A stretch of DNA of 64,000 nucleotides, taken from contig NZ_CP133265.1 in the NCBI RefSeq assembly GCF_030915505.1, forward strand, positions 1,488,001 through 1,552,000. The letters run 5' to 3'. Positions 1 to 64,000 of the stretch are shown here, piece after piece. Position numbers and translations under genes: made by a program. The stretch is from Neobacillus sp. OS1-2 (GTDB taxonomy: Bacteria; Bacillota; Bacilli; Bacillales; Cytobacillaceae). The notes under the pieces are model-generated. The model ran no database searches. It worked only from the letters and a program-made list of their open reading frames with translations, and was not told the origin of the DNA. The first letter of the stretch is position 1, and every line of letters starts with the position of its first letter.

Positions 1-648
1 TCACTCTATCAAAATAGGATTCTATCTAATGGATCTGCCACTTTCTGATGGTAGATGAATACTAGAAGCCGATTTCCTTTCCATCAGTTTGGAAGGAATA
101 TCGGCTTTTTTATCCTTTCAGCGAGTTTTTATCTAGCCACGAAGTATTTAAGGTCTGCGGGGATTTTTAGCTAAAAAATCACTGAAACTTCCAAGTAGAC
201 AGGGCCGCATTTATTGGTTGGGGGAACAGGTTAAGCGCCCGAGCTGATAATAGACGGAGAGATTCCGCTTAATCGGTAATTATTATTAAAAAAGGCTTAA
301 ATAGTCGGAGAGATTCCGCCTATTTACTCGAAAAATACGAAAACGAGGGATCTTTCTTTGTATAACCGGAAAACCTCCCCTTATTTCCTCCGAAAAAGTC
401 TCCAGTATCCATTTAACCGGAAAGCCTCCGCTTATTTACCTTTTGCTGGTTGCTTAGTAAAGGACAATCCATTTATTTAAAAAGGAGAGAGGTTTATCGC
501 AACAATCCAAGAAATAATGCAATACGGTGAGGTTTTAGGTGTATTGTATTCCTAATAAAGAAACTCGCCAATAATGACGAGTTTTACTTTTTTATATACC
601 AATAACTACTGTCATTCTTTTACGCTTTTCTCTTTTTAAAAAAATGAA
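1..648. other. intergenic region with degenerate short repeats
   Basis: No convincing gene. It starts with the terminator of a gene lying outside the window (66-111). Four degenerate repeats follow: two of the form GGAGAGATTCCGC (about 255-267 and 307-319) and two of the form CCGGAAANCCTCC (about 366-380 and 417-429), each followed by a CTTATTT- or CTATTTA-like tail. A strong Shine-Dalgarno sequence (AAAGGAG, 481-487) precedes a short open stretch ending TAA at about 553 but has no start codon at a sensible distance, so I do not call a gene. A small hairpin at 561-584 followed by T residues may be a + strand terminator. Confidence 0.5.
66..111 (+). terminator. intrinsic terminator
   Basis: An imperfect hairpin with arms GCCGATTTCC and GGAATATCGGC (about 68-105) is followed by TTTTTT on the + strand. 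The opposite strand has no T-tract, so it most likely ends a + strand gene upstream of the window. Confidence 0.7.
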
Positions 649-1593
649 TTACGTATGCGACACAATCAATTCACAGTTCCCATCCAATTCAAACTCGCCA
701 AATCCGGCAGGAATAATAAGATGCGTCCCTTTCTTCAACCCAAACCGCTCGCCCTCATGAAGCAGCGCCCCGTCTCCCTTAATTACACTTAGCAGCAAAT
801 ACGGTTCATGTGCGGGAAACGATGCCTTTCCGTGAAGATCCCATTTATAAACAGAGAAAAAGTCAGACTCCACAAACGTTGTGATCGTCACATCGGCACG
901 TTCATCGACCCGTGGCGAACTCACAGTATCTTTATGCGGTACAGTCGTAACTTCGATGGCTTTTTCTAAATGCAAGTCACGAAGATTTCCTTCTGCATCC
1001 TTACGGTCATAATCATAGACCCGATAAGTAGTGTCGGAGCTTTGCTGGGTCTCTAACACAAGCGTCCCTTCACATAGAGCATGAATCGTACCGCTTGGGA
1101 CATAGAAAAAGTCGCCTGGCTTGATTTTCACGCGGCGTAGTAGCTGGTTCCATTTTCCATCATTCATTTGCGCAACCAATTCTTCCTTCGAAAGCGCATT
1201 ATGGCCGAAAATCATATCGGCATCTTCTTTACAGTCAATGATATACCAGCATTCTGTTTTTCCGAGCTCACCGTTCTCATGAACCTTGGCATAAGCATCA
1301 TCTGGATGTACTTGAACAGATAAATCCATGTTTGCATCTAGAATCTTCGTTAACAGTGGAAATACTTCTCCACTAGGATTCCCAAATAATTCAGGATGCT
1401 CTTTCCATAGGTTATCCAATGTCATTCCGGCAAATGGCCCATTTTCAATCACCGATGGACCATTCGGGTGTGCAGAAATAGCCCAGCATTCTCCCGTATG
1501 TTCAGTCGGAATAGCATATCCGAACTCTTCCTTTAAAGCGGTGCCGCCCCAAATTCTTTCCTTAAAAACGGGTTGTAAAAATAACGGTTGCAT
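649..1593 (-). CDS. manA: mannose-6-phosphate isomerase, class I
   Basis: Interconverts mannose 6-phosphate and fructose 6-phosphate in the cytoplasm, feeding mannose into glycolysis. At 314 residues it matches the short Bacillus class I enzymes. The zinc-site signature is visible: Q94 and H96 in VQVHPDD, E114 in KTECWY, and H171 in GTIHAL, followed by the substrate-pocket stretch with YRVYDYDR (190-197). The ATG at 1593 sits behind a clear AGGAGG. The gene precedes no obvious partner; the Nudix gene ends 18 bp upstream in the same direction, so the two may be co-transcribed. A second, divergent isomerase-like domain occurs in the fusion protein at 43.6 kb. Identification from motifs is confident; physiological substrate is inferred from family. 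Confidence 0.93.
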   Translation of the reverse strand: MQPLFLQPVFKERIWGGTALKEEFGYAIPTEHTGECWAISAHPNGPSVIENGPFAGMTLDNLWKEHPELFGNPSGEVFPLLTKILDANMDLSVQVHPDDAYAKVHENGELGKTECWYIIDCKEDADMIFGHNALSKEELVAQMNDGKWNQLLRRVKIKPGDFFYVPSGTIHALCEGTLVLETQQSSDTTYRVYDYDRKDAEGNLRDLHLEKAIEVTTVPHKDTVSSPRVDERADVTITTFVESDFFSVYKWDLHGKASFPAHEPYLLLSVIKGDGALLHEGERFGLKKGTHLIIPAGFGEFELDGNCELIVSHT

Positions 1594-1611
1594 AAAAAGA
1601 CCTCCTCAAAT

Positions 1612-2139
1612 CTAATCCGTCATAAACTTGTAGCGTAAAACAGCAGCAAGTCCTGCACCATGCTTGAAATCTCCACTCGTAATCAGGTCTTTCAATTCCT
1701 GCATGGTGACTGTATGTAATTCAATTTGTTCACTGTTTTCCAGATTTTGCTCTGTGGGAGTGAGGCCAGCCGCCGCAAACAAATAGATTTCCTCCGTCGT
1801 GGAACCTGGTGACGGATAAAAGCTTCCTAAATCAAGCCAGTGCTCGGCCACATAGCCTGTCTCTTCCTCTAGCTCTTTTTTCGCAACCTCAAGAGGATCG
1901 ATTCCGTCGTGATCAATCATCCCCGCAGGTAATTCCCATTGCCAACTGGTAAGCGCATGACGATATTGTTTTAAACAAACTACATCATGATCTTTCGTAA
2001 TAGGCAGAACGCAAACACCCTTTGCAAAATCTAAATAGGAAAAGTTCTTTTCCTCGCCATTTGGCAGAACAACCCGATCAATGGTGATCCCAAAACGATC
2101 CACCTTTGTTTTAATAGAAGTAGCAATACTCCAAGTCAT
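1612..2139 (-). CDS. Nudix hydrolase, ADP-ribose pyrophosphatase type
   Basis: Likely hydrolyses ADP-ribose or a related nucleoside diphosphate derivative. The 175-residue protein has the Nudix box at about residues 73-95 (G, then KELEEETGY), with Lys in place of the usual Arg before the ELEEE helix and a slightly lengthened loop. The open frame continues upstream to 2268, but the added residues are Cys/Trp-rich and unlike the family; GGGGTGATGG lies just before the ATG at 2139, so I use that start. It lies directly upstream of manA on the same strand. The exact substrate cannot be read from sequence; ADP-ribose is the usual one for this length class. Confidence 0.85.
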   Translation of the reverse strand: MTWSIATSIKTKVDRFGITIDRVVLPNGEEKNFSYLDFAKGVCVLPITKDHDVVCLKQYRHALTSWQWELPAGMIDHDGIDPLEVAKKELEEETGYVAEHWLDLGSFYPSPGSTTEEIYLFAAAGLTPTEQNLENSEQIELHTVTMQELKDLITSGDFKHGAGLAAVLRYKFMTD

Positions 2140-2546
2140 TTCTCCATCACCCCTTACTATCCTACTTATGTACTGATTCCTCGTTCTTCGCAAGCCCCAA
2201 CAACACCAGGTGCACACTCCGCCACCCAGAATAATCCTTTTCGGTGAAAGAATCAAGATATATGGCATGAAGGCTTGCGCTAGATAGATAGTACCCCTCC
2301 ATCTGATTTTAACTCAGAATGAACGTCAATAATAGTAAAAAGAGGGGTACGAAACCTGTCGATTAGCTTTTCGTTGATCACGACAAATTTCTCATTATTT
2401 CTCTTCAATTATTTGCTACTATTACATTACCAATAGGTATAAAACGCTCCAAGATTCGTTTCATTGTAAGCGATTACATCCGACATACAATTGAAAAACA
2501 TAACAAGATTCAGGTGCAACTATCAAACTCGGTGGGAGTGGATTTC
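2140..2546. other. intergenic region, divergent promoters and cre site
   Basis: Separates the Nudix gene (minus) from a small membrane ORF (plus). It contains a near-perfect CcpA operator (2465-2478). The stretch 2140-2268 is open in the Nudix frame but is judged untranslated. Nothing else is recognisable. Confidence 0.5.
2465..2478. promoter_or_regulatory. catabolite-responsive element (cre)
   Basis: TGTAAGCGATTACA fits the CcpA consensus TGWAANCGNTNWCA at every defined position and is nearly palindromic. It is 69 bp upstream of the small membrane ORF at 2547 and about 325 bp from the Nudix start. Which transcript it controls is inferred from proximity to the + strand ORF. Confidence 0.65.
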
Positions 2547-2663
2547 ATGGAAAGGGATGGAAATCTATTAGTTGGATTACTTTGGGGTACATCACTAAGT
2601 ATCCCCTTATGGGTTGCGTTTTTCGGTTGGATCAAGCTTATTACTCATTTCTTTGTGCACTAA
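2547..2663 (+). CDS. small single-span membrane protein (38 aa)
   Basis: An uncharacterised 38-residue protein beginning MERDGNLLVG and ending ITHFFVH. The middle (about residues 8-33) is a hydrophobic, Trp-rich stretch long enough for one membrane span, with a Lys at the edge. A Shine-Dalgarno-like GGTGGGAG lies 6-8 bases before the ATG, and a cre site lies upstream, both supporting real expression. I do not recognise the family. It could be a regulatory micropeptide acting on a membrane partner, but nothing in the sequence says which. Short length keeps confidence moderate. Confidence 0.5.
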   Translation: MERDGNLLVGLLWGTSLSIPLWVAFFGWIKLITHFFVH

Positions 2664-2732
2664 ACCGACCAGGATTCCACCGGGCGATTATGATTTAGTC
2701 ATGTCCGCCAGCAATACTGTCCCTATGATTTT

Positions 2733-3791
2733 TTAGACCAGCAACTTTTTCTCCCCAATCTCCTTTAGACCAGCCCGAATGAGCAGGAACACCGCTACCC
2801 ATGATGCCAACGTTAAAAAGATCTGTCCAAAAGGAAACATACCGTTAATCGGTGTATCCCATAGTGCATGCATCACCACGACTAAGAGGAAGACGCGTAA
2901 GAATTTTATTTTGACTAACATATTCAGCCTAAAGGGCTGATCCCCTTGTACCCGGCAAAAGGCCGCGCCTGTCAGAGCCGCCCAGGCCACATGCCCGCCG
3001 GGAGCTAAAAGCCCGCGCCATAGAATGGTGGTATAGAGATTTTGGGCATCCCCGGACATAAGCGATCGGAGGGCGTATCCCGCTGTTTCAAATGCAGCAA
3101 AACCGGCACCAACAGCGGCACCAATGAGGAGTCCATTCAAAATATACCTGTATTTTCGATACCGGACAAAACTAATGACCATTATCGCTTTGGCCAGCTC
3201 CTCGGTAATGCCAATCGTGATCGGATTGATATTATTTTTTAATATATCGAAAAATACAAGCGCCACTAGCATGGAGAGGATTCCGCCGATGAACCCAACA
3301 AAAATAACGCGGTAAAAGGCAATATTCTGCGGGGCGTTCATCTCCCAGAAGAAGATTAACGTGGTCAACGGAACCGCAGATGCCCCAATCATGAGAAGCC
3401 CCGGGATAAAGTTGATATTTCTAAAATAGTCGACGCCTATATAAAATCCTGCGAATGCAAGCAGTGCAATGACGAAAACCCTTGCAAACAGCCATGGCTT
3501 TGGCCATGTATCCGTTACTTCGGTAATTTTAGGTGTCGTAAGTGCCGTTCCCACGATAAAAAGCCGTTCTGCTTCCAGTTCACTGTGTTCTCGGAAAACA
3601 CGGGAAAAGACATTTTGAAACTTTGGTTCAATCGATCGTTCCATTTTCGGAACCATATCGACATAATGAGCAAATTCATAAAAAAAGCTGTTTTCGTCCA
3701 CTTGCGAGGTATCCTTCGCAAATGTTTCACCACAATTTATGCAGAACTTGACTCCATCCGGATTTGCGTAAACACATTGCGGGCATTCCAA
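2733..3791 (-). CDS. PrsW-family intramembrane metalloprotease with zinc ribbon
   Basis: Membrane protein of 352 residues of the PrsW/CPBP-like glutamic protease group, which in Bacillus cleaves anti-sigma factors within the membrane. The N-terminus is a zinc ribbon (C3, C6, C17, C20). About seven to eight membrane segments follow from residue 103. Family motifs are in place: EELAK (197-201), the GAGFAAFE segment (228-235), GGHVAW with H267, and MHALWD with H308. A ribosome site (AGGGGTGAG) precedes the ATG at 3791. The zinc ribbon is an addition over the classical 218-residue PrsW and may recruit a partner. Substrate unknown; there is no anti-sigma gene nearby. Confidence 0.85.
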   Translation of the reverse strand: MECPQCVYANPDGVKFCINCGETFAKDTSQVDENSFFYEFAHYVDMVPKMERSIEPKFQNVFSRVFREHSELEAERLFIVGTALTTPKITEVTDTWPKPWLFARVFVIALLAFAGFYIGVDYFRNINFIPGLLMIGASAVPLTTLIFFWEMNAPQNIAFYRVIFVGFIGGILSMLVALVFFDILKNNINPITIGITEELAKAIMVISFVRYRKYRYILNGLLIGAAVGAGFAAFETAGYALRSLMSGDAQNLYTTILWRGLLAPGGHVAWAALTGAAFCRVQGDQPFRLNMLVKIKFLRVFLLVVVMHALWDTPINGMFPFGQIFLTLASWVAVFLLIRAGLKEIGEKKLLV

Positions 3792-3936
3792 CTACTCTCA
3801 CCCCTTTTGATGTAATGGTGTCCAAGGTTTGTTGGACAAGCTGTTCAACTACCTTCAAAAGTAAACAGCAATCTCAAAAAGAGTATGCCCAACTATTGGA
3901 CATATATTTGAAAATGCTGGGCCAAAATTTCGATGA

Positions 3937-3975
3937 AAATAAAAATGGAAGCAAAGGAATCCTCCCTGCCTCCAT
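3937..3975 (-). terminator. intrinsic terminator after aldose epimerase
   Basis: On the minus strand a 12-bp stem (ATGGAGGCAGGG with CTTTGCTTCCAT, including G-U pairs) is followed by TTTTTATTTT. It lies 30 bp past the stop of the epimerase gene and separates it from the PrsW gene. Confidence 0.8.
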
Positions 3976-4004
3976 CCGCTTGCATATAAGATCAGAACAG
4001 CCCT

Positions 4005-4883
4005 TTAGAGCGGCATCCGTCCCCCACTTTCCATACTGAATACCGTTTTAAGGCTATCACCGCCCTGAATAATGACAAGTTCTTCACCGCGATTAAACTC
4101 ATCATTCTTTGCCATCCATGGTTCAACACAAATAAATTCCTTATCCTTTTCCGTCCATAACACCACGTATTTAAAGGAAGAACCATAACGTAAAGTGATC
4201 GGTTTCTTCTGACCTGGAGGCTGGAAGGAAATATTCGGCTGACTCGAATTTAACAACAGCACCGATTCTTTTAAGTTTGTTAAATCGACGCTACCCGTAA
4301 ACTCCTTTTCTACCCCATCGTTATAATCATAGTAGCGGGTGGCATCGGTGGTATAGGAAAGATGCTTTCCGCTTGTTTTAAAATATGGGTGAAATCCAGC
4401 AGAGATTGGCATACTCCGGTCTCCCTTGTTTTTATATTCTTGGTCAATCGTGAGCTTGCCATTTTCAAGCGAATAAGTAAAAATAACCTCAAAATCAAAC
4501 GGATAGGAAACCCTTGTTTGTTCATTACTAGCCAACCGAATCGTAAGCGCCGCTCGATTCGTGGTATCGATCTCCACCACTTCCCAGGGAAGATTACGGG
4601 CAAACCCGTGGTTTTTCATCGAATAGGTTTCTCCTTCCCACACATAGGTTCCATTCGACAATTGACCCGAGATAGGAAATAAAATAGGAATGCCCCCTCT
4701 GACATTGGCATCCGGATTAATAAACGTTTCTTCATTTAAATAAAGGAACTCATCCCCGGCAACACCATAAGAAAGGATGATCCCGCCCCGTTCAGGTGCC
4801 ACCTTCACCCATGAATCGGTATCCGTATCCTTCAGCACATAAATCTGATAATTAGAATCCATTTCGACGTTAACTTGATACAT
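4005..4883 (-). CDS. aldose 1-epimerase family protein
   Basis: Cytoplasmic beta-sandwich protein of 292 residues of the galactose mutarotase-like superfamily, which interconverts alpha and beta anomers of hexoses or hexose phosphates. Family features are FPISGQL near residue 70, the NHGFARN segment (about 90-96, carrying a catalytic His), and AGFHPYF (about 160-166) carrying the second active-site His. The C-terminal FICVEPW segment carries the acidic residue expected to act as base. The ATG has an AAAGGAATGG ribosome site. It is monocistronic, with its own terminator. Whether the substrate is free sugar or sugar phosphate (YeaD-like) is not decidable here. Confidence 0.85.
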   Translation of the reverse strand: MYQVNVEMDSNYQIYVLKDTDTDSWVKVAPERGGIILSYGVAGDEFLYLNEETFINPDANVRGGIPILFPISGQLSNGTYVWEGETYSMKNHGFARNLPWEVVEIDTTNRAALTIRLASNEQTRVSYPFDFEVIFTYSLENGKLTIDQEYKNKGDRSMPISAGFHPYFKTSGKHLSYTTDATRYYDYNDGVEKEFTGSVDLTNLKESVLLLNSSQPNISFQPPGQKKPITLRYGSSFKYVVLWTEKDKEFICVEPWMAKNDEFNRGEELVIIQGGDSLKTVFSMESGGRMPL

Positions 4884-5104
4884 GTCTTTCCATTCCTTTC
4901 AGTGAAAAAATCATCCCCAACTCCCTTACTTTATTCGTTCTAGGGCCAAGATGCAAAAAGATAGGAGTCATTTTCCACTTGAGGGAAAATTCCGTTGCAC
5001 AATCACTCTTCATACTTATGAAAACCAAAACGCAAACCAGTCTACCAAAATGATCGTCATCAAATCATCGGAGATCAGTTCGTCCTGGCCCTTTGCCTAG
5101 GATA

Positions 5105-5155
5105 ATGAATAAAGGGGCAAGCCCCCTGCTCAAAAGCAGTAGAACTCACCCCTTA
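5105..5155 (-). terminator. probable terminator of the PTS-transketolase operon
   Basis: Downstream of the transketolase C-terminal gene the minus strand holds CTGCTTTTGAGCAG and then GGGGCTTGCCCC followed by TTTATT. The stems are short, so this is a tentative call based on position. Confidence 0.45.
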
Positions 5156-5165
5156 AAACATACTG

Positions 5166-6122
5166 CTATACTAATTCCCGCGCCGCACCGGCGATGTCTC
5201 CGGCTGTGAGTTTGTAAAACTTTTTCAGGTATTCGGCTTTGCCGACTTGGCCGAATTGTTCTTTTATGCCGATTCGTCTCATTTTTGTTGGGCAGTGTTC
5301 ACTTAGAACCTCAGCCACTGCGCTGCCTAAACCGCCAATAACATTATGGTTCTCAGCCGTGACAATGGCACCTGTCTTTTTAGCGTATTTCACCATCAAC
5401 TCTTGATCAATCGGCTTGATGGAGTACATGTCAATAACGGCTGCCTCTACACCTTGTTCGTGAAGCAAATCAGCAGCCTTAAGGGATTCCGCCACCATAA
5501 TCCCACTGGCAATGATCGTCACATCGCTGCCATCGCGGAGAACCTTTCCTTTTCCAGCATCAAAGATCTCATTCTCGTCGTACAGCTTAACGGCATTCTT
5601 TCGTATCGTCCGGATGTAATGAATTCCATGCTCTTTTTCTATTTTTCTAAGGAGGAATCGGAGCATGGCGGCATCGCTAACTTCGTACACAGTAGCGTTC
5701 GGGATCAAGCGGGCAAGCCCTAGATCTTCAAAAGCCATGTGTGTGCCCCCGTTATGTTCAGCTGTTACGCCTGCATCAGATCCGAGAATTTTTATATTCG
5801 TTTTCGCATAGGCCCCTGACACAAAGAGCTGATCAAAGGCACGGCGCGTGGCAAATTGGCCAAACGTATGCACATAAGGGATTTTGCCTGTGATCGATAA
5901 TCCTGCTGCAACCCCCGTCATATTGGCTTCCATGATGCCACAATTGATTAATTGCTTAGGAATTTGCTTGATGATTTTATTCGTTGTAATCGCACTCATC
6001 AAATCTGCTTCCAAGGCAATGATATTTGGATTTTCCTTCGCCAATTCTAAAATGGTAGTGGCATACACTTGCCGCATTTCCATTTTGTCTAGTTCATACG
6101 TTTTGGATGGTGCTTGCATCAT
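5166..6122 (-). CDS. transketolase, C-terminal subunit
   Basis: Pyrimidine-binding and C-terminal half of a split transketolase (318 residues), working with the product of the overlapping upstream gene. Transketolase moves two-carbon units between pentose and other sugar phosphates using thiamine diphosphate. The TPP-activating Glu is expected in the IMEANMTGVAAGLS region (about residues 63-76), followed by the aromatic-rich YVHTFGQFATRRAFDQ stretch that packs around the cofactor. Start codon overlaps the stop of the N-terminal subunit by 4 bp, indicating translational coupling. Last gene of the PTS operon; presumably metabolises the pentose phosphate produced from the imported sugar. Confidence 0.9.
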   Translation of the reverse strand: MMQAPSKTYELDKMEMRQVYATTILELAKENPNIIALEADLMSAITTNKIIKQIPKQLINCGIMEANMTGVAAGLSITGKIPYVHTFGQFATRRAFDQLFVSGAYAKTNIKILGSDAGVTAEHNGGTHMAFEDLGLARLIPNATVYEVSDAAMLRFLLRKIEKEHGIHYIRTIRKNAVKLYDENEIFDAGKGKVLRDGSDVTIIASGIMVAESLKAADLLHEQGVEAAVIDMYSIKPIDQELMVKYAKKTGAIVTAENHNVIGGLGSAVAEVLSEHCPTKMRRIGIKEQFGQVGKAEYLKKFYKLTAGDIAGAARELV

Positions 6123-6970
6123 GACTTCACAACCCTTCCAAGTTTATTTTCCAATGTCTCAATGGCATCTAAAATAGCGGCTTCATCGGCTTGATTGGGA
6201 CGGATATGATGATTGTCTGCCTTTTCTTCCAGGTAGGGAACACCTTGGCCTTTAACGGTATCAAGAATAATCGCAACCGGCCCAGCCGTTTGCGCTTTTC
6301 CTTTTTCGATAGCTTCATAGATTTGTTGCAATGAACTGCCGTCTACTTTCAATGTATAAAAACCAAACGCGGCAAATTTTTCCTCAAAATCAAGTGGATC
6401 AATGATATCCTTTGTACGGCCATCCAGCTGCTTCTTATTGTCATCGATAAACACAAAGAGGTGATTCAATTTGTGATGGGCGGCAAATTGAAAGGCTTCC
6501 CAACACTGGCCCTCATTTAATTCACCATCACCCACGATACAATACGTAAAATTATCCTTAGCTGATAGTTTATGAGAAAGGGCTACGCCAACAGCCGCTG
6601 AAATCCCTTGACCTAAAGAACCGGTTGTCATATCCACACCCGGTGTTAAATTTCGATCAGGATGGGAAGGGAGAGTCGTTCCATTTTGGTTTAAGGTATA
6701 AAGCACTTCTTCCGGGAAAAAACCTTTCACCGCCAAGGCGGCATAAAGCCCTGGGCCTCCGTGACCCTTTGATAAAATAAAATAATCACGATCCTCCCAG
6801 TTTGGGTCTTTTGGATCCACCTTCATGACTTGCCCATATAACACCGCCAACGCTTCAACGATCGACAAGCTTCCGCCATAATGACCAAAACCAAGATGGG
6901 ATAACTCCTTTAACGTCATTAGCCGAATTTTATCGCGAAATGTCTCTAGTTTTTGAAGATCCATACTCAT
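6119..6970 (-). CDS. transketolase, N-terminal (TPP-binding) subunit
   Basis: Diphosphate-binding half of the split transketolase, 283 residues from the chosen ATG. The TPP motif runs from GDGELNEGQ (147-155) to the N of IDDNKK (about 178). The His residues of LSKGHGGPG (67-75) and of SHPD (102-105) match conserved active-site positions. The frame stays open seven codons further, to 6991, but AGGGGAGG lies correctly spaced before the ATG at 6970, so I use that start. The two-gene form is typical of sugar-utilisation operons, in contrast to the single 660-residue housekeeping enzyme. A terminator-like hairpin lies upstream (7008-7063), so expression may be lower than that of the PTS genes. Confidence 0.9.
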   Translation of the reverse strand: MSMDLQKLETFRDKIRLMTLKELSHLGFGHYGGSLSIVEALAVLYGQVMKVDPKDPNWEDRDYFILSKGHGGPGLYAALAVKGFFPEEVLYTLNQNGTTLPSHPDRNLTPGVDMTTGSLGQGISAAVGVALSHKLSAKDNFTYCIVGDGELNEGQCWEAFQFAAHHKLNHLFVFIDDNKKQLDGRTKDIIDPLDFEEKFAAFGFYTLKVDGSSLQQIYEAIEKGKAQTAGPVAIILDTVKGQGVPYLEEKADNHHIRPNQADEAAILDAIETLENKLGRVVKS

Positions 6971-7007
6971 GAATAATCCTCCCCTTTTCAATGTTGATAC
7001 CGTGCAA

Positions 7008-7063
7008 GAAAAAAGGCACTCTTAGAGTGGGTCAGAAATCGACTGGAACACCCCAAGAGTACC
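7008..7063 (-). terminator. intercistronic terminator/attenuator
   Basis: On the minus strand a 15-bp stem with G-U pairs (GGTACTCTTGGGGTG with CACTCTAAGAGTGCC) is followed by TTTTTTC, between the IIC gene and the split transketolase. It is strong enough to terminate part of the transcription. Confidence 0.7.
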
Positions 7064-7079
7064 TGAGATTTTTGAAAAA

Positions 7080-8456
7080 TTAAGCGCCGATTTGTTGTGA
7101 GTTATTCCCGTCTTTGCCTTTTTTGAAAATACCGAATACCACTGCAAGTAAGACCAAGCCCACAACGGTAACCGTAACGCCAGTTGCTCCAAACGATTTA
7201 GCCATATTTCCAAGGAAGATGCCCGATGCAGCAAAGTCTGCATCTGAGAAAGTCGTGCTAGCAAATCCTAAGTCGCCAAGAACAGGCATTAAGAAGACTG
7301 GCAGGAAGGTAATCAGCAAACCGTTTGCGAATGAGCCAAGGGTTGCACCGCGGACACCGCCTGTCGCATTACCGAATACACCAGCAGTTGCTCCAGTGAA
7401 GAAATGGGGAACCACACCAGGTAAAATAATGACTTGACCTGTAAGACCGAGGATAATCATCCCGACAATTCCACCCGCGAAGCTTGAGAAGAAACCGATT
7501 AGAACAGCATTTGGTGCATATGGGAAGACAATCGGACAGTCAAGCGCCGGTTTAGAGTTTGGCACAAGTTTATTTGAAATCCCTTTGAACGCAGGAACAA
7601 TTTCAGCTAAGACGAGTCGAACACCGGCAAGGATCACAAATACCCCTGCTGCAAACGTAACCGCCTGAATCAGCGAGAATACAAGATAATGTGTGCCACC
7701 GCTCAATTCTTTTTCGATATAAGATGGACCTGCAAAGAGGGCAATAACCACATAAAGAATAATCATCGTCAACGAAATCGTGACAGAACTATCACGTAAA
7801 AAGCCCAACCCTTTAGGGAAATTGATTTCTTCAGTTGACCGTGAATTTTTTCCGACAGCCTTTCCAACAAGACCTGAAAGAACATAACCTAAGCTGGAAA
7901 AATGCCCAAATCCAACGTGGTCATTACCCGTAATTTTTTTCATAAACGGCTGACAGATGGCCGGGAATACGGCCATGATTAAACCTAAGGCCAGGGAACC
8001 AACAATCACAAGCGGTACACCTTTTAAGCCTGAAACCATTAAGATTACAGCAAGCATACAAGCCATATATAAGGTATGATGTCCGGTTAAGAAGATATAT
8101 TTAAGTCTCGTAAAGCGTGCAATTAAGATATTGGCCAGCATACCGAAGAACATAATAAAGGCGGTCGTGCTGCCATATTTCGTTAAGGCCATCGCCACAA
8201 TTGCTTCGTTGTTCGGTACCACCCCATTTACGTGGAACGCCTCTTGAAACATCTTTCCGAAAGGATCAAGGGAACCAACAATAATCCCGGCCCCGGCACT
8301 AATAACGAGGAAGCCTAAAAAGGTTTTGACCGTACCTTTAATAATGTCACTTAAAGCCTTTTTCTGAATAATAAGTCCAACAAAGGAAATTAACGCAACC
8401 AAAACAGCTGGCGTACTCAAAATATCCATGACTAGTTTAAGAAATCTTTCCCCCAT
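7080..8456 (-). CDS. PTS ascorbate-type (UlaA/SgaT) transporter subunit IIC
   Basis: Membrane permease of the L-ascorbate-type PTS family, 458 residues with about 11 hydrophobic segments, and conserved stretches such as the AGAGIIVGSLDPFG loop and LTGHHTLYM. It carries the sugar through the membrane while IIB phosphorylates it. The frame extends to 8513, overlapping the IIB gene, but AAAGGAGGG six bases before the ATG at 8456 marks the real start and leaves a 34-bp gap to IIB. The co-operonic transketolase suggests a pentose-like or pentitol substrate; ascorbate catabolic genes (UlaD, UlaE, UlaF) are absent, so ascorbate itself is doubtful. Confidence 0.88.
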   Translation of the reverse strand: MGERFLKLVMDILSTPAVLVALISFVGLIIQKKALSDIIKGTVKTFLGFLVISAGAGIIVGSLDPFGKMFQEAFHVNGVVPNNEAIVAMALTKYGSTTAFIMFFGMLANILIARFTRLKYIFLTGHHTLYMACMLAVILMVSGLKGVPLVIVGSLALGLIMAVFPAICQPFMKKITGNDHVGFGHFSSLGYVLSGLVGKAVGKNSRSTEEINFPKGLGFLRDSSVTISLTMIILYVVIALFAGPSYIEKELSGGTHYLVFSLIQAVTFAAGVFVILAGVRLVLAEIVPAFKGISNKLVPNSKPALDCPIVFPYAPNAVLIGFFSSFAGGIVGMIILGLTGQVIILPGVVPHFFTGATAGVFGNATGGVRGATLGSFANGLLITFLPVFLMPVLGDLGFASTTFSDADFAASGIFLGNMAKSFGATGVTVTVVGLVLLAVVFGIFKKGKDGNNSQQIGA

Positions 8457-8490
8457 GGGTAACCCTCCTTTTAATGGCGATGATATTTTT

Positions 8491-8772
8491 TTAAAGCAAT
8501 CCTTTTTGAGCAAGAACCTCTTTTAATTTAGAGCGCAGGCCATCCATATCAATAATGCTTTCGATGACAATCACCTCTCCTAAATGACCCATTCCTTCGG
8601 CAATGTCCTTGGCGGCAATAAAGAGATCCGCTGCATCAGGCGTTGCTGAACTGAGGTCTGAATGTTCGACTTCAATCCCACTAACCCCTAATTCCCCTAA
8701 GATTTGTTGAACATTCATCTCTAACATAAAGCTGCTTCCTAAACCTGATCCACATACGGCTAAAATTTTCAT
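8491..8772 (-). CDS. PTS ascorbate-type subunit IIB
   Basis: A 93-residue cytoplasmic phosphocarrier. The phosphorylatable Cys7 lies in the P-loop-like CGSGLGSS. Usual length for SgaB/UlaB proteins. It receives phosphate from an EIIA and passes it to the sugar bound at IIC. No free-standing EIIA gene is present; the EIIA-like domain of the adjacent regulator (8796-10859) is the only candidate in the operon. GAGGAGG precedes the ATG, and the regulator gene ends 23 bp upstream. Confidence 0.9.
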   Translation of the reverse strand: MKILAVCGSGLGSSFMLEMNVQQILGELGVSGIEVEHSDLSSATPDAADLFIAAKDIAEGMGHLGEVIVIESIIDMDGLRSKLKEVLAQKGLL

Positions 8773-8795
8773 CCTACATTCCTCCTCATTTTTAC

Positions 8796-10859
8796 TTACA
8801 CAACTGCAGAATATTGTTTAAATAAGGCAAAGATTTGATCTGTTGATTCCGTTTCCTTCAGTAAGTCAATGTTGTTTTTCTCACTAAGAAGTTTGGTTAA
8901 TTGTGAAAGCGCCTTGAGATGTGTGGTATTGTCAATGGCGGCAATGCAAAACAGCAAGCGGACAGGATACTTTTCATCCTCTAAAAAATTGACGGGCTGG
9001 TTGAGCTTTAAAAAACTCATGCCCACATGATGAACACCCATTTCCGGCCGTGCATGCGGGATGGCCACTTCTGGACCAATGACCACATAGGGACCCAACG
9101 TTTTAATATTGCCAATCATGGCCTCAATGTAAGAAGACTCAATGATCCCTGTCTCTAGCAGCGGTTTCGCCGCTACTTTTACAGCCTCCTCCCAATCCGA
9201 TACCTGTTCCACAATCTGAACAGTTTCCGCTGTTAATAAATCATTTAACACTGGCTGATTCCCCCTTTGATGCTCCACTTTCTTTTGAAAGGTTAATTGA
9301 CTTAAAGCTGTCTTTAACCCTTTCTCATCATATACATTGGCAAATTTCCCAATGGTTTGGATGAGCTCTTTTACCGAAATATCCTGGTATTGAATCCCAA
9401 ATAAATGCTGATATACCTCATTGACCAAACTGTTCTTTTCATTCGGCGTCATGATCGGCTTCACATAGAAGCATGGAAGGGTCGTGTCAAGCGCAACGGT
9501 CGAAAAAAGAAGATCATAGTGGTCAAGATTCTGTTTTTGGAATTCCTGTAAGGACAGATTTCTTTCAACAGTTATTTCTGAGAAAAGCGATTCCAGCTGG
9601 TGTTTAACCATGAGAGAAGAACTGATCCCGCTCGGACAAACGACAATGGCTCGTTTCTTTTTCGGCATTTCTTGCTTCGGCCTTTTTAACATGGCCCCAA
9701 AATGCATGGTGATAAAACCTATTTCCTCTTCAGGAATCGTGATACTTAACAAGGTGCCAAATGGCTGGAGCATTTCTTTTACAATCGTATAAAGTTCCTT
9801 ATGCTCATGTTTAATTTGCTCAAGAAGCGGATTGTCAATGGGTATTCGATATTTCATTCGAAAATAAGCCGGTTTTAAATGCTGATACAACGAATGAATG
9901 ACTTCGTCTTTTTTCTCAAAAACAATACAGGCTTTAGATTCAAAATCAAACACAAGCTGTTCACATATTTTAAAAAGTAGGTCCCGGTTCATGTCTTGCA
10001 CAAAACGGTTTCCTAAGGACAAGCCAAGTAATTGGATGGTTAAATAACAGAGCTCCGTATCTACTACTTCAAAACGAAGCAGCTCCGATAAGGTTTGTGA
10101 TACCCTCCACATCGGATCCATTTTTACTAATTTCATTTCATCAGCATGGAACGGGACAAATTTTCTCTCCTTTAACCGATAGTGGTAGAAAAGGAGAAAA
10201 TAGGCGAATTGCTTAATCCGTTCTTCGACAAAATGCAACTCGAACTGTGTCTCCATTTGCAAAAGCGTATGATGAATATCCTCGAACGGAATGTGGCCCG
10301 TCCTATTCTTTACTAAATAATCGATTAGTTTTTCAAAATAGGGAACAGATAACACTTGGGATAAACAGTGCATGACGATTACCCTCTTATCAAACTCCGT
10401 TCCTTTTAAATGGTAGCCATTCTGCCGGGAATAGCGGATTTCTACTAGGAATGGCCGGTTCATTTCATTCGCCTTTTTTACATCAGATATAACCGTGTTC
10501 TTACTCACCTGTAATAACTGTGTTAAATGGACTGATGAAATGGGCTCTTCCCGTATAAATAGATAAAGAATGATGAGATTCAATCTTTCCTCTTCTGTTA
10601 AAATAACCTCATGATCCTGGCTGTGATCTTGCTGCTCCCTAAAATAGGCCCCCACCTCTTTCGGTACCTCGATATAGTGGATTCCACGAAAGGGAATGGC
10701 GGGAAGATCTCTTTCCTTTAACCAATGGTTGATTTTCTCTAAATCATAGTAAATTTGCCTTTTCGTTAATTGGGTGTGTTCCATCACCTGATTCATGGTG
10801 GTATTCTTCATTTTTAAAAGGTAATTCAGCAAAAAGGCGGGACGTTTATCAATCATCAT
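8796..10859 (-). CDS. PRD-containing BglG/LicR-type regulator with EIIB- and EIIA-like domains
   Basis: Transcription activator of the downstream PTS genes, 687 residues. Order: two N-terminal helix-turn-helix domains (about 5-130; a TMNQVMEHTQLTKRQIYYDL helix pair is visible), two PTS regulation domains (about 160-390), an EIIB-like domain with Cys in VVCPSGISSS (about 435-445), and a C-terminal EIIA-like domain with the phosphorylatable His in AIPHARPEM. This matches LicR/MtlR activators controlled by HPr and EIIB phosphorylation. The frame runs to 10958, but AGGAGG precedes the ATG at 10859 by 7 bases. It is first in the operon, divergent from the PHP gene. The EIIA domain may also be the phosphate donor for IIB. 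Confidence 0.88.
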   Translation of the reverse strand: MMIDKRPAFLLNYLLKMKNTTMNQVMEHTQLTKRQIYYDLEKINHWLKERDLPAIPFRGIHYIEVPKEVGAYFREQQDHSQDHEVILTEEERLNLIILYLFIREEPISSVHLTQLLQVSKNTVISDVKKANEMNRPFLVEIRYSRQNGYHLKGTEFDKRVIVMHCLSQVLSVPYFEKLIDYLVKNRTGHIPFEDIHHTLLQMETQFELHFVEERIKQFAYFLLFYHYRLKERKFVPFHADEMKLVKMDPMWRVSQTLSELLRFEVVDTELCYLTIQLLGLSLGNRFVQDMNRDLLFKICEQLVFDFESKACIVFEKKDEVIHSLYQHLKPAYFRMKYRIPIDNPLLEQIKHEHKELYTIVKEMLQPFGTLLSITIPEEEIGFITMHFGAMLKRPKQEMPKKKRAIVVCPSGISSSLMVKHQLESLFSEITVERNLSLQEFQKQNLDHYDLLFSTVALDTTLPCFYVKPIMTPNEKNSLVNEVYQHLFGIQYQDISVKELIQTIGKFANVYDEKGLKTALSQLTFQKKVEHQRGNQPVLNDLLTAETVQIVEQVSDWEEAVKVAAKPLLETGIIESSYIEAMIGNIKTLGPYVVIGPEVAIPHARPEMGVHHVGMSFLKLNQPVNFLEDEKYPVRLLFCIAAIDNTTHLKALSQLTKLLSEKNNIDLLKETESTDQIFALFKQYSAVV

Positions 10860-10939
10860 TGCCTTACCTCCTGTAATCATCATACAATAGAGCGTTTTCA
10901 TATAGGTTGCACATTGGGGACAAATGATGTCAGATAAAT

Positions 10940-10990
10940 CAGACAAAATTGGACTCAACCCTATTTTGTCTGAAGCAGGGGACGGTTCTT
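10940..10990. repeat. hairpin plus dispersed GAAGCAGGGGACGG repeat
   Basis: A perfect 10-bp inverted repeat (CAGACAAAAT, 10940-10949, with ATTTTGTCTG, 10963-10972) runs into TGAAGCAGGGGACGGTTCTT (10971-10990). The second part recurs at 29444-29466 (inverted) and 33046-33065. Function unknown. Confidence 0.6.
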
Positions 10991-11062
10991 GTGCTCCAAG
11001 GTTGCCAAGATCGAAAGTTTAATAAAAAATAGATACATAGATATCTTTCAGGGGGAAGCATT

Positions 11063-11851
11063 ATGTACTTAATGGATTATCATCATCACACCAACCATTC
11101 ATTTGATTCTACTGCCATAATGGAAGAAGTTTGTAGGAGAGCATTAGAAAATCATATAAATGAGATCTGTTTTACTGAGCATTTCTCCGTTAACCCGCTT
11201 GCACCCACCTATGGTCATATGAATTTCGCAAAGTATTTTAGCGAAATTCGCGATTGTCAGGAGCAATTTCACGGCCGATTAACCATTAAGGCTGGGATCG
11301 AACTGTGCGAGCCTCACCTGTTAATGGATCAATATGCGCAAACGCTTAGAACTCTGCATCTAGATTTCATTTTAGGCTCCGTCCATAATATCAACAACCA
11401 AAAGCTCCGACTTGTTGGGAAAGAACATCACCAACATGCCTATCAGCTCTATTTTGAGGAACTGTTTAAAATGGTATCAGTTGCAGATATTGATGTGATC
11501 GCGCATTTTGATTTAATGAAACGCTATAGCTATAAAGAATTTGGAAACTATCTATTTGAGGACTATCAGGAGATTATCGAGCAAATTTTAAAAAAGTCGA
11601 TTGAACGGAATATTGGCATTGAAATCAATACTTCTGGTCTTAGGACAAGTTTGAAGGAAACCCTGCCATCCATGAATATTATCCGACGATACAGAGAATT
11701 AGGTGGAGAAATCTTAACCATCGGCTCAGACTCGCACAAAGCTGAAACAGTCGGTGCTAACCTAGTAGAAGCCTATCGCATGGCGAAGGAATGCGGTTTT
11801 CATACTATTTACAAGTTTGATAGAAGGAAAGCCATACCCGTAGAGCTTTAA
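11063..11851 (+). CDS. PHP-domain histidinol-phosphatase family protein
   Basis: Cytoplasmic metal-dependent phosphoesterase of 262 residues, related to HisJ/HisK histidinol-phosphatases. All PHP metal motifs are visible: DYHHHTNHSFD (5-15), CFTEHF (36-41), KAGIELCE (about 75-82), GSVHN, IAHFDLMKRY, and near the end IGSDSHK. The ribosome site CAGGGGGAAG precedes the ATG. No histidine biosynthesis gene is near, so the true substrate may be another phosphomonoester. It is transcribed away from the PTS regulator and followed directly by a tandem repeat array that begins at its stop codon. Confidence 0.82.
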   Translation: MYLMDYHHHTNHSFDSTAIMEEVCRRALENHINEICFTEHFSVNPLAPTYGHMNFAKYFSEIRDCQEQFHGRLTIKAGIELCEPHLLMDQYAQTLRTLHLDFILGSVHNINNQKLRLVGKEHHQHAYQLYFEELFKMVSVADIDVIAHFDLMKRYSYKEFGNYLFEDYQEIIEQILKKSIERNIGIEINTSGLRTSLKETLPSMNIIRRYRELGGEILTIGSDSHKAETVGANLVEAYRMAKECGFHTIYKFDRRKAIPVEL

Positions 11852-12213
11852 TAGACTCTCAGTGATTGGTCCTTCATCAAGGCTATGATGGACTAATCTT
11901 TAATAGACTCCCTGCGATTCGTCCTTCATCGAGGCTATGATGGACTAATCTTTAATTGAATGACTGCGATTTGTTCTTCATCGAGGCTATGAAAGACTAA
12001 TCTTTAATAGAATCCCTGTGATTCGTCCTTCATCGAGGCTATGATGGACTAATCTTTAATAGAATCCCTGCGATTCGTCCTTCATCGAGGCTTTGATGGA
12101 CTAATCTTTAATAGACTCTCAGTGATTTGTTCTTCATCGAGGTTATGATGGACTAATCTTTAATAGACTCTCTGTGATTTGTTCTTCATCGAGGTTATGA
12201 TGGACTAATCTTT
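11850..12213. repeat. seven-copy 52-bp tandem repeat, each unit a hairpin
   Basis: Seven head-to-tail units of exactly 52 bp (starts 11850, 11902, 11954, 12006, 12058, 12110, 12162). Each has an inverted repeat: GATTNGTCCTTCAT and ATGATGGACTAATC around a CGAGGCT-type loop, giving a 14-bp stem with two mismatches. Units differ at a few positions. In unit 3 the right arm changes to ATGAAAGACTAATC, restoring one pair while losing another. No spacers, so not CRISPR; all frames are interrupted, so not coding. The array starts within the stop codon of the PHP gene. Confidence 0.9.
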
Positions 12214-12292
12214 CAGAAATGGCCTTGTCTGTTGCAGGTGAATCATTCCATAGACTGCGAGGATAGTCCATTACACTTATAGGTGGGCATGT

Positions 12293-12379
12293 ATGAGCAA
12301 CGAATCTATCCTCCGTTTAAGTCATGTGACCAAACAAATTGGCAGGAAAACCATCTGCATTAGTTGGTGGGTTGCTTAG
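12293..12379 (+). pseudogene. fragment resembling the N-terminus of an ABC ATPase
   Basis: After AGGTGGG, an ATG opens 28 codons reading MSNESILRLSHVTKQIGRKT, then ends in TAG. The first twenty residues resemble the start of ABC transporter ATP-binding subunits (LRLSHVTKQIG), but the Walker A region is absent. It is probably the stub of a deleted ATPase gene. The neighbouring BMP lipoprotein lacks its own ATPase and permeases, but a link is only a guess. It could also be a chance ORF. Confidence 0.35.
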
Positions 12380-12650
12380 AAACTACCTGCTCCTTTCTTT
12401 GCTTGAACAATTGCCGTCTCTACTTATTTCTCAGCAAAAGCCCATTAAATCATCCGCACAACGGCTACAGATCTTTTTTGAGTTTCATTTCTCCATCTGG
12501 CGCTTATATTAGGTAAGAGAATGATCCCACTGGGGTGACAAGTAGTAAAAAAGGGAGTATAATCAAAACATAAGTTTTGGTTTTAAACAAAAGTTTACAC
12601 AAACCCAAACTTACCTTTTTATTTCATACATCATAGGGAGGCATACTATT
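12380..12650. other. promoter region of the BMP lipoprotein gene
   Basis: No coding content. An AT-rich stretch with GGAGTATAATC (about 12553-12563) offers a TATAAT-like -10, and the AAGTTT/AAACTT-rich segment 12570-12612 resembles a set of imperfect inverted repeats. No known operator was recognised. Confidence 0.35.
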
Positions 12651-13718
12651 TTGAAAAAGCGTAAAGTTGGAGCGGCACTAGCACTAGTTCTTGCTGCAGG
12701 TACATTATTAGGTGCTTGTGGAAAAAGTAATGATAGCAATGGCGGAGACAATGAAAAAGGTTTCTCCGTAGCAATGGTTACCGACGTTGGTGGTGTCGAT
12801 GACAAATCGTTTAACCAATCTTCTTGGGAAGGTCTTCAAAAATTCGGAAAAGAAAATGGACTTAAGGAAGGTAAAGGCGGTTATGAATACCTTGCCTCTA
12901 AATCAGATGCTGATTATACAACCAACCTAAATGCTCTCGTTCGTCAAAAGTTTGACTTAGTATACGCGATTGGTTTCTTAATGCCGGCAGCGGTTGAGGA
13001 AATTGCCAAACAACAAAAGGATAATAAGTTTGCCATCGTAGATGCAGAAGTAAAGCAGCCAAACGTAGCAAGCATTCTATTCAAAGAACAAGAAGCAGGA
13101 TTCCTTGCAGGAGTGGCAGCTGCCCTTACCACAAAATCGAATCAAATCGGATTTATTGGCGGGATGGAAGTTCCGGTAATCGAACGATTTAATGTTGGCT
13201 TTTTAGCTGGCGTGAAAGCGGCAAAACCAGAAGTGAAAGTCGATGTTCAATATGCCGGTGCGTTTGACAAGGCGGAGGTTGGACAAGCCATCGCATCTAA
13301 AATGTATTCCTCAGGTACGGACGTCATCTTCCACGCTGCAGGCGCTACGGGTGTCGGTCTGTTCAAGGAAGCCAATGACCGCAAGAAAAAAGACCCAAGC
13401 AAAGATTTTTGGGCAATTGGGGTAGACCGTGACCAAGCAGATATGGGCGCAGACATTGTCCTTACATCCGCCTTAAAACGCGTGGATGTAGCGGTTAATG
13501 ACCTTGCAACGAAAACAAAGGATGGTCATTTCCCTGGTGGCAAGGTTGCGCTTTACGGCTTAGCAGAAGATGGAGTTGGCCTAGCACCAATTAACGACAA
13601 AGTAGCAAACAAAGCTGAAATTGAAGCTTCTGTAAAAGAATGGATAGAAAAGATTAAATCAGGCGATTTACAAGTTCCAGAAACACAAGATGAATTAAAA
13701 ACATTTAGTGTAAAATAA
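12651..13718 (+). CDS. BMP-family substrate-binding lipoprotein
   Basis: Membrane-anchored binding protein of the basic membrane protein (BmpA/PnrA/Med) family, 355 residues, which usually binds purine nucleosides for ABC import. The signal peptide ends in the lipobox LGAC with lipidated Cys23. Family stretches include VAMVTDVGGVDDKSFNQSSWEG (split: DVGGVDD, 46-52; KSFNQS, 53-58) and the VDRDQAD segment late in the protein. The start codon is TTG, supported by ATAGGGAGG upstream. No ATPase or permease genes adjoin it, unlike the four-gene nupNOPQ-type operon, so it may feed a transporter encoded elsewhere. A strong terminator follows. Confidence 0.9.
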   Translation: MKKRKVGAALALVLAAGTLLGACGKSNDSNGGDNEKGFSVAMVTDVGGVDDKSFNQSSWEGLQKFGKENGLKEGKGGYEYLASKSDADYTTNLNALVRQKFDLVYAIGFLMPAAVEEIAKQQKDNKFAIVDAEVKQPNVASILFKEQEAGFLAGVAAALTTKSNQIGFIGGMEVPVIERFNVGFLAGVKAAKPEVKVDVQYAGAFDKAEVGQAIASKMYSSGTDVIFHAAGATGVGLFKEANDRKKKDPSKDFWAIGVDRDQADMGADIVLTSALKRVDVAVNDLATKTKDGHFPGGKVALYGLAEDGVGLAPINDKVANKAEIEASVKEWIEKIKSGDLQVPETQDELKTFSVK

Positions 13719-13724
13719 GAAGAA

Positions 13725-13760
13725 AAGCACAAGCGCCCTAGTCGCTGGAGCTGGACATTC
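13725..13760 (+). repeat. possible dispersed intergenic repeat (single copy here)
   Basis: The segment containing CAAGCGCCCTAGTCGCTGG and GAGCTGGACA resembles a repeat I recall between genes in Bacillaceae genomes. Only one copy is in this window, so the call rests on memory. Confidence 0.3.
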
Positions 13761-13793
13761 TCAAAGTCGAAAAATTTATACATTTTTAAAGAA

Positions 13794-13830
13794 AAACCTG
13801 TGTAGATAATGATTCTACACAGGTTTTTTA
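13794..13830. terminator. bidirectional intrinsic terminator
   Basis: A perfect 13-bp stem (AAACCTGTGTAGA and TCTACACAGGTTT, 7-base loop) is flanked by A residues on the left and T residues on the right. It can serve both the BMP gene (plus) and the PfkB gene (minus), which converge here. Confidence 0.9.
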
Positions 13831-13846
13831 ATGGGATTCCTTTTTA

Positions 13847-14938
13847 TCATGAATACTCACTTATGATTTCATCAATTTTTTCAGGCTTGAGAAAGGACGA
13901 GATAGATTCTTCCGTTTGAAGGGTAAGAACCGCACCAGCTAGGCCTAATTGGCAAGCACGAACGAGCGATTCCCCATTCATCATGCCGTAAATGGCACAT
14001 GACGCAAATGCCTCCCCCGCTCCAGTGACATCGACAACATCCCTTTTGAAAGGAAGCAAATGCCCAGATTCCTCAGTAGAAAAGTAATAAACCCCCTGAT
14101 CAGCAAGTGTGATCATCACCTTTTGAACGCCACGCTGACCTAGTTTTCCACAGGCTGTGTGACAATCCTTGACTGCATCAATTTTCATATCCGTAAGGGT
14201 CTCCGCCTCTTCACGATTTAAAATCAGAAGTTCGACACCGTCAAGACGAGCAGGAAGTTTTCGTGCCTTAACTGGAGAGACAGGTTCAATATAAATAGGG
14301 ATATGTACATCGCTGCAGCGTTTAATGACGTAACGGATACATTCCTCAGGGATATTTGTATCCAAAAACACGGCAGTCGAGGCACTGATATGGGACCATT
14401 TTTCCTCAAACATGGAAGTGGTTAGTTTCTCATAGATATTCATATCAGCCATGGAGACCACGCTTTCACCTGTAATATCCAAAAGGGTAGTAAACGTCCC
14501 TGTTTGTTCGGTTGGCAGCACCCATACCTGACTAACATCCACTCCCTGACTTTTCGTTTCCTTCAGGATCCAGTTCCCTTCTTTGTCATCTCCGACACAG
14601 GCCATCAGTGAGGTAGTCAGCCCAAGCCGACTTAAACTTTCAGCCACGTTGCGTGCTACACCGCCACACGCCTCCGTGATTTTTACGGGGTTAGATGAAT
14701 ACAGTCGCACCTTTTGATTGGTCCGCGCTTTCCGGTCTGTATTGGCTCCCCCAATACAAACAATTGCCGATTCCTCGCGAAGAATATAGCCACGTCCTTT
14801 GATCTCACCGCGTTTCATCAGACTGGCAATATAATTAGCAACAGCAGGCCGTGACAAACCAACCTTATTTGATAACTCCTGCTGTGAAATGAAAGGATTC
14901 ATTTTTATGTAATGTAAAATTTGAGCCTCTTTATCCAT
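13847..14938 (-). CDS. PfkB-family sugar/nucleoside kinase with N-terminal winged helix
   Basis: A 363-residue fusion of a helix-turn-helix (about 1-52; ELSNKVGLSRPAVANYI is the DNA-binding unit) and a ribokinase-like kinase (60-363), an arrangement known from YeiC/pseudouridine-kinase relatives. Kinase landmarks are CIGGANTDRK (61-70), ACGGVARNVAE (90-100) and VTGAGEAFASC (304-314). The last motif normally reads GAGD, the Asp being the catalytic base; here it is Glu309. The start is the ATG at 14938 behind AAGGAGG; the frame extends 13 codons upstream. A 16-bp palindrome lies upstream (15026-15041) and could be its own operator. Substrate unknown. Confidence 0.85.
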   Translation of the reverse strand: MDKEAQILHYIKMNPFISQQELSNKVGLSRPAVANYIASLMKRGEIKGRGYILREESAIVCIGGANTDRKARTNQKVRLYSSNPVKITEACGGVARNVAESLSRLGLTTSLMACVGDDKEGNWILKETKSQGVDVSQVWVLPTEQTGTFTTLLDITGESVVSMADMNIYEKLTTSMFEEKWSHISASTAVFLDTNIPEECIRYVIKRCSDVHIPIYIEPVSPVKARKLPARLDGVELLILNREEAETLTDMKIDAVKDCHTACGKLGQRGVQKVMITLADQGVYYFSTEESGHLLPFKRDVVDVTGAGEAFASCAIYGMMNGESLVRACQLGLAGAVLTLQTEESISSFLKPEKIDEIISEYS

Positions 14939-15025
14939 GGGATAACCTCCTTGAAGCTGTGAAGTGAAGCAGGGCACTGTTCTTTTGCATCGTTTTTCCC
15001 TTCTATTGGAACAACCTGACAGTTA

Positions 15026-15041
15026 TTTCATTATAATGAAA
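15026..15041. promoter_or_regulatory. 16-bp perfect palindrome between pfkB-like and brnQ genes
   Basis: TTTCATTATAATGAAA is a perfect palindrome containing TATAAT in both directions, lying between divergent genes. It could be a shared -10 or an operator for the adjacent HTH-kinase. Assignment is inferred. Confidence 0.45.
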
Positions 15042-15182
15042 AAAGCCATTTCAAAAAAGGATTTCTGTAATTTATTTAGCGAGGTGAGCGATACGCACGT
15101 ATTGTGGAGCGGGGAATAGCTATAGCTTCCTCTCAAAAAAGGTGTTAAAATGGGTGGAATTCATCTTAGAAGGAGCACGGGT

Positions 15183-16535
15183 ATGCAGCAAAAAATATCA
15201 TTTTCAACCTATGCCATTATTGGTACAATGCTATTCGGCATGTTCTTTGGGGCAGGAAACTTAATCTTCCCTATCCAAATGGGGCAACTCGCTGGTACGA
15301 ACTTTTGGCCGGCTTTAATTGGCTTCCTTGTAACCGCGATCGGTCTGCCATTTTTGGGGATTTTAGCATTCGGCTTATCCGGGAGTAATGGATTACGTGA
15401 TTTAGCGGGGCGCGTCCATCCCTTATTTGGAGTCGTCTTCGCCATGGCCCTTTACTTAACCATCGGACCATTTTTCGCCATTCCACGGACAGCAACGGTT
15501 CCCTTCGTCGTCGGGTTTGAACCGTATATGAACCCAGCGCACGGCCGTTTATATCTCGCGCTTTTTAGCTTTGGATTTTTTGCAATCGTTTATTATTTCT
15601 CATTGAATCCAGCGAAAATTATCGATTATATCGGAAAGTATTTAACCCCGGCATTTTTACTATTTTTATTCATCTTAATTGTCATTGCCATCGTGAAACC
15701 GATGGGTCACTTCGGTAACCCGACTGGTGACTATCGTGACCTGGCTTTTATTACCGGTTTTAAAGAAGGGTACAACACGATGGATGCGCTCGCCTCCCTT
15801 GCCTTTGGGATTGTCGTCATCCATGCGATTAAGGGACAAGGTATCACCGATCCGAGAACAATCGCGAAAGCCACATGGAAATCGGGCATTTTCGCCATGG
15901 TCCTAATGATGCTGATTTATGGACTGATTACCTATATGGGTGCATCGAGCGTATCAGCCATCGGGACATTCGATAACGGCGGGTTGATTTTCGCAGCCGT
16001 TGCACAGCATTATTTCGGATCCTTCGGCTCAATTTTATTAGCGATTATTATCGTCCTTGCCTGTTTAAAAACAAGCATCGGGTTGATTACGTCGTGCAGC
16101 GAGTTTTTTCACAGTATTTTTCCAAAAATAAGCTATAAAATCTTCGTTCTAGTACTGTGCCTTGTCTCATTGATCATTGCCAACTTCGGGTTAACCAATA
16201 TTATTCAATACGCGGTACCGGTCTTAATGCTAGTGTATCCATTAGCCATTGTCCTGATTGTATTAGCCCTTTGTTCGTCATTGTTCGGCCATAAACAGAG
16301 CGTTTATGCATCTGCCATGTTTTTCACTTTTTGTGTTAGCTTCTTCGACGGCTACAGCACGTTAGTCGCCAGTTTACCAAGTGCAACTGTCCCTATATTC
16401 GATTCCATTAAATCGTTCTACATGGATACCTTACCACTTTACGATATTGGGCTTGGTTGGATGCTGCCGGCTTTAGTTGGTGCGGTTATCGGCTATTTCT
16501 GGCCAACGAACGCTAAAAAAGTGGCTGGTAACTAA
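15183..16535 (+). CDS. brnQ: branched-chain amino acid:cation symporter BrnQ
   Basis: Membrane carrier of the LIVCS family importing leucine, isoleucine and valine with Na+ or H+. The 450 residues hold about 12 membrane helices. The N-terminal FGAGNLIFPIQMGQLAG (about 20-36) is the family hallmark, and ITDPRTIAKATWKSG follows in mid-protein. The ATG at 15183 is preceded by AGAAGGAG; the frame opens 11 codons earlier without a ribosome site. I found no T-box leader or obvious CodY box upstream. Monocistronic, ending at a perfect stem-loop shared with the converging signal peptidase gene. Confidence 0.93.
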   Translation: MQQKISFSTYAIIGTMLFGMFFGAGNLIFPIQMGQLAGTNFWPALIGFLVTAIGLPFLGILAFGLSGSNGLRDLAGRVHPLFGVVFAMALYLTIGPFFAIPRTATVPFVVGFEPYMNPAHGRLYLALFSFGFFAIVYYFSLNPAKIIDYIGKYLTPAFLLFLFILIVIAIVKPMGHFGNPTGDYRDLAFITGFKEGYNTMDALASLAFGIVVIHAIKGQGITDPRTIAKATWKSGIFAMVLMMLIYGLITYMGASSVSAIGTFDNGGLIFAAVAQHYFGSFGSILLAIIIVLACLKTSIGLITSCSEFFHSIFPKISYKIFVLVLCLVSLIIANFGLTNIIQYAVPVLMLVYPLAIVLIVLALCSSLFGHKQSVYASAMFFTFCVSFFDGYSTLVASLPSATVPIFDSIKSFYMDTLPLYDIGLGWMLPALVGAVIGYFWPTNAKKVAGN

Positions 16536-16603
16536 ATCAACTGAAGAAATTGGAGAATATCCGCAATAATGCATTGACTAATTTGTTCCTCAACAACAGT
16601 ATG

Positions 16604-16640
16604 CTAAACAACCCATAAATGTGGGTTGTTTAGTCATTAT
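16604..16640. terminator. hairpin between convergent brnQ and signal peptidase genes
   Basis: A perfect 12-bp stem (CTAAACAACCCA and TGGGTTGTTTAG, 6-base loop) sits between two convergent genes. The T-tract is weak on the + side, so efficiency is uncertain. Confidence 0.7.
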
Positions 16641-16646
16641 TCATAC

Positions 16647-17192
16647 CTATCTACTACCAAATGGAATGATTGAGATCATCGTTTCCCCTATTATGGCATC
16701 CCTAGAGATTTGACCAATTTCAGTACTTCTGCTGTCCAAACTTTCACCTGGTGTACGATTATCCCCCATAATGAAATAAAATCCCTTTTCCACTTTCGTT
16801 TCAGGCATATCATTTGATTTGCCAGTGGTAAAAGGCTCCTTCACTGGTTTTCCATTTACATATACAACGCCACCCTTTATACCCACTGTCTCACCAGGTA
16901 ATGCGATAATTCGTTTTATGATATTAAATCCGCTTTGGTTTTTTACGATAACAACATCATTTCTTTCTACTTTATAGAACAGATTACTGGTTAGGACAAC
17001 ATCCCTATTATCATATGTTGGATTCATCGAGTTTCCATCAATGATTGTTATGCCAAAAACAAATCGGAAAATAAAAATGACTACGATTAACGATAGAATA
17101 AATTTGATCCAACTTAGTATGGATGACATCTGCTTTGGTCTAGACTTTAAAGTAATATCAACGGACTGTATTTCATCCCCAACGGTTCGCAT
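16647..17192 (-). CDS. type I signal peptidase (SipS/SipW-like position)
   Basis: Membrane-bound serine protease that removes signal peptides, 181 residues. One N-terminal span (about 26-48), then catalytic Ser55 in GNSMNPT, Lys93 in KRIIALPGE, and the MGDNRTPGESLDSR box. The Ser/Lys dyad is that of prokaryotic-type enzymes, unlike SipW, which is ER-type. The ATG at 17192 overlaps the TAA of an alternative frame of the upstream gene (TAATG), with AGGTGGG as ribosome site. It is the last gene of an operon of three secreted proteins, so it is likely a dedicated processing enzyme for them; that role is inferred from linkage. Confidence 0.9.
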   Translation of the reverse strand: MRTVGDEIQSVDITLKSRPKQMSSILSWIKFILSLIVVIFIFRFVFGITIIDGNSMNPTYDNRDVVLTSNLFYKVERNDVVIVKNQSGFNIIKRIIALPGETVGIKGGVVYVNGKPVKEPFTTGKSNDMPETKVEKGFYFIMGDNRTPGESLDSRSTEIGQISRDAIIGETMISIIPFGSR

Positions 17193-17246
17193 TAATTCCC
17201 ACCTGCATTTACTGGTTTTTGTTCTTCATATTTAATAGGAGTTTCC

Positions 17247-17735
17247 TCAACCACCTTGGTTGGGTTTTTTTTCTCCCTTATCAGCTTTTGCGATTGTATC
17301 CATTTTTTCAATTGCCTCATTTTGGATAGTATTGAGTTGATTTATAACGGCTGCCTTTTCTGAAGAATGATCAACCTTTAGATTTTTTATTAATTCATCC
17401 GTATGAGCTTTCAAGTCTTTTATTCGCTGCTTTTTTTCTTTCTCTGTGAATTGGTCCATCTGTTGTTTCGCATTGGTCATTTCTAGTTGCAACTCTTCTT
17501 TTAAACGCTGCAGTTGAATTTCCTTTTCAGACATAATGGCCTTTTCAATGGTCTCAATCGACTTCGCTTGTTGATTAGCAAACCAATTTCCCAACGATCC
17601 CTCGATATCCTGGTCTGCAAATGCAACGGTAATACTGCTGCCTACCCCCATGCTTAAAAAAAGAGTTCCAAGTAGTAACTTTGCCCTTTTTGATATTTTA
17701 TTCTGCTTGAATTGTTCCTTCCTGCTTTTCATCAT
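17247..17735 (-). CDS. secreted coiled-coil protein, third paralogue, possible slippage at its end
   Basis: Uncharacterised 162-residue exported protein. A long signal peptide ends in VAFA, giving a mature start DQDIEGSLGNWFANQQ. The rest is highly charged and helical with heptad-like spacing, rich in Lys, Glu and Gln and without Cys. The L-x2-W-[FY] signature is shared with the two genes upstream. In the frame given it ends KKPNQGG just after a run of eight A residues (17265-17272, complement). One A fewer would extend it through NPTKVVEETPIKYEE to NAGGN, stopping at 17192 on the signal peptidase ATG. AAAGGAGG precedes the start. Probably an extracellular structural or adhesive subunit. Confidence 0.7.
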   Translation of the reverse strand: MMKSRKEQFKQNKISKRAKLLLGTLFLSMGVGSSITVAFADQDIEGSLGNWFANQQAKSIETIEKAIMSEKEIQLQRLKEELQLEMTNAKQQMDQFTEKEKKQRIKDLKAHTDELIKNLKVDHSSEKAAVINQLNTIQNEAIEKMDTIAKADKGEKKPNQGG

Positions 17736-17755
17736 TTCAGTCCTCCTTTAAAACA

Positions 17756-17784
17756 GCAGGGGCTCAACTAATATGAGACCCTGC
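17756..17784 (-). terminator. intercistronic hairpin (attenuator) in the secreted-protein operon
   Basis: On the minus strand GCAGGGTCTCA and TGAGCCCCTGC form an 11-bp stem with one mismatch, followed by TGTTTT, between the second and third genes. It would reduce transcription of the third subunit and the peptidase relative to the 255-residue protein. Confidence 0.55.
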
Positions 17785-17811
17785 CAGGTTTGCTTCCATA
17801 ACCTATATTTA

Positions 17812-18579
17812 TTAAATACCAGCTACTGCTGCGGCCAAATCAGCTTCTGCTTTAGCTTGAAGTTCCTGAGCTTTAGCAGCGATTAGATCCTGTTGAGCCT
17901 TTACTAAATCATTTTTCTTTGCAGTGATGGTACCACGTAGTTCATCAATTTTGCGGTCGATAATGTGTTTAATATTATCAACTCTTGAAGCTGATGCATC
18001 ATCAAGTTGTTTTTGAAGATCCGCTTTTGCAGCCACAATTGCTGCTTGTAAATCTGATACAGCTTGTTGACTAGATGCATTTAATTCATTAGTTAATTGT
18101 GTTTTTGCAGCAGATCCTTTATCACCAGTAAGTTTTGTTAAATCTTTATTTGCAAAATCAATGGCTAGGAGCCCTACTTGGCCAATAATCGTGTCTGCAG
18201 CCTGTTGAATTCCATCAAATTGACTCTGTAGATGATTTTGAATGGCTAGTTTCTGAGCCGCTAATGCATCAAGATGTTCATTTTTAGCATTCGTGATAGC
18301 TGTATTTGCCGCAGCTGTTTCTGCAGTTTTTGTACCATTGATGCTAGTAACCGCAGCTGATCTTAGGCCATTATATTCGTTAATTAATGCAGGAGCTTTT
18401 TTCACAGCATAATCTGTTGTTTGTGTTTGAATAGATGCTGCCGATTTCCCGAATTGTGAATTATACCAGTTTTGTAGGTTTGTTCCTGCATCCGTACTTG
18501 CAAATGCTACTCCTACACTTGAAAGTAATCCTACTGCTACCGCACCTGATAATACTTTTGTTTTAAATGACTTTTTCAT
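17812..18579 (-). CDS. secreted alanine-rich coiled-coil protein, second paralogue
   Basis: Uncharacterised 255-residue exported protein, the largest of three paralogues. The signal peptide (about 1-27) ends VAFA; the mature N-terminus STDAGTNLQNWYNSQFGKS carries the shared L-x2-W-Y element. The remainder is Ala-, Lys-, Gln- and Asp-rich with no Cys or Pro-rich segment. It is predicted by composition to be one long amphipathic helix or helical hairpin, with repeats such as DLQAAIVAAKADLQKQL. GAGGAAG precedes the ATG. A hairpin after it suggests it is the most abundant product. Fibre or matrix subunit is the favoured guess; no enzyme motif is visible. Confidence 0.72.
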   Translation of the reverse strand: MKKSFKTKVLSGAVAVGLLSSVGVAFASTDAGTNLQNWYNSQFGKSAASIQTQTTDYAVKKAPALINEYNGLRSAAVTSINGTKTAETAAANTAITNAKNEHLDALAAQKLAIQNHLQSQFDGIQQAADTIIGQVGLLAIDFANKDLTKLTGDKGSAAKTQLTNELNASSQQAVSDLQAAIVAAKADLQKQLDDASASRVDNIKHIIDRKIDELRGTITAKKNDLVKAQQDLIAAKAQELQAKAEADLAAAVAGI

Positions 18580-18647
18580 TTTTAAATCTTCCTCTCTTAT
18601 TTGTGTTTTATATTTTAGAATTTGCGATAAACAAATTCAGGAATACC

Positions 18648-19082
18648 TTATTCCCCTAATACTTCTGAAAGCATTTCTTCAACATCAGCTGTCATTTCAG
18701 CATCTAATGTCACTTTTTCATTTTCAGCGTGCACATCAAACCCATTTTTCTCAAGCTCAGCTTTAGCCTTATTTAATCGAGATTGATACTCCTTCTGATG
18801 GTTTTCAATGCTGCTTTTCGACTGATTAAGAGCAGTCAGGAGGAATGACCCAATATCGGACGCAGCTTGATTCTTTTCAACACGCTGCAGTTCTTTAGTA
18901 GTGTCTTTTATTTCCTGCAACCCTTTTTCTTCCACCTGTATAGTGGTATCGCTGCTTATTTGGTAGGCGGTGCTATACCATTTTTCCAGTTGTGCAGCTA
19001 CATCTTGGTTTGCCATAACAGAAACAACAGAAACTGAGGAAATAGCTACGAATGTCAGTATGGATTTTTTTAATTTATTCAT
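18648..19082 (-). CDS. secreted helical protein, first paralogue
   Basis: Uncharacterised 144-residue exported protein and first gene of the operon. The signal peptide ends SVMA; the mature start NQDVAAQLEKWYSTAYQ has the same L-x2-W-Y element as the two downstream paralogues. The body is helical and charged, ending with the acidic TADVEEMLSEVLGE. A GTG at 19085 and an ATG at 19082 compete; the spacing of GAGGG favours the ATG. The leader is long, with the candidate promoter about 215 bp upstream together with SinR-like and other palindromes. Confidence 0.7.
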   Translation of the reverse strand: MNKLKKSILTFVAISSVSVVSVMANQDVAAQLEKWYSTAYQISSDTTIQVEEKGLQEIKDTTKELQRVEKNQAASDIGSFLLTALNQSKSSIENHQKEYQSRLNKAKAELEKNGFDVHAENEKVTLDAEMTADVEEMLSEVLGE

Positions 19083-19221
19083 CACGATCCCTCACTTTCT
19101 CTTTATGGACTTGTATAATGAATGGATGAAGCCGTTCTTTTTAAGCTATACCTTTCAATACACACAAAAATCTAAGCAAGTCGTATGGAAGTAGTCATCC
19201 TCCTTTATCACACCTTTTGAA

Positions 19222-19249
19222 AATAATGTTTGATTTAACGAACATTATT
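19222..19249. promoter_or_regulatory. 9-bp inverted repeat in the leader of the secreted-protein operon
   Basis: AATAATGTT and AACATTATT flank a 10-base centre, giving a perfect palindrome that also carries a GTT-N8-AAC core similar to that at 19312-19328. It could be an operator or an RNA hairpin in the leader. Confidence 0.5.
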
Positions 19250-19279
19250 TTCCCTTTCTTAAATATTCTAGGATGTTTT

Positions 19280-19295
19280 GTTCTTTTTAAAGAAC
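19280..19295. promoter_or_regulatory. SinR-like operator (inverted GTTCTTT heptamers)
   Basis: GTTCTTT-TT-AAAGAAC is a perfect inverted repeat of the SinR consensus GTTCTYT with the 7-2-7 spacing I recall for SinR-bound duplexes. Another GTTCTTT is at 19134-19140. It lies about 11 bp downstream of the candidate -10 of the secreted-protein operon, a suitable place for repression. The match is by eye; whether this genome encodes SinR is not shown here. Confidence 0.6.
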
Positions 19296-19305
19296 TTATG
19301 AATTG

Positions 19306-19334
19306 AGTATAGTTCAATATATCGAACTTGGAAA
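19306..19334 (-). promoter_or_regulatory. candidate sigma-A promoter with palindromic spacer
   Basis: On the minus strand TTTCCA (-35, weak) is followed by 17 bp and TATACT (-10). The spacer is almost exactly the near-palindrome AGTTCGATATATTGAACT, with one mismatched pair. A related half-palindrome occurs at 19439-19456. Inferred to drive the three secreted-protein genes and the signal peptidase. Confidence 0.45.
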
Positions 19335-19587
19335 CCACCGGATTTAGTCATATTTTCCTATTTGGGGTGATTTTCGCCTCTTTTACTCCAATTTTCTTCC
19401 TTTTTCTTAATATTTCTCACTTTATTAAGAATATTTATGTTCGTTATATTGAATTATCATAAAAAGCAAAAATTCTTAAGAATACTAGCAATACTATTTG
19501 TCATTTGCAGGTCTACTGAATTGGGAAGATTTTTATGTTGCCAAAATGGAGGTACTGATGATATTATGGTGAAATGTTATAACTAAG

Positions 19588-19603
19588 GTACAAAAAGTTG
19601 TAC
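19588..19603. promoter_or_regulatory. operator-like palindrome before the MFS gene
   Basis: GTACAA-AAAG-TTGTAC is a perfect 6-4-6 inverted repeat 22 bp before the start codon of the efflux pump, positioned to control its promoter. The regulator is unknown. Confidence 0.45.
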
Positions 19604-19624
19604 TATTAGTTCAAGGAGGACAAA

Positions 19625-21154
19625 ATGGAAAACATCAATTCAACTCATACACGCCCGCCATATGGGATCCTTGCCATTCTCATGATTGGGGCATTTATTG
19701 CCATGTTAAACGAAACACTCTTAAATGTGGCACTCCCTTCCATCATGAAGGATTTAGATGTCGGCGCGTCGACTGTACAATGGCTCTCGACAGGTTATAT
19801 GCTTGTTAATGGAATTATGATTCCAGCCACTGCTTTTTTAATTCAAAGATACTCTGTAAGAGGTTTATTCCTAACTGCCATAAGTTTATTTACTGTTGGG
19901 ACCTTTCTTGCGGGATTCTCCACCGTCTTCTCTGTCTTGTTAGTTGCACGACTCATCCAAGCGGCAGGATCTGCCATCATGATGCCGCTATTAATGAACG
20001 TCATGTTAACAAGCTTTCCACCTGAAAAAAGGGGCGGAGCGATGGGGCTTTTCGGTCTGATCTTTATTTTTGCACCGGCTGTCGGTCCAACATTGTCCGG
20101 CTGGATGATTGAACATTACGACTGGCGGATGTTATTCCACTTTGTTTCGCCGATTGCCGTCATTGTTTTACTCATCGGGATTTTCTTACTAAAAGATAAG
20201 AAGGAAAAAGTCGAAATCCAGCTTGACTTCCTCTCGCTATTGTTATCAAGTCTTGGCTTTGGCGGTTTGCTTTATGGATTTAGCTCTGCCGGTGATAAGG
20301 GCTGGGATAGTCCACTCGTTTATGGCACGATTATCGTTGGCACCATTTCATTAATTCTGTTTATCCTACGTCAATTTAAGCTGGAAAAACCGATGCTGGA
20401 ATTCAGAATCTATAAATACCCAATGTTTGCCCTATCGTCAGCTATTTCAGTTGTCATTGCGATGGCGATGTTTTCAGCGATGTTGCTTTTACCCATCTAT
20501 GTTCAATCATTACGCGGGATCTCTCCAATGAAATCGGGCTTGATGATGCTTCCAGGGGCTATTTTAATGGGGATCATGTCACCGATTACGGGGAAATTAT
20601 TTGATAAGTTTGGTGGCCGTGTTTTAGCGATTATCGGTCTTACGATTACAGTTGTAACCAGCTATTTCTTCAGTAAGCTGACACTGGATACCTCTTATTC
20701 TCACTTAATTTTATTATATTCAGCACGTATGTTTGGAATGTCGATGGTCATGATGCCTGTTATGACCAATGGCTTAAACCAATTACCGGCGCGGTATTAT
20801 CCGCACGGGACAGCAATGAATAGTACATTGCAGCAAGTGTCGGGCGCAATTGGTTCAGCACTGCTCGTCACCATCATGACCAATCGGACAAAAACACATG
20901 CGGAGGATCTAGGTGCAGCTGCCATGAAACACTTAACAGGGAAACCTACCCCAGCTGTGTTAGCTGAAATGAAGCAACAAATTGCCACGAAAGCCATGCT
21001 GGAGGGAATTAATGATTCCTTCGTTGTTTCTGCAGGAATTGCTTGTGTGGCTCTCATCCTTGCTTTCTTCATTAAACGCGCTAAACAAGCAGATGATCCA
21101 GTAGAAGTGAAACCATCCGAACAAAAAGTTGTTAATACATTAGTTGAAAATTAA
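19625..21154 (+). CDS. MFS drug efflux pump, DHA2 (EmrB/QacA) family
   Basis: Proton-coupled multidrug exporter of 509 residues with about 14 membrane helices. Motifs: NETLLNVALPSI near residue 29 (family motif D1), LVARLIQAAGSAIMMPL (motif C-like region, about 106-122), and the inter-half GKLFDKFGGR loop (motif A-like). Closest in style to LmrB/MdtP-type pumps of Bacillus. AAGGAGG precedes the ATG by 6 bases. It stands alone, with an operator-like palindrome before it and a strong terminator after it. Substrate cannot be read from sequence. Confidence 0.9.
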   Translation: MENINSTHTRPPYGILAILMIGAFIAMLNETLLNVALPSIMKDLDVGASTVQWLSTGYMLVNGIMIPATAFLIQRYSVRGLFLTAISLFTVGTFLAGFSTVFSVLLVARLIQAAGSAIMMPLLMNVMLTSFPPEKRGGAMGLFGLIFIFAPAVGPTLSGWMIEHYDWRMLFHFVSPIAVIVLLIGIFLLKDKKEKVEIQLDFLSLLLSSLGFGGLLYGFSSAGDKGWDSPLVYGTIIVGTISLILFILRQFKLEKPMLEFRIYKYPMFALSSAISVVIAMAMFSAMLLLPIYVQSLRGISPMKSGLMMLPGAILMGIMSPITGKLFDKFGGRVLAIIGLTITVVTSYFFSKLTLDTSYSHLILLYSARMFGMSMVMMPVMTNGLNQLPARYYPHGTAMNSTLQQVSGAIGSALLVTIMTNRTKTHAEDLGAAAMKHLTGKPTPAVLAEMKQQIATKAMLEGINDSFVVSAGIACVALILAFFIKRAKQADDPVEVKPSEQKVVNTLVEN

Positions 21155-21162
21155 ATGGAAGG

Positions 21163-21190
21163 AGAGGTGACAATTTGTCACCTCTTTTTT
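21163..21190 (+). terminator. intrinsic terminator of the MFS gene
   Basis: GAGGTGACA and TGTCACCTC form a perfect stem around a 3-base loop (64-84), followed by TTTTTT, nine bases after the stop codon. Confidence 0.92.
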
Positions 21191-21250
21191 CATTTATTTG
21201 AACCCAAGTTCAGCCTAATTATTTCAATCGAGTCTACTAAAAAATCACCA

Positions 21251-21366
21251 TTGGAAAGCTTTTTCTACAAAAATAAAACTTATTCTACAAATTCGAGAAA
21301 CAATTCTACAAAATTTGGAAGCACTCTTCCAAATAGGGGTTAGTCCCTCCAGAAGGACTAACCCCT
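21251..21366 (+). repeat. dispersed element with TTCTACAAA motifs and hairpin, copy 1
   Basis: About 115 bp containing several TTCTACAAA words, then TTGGAAG..CTTCCAA (about 21315-21332), then GGGGTTAGTCC/GGACTAACCCC (21336-21365). Copy 2 at 22561-22674 is nearly identical; copy 3, lacking the last hairpin, is inverted at about 50271-50390. Copies 1 and 2 flank the broken NERD gene in direct orientation. Confidence 0.85.
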
Positions 21367-21440
21367 AATCTCCAAGTATAAGAACCACCCTCTACCACAC
21401 ACCCAACGTCACAAACGATCGAACCGACCCCAAACTCGAG

Positions 21441-22405
21441 TTATAGAAAGTCCTTTGGTGGGTAGTAGATGCGGCCTTTGGTTGTACCAGCATAGGGGAA
21501 ATTCAGAGTAGACAAAAAGTAGGTGGTGGCTCTGGAGGATGGAAGATGAAGAAAGGAACGAATTCCCTCGTTGGTAAATGTCGGGTTACCTAATAAATAA
21601 TAATCCTTTATATCACCAATAGGTACATGTTGGGAAACAAAACCACAAAAAGGGCATATCCAATTTTTCCTTTTGTATTTCATTGGAATAAATAAGCAAT
21701 TTGAGCATTGTGCGCCTGTTATAACATCAGAATTGGCTACCTCAAACTTCTCAAGCATGTTGATATCCAGCGGAGTATGTTTTTTTAGCAACAACCTTTT
21801 TATTTTTTCTAACGTTTTATGGTCCACCCACTCTCTACTGTATTGCTGATATAGTTGATCCATTTTTCCCAGCACATCGCTCGCCCAATACACCTTTTGC
21901 TCTGCTTCCCTATTTCCGGGACTGATCACCACTTCGGTCGAAGATTTACTAACCACAACAAGAGACGCTATCGGAATGTGCGGCAATTTATATTTTTCCA
22001 AAGATATTTCAGCAACAATTGATGGCGATTTGCCTGTGAAATAGGATTCTCATAGATTAACCGCTTATCCATATACTCTTGGATCATCTGATTCTTTTCA
22101 AAAATAAGCTTACCGGAATGGTTTTTGCCATCAAGGAGGATAATGATTTGGGGAGATAAAAGAAGAAAGTCCAGTTGAAAAAAGGCATCCTCATAGGGAA
22201 GGCGTAAATCGTGGAAGATGTAGAATCTTTGTGTGGGAATTTGACCTAAATAGTAGCTAATGGTCTTTTCTCCGTTGTAACCGGATTTTAAATTCTTAAT
22301 ATACGGGATTAACTTAGCTAATGCAGGGTGCTCTAAGGGTGTCCGTTTCTCTAAAACCTCTGCTTTTAGAAGATTTTTAGGTATTTCAAGTGGCTTTACG
22401 AACAA
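21441..22405 (-). pseudogene. NERD-domain protein, frameshifted
   Basis: Two overlapping frames together encode one protein of about 320 residues. The upstream part (21968-22405) is a nuclease-related NERD domain, with YNGEKTISYYLGQIP, the LDFLLLSPQIIILLDGKNHSGK core and its catalytic-type residues. The downstream part (21441-22001) continues from KYKLPHIPIASLVVVSKSS to a C-terminal zinc ribbon (CSNC, then CPFC). The shift is at a run of five A residues (complement of 21993-21997); a sixth A would join LLLKYLW to KKYKLPH. Either a decayed gene or an indel in the assembly. Flanked by direct copies of a 115-bp repeat. The function of NERD proteins is largely unknown. Confidence 0.8.
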
Positions 22406-22818
22406 CTGATACCCTCCTTTTTCATAATAGAGTGTATTTCGTTGTTTTTTATACGATTACCTTTATTTTTTATGTGGAGGCTTTGTGACCTTTTGATTTT
22501 TTAATCGAGTATTTTACCGATTCGGTAGGAATTCTACAAAATGTAGGAGGAATTCTACAATTGGAAAGCTTTTTCTACAAAAATAAAACTTATTCTACAA
22601 ATTCGGGAAACAATTCTACAAAAATTGGAAGTGGCCTTCCAATTAGGGGTTAGTCCCTCCAGAAGGACTAACCTCAAATAACGAAGCAGAAGAACCAGCC
22701 ACTATTACAAAAAGGTACCTTTTTAATTTTCTCATAATCTATTTTTACGTAGTTCGTACAAGATTGTAATGTACCTTTCTAAGTCAAAAAGGCTAGCAAA
22801 GTATTCCTAGATATCAGC
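22406..22818. other. intergenic region containing repeat copy 2
   Basis: Holds the second copy of the dispersed element (22561-22674) and an extra TTCTACAA pair just before it (22531-22559). Otherwise AT-rich with no gene. Confidence 0.6.
22561..22674 (+). repeat. dispersed element with TTCTACAAA motifs and hairpin, copy 2
   Basis: Same order as copy 1: TTGGAAAGC, repeated TTCTACAAA words, TTGGAAG..CTTCCAA and GGTTAGTCC/GGACTAACC. The first 60 bases differ from copy 1 by a single base, indicating recent or conserved duplication. Confidence 0.85.
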
Positions 22819-23436
22819 TTACTTTTGGACATATTGCGGGAAGTTTTCCTTTACCAACTCTTTTTCTTCAGCCAAACCTAGAACTCCGTATGCTCTGCCC
22901 ACTGAACCCTCTTGTTGCTCCCAAAGGAAATTGTGGTCAGCGGCAATATAATTGAACTGGCCCTTCTTCCAATTTCCCACAATCTCAAGCATTTTCTCTT
23001 TATTAACAAATTTACTGCTGGAAACTACTTCGACCACTTGATTAACCGTGTCCTCAACCATTGGAATGGCACCAAGTTTTTTTTCTGCCCTTACCTTCTG
23101 ATGCGTCATTTTATGCATCACATTCATTACGTCAACTTCGGTAGATTCTGGAGTAAGCCCAGTATCATATTCAATCTGGTCAATAAAACCAACTTGTTCT
23201 GCAAGTTTTTTAAGAGCCTCTTCTTCAGCACGTTTAGCATCTTCCTTTTGCACCTTTTCTAATTCAGAAAGCTGTTCTTCTTCATACTTCTGCTTCTCTT
23301 GCTGTTTCAACTCATACGCACGAGCATTTGCATGAATCTTATAAACGGCTAAAGCAGCAATTAACAGCACAAGTACAAGGATTCCTAAAGACATCAACAG
23401 CTTTTTACTTTTTTCATTTTGCAAATCAGTTCTCAT
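22819..23436 (-). CDS. membrane-anchored protein with coiled coil, uncharacterised
   Basis: 205 residues. One membrane span near the N-terminus (about 13-31) with an outward C-terminal part, by the positive-inside rule. A Glu/Lys-rich coiled coil (about 40-80) follows, then a compact domain with HKMTHQKVRAEKK and NFLWEQQEGSVGRAYG. It resembles a small Bacillus family annotated only as a domain of unknown function (possibly DUF6241; from memory, unverified). No signal cleavage site. It stands alone between the NERD remnant and the HAAS gene. I cannot assign a role. Confidence 0.6.
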   Translation of the reverse strand: MRTDLQNEKSKKLLMSLGILVLVLLIAALAVYKIHANARAYELKQQEKQKYEEEQLSELEKVQKEDAKRAEEEALKKLAEQVGFIDQIEYDTGLTPESTEVDVMNVMHKMTHQKVRAEKKLGAIPMVEDTVNQVVEVVSSSKFVNKEKMLEIVGNWKKGQFNYIAADHNFLWEQQEGSVGRAYGVLGLAEEKELVKENFPQYVQK

Positions 23437-23555
23437 AAAAATAGCAACCCCAGCTTCTTTTATTTGTTCATTTTCTGTGTTTTATGATAATCTCTTAAAT
23501 TATCAAAATCAATGATCTCTGGCACCGAAACCCCTGAACCATCCAACAGTTCCCT

Positions 23556-24209
23556 TCAACGAATCAACGTCCTTCGCTTGTCCTTAGGTCGCTTCTTATT
23601 CAAAAAGAGCAAGGTAAAAATCTGTCTTGCCAAAAGATAGGCAAACGCCCCGATTGGGATGGCGAACAAATCAAGCCACAGGCCATCCGGATATTGGTCA
23701 GGGTGGTTTATCAATGATCGAGACTGAATTGCCCCAACGATTAAAGCGGGAACAAAAAACAACAGCCACGTGTTGCGAAGCCATTTCAAATTGAACTGCT
23801 GGTTCAGTCCTTCGTAGATTGCTTCCGCTGCCCCAGCCACAAACAAGACGATAAAGAATCCCCCTACCACACTTTCGACGGGGAGAGTATTGGCAAATTC
23901 CGGATGGTAAAATTCCATTGAAAAATACGAGACCAAGCATAAAAACGCAGTAACAAAGAAGACGCTCCAGACAAAACGAGCAATCTTCAACCAAGGAAAC
24001 ATCGCCCGCTTCAGTTCCTGATTTAAGCTTTGCTCATTTCCGAAGGATTGGATTACCAAATGTGCAGCCTCCTTTTCAGAATACCCATTACTCATTAAAT
24101 CGTTCATATGCTCCACGAGATGGGCATACAACTCCTCGTGCATTTCCTCCCTTTCCACCTGCGGCAAGTCGGCTAAGATTTGTTGTAGATAACGCTCAAG
24201 TTCGTTCAT
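23556..24209 (-). CDS. HAAS-domain membrane protein, PadR partner
   Basis: 217-residue protein with an N-terminal HAAS/permease-prefix domain (about 1-70; MNELERYLQQILADLP and the EKEAAHLVIQSFGN helix) and four to five membrane helices, ending in a basic tail KKRPKDKRRTLIR. Such proteins are regularly encoded with PadR regulators. Its ATG overlaps the PadR stop (ATGA) and is preceded by GGGGGG, so translation is coupled; the longer open frame to 24257 is ignored. After the TGA the same frame continues open for 31 codons to 23460. Function of the membrane part is unknown; a sensor or envelope-stress role is common speculation. Confidence 0.8.
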   Translation of the reverse strand: MNELERYLQQILADLPQVEREEMHEELYAHLVEHMNDLMSNGYSEKEAAHLVIQSFGNEQSLNQELKRAMFPWLKIARFVWSVFFVTAFLCLVSYFSMEFYHPEFANTLPVESVVGGFFIVLFVAGAAEAIYEGLNQQFNLKWLRNTWLLFFVPALIVGAIQSRSLINHPDQYPDGLWLDLFAIPIGAFAYLLARQIFTLLFLNKKRPKDKRRTLIR

Positions 24210-24532
24210 GCTAACCCCCCTAACGTTCGATCGATTAACTGATTGATTTGCTTCCAATTCTTGAGTTTCTCCGAAAGCAATTTATGTCCTGTCTCCGTTA
24301 TAGAATAATATTTTCGCCTCGTCCCATCCGTCTGCTGGCTCCAGTAGGATGTCACACATTCCTTATTCTCTAAGCGTTTTAAAGCCGGATATAAAGTACC
24401 CTCATTCATGTGGTAGGCATCGTCGCTTAAAATGCGCAACTTCTTAGTCATTTCATATCCGTAACAGTCACCCTCAACTAACAAAGAAAGCAGGAGAATC
24501 TCAATACTCCCTTTCAGTAATTCCCTATCCAT
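24206..24532 (-). CDS. PadR-family transcriptional repressor
   Basis: 108-residue winged-helix protein: LKGSIEILLLSLLVEGDCYGYEM (split: LKGSIEILL and GDCYGYEM) at residues 6-28, the recognition region MNEGTLYPALKRLE, and the YYSITETGHKLL wing. This is the small PadR subfamily. GGGGGAG lies before the ATG at 24532; the frame extends 29 codons further upstream but crosses the operator. It controls itself and the coupled HAAS gene through a perfect palindrome at 24561-24590 and probably also the divergent small membrane gene. Confidence 0.9.
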   Translation of the reverse strand: MDRELLKGSIEILLLSLLVEGDCYGYEMTKKLRILSDDAYHMNEGTLYPALKRLENKECVTSYWSQQTDGTRRKYYSITETGHKLLSEKLKNWKQINQLIDRTLGGLA

Positions 24533-24560
24533 AAAATCTCCCCCAAATATTACTAATAAC

Positions 24561-24590
24561 ATTGTATAACAATGTACCTTGTTATACAAT
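24561..24590. promoter_or_regulatory. PadR operator, perfect inverted repeat
   Basis: ATTGTATAACAA and TTGTTATACAAT are perfect 12-bp arms around 6 bases. It lies 29 bp before the padR start and 41 bp before the divergent gene. PadR proteins typically bind such ATG/TAT-rich dyads, so this is the likely autoregulatory site. Confidence 0.8.
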
Positions 24591-24631
24591 GTCGTTAGGA
24601 AAATAAATACAACTACCAAGGAGGAACTCCG

Positions 24632-24934
24632 GTGGATGGATTGATTTGGTTGATAATTTTAGTCTTGCTTGCGTTGTTCAACAGCGTAGCAATCCAGTTA
24701 TACAAAAAGAACAAACTGCATTTTTTCTGGTCAGGGATTATAATCGGGATTCTTGGACCGATGATTGCGTTTTCCCTCGGGGCCGTCTTTGTAAAGGTTG
24801 ATCATAGTCAGGGAAGCACTGGAGAAGGTGGGGCTATAGCCGCTGCGTTTATCGGACTACTCATCGTCGGCAATGGGCTTCTTTATCTTTTGATTGGGAT
24901 TATATTAAGAATAGTGAGCTGGGTTAAGAGATAA
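24632..24934 (+). CDS. small membrane protein divergent from padR
   Basis: 100 residues with three hydrophobic segments (about 4-20, 30-52, 68-93) and a basic C-terminus. The start codon is GTG, supported by AAGGAGG eight bases before. It shares the intergenic operator with padR, so it is probably under PadR control. I do not recognise the family. Confidence 0.65.
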   Translation: MDGLIWLIILVLLALFNSVAIQLYKKNKLHFFWSGIIIGILGPMIAFSLGAVFVKVDHSQGSTGEGGAIAAAFIGLLIVGNGLLYLLIGIILRIVSWVKR

Positions 24935-24968
24935 GTAGACTGGCTCTAATCGGAGGTAATGCTTGAAA

Positions 24969-25001
24969 AACAAACAAAAAAGAAGTGCTACTAACACTTC
25001 T
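24969..25001 (-). terminator. intrinsic terminator
   Basis: On the minus strand AGAAGTG and CACTTCT form a stem followed by TTTTTTGTTTG. It ends the transcript of the gene at 25082-25441. Confidence 0.8.
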
Positions 25002-25081
25002 CACTACAACCCATATCTCTACCCTCCGAGTGGTGGGTGTTGTATCGAGACATAACAGGCAGGCACCGCTATTTCTAGATT

Positions 25082-25441
25082 TTATATTTCTCTTAACGAA
25101 ATAATTTCAATGTCTGTACAATAGAAGTGAAGGGTATCATCCTCGTAGTCGATGACTTCATATTTCTTATTTTCCCAGCCTCTGTCCCCTATATCGTAAA
25201 TCCCGATTGTTAATGGATGATAGATTCCTCCACTTTCAAAATCGATACTATTAGGGTGGGAGAAGCGAAAGCAAGCAATGTATTGTTTTTCTTTATCCTT
25301 AATCATAAAATCGATGTCGAGATAACAATGGTCTTCAAACAACTTATTTTGAAAGTTCAAAACGAATTTATCAATAAACGCTATATTTTGTAAGGAAAAA
25401 TCCTTTATTTTATCCGTTATCAGGCTAACATTCTTTATCAA
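25082..25441 (-). CDS. uncharacterised cytoplasmic protein
   Basis: 119 residues from a TTG start with an ideal ribosome site (AAGGAGGG, seven bases before). The longer frame to 25504 would overlap the XRE gene and has no such site. The protein is soluble and acidic, with FYCTDIEIISLREI at the end and DLDIDFM-like beta-rich stretches; I do not recognise it. It follows the XRE regulator on the same strand and may be co-transcribed with it. Confidence 0.55.
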   Translation of the reverse strand: MIKNVSLITDKIKDFSLQNIAFIDKFVLNFQNKLFEDHCYLDIDFMIKDKEKQYIACFRFSHPNSIDFESGGIYHPLTIGIYDIGDRGWENKKYEVIDYEDDTLHFYCTDIEIISLREI

Positions 25442-25487
25442 TGTACATCCCTCCTTGGTGAATGTATATGAAGACCCGCTAGTAATC

Positions 25488-25703
25488 TTAGCTGTCTTCA
25501 TCACTTCGGTACTCTAAAAGATCTCCTGGCTGACATTCTAACGCCTTACAAATTGCCTCTAAGGTGGATAAACGAATCGCCTTTGCCTTTCCATTTTTTA
25601 AAATAGATAGGTTAGCCATGGTGATTCCTACCCGCTCCGAAAGTTCTGTTACACTCATTTTCCGTTTAGCTAGCATCACATCAATATTGATTATTATCGC
25701 CAT
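25488..25703 (-). CDS. small XRE-family regulator (YozG-like)
   Basis: 71-residue protein that is almost only a Cro/C1 helix-turn-helix (KRKMSVTELSERVGITMANLS, split: KRKMSVTELSER and VGITMANLS), ending CQPGDLLEY. Small regulators of this type are commonly encoded with DUF2975 membrane proteins, as here. GAGGTG precedes the ATG at 25703. It follows the DUF2975 gene by 10 bp, so the two form an operon. Confidence 0.88.
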   Translation of the reverse strand: MAIIINIDVMLAKRKMSVTELSERVGITMANLSILKNGKAKAIRLSTLEAICKALECQPGDLLEYRSDEDS

Positions 25704-25713
25704 TATTTTCACC

Positions 25714-26190
25714 TCAGACCGTTAAGTCATTTTCTGATTTTATATCAATCGCTTCTTGTAACAGTCTTTGGAGAACAGCAGCAAAGACGGCGATGACCAG
25801 GGAAGCAAAGATCGGGACCATTCCGACTAGTATCAGACCTGGTGCATCATCTAGATCTGCAACGAGAAAAACAAATGGCAGAAGGATCACATACAAACCA
25901 CTGATGATGATGGCACAGAATTTGATTTTCTTTAACGCGATAACAGACAATTCCGAGAAAGCATGGTTCTTGTCAATATAGCCTAAAAGTGAAAAAGCCT
26001 GATACAATGCAGCGAAAAACGGGATCATCGATACATACATCCCGATGGCAATCGGATAGAGGATATGGTCATAATCTGGATTTACTAGATGATTAGGTAA
26101 CCAAGTCAAGCCAAATATGCCCAAAGCAAGAACGGGAGTTCCAATCAGAATAACAGCTATCTTTAAAAAGAGGGTTGTTCCTCGATTCAT
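25714..26190 (-). CDS. DUF2975 membrane protein
   Basis: 158-residue protein with four membrane helices and the typical IDKNHAFSELSVIALKKIK loop between helices two and three. DUF2975 proteins pair with YozG-type regulators; the membrane protein may sense a signal and restrain the regulator, but this is unproven. The start is the ATG behind GAGGTG; the frame also opens at a GTG three codons earlier. Confidence 0.85.
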   Translation of the reverse strand: MNRGTTLFLKIAVILIGTPVLALGIFGLTWLPNHLVNPDYDHILYPIAIGMYVSMIPFFAALYQAFSLLGYIDKNHAFSELSVIALKKIKFCAIIISGLYVILLPFVFLVADLDDAPGLILVGMVPIFASLVIAVFAAVLQRLLQEAIDIKSENDLTV

Positions 26191-26314
26191 AAAAAGCACC
26201 TCACTACATTATTTTCAATTTATTCTAATACATTTTTTATCGTTTTACAATAAATAATTAATGATTTTTATGGTAATATTATCGTTACCTAAATTACTCT
26301 TGCATTTTAGACTC

Positions 26315-26346
26315 AAAAAAAGCACTCCTTATTAAAAGGAAATGCT
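26315..26346 (-). terminator. intrinsic terminator overlapping the end of helD
   Basis: On the minus strand AGCATTTCCTT and AAGGAGTGCT pair and are followed by TTTTTTGAG. The helD stop codon lies inside the hairpin. A near copy is found at 30893-30926. Confidence 0.75.
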
Positions 26347-28692
26347 CAATAAATATTGAAGGTTACTTTTCCCCTTCTCGCAAGACGTTTCGCAAAAGGG
26401 GCTCGGTTCCCCTACACTATAAAGCTGCAAAACATGCATTGCTCTGGTGCAGGCGGTGTAGAAACTTCTGCGCAGGCTCTCATCGCCATATACATACTCT
26501 GATGCGTCATAAATAATAACAGCATCAAATTCGATCCCTTTAGCCAAATAAGAAGGTATGACAACCACTCCTTGTTCGTATTCAAGCGAGCCACTCTTCA
26601 CAAGCTTAATGTCATGGATGGAGGATAGAGCTTCGTAGGCACGCTTACTCTCCCCAGCAGATTTGCATATGATAGCAATGCTATGATAATGATGACTCCG
26701 CAGATCAGCGACTTTGGCGGCGATGCAGCGGTGTAATTCTTCATGATCGGCCAGTTGCTTCAGTACGGGCCGCTCGCCGTCCCGTTCGAACGGGATAATT
26801 CGCTCCCCGCCAGCGACGAGTCTGCGCGTAAATTCGATAATCGGTTTAGTGGATCGGTAGCTGCGTGTCATGTTGATCACTTCCGTTTCACTCTGCCCAT
26901 ATAGGCTCGTAAGTGCATGAAAATCATCCATTTCGCTGGCATGGGCGAATATCGCCTGATGAAAGTCACCCAGCACCGTCATTCTCGCCTTAGGAAACAA
27001 ACATTTTAGAAACTCGAATTGAAACGGCGAATAATCCTGCGCCTCATCCACAAGCACATGCTTGATCGAGCCATTCGTCTGAAAGCCTCGAATCAGCTCA
27101 TTCATCAATAAAAACGGAGTAGCGTCCTCGTAAGACAGTTTGCCATCTTCTAGCATTTCTAGCGTTGCCTGACAAATCTCCTCCCATTCCACCGGTGTAT
27201 CCCCGTCTAACCACGGTTGGATTTTTTGTGGATCAGCAAAAAGCTGTGTGTAGATCCCCTTCATGTCAAGGAAACGAAATGCCCGAATCCGTTTTCGCAA
27301 CGGCTTCAATTTCTGATGAACAATCAATCGGGCAAGTGCTTTCGGCTCCATTTCATAATCGGCAATATCTTCTCTTTTAAAGCCTCGTTTTTCCGCTAAG
27401 TAGGCATGTGCCTTATGATAGTCCTCGTTGCTCAGCAGCTCGATTTCCTCCTGTACCCACGGCTTATTCCGTTCCACCTTTTCCGCTTCAGCTATTTGCT
27501 TCATGAGCCAATCCTTCAATTTTTCTAGTCTGTTATGGAAGCGAAGTGAGGTGTCACTACTATAAAACCTGTCAACCATTTGCTCCGCGGTTACGATTGG
27601 CTTTCCTCTGAAAATGATGTCCTTAAATAACATTCCAGATAACTCGAGCGACTTCCGGTAGGCATGGATCACCTCAAAAAAATGAGCGGATGCTTTGAAT
27701 CGGATGCCCGCAACCCTTGCGCTGTACGAAGGGGTATTCGCTGCCGTTAACACATATTCCAATTGCTCGTAGGGATTCTCAACCTGAAACTCCTTACTCA
27801 ACCGATGGTCCAAGTATTCTTGAAAGGTGACCTGCTGCATATTCTCTTCGCCGAGTTCCGGCAATACATTGGACACGTAACTGTTAAACATGGAATTAGG
27901 TGAAAAAAGAATAATTTGATCAGCATTCAGATTATCTCGATGTTTGTAAAGCAAATAAGCAATTCGCTGCAGGGCAGCTGATGTCTTACCGCTGCCTGCT
28001 GCACCGTGTACAATCAGCAGCCTCCCGCGATCATGACGGATGATCCGGTTTTGTTCCTGTTGAATGGTCGCTACGATACTGTGCATATGTTTGTCAGTAC
28101 CCTTGCCCAGAACCTGCTGTAAAATCTCGTCTCCAATTGTGAGACTCGTATCGAACATGGATTGAAGAACACCGCCGCGGATAAGATACTGCCACTTTTT
28201 CTCTAAACTGCCTTCGATTATGCCTCCTGGTGTGGCATACTTTGCCGGACCTGGCTGGTAATCGTAGTAGACACTCGATACCGGTGCCCGCCAGTCATAC
28301 ACAAGGAAATGATCGCCACTTTCATCTGTTAGCGAGGAGATGCCAATATAGACTTGTTCCTGAGTTGAATCTCCGTCCTCCATAAAATCGATACGGCCGA
28401 AATAGGGGGACTCTTGCATACGGCGCATGGTTGACAACCTCTTAGATGCGTGTTTATGCGTGCTTTGGCTGATGGACAGGGCTTGAGTCTCCTGCCTTAA
28501 GCCGATGATGGTTTCAAGAAAATCATCAAAGGTATCCGTATTCACCTTGATTTCATCCCAGAAATGTTTGCGAATATGAACCACTTCGTTCCGGCGCCGG
28601 GTCGTTTCTTCCTCCAATTTGCCGATTTGCTCCGTAATGATGTCCATTACACTGTCCACTCGCTCTTGCTCCTGCTGATAGGCTGACTTCAT
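26332..28692 (-). CDS. helD: RNA polymerase recycling helicase HelD
   Basis: Superfamily 1 ATPase of 786 residues that binds RNA polymerase and releases it from stalled complexes and DNA. An N-terminal coiled-coil arm (about 1-75, rich in Glu, Arg and Lys) enters the secondary channel. Walker A is HGAAGSGKTS (about 230-239), the DEAQDYSPFQ motif II is near 550, and RSYRSTKPI near 610, with KGIEFDAVII late in the protein. Length is close to B. subtilis HelD. The ATG at 28692 has AAGGAGTG; a GTG three codons earlier also opens the frame. Monocistronic; its -10 (TATAAT on the minus strand, near 28742-28747) faces a + strand promoter. Confidence 0.92.
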   Translation of the reverse strand: MKSAYQQEQERVDSVMDIITEQIGKLEEETTRRRNEVVHIRKHFWDEIKVNTDTFDDFLETIIGLRQETQALSISQSTHKHASKRLSTMRRMQESPYFGRIDFMEDGDSTQEQVYIGISSLTDESGDHFLVYDWRAPVSSVYYDYQPGPAKYATPGGIIEGSLEKKWQYLIRGGVLQSMFDTSLTIGDEILQQVLGKGTDKHMHSIVATIQQEQNRIIRHDRGRLLIVHGAAGSGKTSAALQRIAYLLYKHRDNLNADQIILFSPNSMFNSYVSNVLPELGEENMQQVTFQEYLDHRLSKEFQVENPYEQLEYVLTAANTPSYSARVAGIRFKASAHFFEVIHAYRKSLELSGMLFKDIIFRGKPIVTAEQMVDRFYSSDTSLRFHNRLEKLKDWLMKQIAEAEKVERNKPWVQEEIELLSNEDYHKAHAYLAEKRGFKREDIADYEMEPKALARLIVHQKLKPLRKRIRAFRFLDMKGIYTQLFADPQKIQPWLDGDTPVEWEEICQATLEMLEDGKLSYEDATPFLLMNELIRGFQTNGSIKHVLVDEAQDYSPFQFEFLKCLFPKARMTVLGDFHQAIFAHASEMDDFHALTSLYGQSETEVINMTRSYRSTKPIIEFTRRLVAGGERIIPFERDGERPVLKQLADHEELHRCIAAKVADLRSHHYHSIAIICKSAGESKRAYEALSSIHDIKLVKSGSLEYEQGVVVIPSYLAKGIEFDAVIIYDASEYVYGDESLRRSFYTACTRAMHVLQLYSVGEPSPFCETSCEKGKSNLQYLLSISF

Positions 28693-28726
28693 CGCAAACA
28701 CTCCTTAAAAAAATGTTATAAAAAGG

Positions 28727-28905
28727 TTGACTAACGAATTGATTATACTGTATACTTAAGATAGGGATAATATATTAACTTTCACTCTAAAAATATCGAT
28801 CTATATAAATTTACCACAGGCGCTCCTTTTTTTCAATGCTTTGGACGCATTCTGTTTAAAGAAGAGTAGTGTGTACGTTAATAATGTACACACTACTCTT
28901 TTTTC
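28727..28905 (+). ncRNA. candidate small RNA with promoter and terminator
   Basis: TTGACT (28727-28732), 18 bp, TATACT (28751-28756) make a plausible sigma-A promoter. About 100 bp later a perfect 13-bp stem (GAGTAGTGTGTAC and GTACACACTACTC, 28864-28898) is followed by TTTTTT. No + strand gene lies between, so the transcript would be an RNA of about 140 nt. The only short ORF (ATG near 28834, seven codons) lacks a ribosome site. Direct evidence of transcription is lacking. Confidence 0.5.
28864..28904 (+). terminator. strong intrinsic terminator without an upstream gene
   Basis: Perfect 13-bp stem, 9-base loop and T6. It is upstream of csp and downstream of nothing coding on this strand. Confidence 0.88.
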
Positions 28906-29146
28906 ATTTCTAAATGAAAGAAAACGAAAGAGATGGGTCTGCTGGCTTTCCTGGTGAAGGAACAGTGAATGAAAAATCGCCCCTATCGTTCTGTTCTTGC
29001 AAATGCCTTTGCAAAATGGTAAGCTTTAGTGGAATTATTTTTGTTCGGTGTAAAGGATAGTATAAGATTAACTTTTCGTCTTGATGATCACTGAGTGCAA
29101 GGATAGTAACACATTGTGTGCAAAGCACACAGCAGGAGGAAACAAA

Positions 29147-29347
29147 ATGGAACAAGGTAAAGTAAAATGGTTTAACGCAGAAAAAGGATTCGGATTCATC
29201 GAGCGTGAAGGCGGAGAAGACGTATTCGTTCATTTCTCAGCAATCCAAGGCGAAGGTTTCAAATCTTTAGACGAAGGTCAAACCGTTACTTTTGACGTTG
29301 AACAAGGTCAACGTGGAGCTCAAGCAGCTAACGTTCGTAAAGCGTAA
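29147..29347 (+). CDS. cold-shock protein (Csp family)
   Basis: 66-residue single-stranded nucleic acid binding OB-fold protein and RNA chaperone. Both RNP motifs are visible: KGFGFIE (residues 13-19) and VFVHFSAI (27-34). AGGAGG is seven bases before the ATG. The open frame continues 22 codons upstream but those residues are unlike the family. The transcribed leader contains a small hairpin next to the ribosome site, a usual place for temperature-dependent control. A terminator follows. Confidence 0.96.
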
Positions 29348-29364
29348 TAAGTAGAACCACCTAA

Positions 29365-29393
29365 AACAGGCTCTTTAAAGAGTCTGTTTTTTT
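29365..29393 (+). terminator. intrinsic terminator of csp
   Basis: AACAGGCTCTT and AAGAGTCTGTT pair with one mismatch and are followed by TTTTTTT. Confidence 0.9.
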
Positions 29394-29443
29394 GTTGAAA
29401 GCAAGGAGCCCCACGCACTTGCTGGGCACAGGTACCTTGGATG

Positions 29444-29466
29444 CAAGAGAACCGTCCCCTGCTTCA
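29444..29466 (-). repeat. dispersed GAAGCAGGGGACGGTTCTC repeat, inverted copy
   Basis: CAAGAGAACCGTCCCCTGC plus TTCA is the reverse complement of the repeat seen at 10971-10990 and 33046-33065. It lies directly after the GH4 stop codon. Confidence 0.65.
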
Positions 29467-29470
29467 TTGC

Positions 29471-30790
29471 CTATTTCTTATAGAATTGTGGTAAATAGTC
29501 TTTATGGGCTTCAAGCATCTCGTCTAGAATTAATTTACCAACCCGATCATTTGAGACAAGGGGATTGATGGTCATGGCTAGCAGGGCTGTTCCGTAATCT
29601 CCGGTAACGGCTGCCTCAATGGCCACTCGTTCAAATGATTTAATTTGTTGAACCAGGCCGCGGACCGGCATTGGCAAATCACCCATGGCCATGGGTTTGG
29701 GGCCATCCTTTGTAATAATACAGCTGACCTCAACAGCCGAATCATATGGAAGGCTGGCAATGGCTCCGTTATTCATCGTATTGACGGGTTGAATATCACG
29801 TTTATCCGTATATATAGAATGGATGAGCCGCACGGCAGCGTCACTATAGTAAGCCCCGCCGCGTTTTTCCAGCTGTGGCGGTTTGATCGCTAGATTTGGA
29901 TCTTTATAGAGCTCAAATAGATCATTTTCTAATTTTTTGACTATTTCTGCACGTGTGCCGCCATCTTTCGCAGCCTTCATTTCATCCGCTACCATATCAC
30001 TAGTTTTATAGTAATAGTTATGATAGGGACATGGCAGGACGTTCAATGCCCGTAAGAACTCAGGCTCCCATCCCATTGCATGGATATTTTGCATGGTGAT
30101 GGACTTCTCAGGATCCGTAATCAAGTCCATGACCTTCTCCTTTACGCTGACACCATCCACAAATACATCCAATCCGTAAACCATGTGATTGAGGCCGGCA
30201 AAATCAATGCGAACACGGCTATGCTCGACATCTAGGAGTTTTGCGACACCCATTTCCATTCCGATCGGAACATTGCACAGACCGACAACCTTGCGAATAT
30301 GGCTGTAACGGAGTACCGCTTCGGTAACCATCCCGGCAGGATTTGTAAAATTAATGAACCATCCTTCGGGGCAAAGCTCCTCCATTTCACAGCAAATGTC
30401 TAAGATGACAGGAATGGTACGTAATGCTTTGAATAAGCCGCCGGGTCCATTTGTCTCTTGTCCCAAGACGCCATACTTTAAGGGAATCCGTTCATCTATA
30501 GCGCGTGCCTCAAGCTGCCCCACACGAAATTGTGTTGTCACAAAATCTGAATCTTTTAAGGCTTCTCTTCTATTTAAAGTTAAATGGATGTCAATCGGAA
30601 CACCGGCTTTTTCCACCATGCGTTTCGCAAGATTTCCGACAATCTCTAATTTTTCCTTCCCTGCTTCCACATCCACTAACCAAATTTCACGAACTGGCAG
30701 TTCAGCATGATAGTTGATAAATCCTTCAATTAGCTCAGGGGTATAACTGGATCCACCACCGATTGTGGCTATTTTCAATCCCTTTTTCAA
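29471..30790 (-). CDS. licH: 6-phospho-beta-glucosidase, glycoside hydrolase family 4
   Basis: Intracellular NAD+- and Mn2+-dependent hydrolase of 439 residues that cleaves phosphorylated beta-glucosides such as cellobiose 6-phosphate. N-terminal Rossmann motif IATIGGGSSYTPEL (7-20). Further GH4 signatures are NGPGGLFKALRTIP, FINFTNPAG, the metal-binding CNVPIGME and GLNHM. Translation starts at TTG, with GAGGTG seven bases before. The gene is alone here, without a cognate PTS, so its substrate arrives through a transporter encoded elsewhere. LicH is the best B. subtilis match by recall; CelF or ChbF types are alternatives. Confidence 0.88.
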   Translation of the reverse strand: MKKGLKIATIGGGSSYTPELIEGFINYHAELPVREIWLVDVEAGKEKLEIVGNLAKRMVEKAGVPIDIHLTLNRREALKDSDFVTTQFRVGQLEARAIDERIPLKYGVLGQETNGPGGLFKALRTIPVILDICCEMEELCPEGWFINFTNPAGMVTEAVLRYSHIRKVVGLCNVPIGMEMGVAKLLDVEHSRVRIDFAGLNHMVYGLDVFVDGVSVKEKVMDLITDPEKSITMQNIHAMGWEPEFLRALNVLPCPYHNYYYKTSDMVADEMKAAKDGGTRAEIVKKLENDLFELYKDPNLAIKPPQLEKRGGAYYSDAAVRLIHSIYTDKRDIQPVNTMNNGAIASLPYDSAVEVSCIITKDGPKPMAMGDLPMPVRGLVQQIKSFERVAIEAAVTGDYGTALLAMTINPLVSNDRVGKLILDEMLEAHKDYLPQFYKK

Positions 30791-30892
30791 TGGAAAGCAC
30801 CTCTTTCTTATTTACCATACACGATGCAAAAATTAACGTCATTTCTAACATAATCATGGGCTTAAAGATCTCCAGGCAAATAAACATGGACA

Positions 30893-30926
30893 AAAAATAA
30901 AAGCACTCCTCATTACAAGGAATGCT
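30893..30926 (-). terminator. intrinsic terminator of the yobU-like operon
   Basis: On the minus strand AGCATTCCT and AGGAGTGCT pair (one G-U) and are followed by TTTTATTTTTT. It closely resembles the terminator at 26315-26346, suggesting a repeated terminator module. Confidence 0.75.
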
Positions 30927-31009
30927 CTTACTCTCTAACCTATTCCATTTATCACTTTATTTAAGAAGCTGTACCAGGGTCTACTCTGATAGCCCCCCTT
31001 TTGCTTCCT

Positions 31010-31483
31010 TTAATATTCTCCTTTAATGACAAAGTACGAACCCCGAATGGTTCCAGCTAGTTTAGACTTCTGTCTTGCAAACTTAAACTTTCCTTCTAAC
31101 TCTTTTGGTACCTCCATCCCCTCCGAAAGCTTAAAACCAACAGCTCGCTTCGGTTTAGGATCATCCACCGTATACATGACATTGACCGCAAGACCATCCT
31201 CATAAAAGACGTAGGCCATTTTGATATTTTCCACTTGAAAACGGGATGTTTCTAAAGGTTTGGCTGCAAACTCAATATCACGCTCTTCCTTCAGAATTCT
31301 GTTCACATAATCGAGGGTCTCCTGGCTTTCACTAGCCGGTACCACCGTAAATTCATGTTTATATTTATTCATAAAGTAACGGGCCTCGTTCGCACGTAAA
31401 CCAGCAAGCGCATCTACTACAGGTGAGGACTCTAAACCAACCGTAGACACATTTTTAAAATCAACGATATAAGACATTTTCAT
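31010..31483 (-). CDS. uncharacterised conserved-looking protein in yobU-like operon
   Basis: 157-residue soluble protein beginning MKMSYIVDFKNVSTVG and containing FRVENIKMAYVFYEDG-like central strands and a Lys-rich end. No signal peptide, membrane segment or catalytic motif is evident to me. It lies 15 bp after the effector-binding-domain gene on the same strand and shares its terminator, so it belongs to the same response unit under the divergent WYL regulator. I do not recognise a function. Confidence 0.6.
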   Translation of the reverse strand: MKMSYIVDFKNVSTVGLESSPVVDALAGLRANEARYFMNKYKHEFTVVPASESQETLDYVNRILKEERDIEFAAKPLETSRFQVENIKMAYVFYEDGLAVNVMYTVDDPKPKRAVGFKLSEGMEVPKELEGKFKFARQKSKLAGTIRGSYFVIKGEY

Positions 31484-31498
31484 CCCTCCCTTATCTCT

Positions 31499-31978
31499 TT
31501 ATTTCCTAACCACCGGAATCCAGATTTCACCATAAACAACGCCATCGCGCTGCCCCATCTCCACCGTTGCATTGGGCCCGCCCACATAGGCAAAATTCTT
31601 TGCTTCTGGCAAGACTTGACCAAAGGCAATGCCAGTTAGCTGATTACTCAACTCTTCAGACGTTTTCCCTTCCCCTTTCACAACCAAGTATTCCCCTTTA
31701 GGAAATTGGATCACGCGGTCGGCTTCAGGTAACTCCTTCTCTGTCATGACACCAGCATAATGCATCATCTTGTTGTTCACCGCTTCGTTCACGGCGAAAA
31801 TGTAGTCATTTGTGGCTAAGGCCTTTAACGTGTCAAGTCTTCCATCTTGGCTCACAGCCTGCCAAAAGTCTGCCTTTTCCTTGGTTATGCCAGCGAAGTC
31901 TGTGTAATGGCTCTTAAGCTCCGTTCCAATACCTAAAACGGTAAAGCCATCTTTTTCTTCAAGGGTATATTGTGCCAT
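31499..31978 (-). CDS. GyrI-like effector-binding domain protein (YobU-like)
   Basis: About 159 residues forming a single GyrI-like/AraC effector-binding domain, a fold that binds small hydrophobic or cationic ligands. Family look: MAQYTLEEKDGFTVLGIG at the start, KEKADFWQAV, and the end GQRDGVVYGEIWIPV. Start choice is uncertain: the ATG at 31978 is favoured, while a TTG at 31984 is better spaced from AGAGG. In B. subtilis such a gene (yobU) adjoins the regulator yobV, as here, which supports the pairing. Confidence 0.75.
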   Translation of the reverse strand: MAQYTLEEKDGFTVLGIGTELKSHYTDFAGITKEKADFWQAVSQDGRLDTLKALATNDYIFAVNEAVNNKMMHYAGVMTEKELPEADRVIQFPKGEYLVVKGEGKTSEELSNQLTGIAFGQVLPEAKNFAYVGGPNATVEMGQRDGVVYGEIWIPVVRK

Positions 31979-32055
31979 ATTCAAAACCATCCTCTTTTTT
32001 TAATTTCAAATGACTTGTGTTCTTCACCTGATAGATATATCATAGCCTTAAATCA

Positions 32056-32070
32056 TGTCAGAAAATGACA
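32056..32070. promoter_or_regulatory. operator-like dyad between yobU- and yobV-like genes
   Basis: TGTCA-GAAAA-TGACA is a perfect 5-5-5 dyad, 17 bp before the + strand regulator start, between divergent genes. Probably the regulator's binding site. Confidence 0.5.
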
Positions 32071-32086
32071 CTGTTTAGGAGTCCCC

Positions 32087-33049
32087 ATGAAAAAAGTTGA
32101 ACGAATTAATATCATCATGCGGTATATCAATAACCGCGCCCACTTTACCATTTCTGAAATCATGCAAGAATTTAACATCTCTCGTTCGACAGCGATTAGA
32201 GATATCAGAGAAATTGAGGCCATGGGGATGCCACTTGTTGCTGAAGTGGGAAGGGATGGCGGTTATTTTGTCATGCAAAATTCTGTCCTGCCCGTTGTTC
32301 GCTTTACCGATAATGAAGTCAAAGCTCTTTTTATCGCCTTCATGGCCACACGAAATCAGCAGCTTCCCTATTTAAAGAGTCGCCAGTCGTTAGCTGAAAA
32401 ATTACTAGGCCTCATCTCAGAAAACCAGCAGGAGATCCTCGTTCTGTTAAACCAACTCTTGCTTTTTGAAGGGACGAACCCGCATAATCCCGACTTACTG
32501 GAACTTTCAGATCTCCCCCATCCCATGTTAGAAAGACTCATCCAAATCCTTCTGTTGGATCGCTATTTATTCATTACCATCCAAGAGGAGACGGTCATAA
32601 AGTCTTATCCCATTTATCTCTTGCAGCTTTATCATGAAAGAAGCCTTTGGCTCATAGAGGGCTTTGACTTACAGGAAGAAAGGAAGCATATTTTTCCTGT
32701 CGACAAACTCACCCATATCGAACCCTACTCGGCGGAAAAAAGACCAAGTAAGAAAAGGATTTTAGAAAAAATAAGGAAACAGGAGGAAGGAATCAATCTA
32801 GTCCTTGAACTTGGTCCAAAAGCGATTGCCCAGTTCAAAAAATACCATCCATTAAAAGTTTCCATTTCCTATACAAACCCATACCAAACCACAGCCATTC
32901 TAAAAACTTTTATCAATACTACTATGCCCAAAGAATTGGAAGAGATAACAAATTGGCTACTTTTCCTCGGTGAAGATATCAAAATCAAGGAAATACCAGA
33001 AGAAATCTTAAAAGGGATACAAAATAGAGTAGACCTATACACCCCATGA
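32087..33049 (+). CDS. HTH-WYL transcriptional regulator (YobV/YafY type)
   Basis: 320-residue regulator with a DeoR-type helix-turn-helix (about 5-60; HFTISEIMQEFNISRSTAIR, split: HFTISEIMQ and FNISRSTAIR) and a C-terminal WYL-like domain (about 140-320) that senses a ligand. Divergent from the effector-binding-domain gene, with a dyad between. AGGAG precedes the ATG. The TGA stop codon lies inside a dispersed repeat (33046-33065), so the last residues may derive from the repeat's insertion. Confidence 0.85.
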   Translation: MKKVERINIIMRYINNRAHFTISEIMQEFNISRSTAIRDIREIEAMGMPLVAEVGRDGGYFVMQNSVLPVVRFTDNEVKALFIAFMATRNQQLPYLKSRQSLAEKLLGLISENQQEILVLLNQLLLFEGTNPHNPDLLELSDLPHPMLERLIQILLLDRYLFITIQEETVIKSYPIYLLQLYHERSLWLIEGFDLQEERKHIFPVDKLTHIEPYSAEKRPSKKRILEKIRKQEEGINLVLELGPKAIAQFKKYHPLKVSISYTNPYQTTAILKTFINTTMPKELEEITNWLLFLGEDIKIKEIPEEILKGIQNRVDLYTP

Positions 33050-33070
33050 AGCAGGGGAAGGTTCTCTTCT
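33046..33070 (+). repeat. dispersed GAAGCAGGGG(A)AGGTTCTC repeat
   Basis: ATGAAGCAGGGGAAGGTTCT matches the copies at 10971 and 29444 with one change. It supplies the stop codon of the WYL regulator gene. Confidence 0.6.
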
Positions 33071-33213
33071 CCATACTGATGAAGGCCAAAACTCAAAATA
33101 AATTCTACCTAAGTGGAAAATATAAGATTCAGAGATGAGTACATTTGTATAATCTATGAAAAAAGTGTCCATCCTAAAGCTATAAAAATACTTATTATAT
33201 AGGGGGATGGACT

Positions 33214-33402
33214 ATGAGTACGGAAGAATTAACAAAAATAATCGCGGTGAAAAAAATGGATTTAGAGGAATGTGAACAGGAGCTTAACTCGCGATACTAC
33301 CCATCCGTTGTAAGATTGGCCATGATGCATTACATAACAGAGTTGCGGCACCAATTAAATATTGTGAATGGTGATGAATGGAACAAGATTGAAAATGGAT
33401 AA
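33214..33402 (+). CDS. small soluble helical protein (62 aa)
   Basis: Uncharacterised 62-residue protein, charged and probably helical, with an E-E-C-E-Q-E-L stretch and RLAMMHYITELRHQLN. AGGGGGATGG precedes the ATG. Spo0E-type aspartyl phosphatases are similar in size, but the SxxLD signature is absent. No function assigned. Confidence 0.55.
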   Translation: MSTEELTKIIAVKKMDLEECEQELNSRYYPSVVRLAMMHYITELRHQLNIVNGDEWNKIENG

Positions 33403-33410
33403 TGAGTGTT

Positions 33411-33457
33411 AAAAGATGTCAGGCACTATGTAAATATTTACCATATGGTGCCTGACA
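33411..33457 (-). terminator. terminator-like palindrome after yitT
   Basis: TGTCAGGCAC and GTGCCTGACA are perfect 10-bp arms around a 21-base centre with further AT pairing; on the minus strand TCTTTT follows. It lies after the yitT stop and can also face the small + strand gene. Confidence 0.7.
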
Positions 33458-33474
33458 CCCCCCTTGATCTACTA

Positions 33475-34314
33475 TTATGCTTTTGAAATATCAATAAAGC
33501 CTTCACCGAACACATCACGAACATCGTGGATGGCGATGAATGCATTGGGATCAGTCGATTGAACAATTCGTTTCAACTTGATGACTTCTTGCTTACTAAT
33601 CACAATATAGAGAATTTCCTTTGGGGTTTTTGTGTAATACCCGTGCCCCGAATAAACGGTTACCCCTCTGTCCATGGATGTCGTCACCTGCTCAGCAATG
33701 TCATTCGGTTTATCAGAAATAATCGTAATCGCCTTCTTGGGATTCAAGCCTTCAATGACAAATTCCATCACTTTTGTCCCAACATACAACATAATAATGG
33801 TCAGCATCAACTTTTCTGCGCCAATGATAAAGTAAGAGGAAAGCGCCACAATTAAATCAAAGAACAATAAACCATAGCTAATACTCCAGCCCAAAAACTT
33901 ATGGGTAATCCTTGCTAGGATGGTCGTGCCCGCTGTTGTTCCACCCACCCGAATAATTAAGCCAATTCCGGCCCCTATAACAATTCCCCCAAAAATGGCA
34001 TTCACCATCATCTCATCAGAAGCAATCGTCCAGCCCTCTGTCAGATGAAGAAAAAGCGAATTAAACACGACGGCAATAATCGTATAAATCGTTGTGACCT
34101 TATTCAAAAATTTATAACCAACAAGTAACAAAAAGGCATTTAAAATTAAGTTGACTAACCCTGGTGACCACTCAAATAAATAGTAGGTAATAATCGTGAT
34201 CCCCGTTACCCCGCCTTCCCCAAACTCGTTCGGAATAACAAATACATTCACACCTAACGCAAACAGAAATGCCCCAATCATGATTATCATCATATCTTTG
34301 CTTATTTTTTTCAT
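33475..34314 (-). CDS. yitT: YitT-family membrane protein
   Basis: 279 residues: five to six membrane helices (about 8-170) and a C-terminal soluble DUF2179 domain (about 190-275), the usual YitT architecture. Landmarks are GEGGVTGI (32-39) and VGGTTAGTTILAR (about 123-135), a conserved membrane loop, then DRGVTVYSGHGYYTK. YitT proteins are common in Bacillales with no settled function. The ATG is preceded by GTGAGG. Monocistronic. Confidence 0.9.
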   Translation of the reverse strand: MKKISKDMMIIMIGAFLFALGVNVFVIPNEFGEGGVTGITIITYYLFEWSPGLVNLILNAFLLLVGYKFLNKVTTIYTIIAVVFNSLFLHLTEGWTIASDEMMVNAIFGGIVIGAGIGLIIRVGGTTAGTTILARITHKFLGWSISYGLLFFDLIVALSSYFIIGAEKLMLTIIMLYVGTKVMEFVIEGLNPKKAITIISDKPNDIAEQVTTSMDRGVTVYSGHGYYTKTPKEILYIVISKQEVIKLKRIVQSTDPNAFIAIHDVRDVFGEGFIDISKA

Positions 34315-34527
34315 ATACTACCTCACAATTATTTCTTAAGCACAAACTCACATCATTATAGCGCGGAACATTTGCACGTACAATACACTTTGATAAATGA
34401 CTTGGAGCCAATGTCCACAGGACTATGGGAAAAAAACGCAAGATTCGTAGGCAAAACCCCTACATATATAGCCGTTTTATCCGCTTGCTTATTTAGGAAA
34501 AAGTAGTCACTATTTATCCTGTTTTTT

Positions 34528-34543
34528 TGTGACATAAATCACA
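34528..34543. promoter_or_regulatory. Fnr/Crp-type box
   Basis: TGTGA-CATAAA-TCACA matches the Bacillus Fnr consensus TGTGA-N6-TCACA at all ten defined positions. TAAAAT (34565-34570) would be a -10 element about 41 bp from the box centre to the start site, the geometry of an Fnr-activated promoter for the ORF at 34604. Confidence 0.65.
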
Positions 34544-34603
34544 TTTAATTTTAAAAAAATCAATTAAAATGAGGGTAAGTTTTTAAACAAGGGGGACCAT
34601 AAA

Positions 34604-34771
34604 ATGTTTGTTGCTTGGTTTACTGTCATCACTGTTTTTGTCATTTGTACGTATTTAACCATTTCTATTTTTGATGGAATTGAAGAAATTGATGCACAGG
34701 ATTTAGCTGACCTACAATCAACACTTAAAAACATGGCCGGAAATAAAGAACATTTGAAACAAGCCATCTAG
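34604..34771 (+). CDS. small membrane protein (55 aa) behind an Fnr-like box
   Basis: Uncharacterised 55-residue protein: one hydrophobic helix (about 2-22, MFVAWFTVITVFVICTYLT, 19 residues) and a charged C-terminal helix ending HLKQAI. AAGGGGG precedes the ATG. The Fnr-type box and -10 upstream and the terminator right after the stop mark it as a genuine short transcription unit, probably oxygen-regulated. It could be a small subunit or regulator of a respiratory complex; this is inference from size and promoter only. An ORF of similar length on the opposite strand is a shadow. Confidence 0.65.
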   Translation: MFVAWFTVITVFVICTYLTISIFDGIEEIDAQDLADLQSTLKNMAGNKEHLKQAI

Positions 34772-34782
34772 TCAATATAAGG

Positions 34783-34808
34783 CAGCTTCCAGGTGAAGCT
34801 GTTTTTTT
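34783..34808 (+). terminator. intrinsic terminator of the 55-aa ORF
   Basis: CAGCTTC and GAAGCTG form a stem with a 5-base loop followed by TTTTTTT, 11 bp after the stop. Confidence 0.9.
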
Positions 34809-35397
34809 ATTGTTGTTATAATACCCACCTGGATGTCTACTTGGTTCCTTAAAAAGCAGCCTTACCGAACTACTTTTCACTCGTTATTACAAATCCGCCT
34901 TTCGACAAACTTCGCATCTGAAAAATCACGCAATCCCCTCAATCACAACATCCGCAGCACATCCAATCAAACATTTGATTAACACGAAATTACCTAATTA
35001 ATCGTTTGATTAAATGTGGACAAAACCCTTATGTAAAAAGAACTATAGCCAGTTTGTCAGTAAGGTTTCTGTCGATGATTGGTCTCAATCTTCGCTATCC
35101 TTCTTCTATATGAACTCATAAAAACTACGAACCTACAAAAATCAGTACGATTTGATATTAACTAAACAATTAATTAAAACTACCCCTAGCACCGATAAAT
35201 AGGGAGTTTCTATTATAAAATGAGTCGAAAAACGCTACCCGATACACGACGAAATCTCCACTAACACATCACCCTAAAGTTTAGTTTTTTTGAGAATTTC
35301 CTAAAAAGACACAAGCCTTCTTTTCCCGGTAAAATGTCCTTACCCATAAAAAACGACATCCCCCCTGCTTTCTATAAAGTCTCTGCCATGTAAAAAT
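34809..35397. other. intergenic region without recognisable genes
   Basis: About 590 bp of AT-rich sequence without a supported ORF. It has a perfect AATCAAA-CA-TTTGATT palindrome (34965-34980) and a related TTTGATTAAA word near 35003. A short segment with AAATAGGGAGTTTCTA (35198-35213) recurs in modified form at 53112-53127. No known RNA motif identified. Confidence 0.45.
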
Positions 35398-35447
35398 AAA
35401 AAAGGTTTGGGGTTCTTTATATGTACCATGCAAGAACCCAAACCTTT
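35396..35447 (-). terminator. terminator of the alpha-mannosidase gene
   Basis: GGTTTGGGGTTCTT and AAGAACCCAAACC pair with one bulged G; the minus strand continues TTTTTTATTTTTAC. A T-tract also exists on the + side. Confidence 0.85.
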
Positions 35448-35555
35448 TATTGAATCAATGTTACAAATTACAATTCTATAACTCCAAGTAGTCAGCCTAT
35501 AGCCTAATAGCTTATTAAAAATACCGCCAGAAATGTTTTATTGGGTCCATTTGGG

Positions 35556-38168
35556 TTATTCACCCAACACGACTCTCACATATTGATGTTGTCTGCCTAG
35601 TAGTGTGATGTTGATTGCCCCATTTATGATTTCAATTTCACTTAGGTCTTCTTCCAGGATGCTGACATTGGAAGAGGATATGATGGTTTTACCCGGAACT
35701 GAGAATGTGTATGTTCCTTGTTTTTCTGTAAGGTTGCGCAGCGTAAGAATGAAACCGTTATTATCTGCTGCTGGCTTAATGTATAGTGGGACAATCCCTT
35801 CTCCTTCTCCAGCTAATAATTGGCCGCTTTCCTCTGATGCACAGGAAATGGCCATATTTATCTCGACGGGATCAGTTGCAGAAACACCTGCTTTATGGGC
35901 TTCCACTTGATCAAATTGAGCAAATGGGGTGAGCTCGTATTTGAATTGGATGCGGCCAGGTTGATTGATCCAGAAGTTCGTATCCCAATAGTTGTTCATC
36001 GGCCATGCCAGTAGCAAGGGATTCTCATTACGTTCAATTTCCTTGCTCTCTTTTCCGAAATTGAAGTCGCCAATTTGGACAAGTGGCGCATCTGGACAAG
36101 CCAGTGTTACACCTTTTTGCTCATCATAGATAGAAACGGTTTGGTCCACGGTTACCCAATCCTTGCTGACAGTTCCAAGCTGCTCGCGATCTAGTTCGAC
36201 AAACATTCCAGCAGTATCAAATTGACTCTTCCATCCTTGTTGTAATTGTAAGGGGAAGGCAAAATAGATGGATTCTGGTGTACGAATGTCTGCTTTATCT
36301 AGAGAAGCAATAAGTTCAATTTTTCCGTCGTTCACATGGAAAGTAATCTTTTGTTCCATGCGGCTTACTCCTGGTGCTTCTACATGCATAATATAGGAAA
36401 CGGAATCGTGCCTGGTTGTATCAATTTCATACGAAGTCACACGTTTTGCACCGGTTCGAATGCTTTTCCAATGATGGTTCCATACACTGATGCTCTTATT
36501 ACCAAGATCGACGTCACGCGGGAAGAAGGTTGACCGTTCTTGTGTATGGTGTAATGGACTAATGCTTTCATTTATATATTCAAACAATGTCCATTCACTA
36601 TTTTTGTCTAGCATATCCCAATGTCGTTTTTTATCATGAAGTTGAACGATACGTCCAGATTTAGGATCAAAGGTCATTAGATAAAAAGGCGTTTCAATTG
36701 TATTTTCAGTAACCGAAAAATGGACTTGTTCTTTTTGAACGCTAGTTAATTGTTCTTCTAACTGTCTGAAAGGAATCTTCTTATAGGAGTATGGAGCCAA
36801 TTCAATGGTACCAAAATATTTCGTCGCCCCTTCATCCTTCCCATATGGAAGGAATTGCTTCACACGTGCAGCTGCTAAATGTCTGCCTTCAATGAAAAAC
36901 TCTTTAGGCACATTTAGTGGGACCGTTTGTGAAACATCCGAAGTATTCACTACTAAAATACCTTCAGGCTCCCATGATTGTAGCGGGTTGGCCGCAAGCT
37001 TTTCCATTTGCTTTCCTAGCAAATAGGCAGAAAGGTCTGCCCCTTGGTATGCCATATGTGACTTATGGTTTCTTTGCGAATATACTTCAGGATGATCGGG
37101 ATCTGTAATCGAATGGGCAGCTCCCCATGTATGCTCATCAAAAAGGTTCACCTGTAAATAAGATTCGGCTTTGATATTGTCATAGTGTTTTCCAGGGCTG
37201 CCTTGCAGTGCTTCTAATAGTTCAGATTTTCGTAAAACATGTTTGGTTCTGCGATTTAGGCGTACTTCCCTCGCTGAGCTCCCTGAACCGAAATTCCAAA
37301 AGTCTGTCCAATCTCCAGAATACGTTGGAATGGTTTTAGGATCAATTCCTTTTACTTTTTCTAAAAGCATTTCAGGTGTCACGAAACGAACCTTAAATTC
37401 ATGACCTTCTTCATTATACTGTCTGATTAAATCAGCAAGCTGGGGATCTGGGCAGTTGTTATCAAATAATGGCGGGTTTGTCGCTGTTAAATAAATAAAA
37501 TCATGCTCATACCCGTTGCTTTCAAGACGATCCACATATTCTTTAATCCCTTCGTGCATGCGATTCGTATCTGCCATAGACGTATGGAAAAATTGGCTAA
37601 ATAACGAATAATGCTCACCTTGGAAAGTTAGTAAAGAACGTTGATCAGGTGTTAACCAGTTGAACACAGCCGGACGTTTGAAAGGAATTCCGCCAAAATG
37701 GACATTGATGCCAGTGATATAAAAATCAACACCTGCATCCAGTAATAACTGGCTTATTGGCCATGGCTGTCCATTCACATCATGGTTGATGGCGGTGTTA
37801 ATTTTGATATCAAATTTTTGGCGAAGCTCGCGTATCGGGGCTAAAATTCTAGCCACTTGTTCTGCGTTGACTAACGGTGTTGTGTGCATCATCATCGCTG
37901 CAATACCGATTTGTCCGTTGGTTATCATGCGCTGAAAAGCCCCCACACGTTCTTCAGAGGCTGTTTCTAGCCATTTAAGAACAGGATAGGTTGCTTCACA
38001 GGTCCAACGAAAGCGTGATTCTTCGGGGTAGTCTTCTGTTTTTAAGCATAAATCGATAGCTTCATCAATATAATCACGCTGTAATTCCAACAATAGTGGC
38101 TGGGGATGCGTATAACCTATATCAAGATGACTATGATGCAGACATAAAATTTCTTTCACTTTGCTCAC
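35556..38168 (-). CDS. alpha-mannosidase, glycoside hydrolase family 38
   Basis: Cytoplasmic (no signal peptide) zinc-dependent alpha-mannosidase, 870 residues. The N-terminal catalytic domain starts with the metal motif HHSHLDIGYTHP (11-22); the NHDVNGQPW segment (about 128-136) carries the Asp expected to be both metal ligand and nucleophile. The mid and C-terminal beta domains follow (from about 400; FDPKSGRIVQLHDKK is a typical junction). GTG start with AAGGAGTG. Last gene of the operon with two permeases and a binding lipoprotein, so it should cleave imported mannosides inside the cell. The exact linkage is unknown. Confidence 0.9.
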   Translation of the reverse strand: MSKVKEILCLHHSHLDIGYTHPQPLLLELQRDYIDEAIDLCLKTEDYPEESRFRWTCEATYPVLKWLETASEERVGAFQRMITNGQIGIAAMMMHTTPLVNAEQVARILAPIRELRQKFDIKINTAINHDVNGQPWPISQLLLDAGVDFYITGINVHFGGIPFKRPAVFNWLTPDQRSLLTFQGEHYSLFSQFFHTSMADTNRMHEGIKEYVDRLESNGYEHDFIYLTATNPPLFDNNCPDPQLADLIRQYNEEGHEFKVRFVTPEMLLEKVKGIDPKTIPTYSGDWTDFWNFGSGSSAREVRLNRRTKHVLRKSELLEALQGSPGKHYDNIKAESYLQVNLFDEHTWGAAHSITDPDHPEVYSQRNHKSHMAYQGADLSAYLLGKQMEKLAANPLQSWEPEGILVVNTSDVSQTVPLNVPKEFFIEGRHLAAARVKQFLPYGKDEGATKYFGTIELAPYSYKKIPFRQLEEQLTSVQKEQVHFSVTENTIETPFYLMTFDPKSGRIVQLHDKKRHWDMLDKNSEWTLFEYINESISPLHHTQERSTFFPRDVDLGNKSISVWNHHWKSIRTGAKRVTSYEIDTTRHDSVSYIMHVEAPGVSRMEQKITFHVNDGKIELIASLDKADIRTPESIYFAFPLQLQQGWKSQFDTAGMFVELDREQLGTVSKDWVTVDQTVSIYDEQKGVTLACPDAPLVQIGDFNFGKESKEIERNENPLLLAWPMNNYWDTNFWINQPGRIQFKYELTPFAQFDQVEAHKAGVSATDPVEINMAISCASEESGQLLAGEGEGIVPLYIKPAADNNGFILTLRNLTEKQGTYTFSVPGKTIISSSNVSILEEDLSEIEIINGAINITLLGRQHQYVRVVLGE

Positions 38169-38199
38169 AAGTTACACTCCTTAGAAATAATTTGTATCC

Positions 38200-39030
38200 T
38201 TACCCTTTCACTCCGCCAGAAGCAAATCCATCCAAAATTCTCTTAGAGAAAATCACAAATAAAATTAAGATCGGTACAGTTGACATAACGGAGGCAGCTA
38301 ATGCTAAATCCATATTATTAAATAATTGATTCGTATATTTTACGACTAGTAAAGGAATCGTTTTGTTTTCTTCACTTTGCAGGAAGATTAACGGAATAAA
38401 GAATTGATTCCAAATTTGCACAGACGTTACAATACACACAGCAAAAACAACCGGTTTGGCGAGCGGGAACATGATTTGCAAGAAGATTCTCCACTCACCG
38501 CCCCCATCAATAATGGCGGCTTCATATAATTCATTTGGTAATTTCGCAAAAAAGTCCGTTAACATAAAGACAGGCATGGAGATCGCTGTTCCAAGAATTA
38601 ACACAACGGAAGTATACGTATTCACAAGATTTAAATCTTGCATTAATAGGAAAATCGGTACAATCCCCAATTGAACGGGAAACATCATTCCTAATAAGAA
38701 AAACACTCGCATTGCTTTATTCAATCTAAATTTATATCTCCCTAAACCATACGCCACCATAGAAGAGAGGAAGGTTAAGAGGAAAATACTTAAAATCAAA
38801 ATGATGACACTGTTTAAGAAGTAGTTTTCAAAATGGTCTTTTACGAAGAGTTCAAGATAATTTTCAAACGATAACCCTTGAGGTTTTCCCATTGTATTAG
38901 AAAGGATATCAGAACGAGAACGCAATGAGTTATAGATTAAATAGCCAATAATCCCAACGATGACAAATGAATAGATCCACATGAAAATGGTGACTAGATT
39001 AGCAGAAATACCCCTCTTTTTATCTATCAT
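38200..39030 (-). CDS. sugar ABC transporter permease (MalG type)
   Basis: 276 residues, six membrane helices, with the cytoplasmic EAA loop YEAAIIDGGGEWRIFLQIMFP (split: YEAAIIDGGGEW and RIFLQIMFP) that docks the ATPase. Belongs to the carbohydrate uptake CUT1 family. Directly abuts the partner permease gene (stop and start adjacent) and is followed by the mannosidase. No ATPase gene is in the operon, so a shared MsmX-type ATPase is expected. Confidence 0.9.
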   Translation of the reverse strand: MIDKKRGISANLVTIFMWIYSFVIVGIIGYLIYNSLRSRSDILSNTMGKPQGLSFENYLELFVKDHFENYFLNSVIILILSIFLLTFLSSMVAYGLGRYKFRLNKAMRVFFLLGMMFPVQLGIVPIFLLMQDLNLVNTYTSVVLILGTAISMPVFMLTDFFAKLPNELYEAAIIDGGGEWRIFLQIMFPLAKPVVFAVCIVTSVQIWNQFFIPLIFLQSEENKTIPLLVVKYTNQLFNNMDLALAASVMSTVPILILFVIFSKRILDGFASGGVKG

Positions 39031-39966
39031 TTAGTTCTCCTCCTTCCGAATAATCGTATACATTTGAATGATAGCAACGATAAAGATGACGAAGAATAGT
39101 ACACATGCTACCGTCGTACCCATTCCAATTGAGTTTTCACTTAGATTTCCACCTAATGGATTGTTATCACCAAATGCGATTCGATAGAAGAATAAACTCA
39201 TTACATCCACACTGCCATCGATTCCTCCAGCAACACCGCCAAGGATGTAACTAAAATCAAAGATCGTCATAGCCGAGATATAAGAAATTAAAACTAAGTT
39301 CAAAATCGTGACTTTCATTTGCGGGAGAATAACAGATACTAATCGACGCCAATATCCTGCACCATCTAGATAAGCTGCCTCCAGACTGTCCGCTGGAATC
39401 ATCTTCATCGCACCAATAAAGAACATCATCCCTACACCAAAACCTGCCCAAGAGATCATTAACCACACAATATAAATTCCTAAACTAGGCATCCCTAACC
39501 AGGGCTGTGCTAAAAATTCCAAGCCCATCTTTTCTAATGTAATATTCACGACACCAATATTGGAATCAAGTAACAAGGTAAAAATAAACACAATAACCGG
39601 CGTAGAGATAAACTGTGGTGAAAAAATAGCAGCTTGTAGGAATGTATGTCCCTTTGTCTTTGTATGAATCATATAAGCAAAAATCAGTTGCAACGGAAGA
39701 ATAATAATGACGGTAAGAACAAAAATTAAAAAACTATTTTTAAAAGCATTTAATAATTGTGAGACAAGTTCCGGATTGCTAAACAGGTCAATGTAATTTT
39801 GCAGCCCAATAAATTCCTTGGGACCGATTCCATTCCATTTATAAAGGCTGTTTTGTGCAGCAGAAATGATAGGATAAATTACAAATGCACAATACAAAAG
39901 AAACCCAGGCGTCAAAAACATTAAATAATGATACTTTTTTTTATGGGTCTTCACGCTTCCATTCAC
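39031..39966 (-). CDS. sugar ABC transporter permease (MalF type)
   Basis: 311 residues, six membrane helices and the EAA loop LEAAYLDGAGYWRRLVSVILP (split: LEAAYLDGAGYW and RRLVSVILP). Forms the heterodimeric channel with the 38200-39030 product. The start is uncertain: the GTG at 39966 is very close to TAGGTAGGA, and a GTG four codons later is spaced better. A stem-loop lies between it and the binding-protein gene (40009-40042). Confidence 0.9.
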   Translation of the reverse strand: MNGSVKTHKKKYHYLMFLTPGFLLYCAFVIYPIISAAQNSLYKWNGIGPKEFIGLQNYIDLFSNPELVSQLLNAFKNSFLIFVLTVIIILPLQLIFAYMIHTKTKGHTFLQAAIFSPQFISTPVIVFIFTLLLDSNIGVVNITLEKMGLEFLAQPWLGMPSLGIYIVWLMISWAGFGVGMMFFIGAMKMIPADSLEAAYLDGAGYWRRLVSVILPQMKVTILNLVLISYISAMTIFDFSYILGGVAGGIDGSVDVMSLFFYRIAFGDNNPLGGNLSENSIGMGTTVACVLFFVIFIVAIIQMYTIIRKEEN

Positions 39967-40004
39967 TCCTACCTATGTGAAACTTAAGTAAAAAAGTAGC
40001 CACA

Positions 40005-40042
40005 AAATAAGAGCAGGGCATTTTTACATGCCCGCATCTCTT
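40005..40042 (-). terminator. intercistronic hairpin after the binding-protein gene
   Basis: On the minus strand AAGAGATGCGGGCAT and ATGCCCTGCTCTT form an imperfect stem followed by ATTTTG. Such partial terminators commonly set the excess of binding protein over permeases. Confidence 0.6.
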
Positions 40043-40067
40043 ACTTTTAGGTTAGTTAACAAGTACG

Positions 40068-41342
40068 TTATTTTGCTTTTTTCGCCAACTCAGCTTTCAT
40101 TAGTACAATTGCCTCTTTTGCCGTCATATCACCTGTCATAAGCTTTGGTGTTAGGTTAGTTAACAGTAAATCCTGAGGCTTAGAGCTTTCATTTGCTACT
40201 TGTGCTAAAGCGTTATAAATGTTTAATCCTACAACATCAAATTTAGCCATTTCTTCTACAAACTTATCTTTTGGCTTAATGTCATCATACATTGGGACAA
40301 GACCTGTTTCATCTCCCATAATTTGTTGCGCTTCTTTGCTGTTTAAGAACTCAAGGTATTTCACCGCTTCATCCGGATGTTTTGTTTTGCTGGAGATAGC
40401 ATACGTATTTCCATTGTAAGGACCTGTTTGTGCATATGTTTTGCCGTCAAGACCTGGTAAGGCAAAGCTACCAATGTTGAGCGGCGTATCTTGATACGTT
40501 AAGTTGTTCCAAGTACCATCTGGAATCATGGCGGCCTTACCATTTGTGAAGGCAAGCTTCGCCCCATTTCCATCAATGGATGCTACGTCCTTACCAAAGT
40601 AACCCTTTTTAGCAAAATCACTGTACGCTTCAAATGTTTTTTCAAGACCTGTATAATTAACGTTCTCTTCACCTTTTACAATCGAAGTTAATGTCTCATT
40701 TCCAAGTGAAGCAGCCATTGCCTGCATCATCCAATAACGGTCAAAATCTCCGTTACCCCCTACTGCAATCGGAGTAACTCCTTTATCTGCTAATACTTTT
40801 GAGATTTTTTCAAATTCTTCCCACGTTTTTGGAACATCTACTTTGTTTTTCTTAAAAAGATCTTTATTGTAATACATCGTTACATAGGCAATGAAGGAAG
40901 GCAGTGAAGAATAAAGCTTACCATCCACCGTTCCATATTCAACTGCTTCCTCAGAAAATCGTGATAAATCCATTTTGTACTCATCTAATGGCAGTAAATA
41001 GCCATTACGTGCCATTTCAGCCATTTTTGTTGATTTATTCCCTTGAACCCAGAAAAGATCTGGCAGTGTATCTGATTGTAATGCAACGTTAATAGATTCA
41101 AGAGTTCCTGAATATTGATAATCTAATTCAATGTTGGGATATTTTTCCATAAATGCTTTATTGATTTTGTCAAAGGATGTTTCTAATGTTGCTTGGTTAT
41201 CAGCGTCACCCCAAACAGTAAGTTTTACTTTATCCCCTTTATCTCCTTTATCTGAAGATGAAGTTTCGTTGTTTGAACAACCAATTAAAGCAGTGGAAAA
41301 CAAAAACACACCAGCTAATAAACCTGCTAATTTCTTTTTCAT
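40068..41342 (-). CDS. sugar-binding lipoprotein of an ABC importer
   Basis: 424-residue solute-binding protein of the CUT1 family. The signal peptide ends in the lipobox LIGC (Cys22), followed by a Ser/Asp/Lys-rich linker. The mature part has VKLTVWGDAD and YTGLEKTFEAYSDFAKKGYF, typical of oligosaccharide binders. GGAGG precedes the ATG. First of the transporter genes; the upstream ROK gene ends 95 bp before and may share its transcript. By context its ligand is a mannose-containing oligosaccharide. Confidence 0.9.
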   Translation of the reverse strand: MKKKLAGLLAGVFLFSTALIGCSNNETSSSDKGDKGDKVKLTVWGDADNQATLETSFDKINKAFMEKYPNIELDYQYSGTLESINVALQSDTLPDLFWVQGNKSTKMAEMARNGYLLPLDEYKMDLSRFSEEAVEYGTVDGKLYSSLPSFIAYVTMYYNKDLFKKNKVDVPKTWEEFEKISKVLADKGVTPIAVGGNGDFDRYWMMQAMAASLGNETLTSIVKGEENVNYTGLEKTFEAYSDFAKKGYFGKDVASIDGNGAKLAFTNGKAAMIPDGTWNNLTYQDTPLNIGSFALPGLDGKTYAQTGPYNGNTYAISSKTKHPDEAVKYLEFLNSKEAQQIMGDETGLVPMYDDIKPKDKFVEEMAKFDVVGLNIYNALAQVANESSKPQDLLLTNLTPKLMTGDMTAKEAIVLMKAELAKKAK

Positions 41343-41406
41343 AGGCTGTAACCTCCAATAATGTTTTTATTCTACAAAACAATCAAACTAGATTTCCCTC
41401 TATTAA

Positions 41407-41421
41407 TGTATCCGCTTTCCC
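41407..41421 (-). promoter_or_regulatory. imperfect cre-like site
   Basis: The minus strand reads GGGAAAGCGGATACA, matching 13 of 15 positions of the CcpA consensus WTGNAANCGNWNNCW. It lies between the ROK gene and the binding-protein gene. Weak on its own but plausible for a sugar locus. Confidence 0.35.
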
Positions 41422-41437
41422 ACAATGGCAAAAAAAT

Positions 41438-42355
41438 CTAGAATAGAACCTTTGAAAGCCCAATAAGTGTGCTATAGGATGTCTCATCTGACAATTCAAC
41501 CGAAACATGTTTATTTTTCAAAGCAACTTGAACTTCATTCATAAATAAATCGTAGCTTTTTGAGATTTGACCTCCCAAGACAATCGCATCTGGGTTGAAA
41601 AAGGTTGTAACCATTACCAGCATTTCTCCTACTAACTTTCCAAATAGTTGAAATACTTTGATCATATCCTCTTGTCCAGCTCTTGCTGCCGCAACAATTT
41701 GCTCCAATTCGAGGTTTGGATCGATCCTTAATTGCCTTGCAATCCGCAAAATCCCTCTCGTCGAGATATAGTCATCTACATAGGACTCATGAAAGGGCAG
41801 ATGATAAACCCATCCATTCTGTGGAACATCCTGTCGATCTGTAACGATTTCCCCATTTTCTAAAAAAGCAGAACCTGTCCCATTTCCAATGGTTACATAC
41901 ATTATCTTCGCGTACTCTTTCTCTTCTCGTAAATACCATTCCCCGAGAGCGAACATATTCACATTATTTTTAAACTGGATTTGAAAATGTGGATCTGCCC
42001 GTTTGACAAACACCTTATGTTGTTTCAAGCGTTGTGTTAATTCAGTGCGCAAATCAACTCCATACAAAGAATCAAATTTATTGACACCATTGATCAAGCA
42101 AATTCCATGATCGTAATCAAAAGGTCCTGGAAAGGCAAAGCCAATTCCTTCGATTACAAAAGACTTATCCATAATGGTCAGCATTTGACGAGAAATGATA
42201 TGGACGAAATTCGCTATTAATTGTTCACGATTTGCAGTACTGTTAGAAGAATAATAAGAAACAGTGTCGGTTATGAGTTCACCCTGGTGAGTAAGCACAC
42301 CTCCTCGAATAAAAAATCCTCCCACATCGAAAGCCAGATAATAATGATTATTCAA
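41438..42355 (-). CDS. ROK-family protein, probably without kinase activity
   Basis: 305-residue ROK/glucokinase homologue, clearly paralogous to the gene at 45339 (both share GIGxAFPGPFDYxxGI). The phosphate-1 loop reads DVGGFFIRGG, with Phe14 where Thr is normal. The catalytic Asp of the E-N-D-G motif is replaced: QFKNNVNMFALGE, Asn131. The classic zinc motif CxCGxxGC of ROK proteins is absent in both. It may act as a sugar sensor or a regulatory partner rather than a kinase. It lies between the AraC regulator (divergent) and the transporter operon. Confidence 0.8.
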   Translation of the reverse strand: MNNHYYLAFDVGGFFIRGGVLTHQGELITDTVSYYSSNSTANREQLIANFVHIISRQMLTIMDKSFVIEGIGFAFPGPFDYDHGICLINGVNKFDSLYGVDLRTELTQRLKQHKVFVKRADPHFQIQFKNNVNMFALGEWYLREEKEYAKIMYVTIGNGTGSAFLENGEIVTDRQDVPQNGWVYHLPFHESYVDDYISTRGILRIARQLRIDPNLELEQIVAAARAGQEDMIKVFQLFGKLVGEMLVMVTTFFNPDAIVLGGQISKSYDLFMNEVQVALKNKHVSVELSDETSYSTLIGLSKVLF

Positions 42356-42393
42356 ATGACTTCACATCCTTCTATATCCAAAGTATAAGCCTG

Positions 42394-42421
42394 TTGACCT
42401 TTAAGGTCTTTACAATATCAT
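42394..42421 (+). promoter_or_regulatory. candidate promoter and palindrome before the AraC gene
   Basis: TTGACC (42394-42399), 16 bp, TATCAT (42416-42421). The palindrome GACCTTTAAGGTC (42396-42408) overlaps the -35 region between the divergent ROK and AraC genes, so it could control both. Confidence 0.45.
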
Positions 42422-42537
42422 GTCGAATTTTTATAAAATGGAGACACACTTTTTTGCAAGATTTGTTAGAACTTGAACAAAAACAACCCTTCCTTTATCA
42501 TAAATCGTATACATCAAACAGAGCTGAGGGATGGCCG

Positions 42538-43428
42538 ATGAAGTTAACTCAGAAGCAATTAGATCGAGGAAATTCCTTATTGAATCAACATGCAATATAT
42601 TTAAATGGCGAGGAAATTTCATTATACATCCATTATTGGGGCGGTGAAACATCACTTAATTCCAACAAACCACATAAGCATTCTTTTTTTGAAATTTGTT
42701 ACATTGTTGATGGGGAAGGAACCTATATTGAAAATGGAGAAGAATATCCTTTACGAAAAGGAAAACTTTTTCTGAGTCGGCCCAATATCAAACATCAAAT
42801 CATTAGTATTAACCAGTTACATATCGTTTTTATTGCATTTGAACCACTTTATCCAAAGGCATCGGAAAAAGGGGCAAGCATTTACAAACATTTATCAGTG
42901 GTGGAGCCATTTATTCTGGATCTTCAGAATGAGGTTCATCCAGAGCTATTGTGGACCGCTCTACTTTTACAAGCACAGCAAACGAATACATTCATGAAGG
43001 ATACGATTGTGAATTTATCCTCCTCTCTTCTTTTCTCCCTGACGCAATTATATATAAAGGGAGAAGATGAAACAGATTCCACTCAATCCAAAGGCCTGTC
43101 CACAACAGTCATCCATCGGGCAAAGCTTTATATTCGCGATAACTTATCACAACCATTACGGCTGAAGGATGTCGCAGAAAACCTGCATATCTCAAGCAGA
43201 CATTTATCCCGCTTGTTCACCGAGGAACTAGGCGTCACGTTCACACAGTACGTCCGAAACGAACGAATCAATCGTGCCACAAACCTTCTCACAACAACTA
43301 AATTACCAATAAAAGAAATCGCAATACAAACCGGCTTTGAAACTGTCCATTATTTCACAACCGTTTTTAAAGACATCATTGGCGTCACACCAGGCGAATT
43401 CAGCAAACGGCTCATCTCGAACGAATGA
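42538..43428 (+). CDS. AraC-family regulator of the mannoside locus
   Basis: 296 residues. An N-terminal cupin ligand-binding domain (about 10-130; KPHKHSFFEICYIVDGEG) is followed by the C-terminal double helix-turn-helix (about 195-295; LRLKDVAENLHISSRHLSRLF, split: LRLKDVAEN and LHISSRHLSRLF, then GFETVHYFTTVFKDIIGVTPGEF). The start is the ATG behind GAGGGATGG at 42538; the frame is open 48 codons upstream across the promoter. Position between the two arms of the locus suggests it activates both in response to the imported sugar. Confidence 0.9.
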   Translation: MKLTQKQLDRGNSLLNQHAIYLNGEEISLYIHYWGGETSLNSNKPHKHSFFEICYIVDGEGTYIENGEEYPLRKGKLFLSRPNIKHQIISINQLHIVFIAFEPLYPKASEKGASIYKHLSVVEPFILDLQNEVHPELLWTALLLQAQQTNTFMKDTIVNLSSSLLFSLTQLYIKGEDETDSTQSKGLSTTVIHRAKLYIRDNLSQPLRLKDVAENLHISSRHLSRLFTEELGVTFTQYVRNERINRATNLLTTTKLPIKEIAIQTGFETVHYFTTVFKDIIGVTPGEFSKRLISNE

Positions 43429-43451
43429 ATGTTCAAGATGAGTATTTTTTT
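43411..43451 (+). terminator. intrinsic terminator of the AraC gene
   Basis: CTCATCTCGAAC and GTTCAAGATGAG pair with one mismatch, followed by TATTTTTTT. The left arm is within the last codons of the gene. Confidence 0.88.
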
Positions 43452-43557
43452 GCCTAATGTCCTCTTTTTGAAAAAGTATGACTCTTTTATGTAAATACTA
43501 TCCCAATTAGAATGATTATACTTAGGGTAATCATCTAGTAGAGGAGTGTATTTCTGT

Positions 43558-45342
43558 ATGTTTAATAAATATCCTATCAACTCTGTAAAAAGAAAAATGA
43601 ATGACCATGAACTAATAGAGGGTTATGAAACAATAATCAATCATATCCTAGCTAAATTAGAACAATCAGCTGCATCAGTACCCGTAATCGCAATAGATGG
43701 GACAAACGGTGCTAATTTCCATAGTGTCATCCAAAAAGTAATTGCTATTCTAGAAAAACACGACTATTCCATTGATGTTCAAAGCACCGCAAGCTTCCTA
43801 AAACCTGGCTCACAGCTCCGTGATCAATTTGCTGAAAACATTACAGAAAACCGTGCGTTTGGGTATGTAACAGATGCTGACATTCATGAACTATTTATCT
43901 CGGATGCACAAGAAGTATTTGCGGCTCACTCACAAAACAAAGCCTTTACCAACGCAAAGAAAGTTTGTCTTGTATTTGGTCCTGGTGCATACTGGTTAGC
44001 AGGTGCAAAGGCAGATCAATTATACTTCCTTGATGTATCACGTGAATATCAACAAGCTGAATATAAAAAAGGACTCCTTAACTTCGGAATGGATTGGAAC
44101 AAGGATGGAGTTGAAAAATACAAGATTGCCTATTTCGTAGAATGGCCCATTCTTGAAAACTATCGAAAAGGCATTTTTGATAAAATTGATTTTTATGTAG
44201 ACATGAACCAGGCGAATAAACCGATTAGCATTTCTTCAGCAGGATTAAAGGAAATCATTTCGGATGTTGCACGCCGTCCACTACGTGTAAAGCCGTTCTT
44301 CGCACCAGGTGTTTGGGGTGGACAACGGTTGAAGGATTTGGTAGATCTGCCTCAGGATTGGGTTAACTGTGCCTGGTCTTTTGAGCCAATTGCACCGGAA
44401 AACTCCATCTTAATCGGATATGAAAATCAAGTGATTGAAGTACCATTCCTAATTGTCATGGCGCTTGAGCATCTTGCTATTATGGGCGAACGAAATGTCA
44501 ATCTTTTCGGTGACTACTTCCCTGTTCGTTTTGATTACCTGGATACAATGGATGGTTCCAATCTATCCTGCCAGGTCCATCCAAAACAGGAATATGTCAA
44601 AAAGCATTTTAATGAAAAAATGACCCAGCAAGAATCCTACTACATCATGGAGACACAAAACGATGCGAAAGTCTATCTTGGCTTAACGGAAGGAACACCA
44701 AAGGAAGACTTTGTAAATGCTGTGACAACCGCACAAGAATCAGGTATACCATTTGAATTTACGAATTATGTAAATGAGTTCGACGCAGACAAGGGCGATT
44801 TATTCTTGATCCCTACTGGAACTGTTCACTGTTCAGGAAAAGACAATCTCGTGTTAGAGGTTTCATCTACCACTTGGTGGTTTACGTTCAAACTCTACGA
44901 TTATCTTCGTAAAGATTTAGATGGAAATCCAAGACCGCTGAACACAGATCACGGCTTTAAAAATATTGATTTCTTTAAAACAACCAATTGGGTAAAGGAT
45001 AACCTTATTGCACAGCCGGTATTAATAAACAAGCAAGGTGAGAATGAAGAATACCTACTTGGCCAGCGCGATGACTTATTATTCTTTGTAAGACGAGTTC
45101 ATTTACAGGATGAGTGGAACGATCACACCAATAATGAGTTTGTCATGTACAATCTGGTCGAAGGTGAAAAGGTCCGGATTGTTTCAGCAGAAGACGAGTC
45201 CGTCTATGTTGAGCTTGGCTATGCTGAATCATATATTCTCCCATCTGTTTTCGGAGCCTACAAAATTGTCAATGTTGGAAATACACCATGTAAACTAATT
45301 AAAGCTGGCGTTTCCCCAAACTGGGATGTGAAATTAATTTGA
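43558..45342 (+). CDS. fusion: uridine-kinase-like domain with phosphomannose isomerase-like domain
   Basis: 594-residue two-domain protein. Residues about 1-215 resemble a P-loop uridine/nucleoside kinase fold, but the loop reads AIDGTNGANFHS (45-56), lacking the GKS/T Lys. Residues about 240-594 resemble class I mannose-6-phosphate isomerase: PFFAPGVWGG (247-255), QVHP (339-342), E359, and GTVHCSG with H424, giving the four expected zinc ligands. GTG at 43546 opens the frame, but spacing from AGAGGAG favours the ATG at 43558. Its stop overlaps the next ROK gene by 4 bp. Likely converts a mannose phosphate in this pathway; the role of the kinase-like part is open. Confidence 0.8.
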   Translation: MFNKYPINSVKRKMNDHELIEGYETIINHILAKLEQSAASVPVIAIDGTNGANFHSVIQKVIAILEKHDYSIDVQSTASFLKPGSQLRDQFAENITENRAFGYVTDADIHELFISDAQEVFAAHSQNKAFTNAKKVCLVFGPGAYWLAGAKADQLYFLDVSREYQQAEYKKGLLNFGMDWNKDGVEKYKIAYFVEWPILENYRKGIFDKIDFYVDMNQANKPISISSAGLKEIISDVARRPLRVKPFFAPGVWGGQRLKDLVDLPQDWVNCAWSFEPIAPENSILIGYENQVIEVPFLIVMALEHLAIMGERNVNLFGDYFPVRFDYLDTMDGSNLSCQVHPKQEYVKKHFNEKMTQQESYYIMETQNDAKVYLGLTEGTPKEDFVNAVTTAQESGIPFEFTNYVNEFDADKGDLFLIPTGTVHCSGKDNLVLEVSSTTWWFTFKLYDYLRKDLDGNPRPLNTDHGFKNIDFFKTTNWVKDNLIAQPVLINKQGENEEYLLGQRDDLLFFVRRVHLQDEWNDHTNNEFVMYNLVEGEKVRIVSAEDESVYVELGYAESYILPSVFGAYKIVNVGNTPCKLIKAGVSPNWDVKLI

Positions 45343-46265
45343 AACCGGACATGATTATCGCATTGGATGTGGGCGGGACATTTATTAAAGGGGCGGTGTT
45401 AGAAAACAATAGCATCATCGAGGATACCATGACCCAATATGACTCTCGTTCAAATGAAGATTCTGATACCATCCTAAATCATTTTGTTCGTGTCATTACA
45501 TCCCTATCTGAAAGCTATCAAACCTACAAACAAGAAACGACAGAACCCTTCGCTGAAAAAACGGTCGGGATTGGCTTAGCCTTTCCTGGTCCGTTTGATT
45601 ATGAGAATGGAATCAGCTATATCAAAGGGCTAAATAAATTCGAATCATTATACGGAATACCCTTTCGTGATGATTTAACAAAAATGCTGCAGCATGCAGG
45701 CGTTTTTCAAGGTGCAACCGATGTCAAGATCCTTTTTGAAAATGACGGCCGCCTTTTCGGACTTGGAGGCAGCACGCTATTCCCTCAAGAACGGATCATT
45801 AGCCTGACAATTGGCACGGGTCTCGGCTCAGTTTTTATTGAAAATGGAAATATCGTTAAAGAGGATGCTAGAGTTCCAGCCGAGGGCTATCTTTATAATC
45901 AACTCTATAACGAAAAAATCGTCGATGAGCAATTTTCACGTCGTGGCATTTTACAACTGGCTTCACAGAAAAACCTGTTGAATGAATATATCGATGTTAA
46001 GGAATTAGCAGAGCTTGCGAGAGATGGAAATAGAAAAGCCCTTGTGCTCTTTAATGAATTTGGGGCTAATCTAGGAGAAATGCTTTCTCCCTTTATCGAA
46101 AAATTTCAACCCCACCAGATCATCATCGGGGGACAAATTGGAAAAAGCTTTGACCTTTTCGAGAAAAGTCTTAATCAAAAAATAGCTTATACAGGTACCC
46201 GCGTCAAACAGCTTAACAATGCACTACACTACACCTTTGTTGGGATAGCAGAGATGTTTAAGTAG
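45339..46265 (+). CDS. ROK-family sugar kinase
   Basis: 308-residue kinase of the ROK family with intact active-site features: DVGGTFIKG (10-18), the ENDGRLFGLG segment with catalytic Asp136, and TIGTGLGS (ATP-site). The zinc motif CxCGxxGC is missing, as in its paralogue at 41438. TTG start overlapping the stop of the fusion gene (TTGA); an ATG lies four codons later. Coupling to the isomerase-like fusion suggests it phosphorylates the monosaccharide, probably mannose, released by the mannosidase, for the isomerase. Confidence 0.88.
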   Translation: MKPDMIIALDVGGTFIKGAVLENNSIIEDTMTQYDSRSNEDSDTILNHFVRVITSLSESYQTYKQETTEPFAEKTVGIGLAFPGPFDYENGISYIKGLNKFESLYGIPFRDDLTKMLQHAGVFQGATDVKILFENDGRLFGLGGSTLFPQERIISLTIGTGLGSVFIENGNIVKEDARVPAEGYLYNQLYNEKIVDEQFSRRGILQLASQKNLLNEYIDVKELAELARDGNRKALVLFNEFGANLGEMLSPFIEKFQPHQIIIGGQIGKSFDLFEKSLNQKIAYTGTRVKQLNNALHYTFVGIAEMFK

Positions 46266-46284
46266 TTTTTATTACGATCATGAT

Positions 46285-46324
46285 AAGACAATGAAAAAGT
46301 AGATGTTACTTTCATTGTCTTTTT
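46285..46324 (+). terminator. intrinsic terminator between ROK kinase and SGNH genes
   Basis: AAGACAATGAAA and TTTCATTGTCTT form a perfect 12-bp stem followed by TTT. It ends or attenuates the fusion-ROK transcript. Confidence 0.85.
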
Positions 46325-46343
46325 CTGTAAAAAGGAGGACACA

Positions 46344-47513
46344 ATGGCACAACTCGAAAGCTACCAATTAAAGCAGATAACAGCCTTCGCATCCCTGCTA
46401 AAAAAGCGTGTAAACAATCAACACATTACGGTCGTGTGTCAGGGGGACTCCATGACATATGGGCAGGATACCTTTAGTCCTGATAGAAGACTTGCAAAAA
46501 GTGATCCTACTTGCGAAATAGACTCTACCTATTCCGAACACGAGCAAGCCGGAACCACATACCCGGAAAGCTTACAGGAATTTTGTGATGATATATTTGG
46601 CAAGGGTCTCGTGACCGTCATCAATCGTGGGTTTAGTGGAGATTGGGTAGAGGCTTCAATGAATCGCTGGAAGCAAAACCCTCATGCAGATGTACATTTT
46701 GTCATGCTAGGAACGAATGATTCCACAACGAATTTCTATGTCGCTAAAGAAGCCCAGCAGAACATTGAAAAGTACATAACGGACATGTCAAAACTAATCG
46801 AACAAATCCTTAATTTTGGTTCTGCAGTGGTGTTGTTAACTCCGCCTAAGCACTCAAATGAGATAGATTTGATGCGTAACACATACCGGAAAACACTACA
46901 GCTAATCGCTAAGCACTACCAAGTCCCTATCATTGACACTACACAATTTTATAAGCCCTTCCCATTTCAAGAGGTACAGTCTGATAATGTGCATTACAAT
47001 TCAAAGGGTTATCGTCTACTGTCTGCTAAACTAACTGGAATTCTTGCCAGCATGAGTAGTATTTATCATCCACTGCAGGTTCGTAATCAATCCGTCATGA
47101 TTCCTTCCTTTGATGAGTATGGTATTGCGCTGCGAAATCAGGTAGATTTACAAGAACAGGGGCATGCTCTTTTCGGAGTAGGTTCCTCTGCTTCAAAGGG
47201 AATTACATTTCATCTTCATGCCAACAGCAAACTAACCTTCTCCTTTATGACAGAAGAAGATGAATTAGTCATCTATCCCCTTTTTAAAATCATCCATGAA
47301 GATTGTGCACTTACAATTGAGCTTGATTTTGGGATAGCACCTGGGCAAAGCTCCGCCGGGAAGTTAGCGTTTTGCGGGATTCAAGAGCAAAAACTGCCTC
47401 AGGACGGCAATCAATTTCATTTGCCAAGAAAAGGACACTACACGCTTTCTGTGGAAAATCCCGGTAAAGCTGAGGGCTCTTTTGTTTATGGATTCTTAGT
47501 GAAGAGAACATAA
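46344..47513 (+). CDS. SGNH/GDSL-family esterase
   Basis: 389-residue hydrolase. The SGNH blocks are in order: GDSMTYG with Ser36, RGFSG with Gly98, GTND with Asn125, and DNVH with Asp214/His217. The C-terminal third (about 235-389) is a beta-rich accessory domain. No signal peptide, so it acts inside the cell, which fits removal of acyl groups (for example acetyl) from imported oligosaccharides before or after mannosidase action. AAAGGAGG precedes the ATG. The terminator just upstream suggests partly independent expression. Confidence 0.87.
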   Translation: MAQLESYQLKQITAFASLLKKRVNNQHITVVCQGDSMTYGQDTFSPDRRLAKSDPTCEIDSTYSEHEQAGTTYPESLQEFCDDIFGKGLVTVINRGFSGDWVEASMNRWKQNPHADVHFVMLGTNDSTTNFYVAKEAQQNIEKYITDMSKLIEQILNFGSAVVLLTPPKHSNEIDLMRNTYRKTLQLIAKHYQVPIIDTTQFYKPFPFQEVQSDNVHYNSKGYRLLSAKLTGILASMSSIYHPLQVRNQSVMIPSFDEYGIALRNQVDLQEQGHALFGVGSSASKGITFHLHANSKLTFSFMTEEDELVIYPLFKIIHEDCALTIELDFGIAPGQSSAGKLAFCGIQEQKLPQDGNQFHLPRKGHYTLSVENPGKAEGSFVYGFLVKRT

Positions 47514-47624
47514 AAAAATACAGGGACTGGGACTGTTCTCTTAGGCGATGATCGGAATCTGAGCTAATAAGAAGGCACAACTAGCGGACGTAAAATTCTA
47601 AATTGAAACTTTTCCAAATAAATT

Positions 47625-47675
47625 GGGTTCAGCTCCCCCTGCACCAGCAGTGGAACTGAACCCTTTATTTTCTCT
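47625..47675 (+). terminator. intrinsic terminator after the SGNH gene
   Basis: GGGTTCAGCTCC and GGAACTGAACCC pair with one mismatch, followed by TTTATTTTCT. Confidence 0.8.
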
Positions 47676-47731
47676 TACATAATTTACAGTTTTAGAACGA
47701 TTTTCCGAAAGTGGCTAATTCCAAGGTTCTT

Positions 47732-47890
47732 TCATGATCCTAACCCCCGCAATCCGGTACCATTTCTCATTTCTATAATCATTCTTTCAGAGCCTGTATG
47801 GTAAAGGATGGTGTCACCCTTTGATTTGAGTAACTCCTTCGCAGCAGCTTTAGGGTCTTTAATTGTATTAATTAAGGAAACTTCTAACAC
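47732..47890 (-). CDS. possible small ORF or gene remnant (52 aa)
   Basis: From a GTG, 52 codons read LEVSLINTIKDPKAAAKELL and on to MRNGTGLRGLGS. The composition is protein-like, but the ribosome site (CAGGGA) is 13 bases away and weak. In-frame sequence upstream meets a TAG three codons before the GTG. I do not recognise it; it may be the tail of a decayed gene. Confidence 0.3.
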   Translation of the reverse strand: MLEVSLINTIKDPKAAAKELLKSKGDTILYHTGSERMIIEMRNGTGLRGLGS

Positions 47891-48069
47891 AATCTTTTTC
47901 TATCCCTGCGGTAAAAATCAAGGATAATCATTCATTATTGAATAGAAAATTCAAAATTGCATAACATCCCCTTTCTTTCCAGGGCTAATTTACTGAATAT
48001 TGCACCAATTGGATATTGGTATGGTACTTGCATATAAGAATATATCTACTATTTTAAGGAGGCGCAAAT

Positions 48070-49596
48070 ATGCAAGGAAATCAAAAAGATACAATGGGTG
48101 GATCCGCTGTAGAACATGTGGATAGCGATGCTTCACAACTGGCAGCACTTGGGTATGAATCTGAATTTCGCCGTGATATGAGTCCGTGGGCAAACTTTTC
48201 CCTTGGGTTCACCTATCTTTCCCCTGTAGTAGGCGTGTACACATTATTTGCCTATGCACTTGCGCAAGGCGGCCCACCCATGATCTGGGGTCTGATCATC
48301 TGTGGTCTCGGACAATTACTAGTCGCACTTGTCTTTAGTGAGGTGGTTGCACAATTCCCTGTTGCAGGCGGAGTATACCCTTGGGCCCGAAGATTATGGG
48401 GGCGCAAATTTGCGTGGATGACGGGTTGGGTGTATTTAATCGCTTTGTTTGTCACGATTGCCAGTGTGGTTTATGGAGCTGGACCATTTTTGGCACAGGT
48501 TTTAGGCTTTGAAATATCAGTGAACTCCACCATTCTTTGTTCAATAGGCATTCTTGCCCTATCGACCATCATCAATTTTCTTGGCACAAAGGTTCTTGCA
48601 GCCGCAGCATTAATTGGTTTTTCAGCTGAGATTATTGGTGCGCTTGCAGTTGGTTTTTGGCTGCTTCTTACCCAAAGACATCACGGTCTAAGTGTGCTCT
48701 TTGATTCTTTTGGTGCCGCGGGCAGCCATAGCTACTTTTATGCCTTTGCTGCAGCAAGTTTAATTGGAACCTTTCTCTATTTTGGATTCGAAGCTTGTGG
48801 GGATGTAGCAGAAGAAGTACCCAATCCGGGTGGACTAATCCCAAAGGCCATGCGCCGGACAATTTACATTGGCGGTGCTGCAGCAGTTTTCGTTACCTTA
48901 GCTTTAGTTCTTTCCGTTGCTGATATTCCTGCAGTGATCGCCGGTAAGGACGTGGCTCCAGTTGATACCATTTTGACGAATGCTTTTGGTAACATGGGTG
49001 CAAAGATCGTACTAGGGATTGTCTTGATTTCATTCCTTTCATGTGCCATTAGTTTACAGGCAGCAGCCAGCAGACTTGCCTATTCTTATGGACGTGATGA
49101 CATGATTATAGGAAGCCGGTTTTTAAAGAAATTTTCATCTGCCCGTCACATTCCACCCTATGCGTTGCTTCTTGCCGCTATTATTCCAGCGATCATTGTG
49201 CTTGGTTCAAAAGTGTCAGAGGATGCACTCACTAAGATCATCAGTTTTGCATCACTTGGCATTTATATTGGATTCCAAATGGTTGTCCTTGCCGCACTTC
49301 GGGCTAGACTAAAAGGATGGAATCCTAGTGGCAAATACCATTTGGGCAAGTGGGGACTGCCTGTTAATATTGGTGCACTTATTTACGGAATCCTTGCCAT
49401 GATCAACATGTGTTGGCCAAGAACTCCGGATGCCCCCTGGTATGATAACTACATCGTCCTCGTTTCAGGAGTCGTAGTGGTTGGTATTGGTCTACTATAT
49501 ATGGCAATTCACCGCAGCTACGGACATAGCAACATGCCATATAATGATGCGATACCGAAAAAACACCAACACAATGACATATCTTTTAAATCTTGA
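48070..49596 (+). CDS. APC-superfamily amino acid permease
   Basis: 508-residue transporter with about 12 membrane helices. The N-terminal SPWANFSLGFTYLSPVVGVY (about 37-56) is the family's first unwound helix, followed by AQFPVAGGVYPWARRLWG. The FGFEACGDVAEEVPNPG motif (about 238-254) is typical of the amino acid/choline (GABA permease-like) branch. AAGGAGG precedes the ATG. It is a single gene ending in a strong terminator. GABA, choline or polyamine are possible substrates. Confidence 0.88.
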   Translation: MQGNQKDTMGGSAVEHVDSDASQLAALGYESEFRRDMSPWANFSLGFTYLSPVVGVYTLFAYALAQGGPPMIWGLIICGLGQLLVALVFSEVVAQFPVAGGVYPWARRLWGRKFAWMTGWVYLIALFVTIASVVYGAGPFLAQVLGFEISVNSTILCSIGILALSTIINFLGTKVLAAAALIGFSAEIIGALAVGFWLLLTQRHHGLSVLFDSFGAAGSHSYFYAFAAASLIGTFLYFGFEACGDVAEEVPNPGGLIPKAMRRTIYIGGAAAVFVTLALVLSVADIPAVIAGKDVAPVDTILTNAFGNMGAKIVLGIVLISFLSCAISLQAAASRLAYSYGRDDMIIGSRFLKKFSSARHIPPYALLLAAIIPAIIVLGSKVSEDALTKIISFASLGIYIGFQMVVLAALRARLKGWNPSGKYHLGKWGLPVNIGALIYGILAMINMCWPRTPDAPWYDNYIVLVSGVVVVGIGLLYMAIHRSYGHSNMPYNDAIPKKHQHNDISFKS

Positions 49597-49654
49597 TTTA
49601 CAAGTTGATTTAACGAAACAATCAATAACGTGGAGTCTTACCCAATGTCTAAAT

Positions 49655-49710
49655 GCATCTAATTGTCCGCTCATAAGTTATTAAAAGCGGATAATTAGGT
49701 GCAATTTTTT
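49655..49710 (+). terminator. intrinsic terminator of the APC permease gene
   Basis: GCATCTAATTGTCCGCT and AGCGGATAATTAGGTGC form a 17-bp stem with two mismatches, followed by AATTTTTT. Confidence 0.9.
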
Positions 49711-49800
49711 GCATAAGTATAGTAATTGATTGCGGGGCGGCCTAACTATAAATGGAATCTCCTTCTAGAGATATACCTGTACCAATTAAAGGTTTCCATC

Positions 49801-50167
49801 TCACTGCTTTCCGCATAATCCGTAAAAAAAGATGTGGACCATCTCATTGATTAAGTTCATATTTCCGCTTTGCTTGATCATAGTAAGAAACTCACCGGAA
49901 AATTTCATACTCATATTTATATACATGAGGAATCCTTGTACAGAGATCTTCTCCGAAATTTCCCCATTTCTCTTGCCATCCTCAATCAATTGAATAAAGA
50001 CTGGAATCACTTTTCGTTATACTGTTTTCTAAAAATTGGATGATTTCTTTATCTGCAGTGGACATTTGATTGATCATAAAAGGTATCAAAGAATGGGAGA
50101 TTACCTTTTTCGAAGGGATGACCGGAAAGAACTTCCTTGATTTCATGGCAGAAATGAAGTGCGTCAA
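49801..50167 (-). pseudogene. TetR-type regulator remnant
   Basis: Two minus frames (49982-50167 and 49801-50010) join across a frameshift near 49985-50012 into the C-terminal ligand domain of a TetR-like regulator: KEIIQFLENS, then VFIQLIEDGKRNGEISEKI and MVHIFFYGLCG. The N-terminal helix-turn-helix is missing; the sequence upstream is replaced by the inverted dispersed element (50271-50390). The gene is dead by both truncation and frameshift. An intact TetR gene (52401) is in the same neighbourhood. Confidence 0.65.
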
Positions 50168-50270
50168 GGATCATGCAAAACGCAATGAACGTTTAAGATT
50201 CTTTGATTCTACAAATCTCGGCATATATCGGACGGTGACAAGCATTGAGATTCGCTAATCCTCTAATATT

Positions 50271-50390
50271 GGAAGGGGATTTCCAATTTTTGTAGAATTA
50301 ATTCCGAAATTTGTAGAATAAGTTTTAATTTTGAAGAAAAATCTCCTCAATTGTAGATTTCCTTAGCTTTTTTGTAGAATTCCAACCCAT
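50271..50390 (-). repeat. dispersed element with TTCTACAAA motifs, copy 3 (inverted, diverged)
   Basis: Reading the minus strand: TTCTACAAAAAAGCT, several more TTCTACAAA words, then TTGGAA..TTCCAA. It matches copies 1 and 2 (21251, 22561) with more changes and lacks the GGTTAGTCC hairpin. It lies where the TetR remnant has lost its N-terminus. Confidence 0.75.
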
Positions 50391-50425
50391 ACCTTTTTTA
50401 ACTGAAACAAGCAATCCAAGACAAA

Positions 50426-51637
50426 TTAAGCTTGGTTCGATACTATTTCTTTCCTATTCATTTTTTTATATAACTTTATATAAACCCAAACCGCATTTAT
50501 GAGTAATACAGCACTGGTAATAAAGAAGACAGATCTGATACCAAAATGCCCTGCCATCTGTCCCCCTAAAGTTGTCCCGCCAAAGACCCCTAAATACCCT
50601 GACGACATGGTAATCCCAAACACTCTGCCCGTCATAAAATCTGGTGTAATTTTCTTAAGCAACGTATTAACAGATGGTATTAGGCCTGCTGTGGCCAATC
50701 CTAGAATAAATCTTAACCCCATTAATTGCCATGGGTTCGTTACAAAGGCTTGCGGTATAAAGATAAGCCCTGCCACTATAAGAGCTGTAAGGATTACTTT
50801 TTGTGTTCCAAGCTGATCAGACAGTTTGCCAAGACTTGGAGCGGCAATCATACTTGCCAGTCCAGAAGCTGAGAAAGTCATTCCGGCTAACAAAGCCACA
50901 TGGCCAGAACTCTTCGTTAATTGTGTAATATAGAGGGTAATAATAGGTTCAATGGAATAAAGTGCTAGTGTTAGCGCAAAAAAAGTCACAAACAACGTGA
51001 TGGTTAAACCTTTTTCAGGAATCTGCCTCCATATCTCCTTCATGGGAAGAACCTTTTTAGCTTGACGAATAAACAATTCTTTTACAAATAAGGCAGTAGC
51101 AATAAAGGATAAAATCAGTAAAGCACCTGTTATGAAGAATACATTTTGCAACCCCGTACTCTCGACCAAATAACCGCCAATGAGTGGGCCGAGCAAAGAA
51201 CCTGCCGTACTGGCAGTTGAAAGTGTTCCAAGTGCATATCCCGCATGTTCTTTATCTGTTTGTGTAGCGATTAACGCTGTACATGCGGAGCCATAACCGG
51301 AAATGACTCCCAGCAATAATCGTAATCCAATCAGCTCATAGACATTGTGGGCCATCCCCATCCATCCGATCACAATACCCATTCCGAGGCTTGCCCGGAG
51401 CAGCATCGGTTTTCGCCCATATTTATCAGCTGCACTTCCCCAGATAGGAGAGAACACAGCTGAAATGATAAACGTAGCCCCGAAAGCAAATCCCGAATAT
51501 TGCGCAATTATAGCGGCATGATGAATACCGAGGTGATCGATATAAAGTGGCAGTATGGGAGCAATTTGACTCAAGCCTATGCTCGACATAAACATCCCAA
51601 ACCAACATACCATTAAGTTCCTTTTCCAGATTGGCAT
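50426..51637 (-). CDS. MFS multidrug efflux transporter (12 helices)
   Basis: 403 residues, DHA1-type exporter. Motif A-like GSAADKYGRKPM (about 68-79) follows helix 2, and GVISGYGSACTALIA (motif C-like region) is near 120. AAGGAGG precedes the ATG at 51637; the frame opens 14 codons earlier. Downstream of the isochorismatase-like gene on the same strand but separated from it by a strong terminator-like hairpin (51661-51708). Control by the TetR at 52401 is plausible through read-through. Confidence 0.88.
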   Translation of the reverse strand: MPIWKRNLMVCWFGMFMSSIGLSQIAPILPLYIDHLGIHHAAIIAQYSGFAFGATFIISAVFSPIWGSAADKYGRKPMLLRASLGMGIVIGWMGMAHNVYELIGLRLLLGVISGYGSACTALIATQTDKEHAGYALGTLSTASTAGSLLGPLIGGYLVESTGLQNVFFITGALLILSFIATALFVKELFIRQAKKVLPMKEIWRQIPEKGLTITLFVTFFALTLALYSIEPIITLYITQLTKSSGHVALLAGMTFSASGLASMIAAPSLGKLSDQLGTQKVILTALIVAGLIFIPQAFVTNPWQLMGLRFILGLATAGLIPSVNTLLKKITPDFMTGRVFGITMSSGYLGVFGGTTLGGQMAGHFGIRSVFFITSAVLLINAVWVYIKLYKKMNRKEIVSNQA

Positions 51638-51660
51638 GAATGTCACCCCTCCTTTTAAGC

Positions 51661-51708
51661 TGCAAAATAAAACCAACAAGCCCCCCCTGTATGAGATGCT
51701 TGTTGGTT
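51661..51708 (-). terminator. intrinsic terminator between isochorismatase-like and MFS genes
   Basis: On the minus strand AACCAACAAGC and GCTTGTTGGTT form a perfect 11-bp stem followed by TTATTTT, only about 25 bp before the MFS start codon. It may attenuate the pump gene. Confidence 0.85.
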
Positions 51709-51728
51709 CAATTCACTATATTTAAAAA

Positions 51729-52292
51729 TTAACGCAGGGTATCAATCCAAGTATCAACCGTTTGAACACCGGCTTGGCGCGGAAAAACCTTTTCTATAAG
51801 CACACGGTGAACTTCCGGATCGGCATCGAGACAGGCATCCGATAGCACCGTTAAGGAAAAGTCCTTATCTGCGGCTTCCCTTACAGTAGATAGGACAACG
51901 CCACTTGTCGAAATACCGCTAAGAACAAGTGAGTCGATTTGCTGTGAACGAAGAATGAGCTCAAGTGTACTGCCAGCAAATGCGCTAAAACGATACTTCG
52001 TGACAACCGGTTCATTTGCTTTGGGTTGTACGGATTCATGAATTTGTGTCCCCTGATCATTCACGGTCATGCCACCAGATTTTGCAATAGCGGAGAAGGC
52101 CTGATTTTGAGGGTTGACCTCCGGATAGCCTTCGCTAAATCCCACTCGAACAAAAATAACCGGAATATGGTGTTGACGAGCCGCTTCGATCGCTTTTTGA
52201 AAGGGTGTAAGGATTTCTGTATTTTCAGCAAAACGGGAAACAATACCATTTTGCAGATCCATTACTAACAATGCCGTTTTTTTATTTTGCAT
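51729..52292 (-). CDS. isochorismatase-like hydrolase lacking the nucleophilic Cys
   Basis: 187 residues with the cysteine hydrolase fold: Asp12 in MDLQNG and Lys99 in TKYRFSAF of the usual Asp-Lys-Cys triad are present. The third element reads GISTSGVVLSTVREA; aligned to GVATDVCVLATAR, Val132 stands where Cys belongs. The protein may therefore act like Cys-independent members (isochorismatases such as PhzD) or serve another role. A GGAGGGAATG site precedes the ATG. Divergent from tetR over a double operator, so it is the regulator's likely main target. Confidence 0.85.
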   Translation of the reverse strand: MQNKKTALLVMDLQNGIVSRFAENTEILTPFQKAIEAARQHHIPVIFVRVGFSEGYPEVNPQNQAFSAIAKSGGMTVNDQGTQIHESVQPKANEPVVTKYRFSAFAGSTLELILRSQQIDSLVLSGISTSGVVLSTVREAADKDFSLTVLSDACLDADPEVHRVLIEKVFPRQAGVQTVDTWIDTLR

Positions 52293-52330
52293 AAGTTGTC
52301 ATTCCCTCCAATTTCATTTAGAATTTAAAC

Positions 52331-52372
52331 GGAGATATCTCCTCTTTTTTTATATTAAGTGGAGATGTCTCC
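52331..52372. promoter_or_regulatory. double palindromic TetR operator
   Basis: GGAGATATCTCC (52331-52342) and GGAGATGTCTCC (52361-52372) are spaced 30 bp centre to centre, and the flanks AAAC and GTTT make the whole a larger inverted repeat. It sits between the divergent isochorismatase-like and tetR genes, on or near both promoters. Confidence 0.8.
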
Positions 52373-52400
52373 GTTTGTCAAGTTGATAGGATGTGATAGC

Positions 52401-53012
52401 ATGGTAAATAACGAGACTACTCCCCCTGCTCGGACTGAACGACGTGATGCCGCAAAGAATCGTCAGCTTATATTAGATACAGCACAACTACTATTTGAAC
52501 AACATGGTGTAGAACAGGTAAGTATGAATCAGATTGCCACAGAAGCACAAATTGGTCCGGGGACTCTTTATCGCCGGTATAGAAACAAAGGTGAGGTGTG
52601 CCTGGATTTAATTAAAGACAGTATTGATCAATTTTTCGAGGAAATGGAAACCTATTTGGAAGAAAACAAAACCGTTCCGGCTGACCTAAAAATGAAAGAG
52701 ATTATCCGCTTTTTTATTCGGTTCAGAGAAAGAAAAGCACAACTGCTCAGAGGAGTCGAGGAAACAAAGTCAACGAACCCACTTAAGTCCCGTAGCCAAA
52801 GTCCTCTATATGTCGAAATACACCAAATACTGGTTCAACTATTTGACGAAATGGCAGCAAACGGGGAAACCACTCATTCACATAGTGTCTTTAAGGCTGA
52901 TATGGTGCTGACCGCTTTAAGCAGCGATTCCTACTTTTTCCAAAAAGATGTGCGGGGTTATTCACCTGAAGACATGTTGGAACTACTCTGTTCGACTTTT
53001 ATTACGAATTAA
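52401..53012 (+). CDS. TetR-family repressor
   Basis: 203 residues: an N-terminal helix-turn-helix (about 17-63; QLILDTAQLLFEQHGVEQVS split as QLILDTAQLLFEQHG and VEQVS, then GPGTLYRRYRNKGE) and a ligand-binding C-terminal domain. The ATG at 52401 follows AGGATG; the frame is open 14 codons earlier but would cross the second operator. Expected to repress itself and the divergent isochorismatase-like/MFS genes, being released by an unknown inducer. Confidence 0.9.
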   Translation: MVNNETTPPARTERRDAAKNRQLILDTAQLLFEQHGVEQVSMNQIATEAQIGPGTLYRRYRNKGEVCLDLIKDSIDQFFEEMETYLEENKTVPADLKMKEIIRFFIRFRERKAQLLRGVEETKSTNPLKSRSQSPLYVEIHQILVQLFDEMAANGETTHSHSVFKADMVLTALSSDSYFFQKDVRGYSPEDMLELLCSTFITN

Positions 53013-53248
53013 CGTAACTACAAAAAAGGTTCTTCCTAGGTAACTTTGGAATTAAAAAAGCACCCCAAAGGATGCCTACATTTGTATTAAATTTAATTCA
53101 CCCACTACTAATAAATAGAGAGTTTCTAATATAGAATGCCTCCGTAACCTAGTATGCCTTTCCAACATGAAAAACCCAGCTGCCTTCACATGGGAAGGTG
53201 CGCTGGGTTTCTTTATTATTTATTTTTGTCAGAGACTAGGGTAACCCT
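53013..53248. other. intergenic region between convergent genes
   Basis: Holds a degenerate short repeat (AAATAGAGAGTTTCTA, 53112-53127, like 35198-35213) and the terminator at 53172-53215. No gene. Confidence 0.5.
53172..53215. terminator. terminator of the surface protein gene (bidirectional)
   Basis: AAACCCAGC and GCTGGGTTT with an inner CCTTC/GAAGG pairing; T-rich on both sides (TTTCTTTATT on plus, TTTTTC on minus). It lies 40 bp after the surface protein stop. Confidence 0.8.
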
Positions 53249-56200
53249 CTATTTCATTAGTCTTACTTTCCTCGACCTTCTATTAAACAGTAATAGACCT
53301 GCCCCTACACTTATTAATAATAATCCCACTAATAATAGGTTATACATAGAGGTTGAAGTATTTGGTAATGTACCTTCTGCTTTGTTCTTTTGACTGTTCG
53401 TTGCAGCAACCACTTTATTGTCTGAAACTGGTTCATTACCAGATGGCTTTTCAGTTTCAGGTGTTTTGGCACCATTCGAAGGTGTTACTGTACCCGGATT
53501 CTTTCCACCTTCGGATGGAGTTTCTGTCCCCGGATTGTTCCCATCCGCTGGTTGTTGGTCTGCTTGAGTATCAATCTCAAAGATTGTAAATGTACTAAAC
53601 TTGCTTACTAGGAATTTAATTCCGATCGGCTTTCCATTTTCATAAACAATTTCTCCATTGACAACCTCTTTTTCTCCATCTGTATGTTCAATAAACACAC
53701 GAAGCATATCGAGGTTGATGCCCTCATATAAAACATCATCAAGCGGTATCGTTACCTCTGTTTCATAGCCACTATAATTTGTTTCGATTTCCCTAGGTGT
53801 TCCTAGAACGTTGACACCTTTACCATCTACTTCTTTCACTGCATTTTGAACCAAGTCATTCACTTTTGTGCGATCTATTACATTCTCTTTTTCTTTCTGT
53901 TGTCTAATCGGCACAATACGGAAAAATAAATCTATTCCATTGTGTTGCAGCTTCTGTAAGGTAGTAGCTGCTAAGTATAGATTCCCTTGATCCGTTTTTA
54001 CTTCTAAATCTCCCGCCATTCTCGAAATGATGTGTAATGGCATTTCAATGGCAAGCTCATCTGCGATATCCGCTTGATCATCTGGCAGGTAGAGCTTAAC
54101 TCCTTCTGTTGTGGACGCCGGTATAATGGCATCGTCAACGATTAATTTATCAATTTTATTACTAATGGAACCTGTTGTTGAATCAAGTAAATTAATTCGT
54201 TGAATGGCTTGTGGTGTATTTTCTGCCAATCCAATTTCTACATTTACATTTCTTTTTACTTTTTCAAATACTTTGGTTCCTACAATGTTACTTTTGACAA
54301 CCAATAGAAATGTTTTTTCCAGGCTCTTGTTCCCGCTACTAACATTTGCTGTTAAAATCATTGTCTTATCCTTTTCTTGACGGTGGACAATGGCGGTATG
54401 ATCATCGATTGAAACAACGTTTGGATTATTAGACTTCCATGTGATGGATGTTCCATATTCCCCCTTTGGCAGTAAAAGGAATTGAGAAGTAATACTTTCC
54501 CAAGAATCGTGCTCATTAAATGTAAAGGCATTGTCTTTTGTTAATGAGAGCGTGTCCACGTACAATTTATGGAGCTTTTTAAGTCTTTCCTTTTCAAGGA
54601 GATCAGTAACCTGAGCGATTAGTTGAACAATTTCTTTGTTTTCTTCTACTTGGAATTCCTCATCCTCTTTTGGTTGATCTCGTTTGGATAATTCTTCGAT
54701 TGCCTTTTCTGCTAGACGTATATAGGCATCCTGTTTCTCTGAATCTGACTTTCCAGAGTTACCAATGGCCTGCTTGATCATTTCAGCATCATCGGCTTTT
54801 TCAGAAATGATCGGGCTATTTGGGTCGAGAACTTTATTTGCTAAGAGACTATACAGCTCTTTCTTACCCATCTCATCCAATTGACTACCTGCAATCTCCA
54901 TTAGGATATCTCTAGCAGATTGGATATTTTTGGCCTCTTCTATTTCTTTTTTGATTTGTTCTTTATACATGGTATTCCATTCTTTATGAAGCTCTGTTAT
55001 TGCACTCACTAAGGCCGCAGTTGCTTCGTGGATGGTATCGATAGTTGGTTGATTGTCTGTAAGGGCCTTTTCCAACTCACCTGCCGCTTTTTCGACTGCT
55101 TTATATACGTCAGAAGACTCCTTGCCACCTGAATGGATGTAGCGATCTTCCACCGTTTCCCCTTGCTTCTTCACCTCTTCTGCCGCTGTCATGGCATTGG
55201 TTAATTCTTTCGCCTTGCTGGCTTCGTTTAATGCATCGACTGTTTCTGTTACCGCTTTTGTGGCTTCTTTGATTTTTTTCGTATCCTGCGGGTTTTCTGC
55301 AAGAGCTGCATTTAGATCCGTTACGTCCTTTTCTACCGCTTTATATTCAGTCGCCGTTTCCTCGCCATTAGCTTTGGTGTAACGATCTTTCGCTGTTTCA
55401 GCCTGTTTCTTCGCTTCTTCTGCAGCTGCAATCGCATTGCTTAATTCTTTCGCTTTGCTAGATTCATTCAATACTTTGACTGCTTCTGCTAACGTTTTTG
55501 TCGCTTCTTTGATTTTTTTCGTATCCAGCGGGTTTTCTGCAAGAGCTGCATTTAGATCCGTTACGCCCTTTTCTACCGCTTTATATTCATTGGTAGTTTC
55601 TTCGCCACCAGCTTTGGTGTAACGGTCTTCGGCTGCTTTTGCTTGTTTCTTCGCTTCTTCCGCCACTGCAATCGCATTGCTTAATTCTTTCGCTTTGCTT
55701 GCTTCATTTAATGCCTTAACAGCTTCATTTAACGTTTTTGTGGCTTCTTTGATTTTTTTTGTATCCTGCGGGTTTTCTGCAAGAGCTGCTTCTAGTTCTG
55801 CTTTTGCCTTTTCTACTGCTTTATAATCAGTCGCAGTTTCTTCGCCACCAGCTTTGGTGTAACGATCTTCCGCTGTTTCAGCTTGTTTCTTCGCTTCTTC
55901 TGCAGCCGCAATCGCATTGCTTAATTCTTTCGCTTTGCTAGATTCGTTCAATCCTTTGACTGCTTCTGTTAACGTTTTTGTGGCATCTTTGATTTTTTTT
56001 GTATCCTGCGGGTTTTCTGCCAGGGCTGCATTTAGGTCCGCTACGCCCTTTTCTACCGCTTTATAGTCAGTCGCTGTTTCCTCGCCACCAGCTTTAGTGT
56101 AACGATCTTCCGCTGTTTCAGCTTGTTTCTTCGCTTCTTCTGCCGCTGCGATCGCATTGCTTAATTCTTTCGCTTTGCTAGATTCGTTCAATGCTTTGAC

Positions 56201-59200
56201 TGCTTCTGTTAACGTTTTTGTAGCGTCCTTGATTCTTTTCGTTTCCTGCGGGTTTTCTGCAAGAGCTGCTTCTAGTTCTGCCTTTGCCTTTTCTACCGCT
56301 TTATAATCCGTCGCTGTTTCTTCGCCACCAGCATTGGTGTAACGGTCCTCCGCTGTTTCAGCTTGTTTCTTCGCTTCTTCTGCAGCCGCGATCGCATTGC
56401 TTAATTCTTTCGCTTTGCTAGATTCGTTCAATGCTTTGACTGCTTCTGTTAACGTTTTTGTGGCATCTTTGATTTTTTTTGTATCCTGCGGGTTTTCTGC
56501 CAGGGCTGCATTTAGGTCCGCTACGCCCTTTTCTACCGCTTTATAATCCGTCGCTGTTTCCTCGCCATCAGCTTTGGTGTAACGATCTTCTGCTGCTTCT
56601 GCTTGTTTCTTCGCTTCTTCTGCAGCCGCAATTGCATTGCTTAATTCTTTAGCCTTGCTAGACTTATTCAATGCTTTGACTGCTTCTGTTAACACTTTTG
56701 TTGCTTCTTTGATTTTTTTCGTATCCTGCGGATTTTCTGCAAGAGCTGCTTCTAGTTCTGCCTTCGCCTTTTCTACCGCTTTATAGTCGGTCGCAGTTTC
56801 CTCGCCACCTGCATTTTTATAACGGTTTTCGGCTGTTTCTGCTTGCTTCTTCGCTTCCTCCGCCGCTGCAATCGCATTGCTTAATTCTTTCGCTTTGCTA
56901 GATTCATTCAGTACTTTGACTGCTTCTTTTAACGCTTTTGTCGCTTCTTTGATTTTTTTCGTATCCTGCGGGTTTTCTGCAAGAGCTGCTTCTAGTTCTG
57001 CCATTGCCTTTTCTACCGCTTTATAGTCGGTCGCAGTTTCCTCACCACCTGCATTTTTATAACGGTTTTCGGCTGTTTCTGCTTGCTTCTTCGCTTCTTC
57101 TGCAGCCGCAATCGCATTGCTTAATTCTTTCGCTTTGCTAGAATCATTCAGTACTTTAGCTGCCTCTTTTAACGCTTTTGTCGCTTCTTTGATTTTTTTC
57201 GTATCCTGCGGGTTTTCTGCAAGGGCCATATTCAGGTCCGCTACGCCCTTTTCTACCGCTTTATATTCCACGGCAGTTTCTTCACCATCAGCTTTGGTGT
57301 AACGATCTTTCGCTGCTTCTGCTTGCTTCTTCGCTTCTTCCGCCGCTGCAATCGCATTGCTTAATTCTTTCGCTTTGCTAGAATCATTCAGTACTTTAGC
57401 TGCTTCTTTTAACGCTTTTGTCGCTTCTTTGATTTTTTTCGTATCCTGCAGGTCTTCTGCCAGGGCCATATTCAGGTCCGCTACGCCCTTTTCTACCGCT
57501 TTATATTCCACGGCAGTTTCTTCACCATCAGCTTTGGTGTAACGATCTTTCGCTGCTTCTGCTTGCTTCTTCGCTTCTTCCGCCGCTGCAATCGCATTGC
57601 TTAATTCTTTCGCTTTGCTAGAATCATTCAGTACTTTAGCTGCTTCTTTTAACGCTTTTGTCGCTTCTTTGATTTTTTTCGTATCCTGCGGGTTTTCTGC
57701 AAGAGCTGCTTCTAGTTCTGCCTTTGCCTTTTCTACCGCTTTATAGTCCGTCGCAGTTTCTTCGCCACCAGCTTTGGTGTAACGACTTTCCGCTGTTTCT
57801 GCTAGCTTTTTCGCTTCTTCTGCAGCCGCAATTGCATTGCTTAATTCTTTCGCTTTGCTAGATTCATTCAATACTTTGACTACTTCTGTTAACGCTTTTG
57901 TCGCTTCTTTGATTTTTTTTGTATCCTTCGGATTTTCGGCCAGGGCTGCATTTAGGTCCGTTACGCCCTTTTCTACCGCTTTATATTCTATTGCCGTTTC
58001 CTCGCCACCAGCTTTTTTATAACGATTTTCCGCTGTTTCTGCTTGCTTTTTTGCTTCTTCCGCCGCAACAATCGCATTGCTTAATTCTTTCGCTTTGCTG
58101 GCATCATTTAATACCTTAACGGCCTCACTTACTTTTTTCGTTGCATCTTTAATTGCCTTTGTATGTGATGGATTGGCTGTTAATGCCACTTCTAATTCTA
58201 TTAAGGCTGTTTCAACGGCCATATACTCATCATCGGTATCTTTACCGCCGGCTTTTGAAAAACGTTCTTTTGATATTTTTGCACTCTTCTTAGCCTTTTC
58301 CGCTGCCGCAATGGCATTAACTAACTCTTTCGCTTTACTTGATTTGTTTAATGCTTTTACAGCTCCATATACCTTTTTCGTTGCTTCATTGATTGCTTCA
58401 CTATCTTGAGGATCGGCTGCTAGGGCAGATTCTAATTCAGTTAGCGATTTTTCTACCGCTTTATATTCCTCATCTGTTTCCCCACCGCCTGCATTTTTAT
58501 AGCGGGCTTTCGCTGCCTCTGCCTGCTTTTTCGCTTCTTCCGCAGCTGCAATGGCATTGTGCAATTCTTTTACTCTACTTGCCTCATTTAAGGCATTAAC
58601 TGTATCTAGTAATTTTTGTGTAGCTTCTTTGATTGTTTGAAGATCCTGTGGATTTGCCTCCAAAGCTGCTTCTAATTCTGCCAATGTATTTTCTACGGCT
58701 TTATACTCTGCTTCTATTTCTTCCCCACCAGCATGGTTAAATCGATCTTTCGCTGCTTCCGCCTTGCTCTTTGCATCTTCTGCAGCTTCAATTGCATTGT
58801 TTAATTCTTTTATTTTACTTGCCTCATTTAGTGTATGAACTGCATCCACTAATTTTTGTGTGGCTTCTTTAATTGATGGAAGATCCTGCGGGGTAACACC
58901 TAAAGCCGCTTCCAATTCAGTTAAAAGCTCTGCTACAGCTATGAATACCTCTTCCGTTTCTTCCCCGCCAACATGTTTAAAGTAATTTTCAGCATCATTC
59001 GCTTGTTCTATAGCTTTATTAGCTGCCCCAATGATATCCTCTGGGATGATTGGCGCTGAAGGTGCCGATGCTTCCGACGTACCGATTGCATTTGTTGCCG
59101 TAACGGTAAACGTATAAGAAGTCCCATTTGTCAGTCCTGGAACTGTTACCGGACTGCTTGTACCGGTAGATGTGGCTCCCCCAGGATGGGCTGTAACCGT

Positions 59201-60409
59201 ATAACCAGTAATATCGCTTCCGCCATTGGCAGGAGCTGTGAAACTTACGGTTGCTTGACCATTCCCTGCAACTACCGTTACATTTGTCGGTGCTCCCGGA
59301 ACATTAGGAATCTGATCTATTGGCTTGGAGGTACTGCCCGGTTCAATTGTAGCCCCACCCTTAGGATTACTTAACTCAACAGTTTTTGTCGTCCCTGGAA
59401 CCGTGATTACTTTTTCCGTTTCACCATCACCAAATGTAATTGTACCGTATTTCACAACCGTTCCGTTCTGATCCTTTGCTTTCCAATCTACTGCCGCCAT
59501 ACCATCACTACCACCAGTACGTTTGACAGTCACATCATAATCTTTCCGTGAGTCCAAGGAAACTTGTCCCGGTTGAACCTCCCGGTCGTTTAAGCTACCT
59601 GCTTTAATCAATACGTTGGAATCGTAACTACTATCATAGCCATCAGCAATGGCTAGTTTTATACTATTCTTCACACCTGGAGTTACTTGAACCGAAACAG
59701 ACATAACTACGGTCAAACCATCCATTTCAGTATTTATCTTTTCTGCTTCCTTTACAGTACCGATTTCATTATTGCGAAAGTACTCTGGGTTATTAGCCTT
59801 AACCCCATAAGGTTTCCCACCATTCACCGTATTGATTGATACTGGTGTAGTCGAATTGGGGATCAGTGCGGCATTTTTTCCATTGACAAAAAAAGCAAAG
59901 ACATCATTATATTCACTATTTGCGTATTCGTTGTATTCCTCAGAAGAAAAAACATATTGAAATGAAATATGATCTCCTTTAGGAATAAAATTAAACTCTA
60001 AAATAGCGGCATCCTTCGTAGCAATATTTCCTACTAATGTAGATAAACTTGAATCACCTGGTGTATTCCACTCTGTTGATTTTCTATTAGATATGTTTGG
60101 GCCCGCAATATCTTGAGCCTTCCCCGTACTCAACACAATCCCATTCTCAAAACCAACAATACTACTATCCCCGCTAAACATACCAAATGCCTGCGGGTTC
60201 CCCGTTAGCTTGATATCACTGACCGCTATCCCCGTTCCAACGATGTTTTGAACTAATTCTTCTTTCGTATGGCCCGTTGTGACCTGTAAGCCCCCAGCGG
60301 CTAAACTTTCCTTTGGAAAAAGGAAGAGATGAGTGCTAATGGAACTAAAAATCATTGTAACGAGTAGTACCCAAGTAAAGGCCTTATTCAGTTTCTTTTT
60401 ACTCTTCAA
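53249..60409 (-). CDS. giant repeat surface adhesin with LPNTS sortase anchor
   Basis: 2386 residues. Signal peptide (1-37, ending LAAG), a choice-of-anchor L-like domain (about 38-275; FQYVFSSEEYNEY, NDVFAFFVNG), a Calx-beta-like segment, a fibronectin type III domain (about 365-455; PGAPTNVTVVAGNGQATVSF split as PGAPTNVTVV and GQATVSF), then about 17 helical repeats of 80 residues (about 460-1815). An Ig-like atrophied domain (ITWKSNNPNVVSID) and a Pro/Gly-rich spacer follow. The C-terminus is LPNTS (2348-2352), a hydrophobic span and a basic tail. LPxTS resembles substrates of B. subtilis YhcS. Likely a fibrous cell-wall adhesin, next to a two-component system that may control it. Confidence 0.88.
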   Translation of the reverse strand: MKSKKKLNKAFTWVLLVTMIFSSISTHLFLFPKESLAAGGLQVTTGHTKEELVQNIVGTGIAVSDIKLTGNPQAFGMFSGDSSIVGFENGIVLSTGKAQDIAGPNISNRKSTEWNTPGDSSLSTLVGNIATKDAAILEFNFIPKGDHISFQYVFSSEEYNEYANSEYNDVFAFFVNGKNAALIPNSTTPVSINTVNGGKPYGVKANNPEYFRNNEIGTVKEAEKINTEMDGLTVVMSVSVQVTPGVKNSIKLAIADGYDSSYDSNVLIKAGSLNDREVQPGQVSLDSRKDYDVTVKRTGGSDGMAAVDWKAKDQNGTVVKYGTITFGDGETEKVITVPGTTKTVELSNPKGGATIEPGSTSKPIDQIPNVPGAPTNVTVVAGNGQATVSFTAPANGGSDITGYTVTAHPGGATSTGTSSPVTVPGLTNGTSYTFTVTATNAIGTSEASAPSAPIIPEDIIGAANKAIEQANDAENYFKHVGGEETEEVFIAVAELLTELEAALGVTPQDLPSIKEATQKLVDAVHTLNEASKIKELNNAIEAAEDAKSKAEAAKDRFNHAGGEEIEAEYKAVENTLAELEAALEANPQDLQTIKEATQKLLDTVNALNEASRVKELHNAIAAAEEAKKQAEAAKARYKNAGGGETDEEYKAVEKSLTELESALAADPQDSEAINEATKKVYGAVKALNKSSKAKELVNAIAAAEKAKKSAKISKERFSKAGGKDTDDEYMAVETALIELEVALTANPSHTKAIKDATKKVSEAVKVLNDASKAKELSNAIVAAEEAKKQAETAENRYKKAGGEETAIEYKAVEKGVTDLNAALAENPKDTKKIKEATKALTEVVKVLNESSKAKELSNAIAAAEEAKKLAETAESRYTKAGGEETATDYKAVEKAKAELEAALAENPQDTKKIKEATKALKEAAKVLNDSSKAKELSNAIAAAEEAKKQAEAAKDRYTKADGEETAVEYKAVEKGVADLNMALAEDLQDTKKIKEATKALKEAAKVLNDSSKAKELSNAIAAAEEAKKQAEAAKDRYTKADGEETAVEYKAVEKGVADLNMALAENPQDTKKIKEATKALKEAAKVLNDSSKAKELSNAIAAAEEAKKQAETAENRYKNAGGEETATDYKAVEKAMAELEAALAENPQDTKKIKEATKALKEAVKVLNESSKAKELSNAIAAAEEAKKQAETAENRYKNAGGEETATDYKAVEKAKAELEAALAENPQDTKKIKEATKVLTEAVKALNKSSKAKELSNAIAAAEEAKKQAEAAEDRYTKADGEETATDYKAVEKGVADLNAALAENPQDTKKIKDATKTLTEAVKALNESSKAKELSNAIAAAEEAKKQAETAEDRYTNAGGEETATDYKAVEKAKAELEAALAENPQETKRIKDATKTLTEAVKALNESSKAKELSNAIAAAEEAKKQAETAEDRYTKAGGEETATDYKAVEKGVADLNAALAENPQDTKKIKDATKTLTEAVKGLNESSKAKELSNAIAAAEEAKKQAETAEDRYTKAGGEETATDYKAVEKAKAELEAALAENPQDTKKIKEATKTLNEAVKALNEASKAKELSNAIAVAEEAKKQAKAAEDRYTKAGGEETTNEYKAVEKGVTDLNAALAENPLDTKKIKEATKTLAEAVKVLNESSKAKELSNAIAAAEEAKKQAETAKDRYTKANGEETATEYKAVEKDVTDLNAALAENPQDTKKIKEATKAVTETVDALNEASKAKELTNAMTAAEEVKKQGETVEDRYIHSGGKESSDVYKAVEKAAGELEKALTDNQPTIDTIHEATAALVSAITELHKEWNTMYKEQIKKEIEEAKNIQSARDILMEIAGSQLDEMGKKELYSLLANKVLDPNSPIISEKADDAEMIKQAIGNSGKSDSEKQDAYIRLAEKAIEELSKRDQPKEDEEFQVEENKEIVQLIAQVTDLLEKERLKKLHKLYVDTLSLTKDNAFTFNEHDSWESITSQFLLLPKGEYGTSITWKSNNPNVVSIDDHTAIVHRQEKDKTMILTANVSSGNKSLEKTFLLVVKSNIVGTKVFEKVKRNVNVEIGLAENTPQAIQRINLLDSTTGSISNKIDKLIVDDAIIPASTTEGVKLYLPDDQADIADELAIEMPLHIISRMAGDLEVKTDQGNLYLAATTLQKLQHNGIDLFFRIVPIRQQKEKENVIDRTKVNDLVQNAVKEVDGKGVNVLGTPREIETNYSGYETEVTIPLDDVLYEGINLDMLRVFIEHTDGEKEVVNGEIVYENGKPIGIKFLVSKFSTFTIFEIDTQADQQPADGNNPGTETPSEGGKNPGTVTPSNGAKTPETEKPSGNEPVSDNKVVAATNSQKNKAEGTLPNTSTSMYNLLLVGLLLISVGAGLLLFNRRSRKVRLMK
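55211..58810 (-). repeat. 240-bp tandem repeats in the adhesin gene
   Basis: Fifteen units (repeats 2 to 16) of exactly 240 bp, phase visible at each KEL-[SNHV]-NAI codon start (58810, 58570 and so on down to 55450). More diverged units lie at both ends. Two unit types alternate in the central part: one with AKAELEAALAENP, another with GVADLNAALAENP. Units 7 and 8 differ at only two residues, pointing to recent duplication. The repeats create many meaningless open frames on the opposite strand. Confidence 0.93.
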
Positions 60410-60725
60410 TTTCGTCTCTCCTCTTGTTTGAAATTTTCACACACACTACCAACCTAACACCCATATAAAAGGAAGAGTCACATGTGTCTTTGTACCTAAA
60501 TGTAGAATCTAGAAATATCATTCTCTTCTTTTGCACATACCGAAAATAAAGTAAAGGGTATTTATTCTTATTGACAAATCTCTATATTCAACCCCGAATT
60601 TCTTGCTTAAGTGGTATAAACCTACTAGTATCTTAAAAAATCAACCCCCTTTTCGTGTGATAAATATCACGTTTCTACACATTTCAACATCATACGACAT
60701 CCAACCTTAAAGAAACCTTAAAAAA
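60410..60725. other. promoter/leader region of the adhesin gene
   Basis: No ORF. It contains the Fnr/Crp-type box at 60656-60671 and an AT-rich stretch with possible -10 elements on the minus strand (GATACT about 60627-60632). The leader would be about 210 nt long. Confidence 0.5.
60656..60671. promoter_or_regulatory. Fnr/Crp-type box before the adhesin gene
   Basis: TGTGA-TAAATA-TCACG matches TGTGA-N6-TCACA at 9 of 10 positions. GATACT on the minus strand, about 34 bp from the box centre, could be the -10 of an activated promoter. It is also close to the kinase gene end, but by orientation it fits the adhesin. Confidence 0.5.
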
Positions 60726-60769
60726 AAAACGAATTACCTGTCGCGATTTGACAGGCCATTCGTTTTTTT
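60726..60769. terminator. bidirectional terminator after the kinase gene
   Basis: ACGAAT-TA-CCTGTC and GACAGG-CC-ATTCGT form a 12-bp stem with one internal loop, flanked by A9 and T7, so it works for the minus-strand kinase transcript. Confidence 0.88.
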
Positions 60770-60781
60770 GAGTTGACTTTT

Positions 60782-63700
60782 TTATTCCGGCTCACAAGGA
60801 ATCCGCACAGATACTTTTGTCCCAACTTCGGGCTCACTTTGAATAGTCAAATCCAAACCATACTCATGCTTCATTCTTCTACGAATATTTTTTAAACCTA
60901 CTCCATTGCTTTCGTTTGTATCACCATTTAAACTTTCGAGAAAGCTCCCTTTCATCCCTACTCCATTATCTTCAACTTCGAAATGATTATATCCCCGATC
61001 ACGATAGGCAGTTAGTTTCACTGTTCCTCCTTCAAGCTGCTTTCCAATCCCATGCCGAATGGCATTCTCAACAAGCGGCTGAATGAGAAGTGGAGGAATC
61101 TTGACTTCGTGCATAACGGAATCAATCTTGTATTCAACTTGAATGCGGTCTCTAAACCGAGCCCGTTCAATCTCTACATACGATTGAATCAAATTTAATT
61201 CCTGGCTAAAGGGAACCCGCTTTTGCAAATTATTAAAATGAAAACTTCCTCGTAAATAATCAGCGAGCTTTAGCGTTAAATTTCTCGATCTTTCCATATC
61301 CTTGTAACTTGACGCAACAATACTGTTCAAAGCGTTATAAAGAAAATGCGGTTTAATCTGTGACTGCAAGAAAGCGATCTCTAAATTTAAGGCCCTGCTG
61401 AAAGAATCCTTCATCGCAAGCAAACTGCCAATCCTTGCCTTTAACTCATCAAGGTCAAATGGTTTTGGCAAGAAGTCATTCGCTCCCGCCGCAAAGGCGG
61501 ACACCTTATCCTTCGGTTGAATGGCTGCTGTTACCATTAACACAGGGAACTCTGTTAAGGAATAGTTGGTACGAATGGCCTGGCAAACCTCATAACCAGA
61601 CATACCCGGCATCATTAGATCCAAAATAGCCAAGTCAATCGCATGTTGTTTGTTAAGCTGCTCCATCACCTCATGACCATTTTGAACCGCAATGACATTA
61701 CAATGAATGGATGTAAGGGCATCGATTAATATTCTTAAATTGGAAAAGTTATCATCCGCAATCAGAACAGTATATTCGCCTTGTTGTTCCAAATAATAGG
61801 GCGTTGCAAAGGTATACTCCGGCAGCTTTGCCGTTTTACCCGGATCCTGATTCTTTTTAGTTGGTTCGTCTCCTCTATTTGCAATCGGTAGAGCGATGGT
61901 AAATGTGGTTCCCTCACCCTTTGTGGATAAAACGCGTATTTCCCCATTTTGCAGTTCAACAAGCTGCTTGACAATCGTCAATCCCAGTCCTACTCCTTGC
62001 TGAGCTGTCTGCGACTCCAACGTTTGAAAGGGTTTGAAAATTAGCGGAATCTCTTCCTCTTCCATCCCCGCACCTGTATCGCGAACGGAAATCTCAATCA
62101 TTCCATTTTGTGCTTCAGCTACTATTTGAACAACACCATTTTCAGTATGCTTAATAGCATTATCAAGTAAGTTGCTGATAATTTGGACAACACGGCTTTC
62201 ATCCGCAAGCGCATAAGGAAGCTTCTCAGGTACCTGATTTTCCAGCTGAATATTTCGATCCGTCGCCAGAAAAGAATAGATTTGCAGATTGACGTCAATC
62301 GTTGAACGGATATCGACCGGTTCTAAGTGAATGGTCAATTCTCCTTCTTGTAGCTTTGAAAAATCTAAAATATCATACACTAACTGTGAAAGTCTGTCTG
62401 TAATCGTGGTAATCAATTGCAGCCGTTCCCGATGGCCCTCCGTTAATGGATGATCCGGATCATTCAGAATAGAACGTGAGATATTCATAATGCCATGCAG
62501 CGGCGATTTAAACTCATGGGAGGTTCTAGCAAGAAACTCATCCTTCATTTTATCCGCTTTAAGAAGCCGGACAGAGAGCTCTTTGTTTTTCTGAAAGGCA
62601 TTTGAAAACCGCCATGACATAAACAACGCCAGCATGATTAAAAACAGGAACGGTTCAAAGGGAATCACCTTATATACCCGTACAGCAAAATAGGAATAGG
62701 CCGTTTGAGTGAGTGCATAGGCGATTAAAGCTACCGCAGCCACCGCAAGATAAATGCTGCCCTCTATTCGATGGAGAGCTGCTAATACGAAAACATAGGT
62801 AACATATAATAATGTCAACGTGATATATCCTGATATAATCGGTAAAAACACGCCTGTATAAAGATGAGTAAGAAAGACGAGCGCCAATAGACTCATGATG
62901 GATCCAGCAATCAAGCCAATTTGAATGATAACTCGTGTACAATACGACTGAAATGCTGTATAGACGAAAAGGACCATCCCCATCCCCGTGCCGATAGAAG
63001 ATAAAATCTGTATTCGATAATATAACCAAAATGGAAGCTTGGGGAATAGGTCAAAGATGACTCTTTCGCCACTTACTGCCGCAAACAGTGCCGAACAAAT
63101 ACAGACCAGTCCGAAAATAATCAAGGAAGTGTCTTCCTTACGCTGTGAATATAACCCGACGAAATACAGACCCATAATCAGAAAGGAAACAACGATAATC
63201 CAATCATGGGAGAGTGCCTGATTGTCTAGAGCAGAAATTTGCTTGGCAGAACCTAGATAGAGTGGTCCGTTAATCCCACCGCTTCCCCGTAAGTCATAAT
63301 TGGCCACTTGAACAATGAGTTCATTCCAACCCGGCTGTAAGTTGATATAGCTTGTATAAGGCTTATTCCTTGCTACATAGCCACCTTTTTCTGCCGGCTT
63401 TCCACTCTCTCCAATGGTTTTCCCATTCAGCATAATCCGATTGGCTACTTGTATTGAAGATAATTTCAAACCATAAACTTGATTGGTATCCTTTACTTTT
63501 ACATGCAAGCGATAAGTTGCCACACCCAGCGACTTCATCTCGTGATTAAATTTCCCCGGCACTTTGATCATATCTCGATTTAATTTTCTTCCATTAGAAT
63601 CAAAATCATCATGGAACAAAAGCTGATGGGGGTAAAACTCCCACTCGCCATTTAACGGAACAGGCTGGTCCGTAGAGAAATCCCAGGAGGAAAGTTGTAA

Positions 63701-63820
63701 ATACCCTTCTGCTGCTTTTGGAGTTTGTTTCGTATGATCGGTAAAAGCAAAATAGAGAACGAAACAAATCAAAACGAATATCAAGAAGGTAATGGCAATG
63801 GATTGGATCTTTTTTCTCAT
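60782..63820 (-). CDS. hybrid histidine kinase with two kinase modules and a receiver
   Basis: 1012 residues. One N-terminal span (about 8-27), an extracytoplasmic jelly-roll sensor domain (about 35-195; GEWEFYPHQL), a seven-helix 7TM-DISM region (about 205-405), HisKA with His435 (SHEFKSPLHG), HATPase (NLLDNAIKH 550-558; DTGAGM 581-586), a receiver with Asp734 (ILDLMMPG), and a second LytS-like kinase module with His825 (IKPHFLYNAL), PLVENAIRH (915-923) and DNGVGM (951-956). Signals could be relayed within the protein and to a response regulator. It follows an upstream regulator gene by 11 bp and precedes the adhesin, which it may control. Confidence 0.9.
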   Translation of the reverse strand: MRKKIQSIAITFLIFVLICFVLYFAFTDHTKQTPKAAEGYLQLSSWDFSTDQPVPLNGEWEFYPHQLLFHDDFDSNGRKLNRDMIKVPGKFNHEMKSLGVATYRLHVKVKDTNQVYGLKLSSIQVANRIMLNGKTIGESGKPAEKGGYVARNKPYTSYINLQPGWNELIVQVANYDLRGSGGINGPLYLGSAKQISALDNQALSHDWIIVVSFLIMGLYFVGLYSQRKEDTSLIIFGLVCICSALFAAVSGERVIFDLFPKLPFWLYYRIQILSSIGTGMGMVLFVYTAFQSYCTRVIIQIGLIAGSIMSLLALVFLTHLYTGVFLPIISGYITLTLLYVTYVFVLAALHRIEGSIYLAVAAVALIAYALTQTAYSYFAVRVYKVIPFEPFLFLIMLALFMSWRFSNAFQKNKELSVRLLKADKMKDEFLARTSHEFKSPLHGIMNISRSILNDPDHPLTEGHRERLQLITTITDRLSQLVYDILDFSKLQEGELTIHLEPVDIRSTIDVNLQIYSFLATDRNIQLENQVPEKLPYALADESRVVQIISNLLDNAIKHTENGVVQIVAEAQNGMIEISVRDTGAGMEEEEIPLIFKPFQTLESQTAQQGVGLGLTIVKQLVELQNGEIRVLSTKGEGTTFTIALPIANRGDEPTKKNQDPGKTAKLPEYTFATPYYLEQQGEYTVLIADDNFSNLRILIDALTSIHCNVIAVQNGHEVMEQLNKQHAIDLAILDLMMPGMSGYEVCQAIRTNYSLTEFPVLMVTAAIQPKDKVSAFAAGANDFLPKPFDLDELKARIGSLLAMKDSFSRALNLEIAFLQSQIKPHFLYNALNSIVASSYKDMERSRNLTLKLADYLRGSFHFNNLQKRVPFSQELNLIQSYVEIERARFRDRIQVEYKIDSVMHEVKIPPLLIQPLVENAIRHGIGKQLEGGTVKLTAYRDRGYNHFEVEDNGVGMKGSFLESLNGDTNESNGVGLKNIRRRMKHEYGLDLTIQSEPEVGTKVSVRIPCEPE

Positions 63821-63831
63821 ACATACCTCTT

Positions 63832-64000
63832 TTAATGTAAAGTTACGTTCAGATGCTTCAATAACTGAACCGTTTCTTGTTCTAATTCAATTCCCAGTTC
63901 ATGAATCGTTTGTTCCAATTTCCTATATACCACAATGGCCGCATTCCGCCTGCCTAATTCTATATATATCCGCATCAATTCCCGGGCATATTTTTCAGAA
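63832..64000 (-). CDS. response regulator or SARP-like regulator, C-terminal end (partial)
   Basis: The last 55 residues of a gene cut by the window edge: SEKYARELMRIYIELGRRN onwards, ending LKHLNVTLH. The tetratricopeptide-like pattern (YARELM, RRNAAIVVYRKLEQTI, LGIELEQETVQLL) matches the end of bacterial transcriptional activator (BTAD) domains, which in Bacillaceae follow a receiver and winged helix. Being 11 bp from the hybrid kinase gene, it is very probably its cognate regulator. The receiver domain itself is outside the window. Confidence 0.7.
   Translation of the reverse strand, partial: SEKYARELMRIYIELGRRNAAIVVYRKLEQTIHELGIELEQETVQLLKHLNVTLH

What the first reader, a model, noticed from the sequence alone, without database searches (positions are those of the whole stretch)
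16647..19334. Possible alternative biofilm-fibre operon: three secreted coiled-coil proteins plus a dedicated signal peptidase under a SinR-like box
Seen: three consecutive genes for small exported helical proteins with similar signal peptides, then a type I signal peptidase. The promoter region has a perfect GTTCTTT-TT-AAAGAAC inverted repeat (19280-19295). Known: SinR binds GTTCTYT repeats and represses tapA-sipW-tasA, whose products are matrix proteins plus a signal peptidase. Inferred: this operon is an analogue of that system with unrelated subunits; the peptidase here is the Ser/Lys prokaryotic type, not SipW-like.
Basis: partly seen in the sequence, partly recalled or inferred. Interest (0 to 1): 0.85.

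Follow-up and report, generated by a model that had tools for sequence, protein, structure and literature searches.

The report
SinR-type operon of secreted helical proteins
A Bacillus relative carries a previously unnamed set of secreted, probably rod-like proteins with their own signal peptidase, behind nearly the same DNA control site as its known biofilm-fibre genes, so it is probably a second, unrelated kind of biofilm building material.

Summary
On the minus strand lie three exported helical proteins (145, 255, 162 aa) and a Ser/Lys (P-type) signal peptidase. The perfect palindrome at 19280-19295 exists, with a second (19312-19327) filling the -35/-10 spacer. Tests added here: (1) BLAST of this promoter against the whole 4.73 Mb genome finds, after itself, the tasA promoter (83% over 60 bp, E 1.5e-11; next E 0.048). 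(2) sinR, sinI and a tasA-tapA-sipW set are in the genome. (3) The operon recurs in 18 of 151 genomes of the family and 35 of 397 of the order (33 without two weak hits). (4) The palindrome precedes 25 of 49 operon clusters against 18 of 456 other genes. (5) Elsewhere the operon lies beside tapA-sipW-tasA (2 of 47 loci) or a sinR-like gene (11 of 47). (6) The three proteins are paralogues, not related by sequence to TasA, TapA or CapP/DUF4047, and match no Pfam or NCBIfam family above cut-off. Regulation by SinR or a paralogue is very likely; that the proteins form matrix fibres is inferred, not shown. Against: 17 of 47 loci lack the peptidase, 24 of 49 clusters an exact palindrome.

The parts
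19329..19334 (-). -35 hexamer TTTCCA of the operon promoter (predicted)
   Evidence: 9 of 12 matches, 17-nt spacer; such hits are no rarer in shuffles: 6 found, 9.8 expected; position supported by alignment with the tasA promoter
19312..19327 (-). operator 2, GTTCGATATATTGAAC, filling the -35/-10 spacer
19306..19311 (-). -10 hexamer TATACT (predicted)
   Evidence: TATACT followed after exactly 10 nt by the palindrome, as at the own tasA, the tapA of L040 and 10 other operon loci
19280..19295 (-). operator 1, GTTCTTTAAAAAGAAC, SinR-type inverted repeat downstream of the -10 hexamer
   Evidence: 19277-19298 is identical at 18 of 22 positions to the SinR oligonucleotide TTTGTTCTCTAAAGAGAACTTA given in PMC3163267
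19219..19252 (-). perfect 12-bp inverted repeat in the leader, holding a GTTCGTT half site; role unknown
   Evidence: one base different in L024
18648..19085 (-). subunit 1 (145 aa from GTG, 144 aa from ATG 19082), exported protein
17812..18579 (-). subunit 2 (255 aa), exported long-helix protein, the one used for the searches
17247..17735 (-). subunit 3 (162 aa), exported helical protein; C-terminal tail shifted in frame against its nearest relative
16647..17192 (-). P-type (Ser/Lys) type I signal peptidase
16603..16634 (.). 14-bp hairpin between the ends of the convergent transporter gene and the operon, possible terminator

Best explanation
This is a four-gene operon of the SinR-type biofilm switch. 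In motile or growing cells a SinR-type repressor (SinR itself or its SlrR-like paralogue next to tasA) sits on two inverted repeats, one between the -35 and -10 hexamers and one just downstream of the -10, and shuts the operon together with tasA. When SinI removes the repressor, three paralogous exported proteins are made (Cys-free after the signal peptide, poor in Pro, predicted long helices, with an L-x-x-W-[YF] segment just after the cleavage site). The co-transcribed P-type signal peptidase cuts them, and they assemble outside the cell into an all-helical matrix or surface polymer that works beside TasA and, in some species, without it. Shown here: gene order, conservation, paralogy, shared promoter, presence of sinR, sinI and tasA, linkage to tasA and sinR elsewhere. 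Inferred: repressor binding, processing by this peptidase, assembly into a polymer, role in biofilm.
For: Promoter BLAST in the own genome: best non-self hit is the tasA promoter, 83% over 60 bp, E 1.5e-11, next 0.048 (alignment). The module -10 hexamer, 10 nt, GTTC-N8-GAAC gave 20 hits in 786 kb of fetched loci: 13 before operon genes (window included), 1 before tapA, 2 before tasA; of the other four, three are the same palindromes read on the other strand; mirrored pattern 0. GTTC-N8-GAAC in 25 of 49 operon leaders against 18 of 456 control leaders; 6 of the 18 share the operon's intergenic region and 4 more belong to sinR-, tapA- or tasA-type genes. sinR, sinI, tasA, tapA and sipW present. 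Operon next to tapA-sipW-tasA in L040 and L096, next to sinR-like genes in 11 of 47 loci. Mutual homology of the three proteins (hhalign 96.4-99.6%). The operon's peptidases fall in one clade apart from four other S26 peptidases of the host (90/97). 10 of 48 operon genomes have no TasA/CalY hit.
Against: No experiment. 24 of 49 operon clusters lack an exact palindrome; ten of those 24 lack even a one-mismatch site, and one-mismatch sites are common in controls (96 of 456). 17 of 47 loci lack the peptidase, including all nine of genus g35; of the 10 genomes without TasA/CalY, 8 also lack the operon peptidase, so the complete system without TasA is seen only in two. sinR is in 146 of 151 family genomes, so its presence is no special support. 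Only 6 of 30 fetched tasA genes have an exact palindrome within 450 bp, 5 more a one-mismatch site. The bootstrap of the peptidase clade (90) is short of 95 and one outgroup row has a very long branch. The structure models are weak and say nothing about polymers.
Confidence: 0.55

Rival explanations
1. The proteins are helpers of TasA fibres (as TapA or CapP are), for example chaperones, anchors or cross-linkers, and form no polymer of their own.
For: Shared promoter with tasA; operon beside tapA-sipW-tasA in two lineages; 38 of 48 operon genomes have a TasA/CalY hit; CapP, a SinR-controlled secreted protein with a predicted helical N-domain, works this way in B. cereus (PMC13082335, passages).
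Against: 10 of 48 operon genomes have no PF12389 hit, though 8 of these 10 also lack the operon peptidase and one of them (G142) holds a decayed operon; no sequence kinship to DUF4047/CapP.
Confidence: 0.2
2. The proteins are surface-active amphipathic helices, a coat or wetting layer at the biofilm surface (a helical counterpart of BslA) rather than fibres.
For: Glu-, Ala-, Leu- and Lys-rich, Cys-free sequences, nearly all without hydrophobic segments after the signal peptide. The dimeric apolipoprotein A-IV chain is among the better shape matches (TM 0.53), but at E 0.18, not significant.
Against: No significant structural match; no evidence of interface activity.
Confidence: 0.13
3. The proteins are a SinR-controlled secreted effector, for example a multi-part helical pore former; SinR is known to control such genes in B. 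thuringiensis.
For: Three exported paralogues under a SinR-type site; SinR control of an enterotoxin operon is reported in PMC3909190 (passages).
Against: No Pfam match to a toxin family at E up to 1; no segment of mean hydropathy above 1.6 after the signal peptide in 144 of 146 family members, where a pore former would be expected to have one; found beside matrix genes in two lineages.
Confidence: 0.07
4. The palindromes are read by another XRE-type repressor, not by SinR: the 116-118 aa SlrR-like protein beside tasA, or a local one. The operon is still a biofilm operon, but on another switch.
For: The genome has two SinR-like proteins; the one beside tasA scores best against the SlrR model (90 bits, below its cut-off of 250). 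Core bases of the palindrome drift between genera.
Against: The site fits the published SinR oligonucleotide at 18 of 22 positions.
Confidence: 0.3

Closest known systems
tapA-sipW-tasA operon and sipW-tasA/calY of Bacillus
   Same: SinR-type inverted repeats at a near-identical promoter, exported small proteins plus a signal peptidase in one operon, multi-subunit
   Different: No PF12389 or TapA protein in the operon, no SipW-type signal peptide; the peptidase is the P-type Ser/Lys kind; subunits are predicted all-helical and are mutual paralogues
CapP (BC1280, DUF4047) of the B. cereus group
   Same: SinR-controlled, secreted, N-domain predicted as a helical bundle, linked to tasA (PMC13082335, passages)
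   Different: No detectable homology (hhalign probability below 2%); CapP has C-terminal repeats, its assemblies show cross-beta signatures, and its paper names SipW as its peptidase
P-type type I signal peptidases (S26)
   Same: PF10502, TIGR02227, G-x-S-M-x-P-T, K-R-x-I-x-L-P-G-E and GDNR...DSR motifs
   Different: Falls in its own clade against four other S26 peptidases of the same genome and is tied to the operon
BslA hydrophobin coat
   Same: Secreted biofilm surface component (review PMC10903470, passages), a possible analogue in role
   Different: BslA is not a helical protein (recalled); no sequence relation was tested

Membership tests
SinR-controlled promoters | GTTCTYT boxes, best as inverted repeat, overlapping the promoter | tested here: met
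   consensus and oligonucleotide from PMC3163267 passages
SinR-controlled promoters | sinR and sinI in the genome | tested here: met
SinR-controlled promoters | SinR binds and represses | not testable with these tools
   needs gel shift and reporter in deletion strains
tapA-sipW-tasA operon | a TasA/CalY protein (PF12389) | tested here: not met
   no hit in the three proteins at E up to 1; the genome's PF12389 copies lie elsewhere
tapA-sipW-tasA operon | SipW-type (TIGR02228/NF046067) peptidase and SipW-type signal peptides (TIGR04088) | tested here: not met
   the peptidase is above cut-off for TIGR02227 only and TIGR02228, NF046067 are not among its hits; no TIGR04088 in the subunits; the genome's real SipW hits NF046067 with 279 bits
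CapP / DUF4047 | homology to PF13256 | tested here: not met
   no hit; hhalign probability 0.4-1.5% (8 of 12 fetched DUF4047 loci used)
P-type signal peptidase I | PF10502/TIGR02227 above cut-off with Ser and Lys motifs | tested here: met
multi-part helical pore formers (Hbl kind) | family HMM match and a hydrophobic segment in the mature protein | tested here: not met
   no toxin family at E up to 1; 144 of 146 members without a segment above 1.6
biofilm matrix fibre | extracellular filament, biofilm loss on deletion | not testable with these tools
   experiment needed

The most novel reading that the evidence does not exclude
A second class of protein matrix in this order of Bacilli, all-helical, built from three paralogous subunits, as a rule with its own P-type signal peptidase, under the same switch and promoter as TasA, able to work without TasA in some species, and scattered over at least 19 genera (handles of the two draws).
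Probability: 0.4. Interest if true: 0.85.

Novelty: new variant of a known kind. Interest (0 to 1): 0.74.

Why it matters
Bacillus biofilm work rests on TasA, exopolysaccharide and BslA. If true, roughly one in twelve sampled genomes of this order (33 of 397) carries another SinR-type matrix system that the family libraries searched here do not name. It would be a natural example of an extracellular assembly made only of helices, with its own processing enzyme. It is directly testable: a shared promoter predicts shared derepression, and deletion strains can be made in non-pathogenic hosts.

Tried and rejected
Plasmids: no match to the 255-aa protein by tblastn. Beyond the order: of 398 phylum-wide genomes, 10 besides the own one gave only short or partial matches at E 3e-7 to 1e-3, which I do not count as relatives. 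Genome contigs was scanned with a single protein, which reaches close relatives only: 1 locus. Weak Pfam, NCBIfam and PHROG hits (for example DLP_helical E 0.0014 below cut-off, phrog_6203 E 3e-4) were taken as coiled-coil noise. Solved structures: none for the family profile at E up to 0.01; Foldseek none at E up to 0.001. The idea that CapP is a relative was tested and dropped. The third hit of the promoter BLAST (C1:917436) lies inside a gene and was dropped. The co-occurrence test with sinR was uninformative, as 146 of 151 family genomes have it.

Rows dropped or not used: G068 and G230 (weak partial hits) were not fetched; without them stands at 33 of 397 genomes and 15 of 135 genera. 4 of 12 DUF4047 loci were not used because they lie on the other strand. 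tasA loci were fetched for 30 of the 38 genomes with a hit. L040 counts as two clusters, hence 49 clusters from 47 loci and the window. A first run of the tasA promoter test used the wrong orientation for minus-strand loci and was redone. The first operator count (19 of 49) missed sites because some ORF starts were set too far upstream; one search replaces it. Papers: nine searches; no listing I saw describes this operon; two of them returned no paper at all; subscription papers and preprints are mostly not held.
Full report
What is there. The minus strand of the window from about 19334 down to 16647 holds one operon: promoter, then three small exported proteins of 145, 255 and 162 aa, then a 181-aa type I signal peptidase. 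The peptidase matches PF10502 (E 2.7e-32) and TIGR02227 (E 1e-34), with the P-type Ser and Lys motifs in the alignment to a solved signal peptidase. The three others match no Pfam or NCBIfam family above cut-off; PHROGs gives nothing for two of them and two weak families of unknown function for the 162-aa protein; the family profile has no solved relative. The operon lies between a convergent gene that I read as a transporter (15150-16535, not searched) and a divergent EmrB-type efflux gene (19625-21154, TIGR00711).

The three proteins are one family. Profile comparison of the three groups of relatives (33 rows each) gives probabilities of 98.0, 99.6 and 96.4%. In 125 of 146 members a Trp lies shortly after an A-x-A-type cleavage site, typically as D-x-G-x-x-L-x-x-W-[YF]; 143 of 146 have no Cys in the mature part and Pro is 0.8% (the mature start was set by pattern, not by a signal-peptide program). 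AlphaFold2 with only two sequences gives an all-helix model for the 255-aa protein (mean pLDDT 68.5, pTM 0.44, helices 30-43, 47-194, 197-254 besides the signal peptide) and a poor one for the 162-aa protein (pLDDT 50.6). Foldseek finds nothing at E up to 0.001. So 'elongated helical' is likely, the exact shape unknown.

Conservation. With the 255-aa protein as query, 18 of 151 genomes of the family match, in 6 of 25 genera; with the family alignment A1, 35 of 397 genomes of the order, in 16 of 135 genera, or 33 and 15 without two weak partial hits. I fetched 47 loci from 47 genomes: all hits of both draws but the own one and those two. 45 of 47 hold at least three tandem family genes; the exceptions are a decayed copy in G142 (L039) and L109. 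30 of 47 also hold the peptidase, in 19 of these 30 as the last gene. The other 17 lack it nearby, among them all nine loci of genus g35. The operon peptidases, 31 with the window's, group together with support 90/97 against the four other strong S26 peptidases of the same genome. The bootstrap value is short of 95, one of the four has a very long branch, SipW-type genes were not in the tree, and the outgroup is only this one genome.

The control site. The palindrome at 19280-19295 is exact. A second, GTTCGATATATTGAAC on the coding strand, lies at 19312-19327, within the 17-nt spacer between TTTCCA and TATACT (such promoter matches are no rarer in shuffles). The pattern GTTCNWTNNAWNGAAC matches only these two places in the 4.73 Mb genome; the backward pattern matches 4, so the number is not raised, but both lie in one promoter 32 bp apart. 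The stretch 19277-19298 equals the 22-mer bound by B. subtilis SinR with Kd 300 nM at 18 of 22 positions; two of the differences are the Y/R positions of the consensus and the other two the central pair (passages of PMC3163267).

The same promoter as tasA. A BLAST of 19270-19345 against the own genome gives itself, then C1:149048-149107 with 83% identity over 60 bp and E 1.5e-11, then nothing better than E 0.048. That second place is the promoter of the genome's tasA-tapA-sipW set (NCBIfam: TasA 105.6 bits, below its cut-off; TapA 153.8 and SipW 279.2, both above), with a SinR-like gene running the other way. In both promoters the hexamer TATACT is followed after exactly 10 nt by the palindrome. 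The genome also holds a SinR orthologue (PDB 1b0n, E 8.7e-38) and, beside it, a 44-aa ORF whose best solved match is SinI (E 6.5e-4).

In relatives. GTTC-N8-GAAC occurs in 25 of 49 operon leaders and in 18 of 456 leaders of other genes of the same loci; of those 18, six share the operon's intergenic region and four more belong to sinR-, tapA- or tasA-type genes. These loci are related, so the counts are not independent; by my count from the handles the hits fall in 8 of 19 genera. The longer module, -10 hexamer plus 10 nt plus palindrome, has 20 hits in 786 kb of these loci and stretches of the own genome, the mirrored pattern none. 16 of the 20 stand before operon genes (13, window included), tapA (1) or tasA (2); of the four others, three are the same palindromes read on the other strand and one (L120) stands before nothing. 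Of the 24 leaders without an exact palindrome, 14 have a one-mismatch site, but so do 96 of 456 controls, so for genera such as g4 and g53 control by SinR is not supported. Of 30 fetched tasA genes, 6 have an exact palindrome within 450 bp and 5 more a one-mismatch site; many are not first in their operon.

Guilt by neighbourhood. In G016 (L040) the operon and an extra 360-aa member lie after tapA-sipW-tasA-tasA, with three full-length sinR-like genes and a fragment of a fourth in about 12 kb. In G350 (L096) a tasA-tapA-sipW set converges on the operon. In all nine fetched loci of genus g47 a sinR-like gene lies near the operon, as also in L040 and L102: 11 of 47 loci. Of 48 genomes with the operon, 38 have a TasA/CalY hit and 10 have none. 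Of those 10, 8 also lack the operon peptidase, and one of them (G142) has a decayed operon, so the operon does not always go with TasA, but the complete set without TasA is seen only in G057 and G279.

How it most likely works. A SinR-type repressor covers the promoter from two palindromes and keeps the operon silent with tasA; SinI lifts this; the three proteins are exported, cut by the co-made peptidase and assemble outside the cell. The regulatory part I hold at about 0.85, with the choice between SinR and its SlrR-like paralogue open. The assembly into a matrix or surface polymer is inference from regulation, linkage and protein type. Rivals are TasA helpers, a surface coat, or an effector; the last is disfavoured because 144 of 146 members lack a hydrophobic segment after the signal peptide.

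Known or new. SinR-controlled matrix operons with a signal peptidase are a known kind; this one fails the defining tests of the tapA-sipW-tasA operon (no PF12389 or TapA protein, no SipW-type peptidase or signal peptide) and of CapP/DUF4047. In the paper listings I saw no such operon is described; of papers I read passages only (PMC13082335, PMC3163267, PMC10903470, PMC3909190). I file it as a new variant of a known kind, with a new protein family.

Noticed in passing
window 17200-17320: The third subunit is shifted in frame near an A-rich run against its closest relative (162 aa against 179 aa in L024), so it ends differently; sequencing error, decay or phase variation cannot be told apart.
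   Followed up: partly
window 19219-19252: Perfect 12-bp inverted repeat in the operon leader with a GTTCGTT half site, one base different in L024; third operator or RNA hairpin.
   Followed up: no
L189 1274-3279 (just left of the window) and L190 3389-5114, own genome: Two further small clusters with weak SipW-like S26 hits; L190 also has a PF12389 hit (40 bits), and the secreted proteins of L189 look similar by reading only.
   Followed up: no
L040 5776-17858: A 12-kb island in G016 with tapA, sipW, two tasA-like genes, three full-length sinR-like genes, the helical operon (first gene 368 aa) and an extra single 360-aa member; both long members carry a C-terminal extension.
   Followed up: partly
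L114-L123 without L115: In genus g47 the operon has 352-399 aa members and a nearby sinR-like gene; in several copies the palindrome has a G/C-richer core and stands 12 nt after a TATAGT box.
   Followed up: partly
L039 8071-8602: Decayed copy of the operon in G142 (stop codon, fragments) that still keeps the operator; this genome has no TasA hit.
   Followed up: no
L048 3052-3696, own genome: The tasA set ends with a protein bearing an LPxTATN-type sorting signal (NF058670).
   Followed up: no
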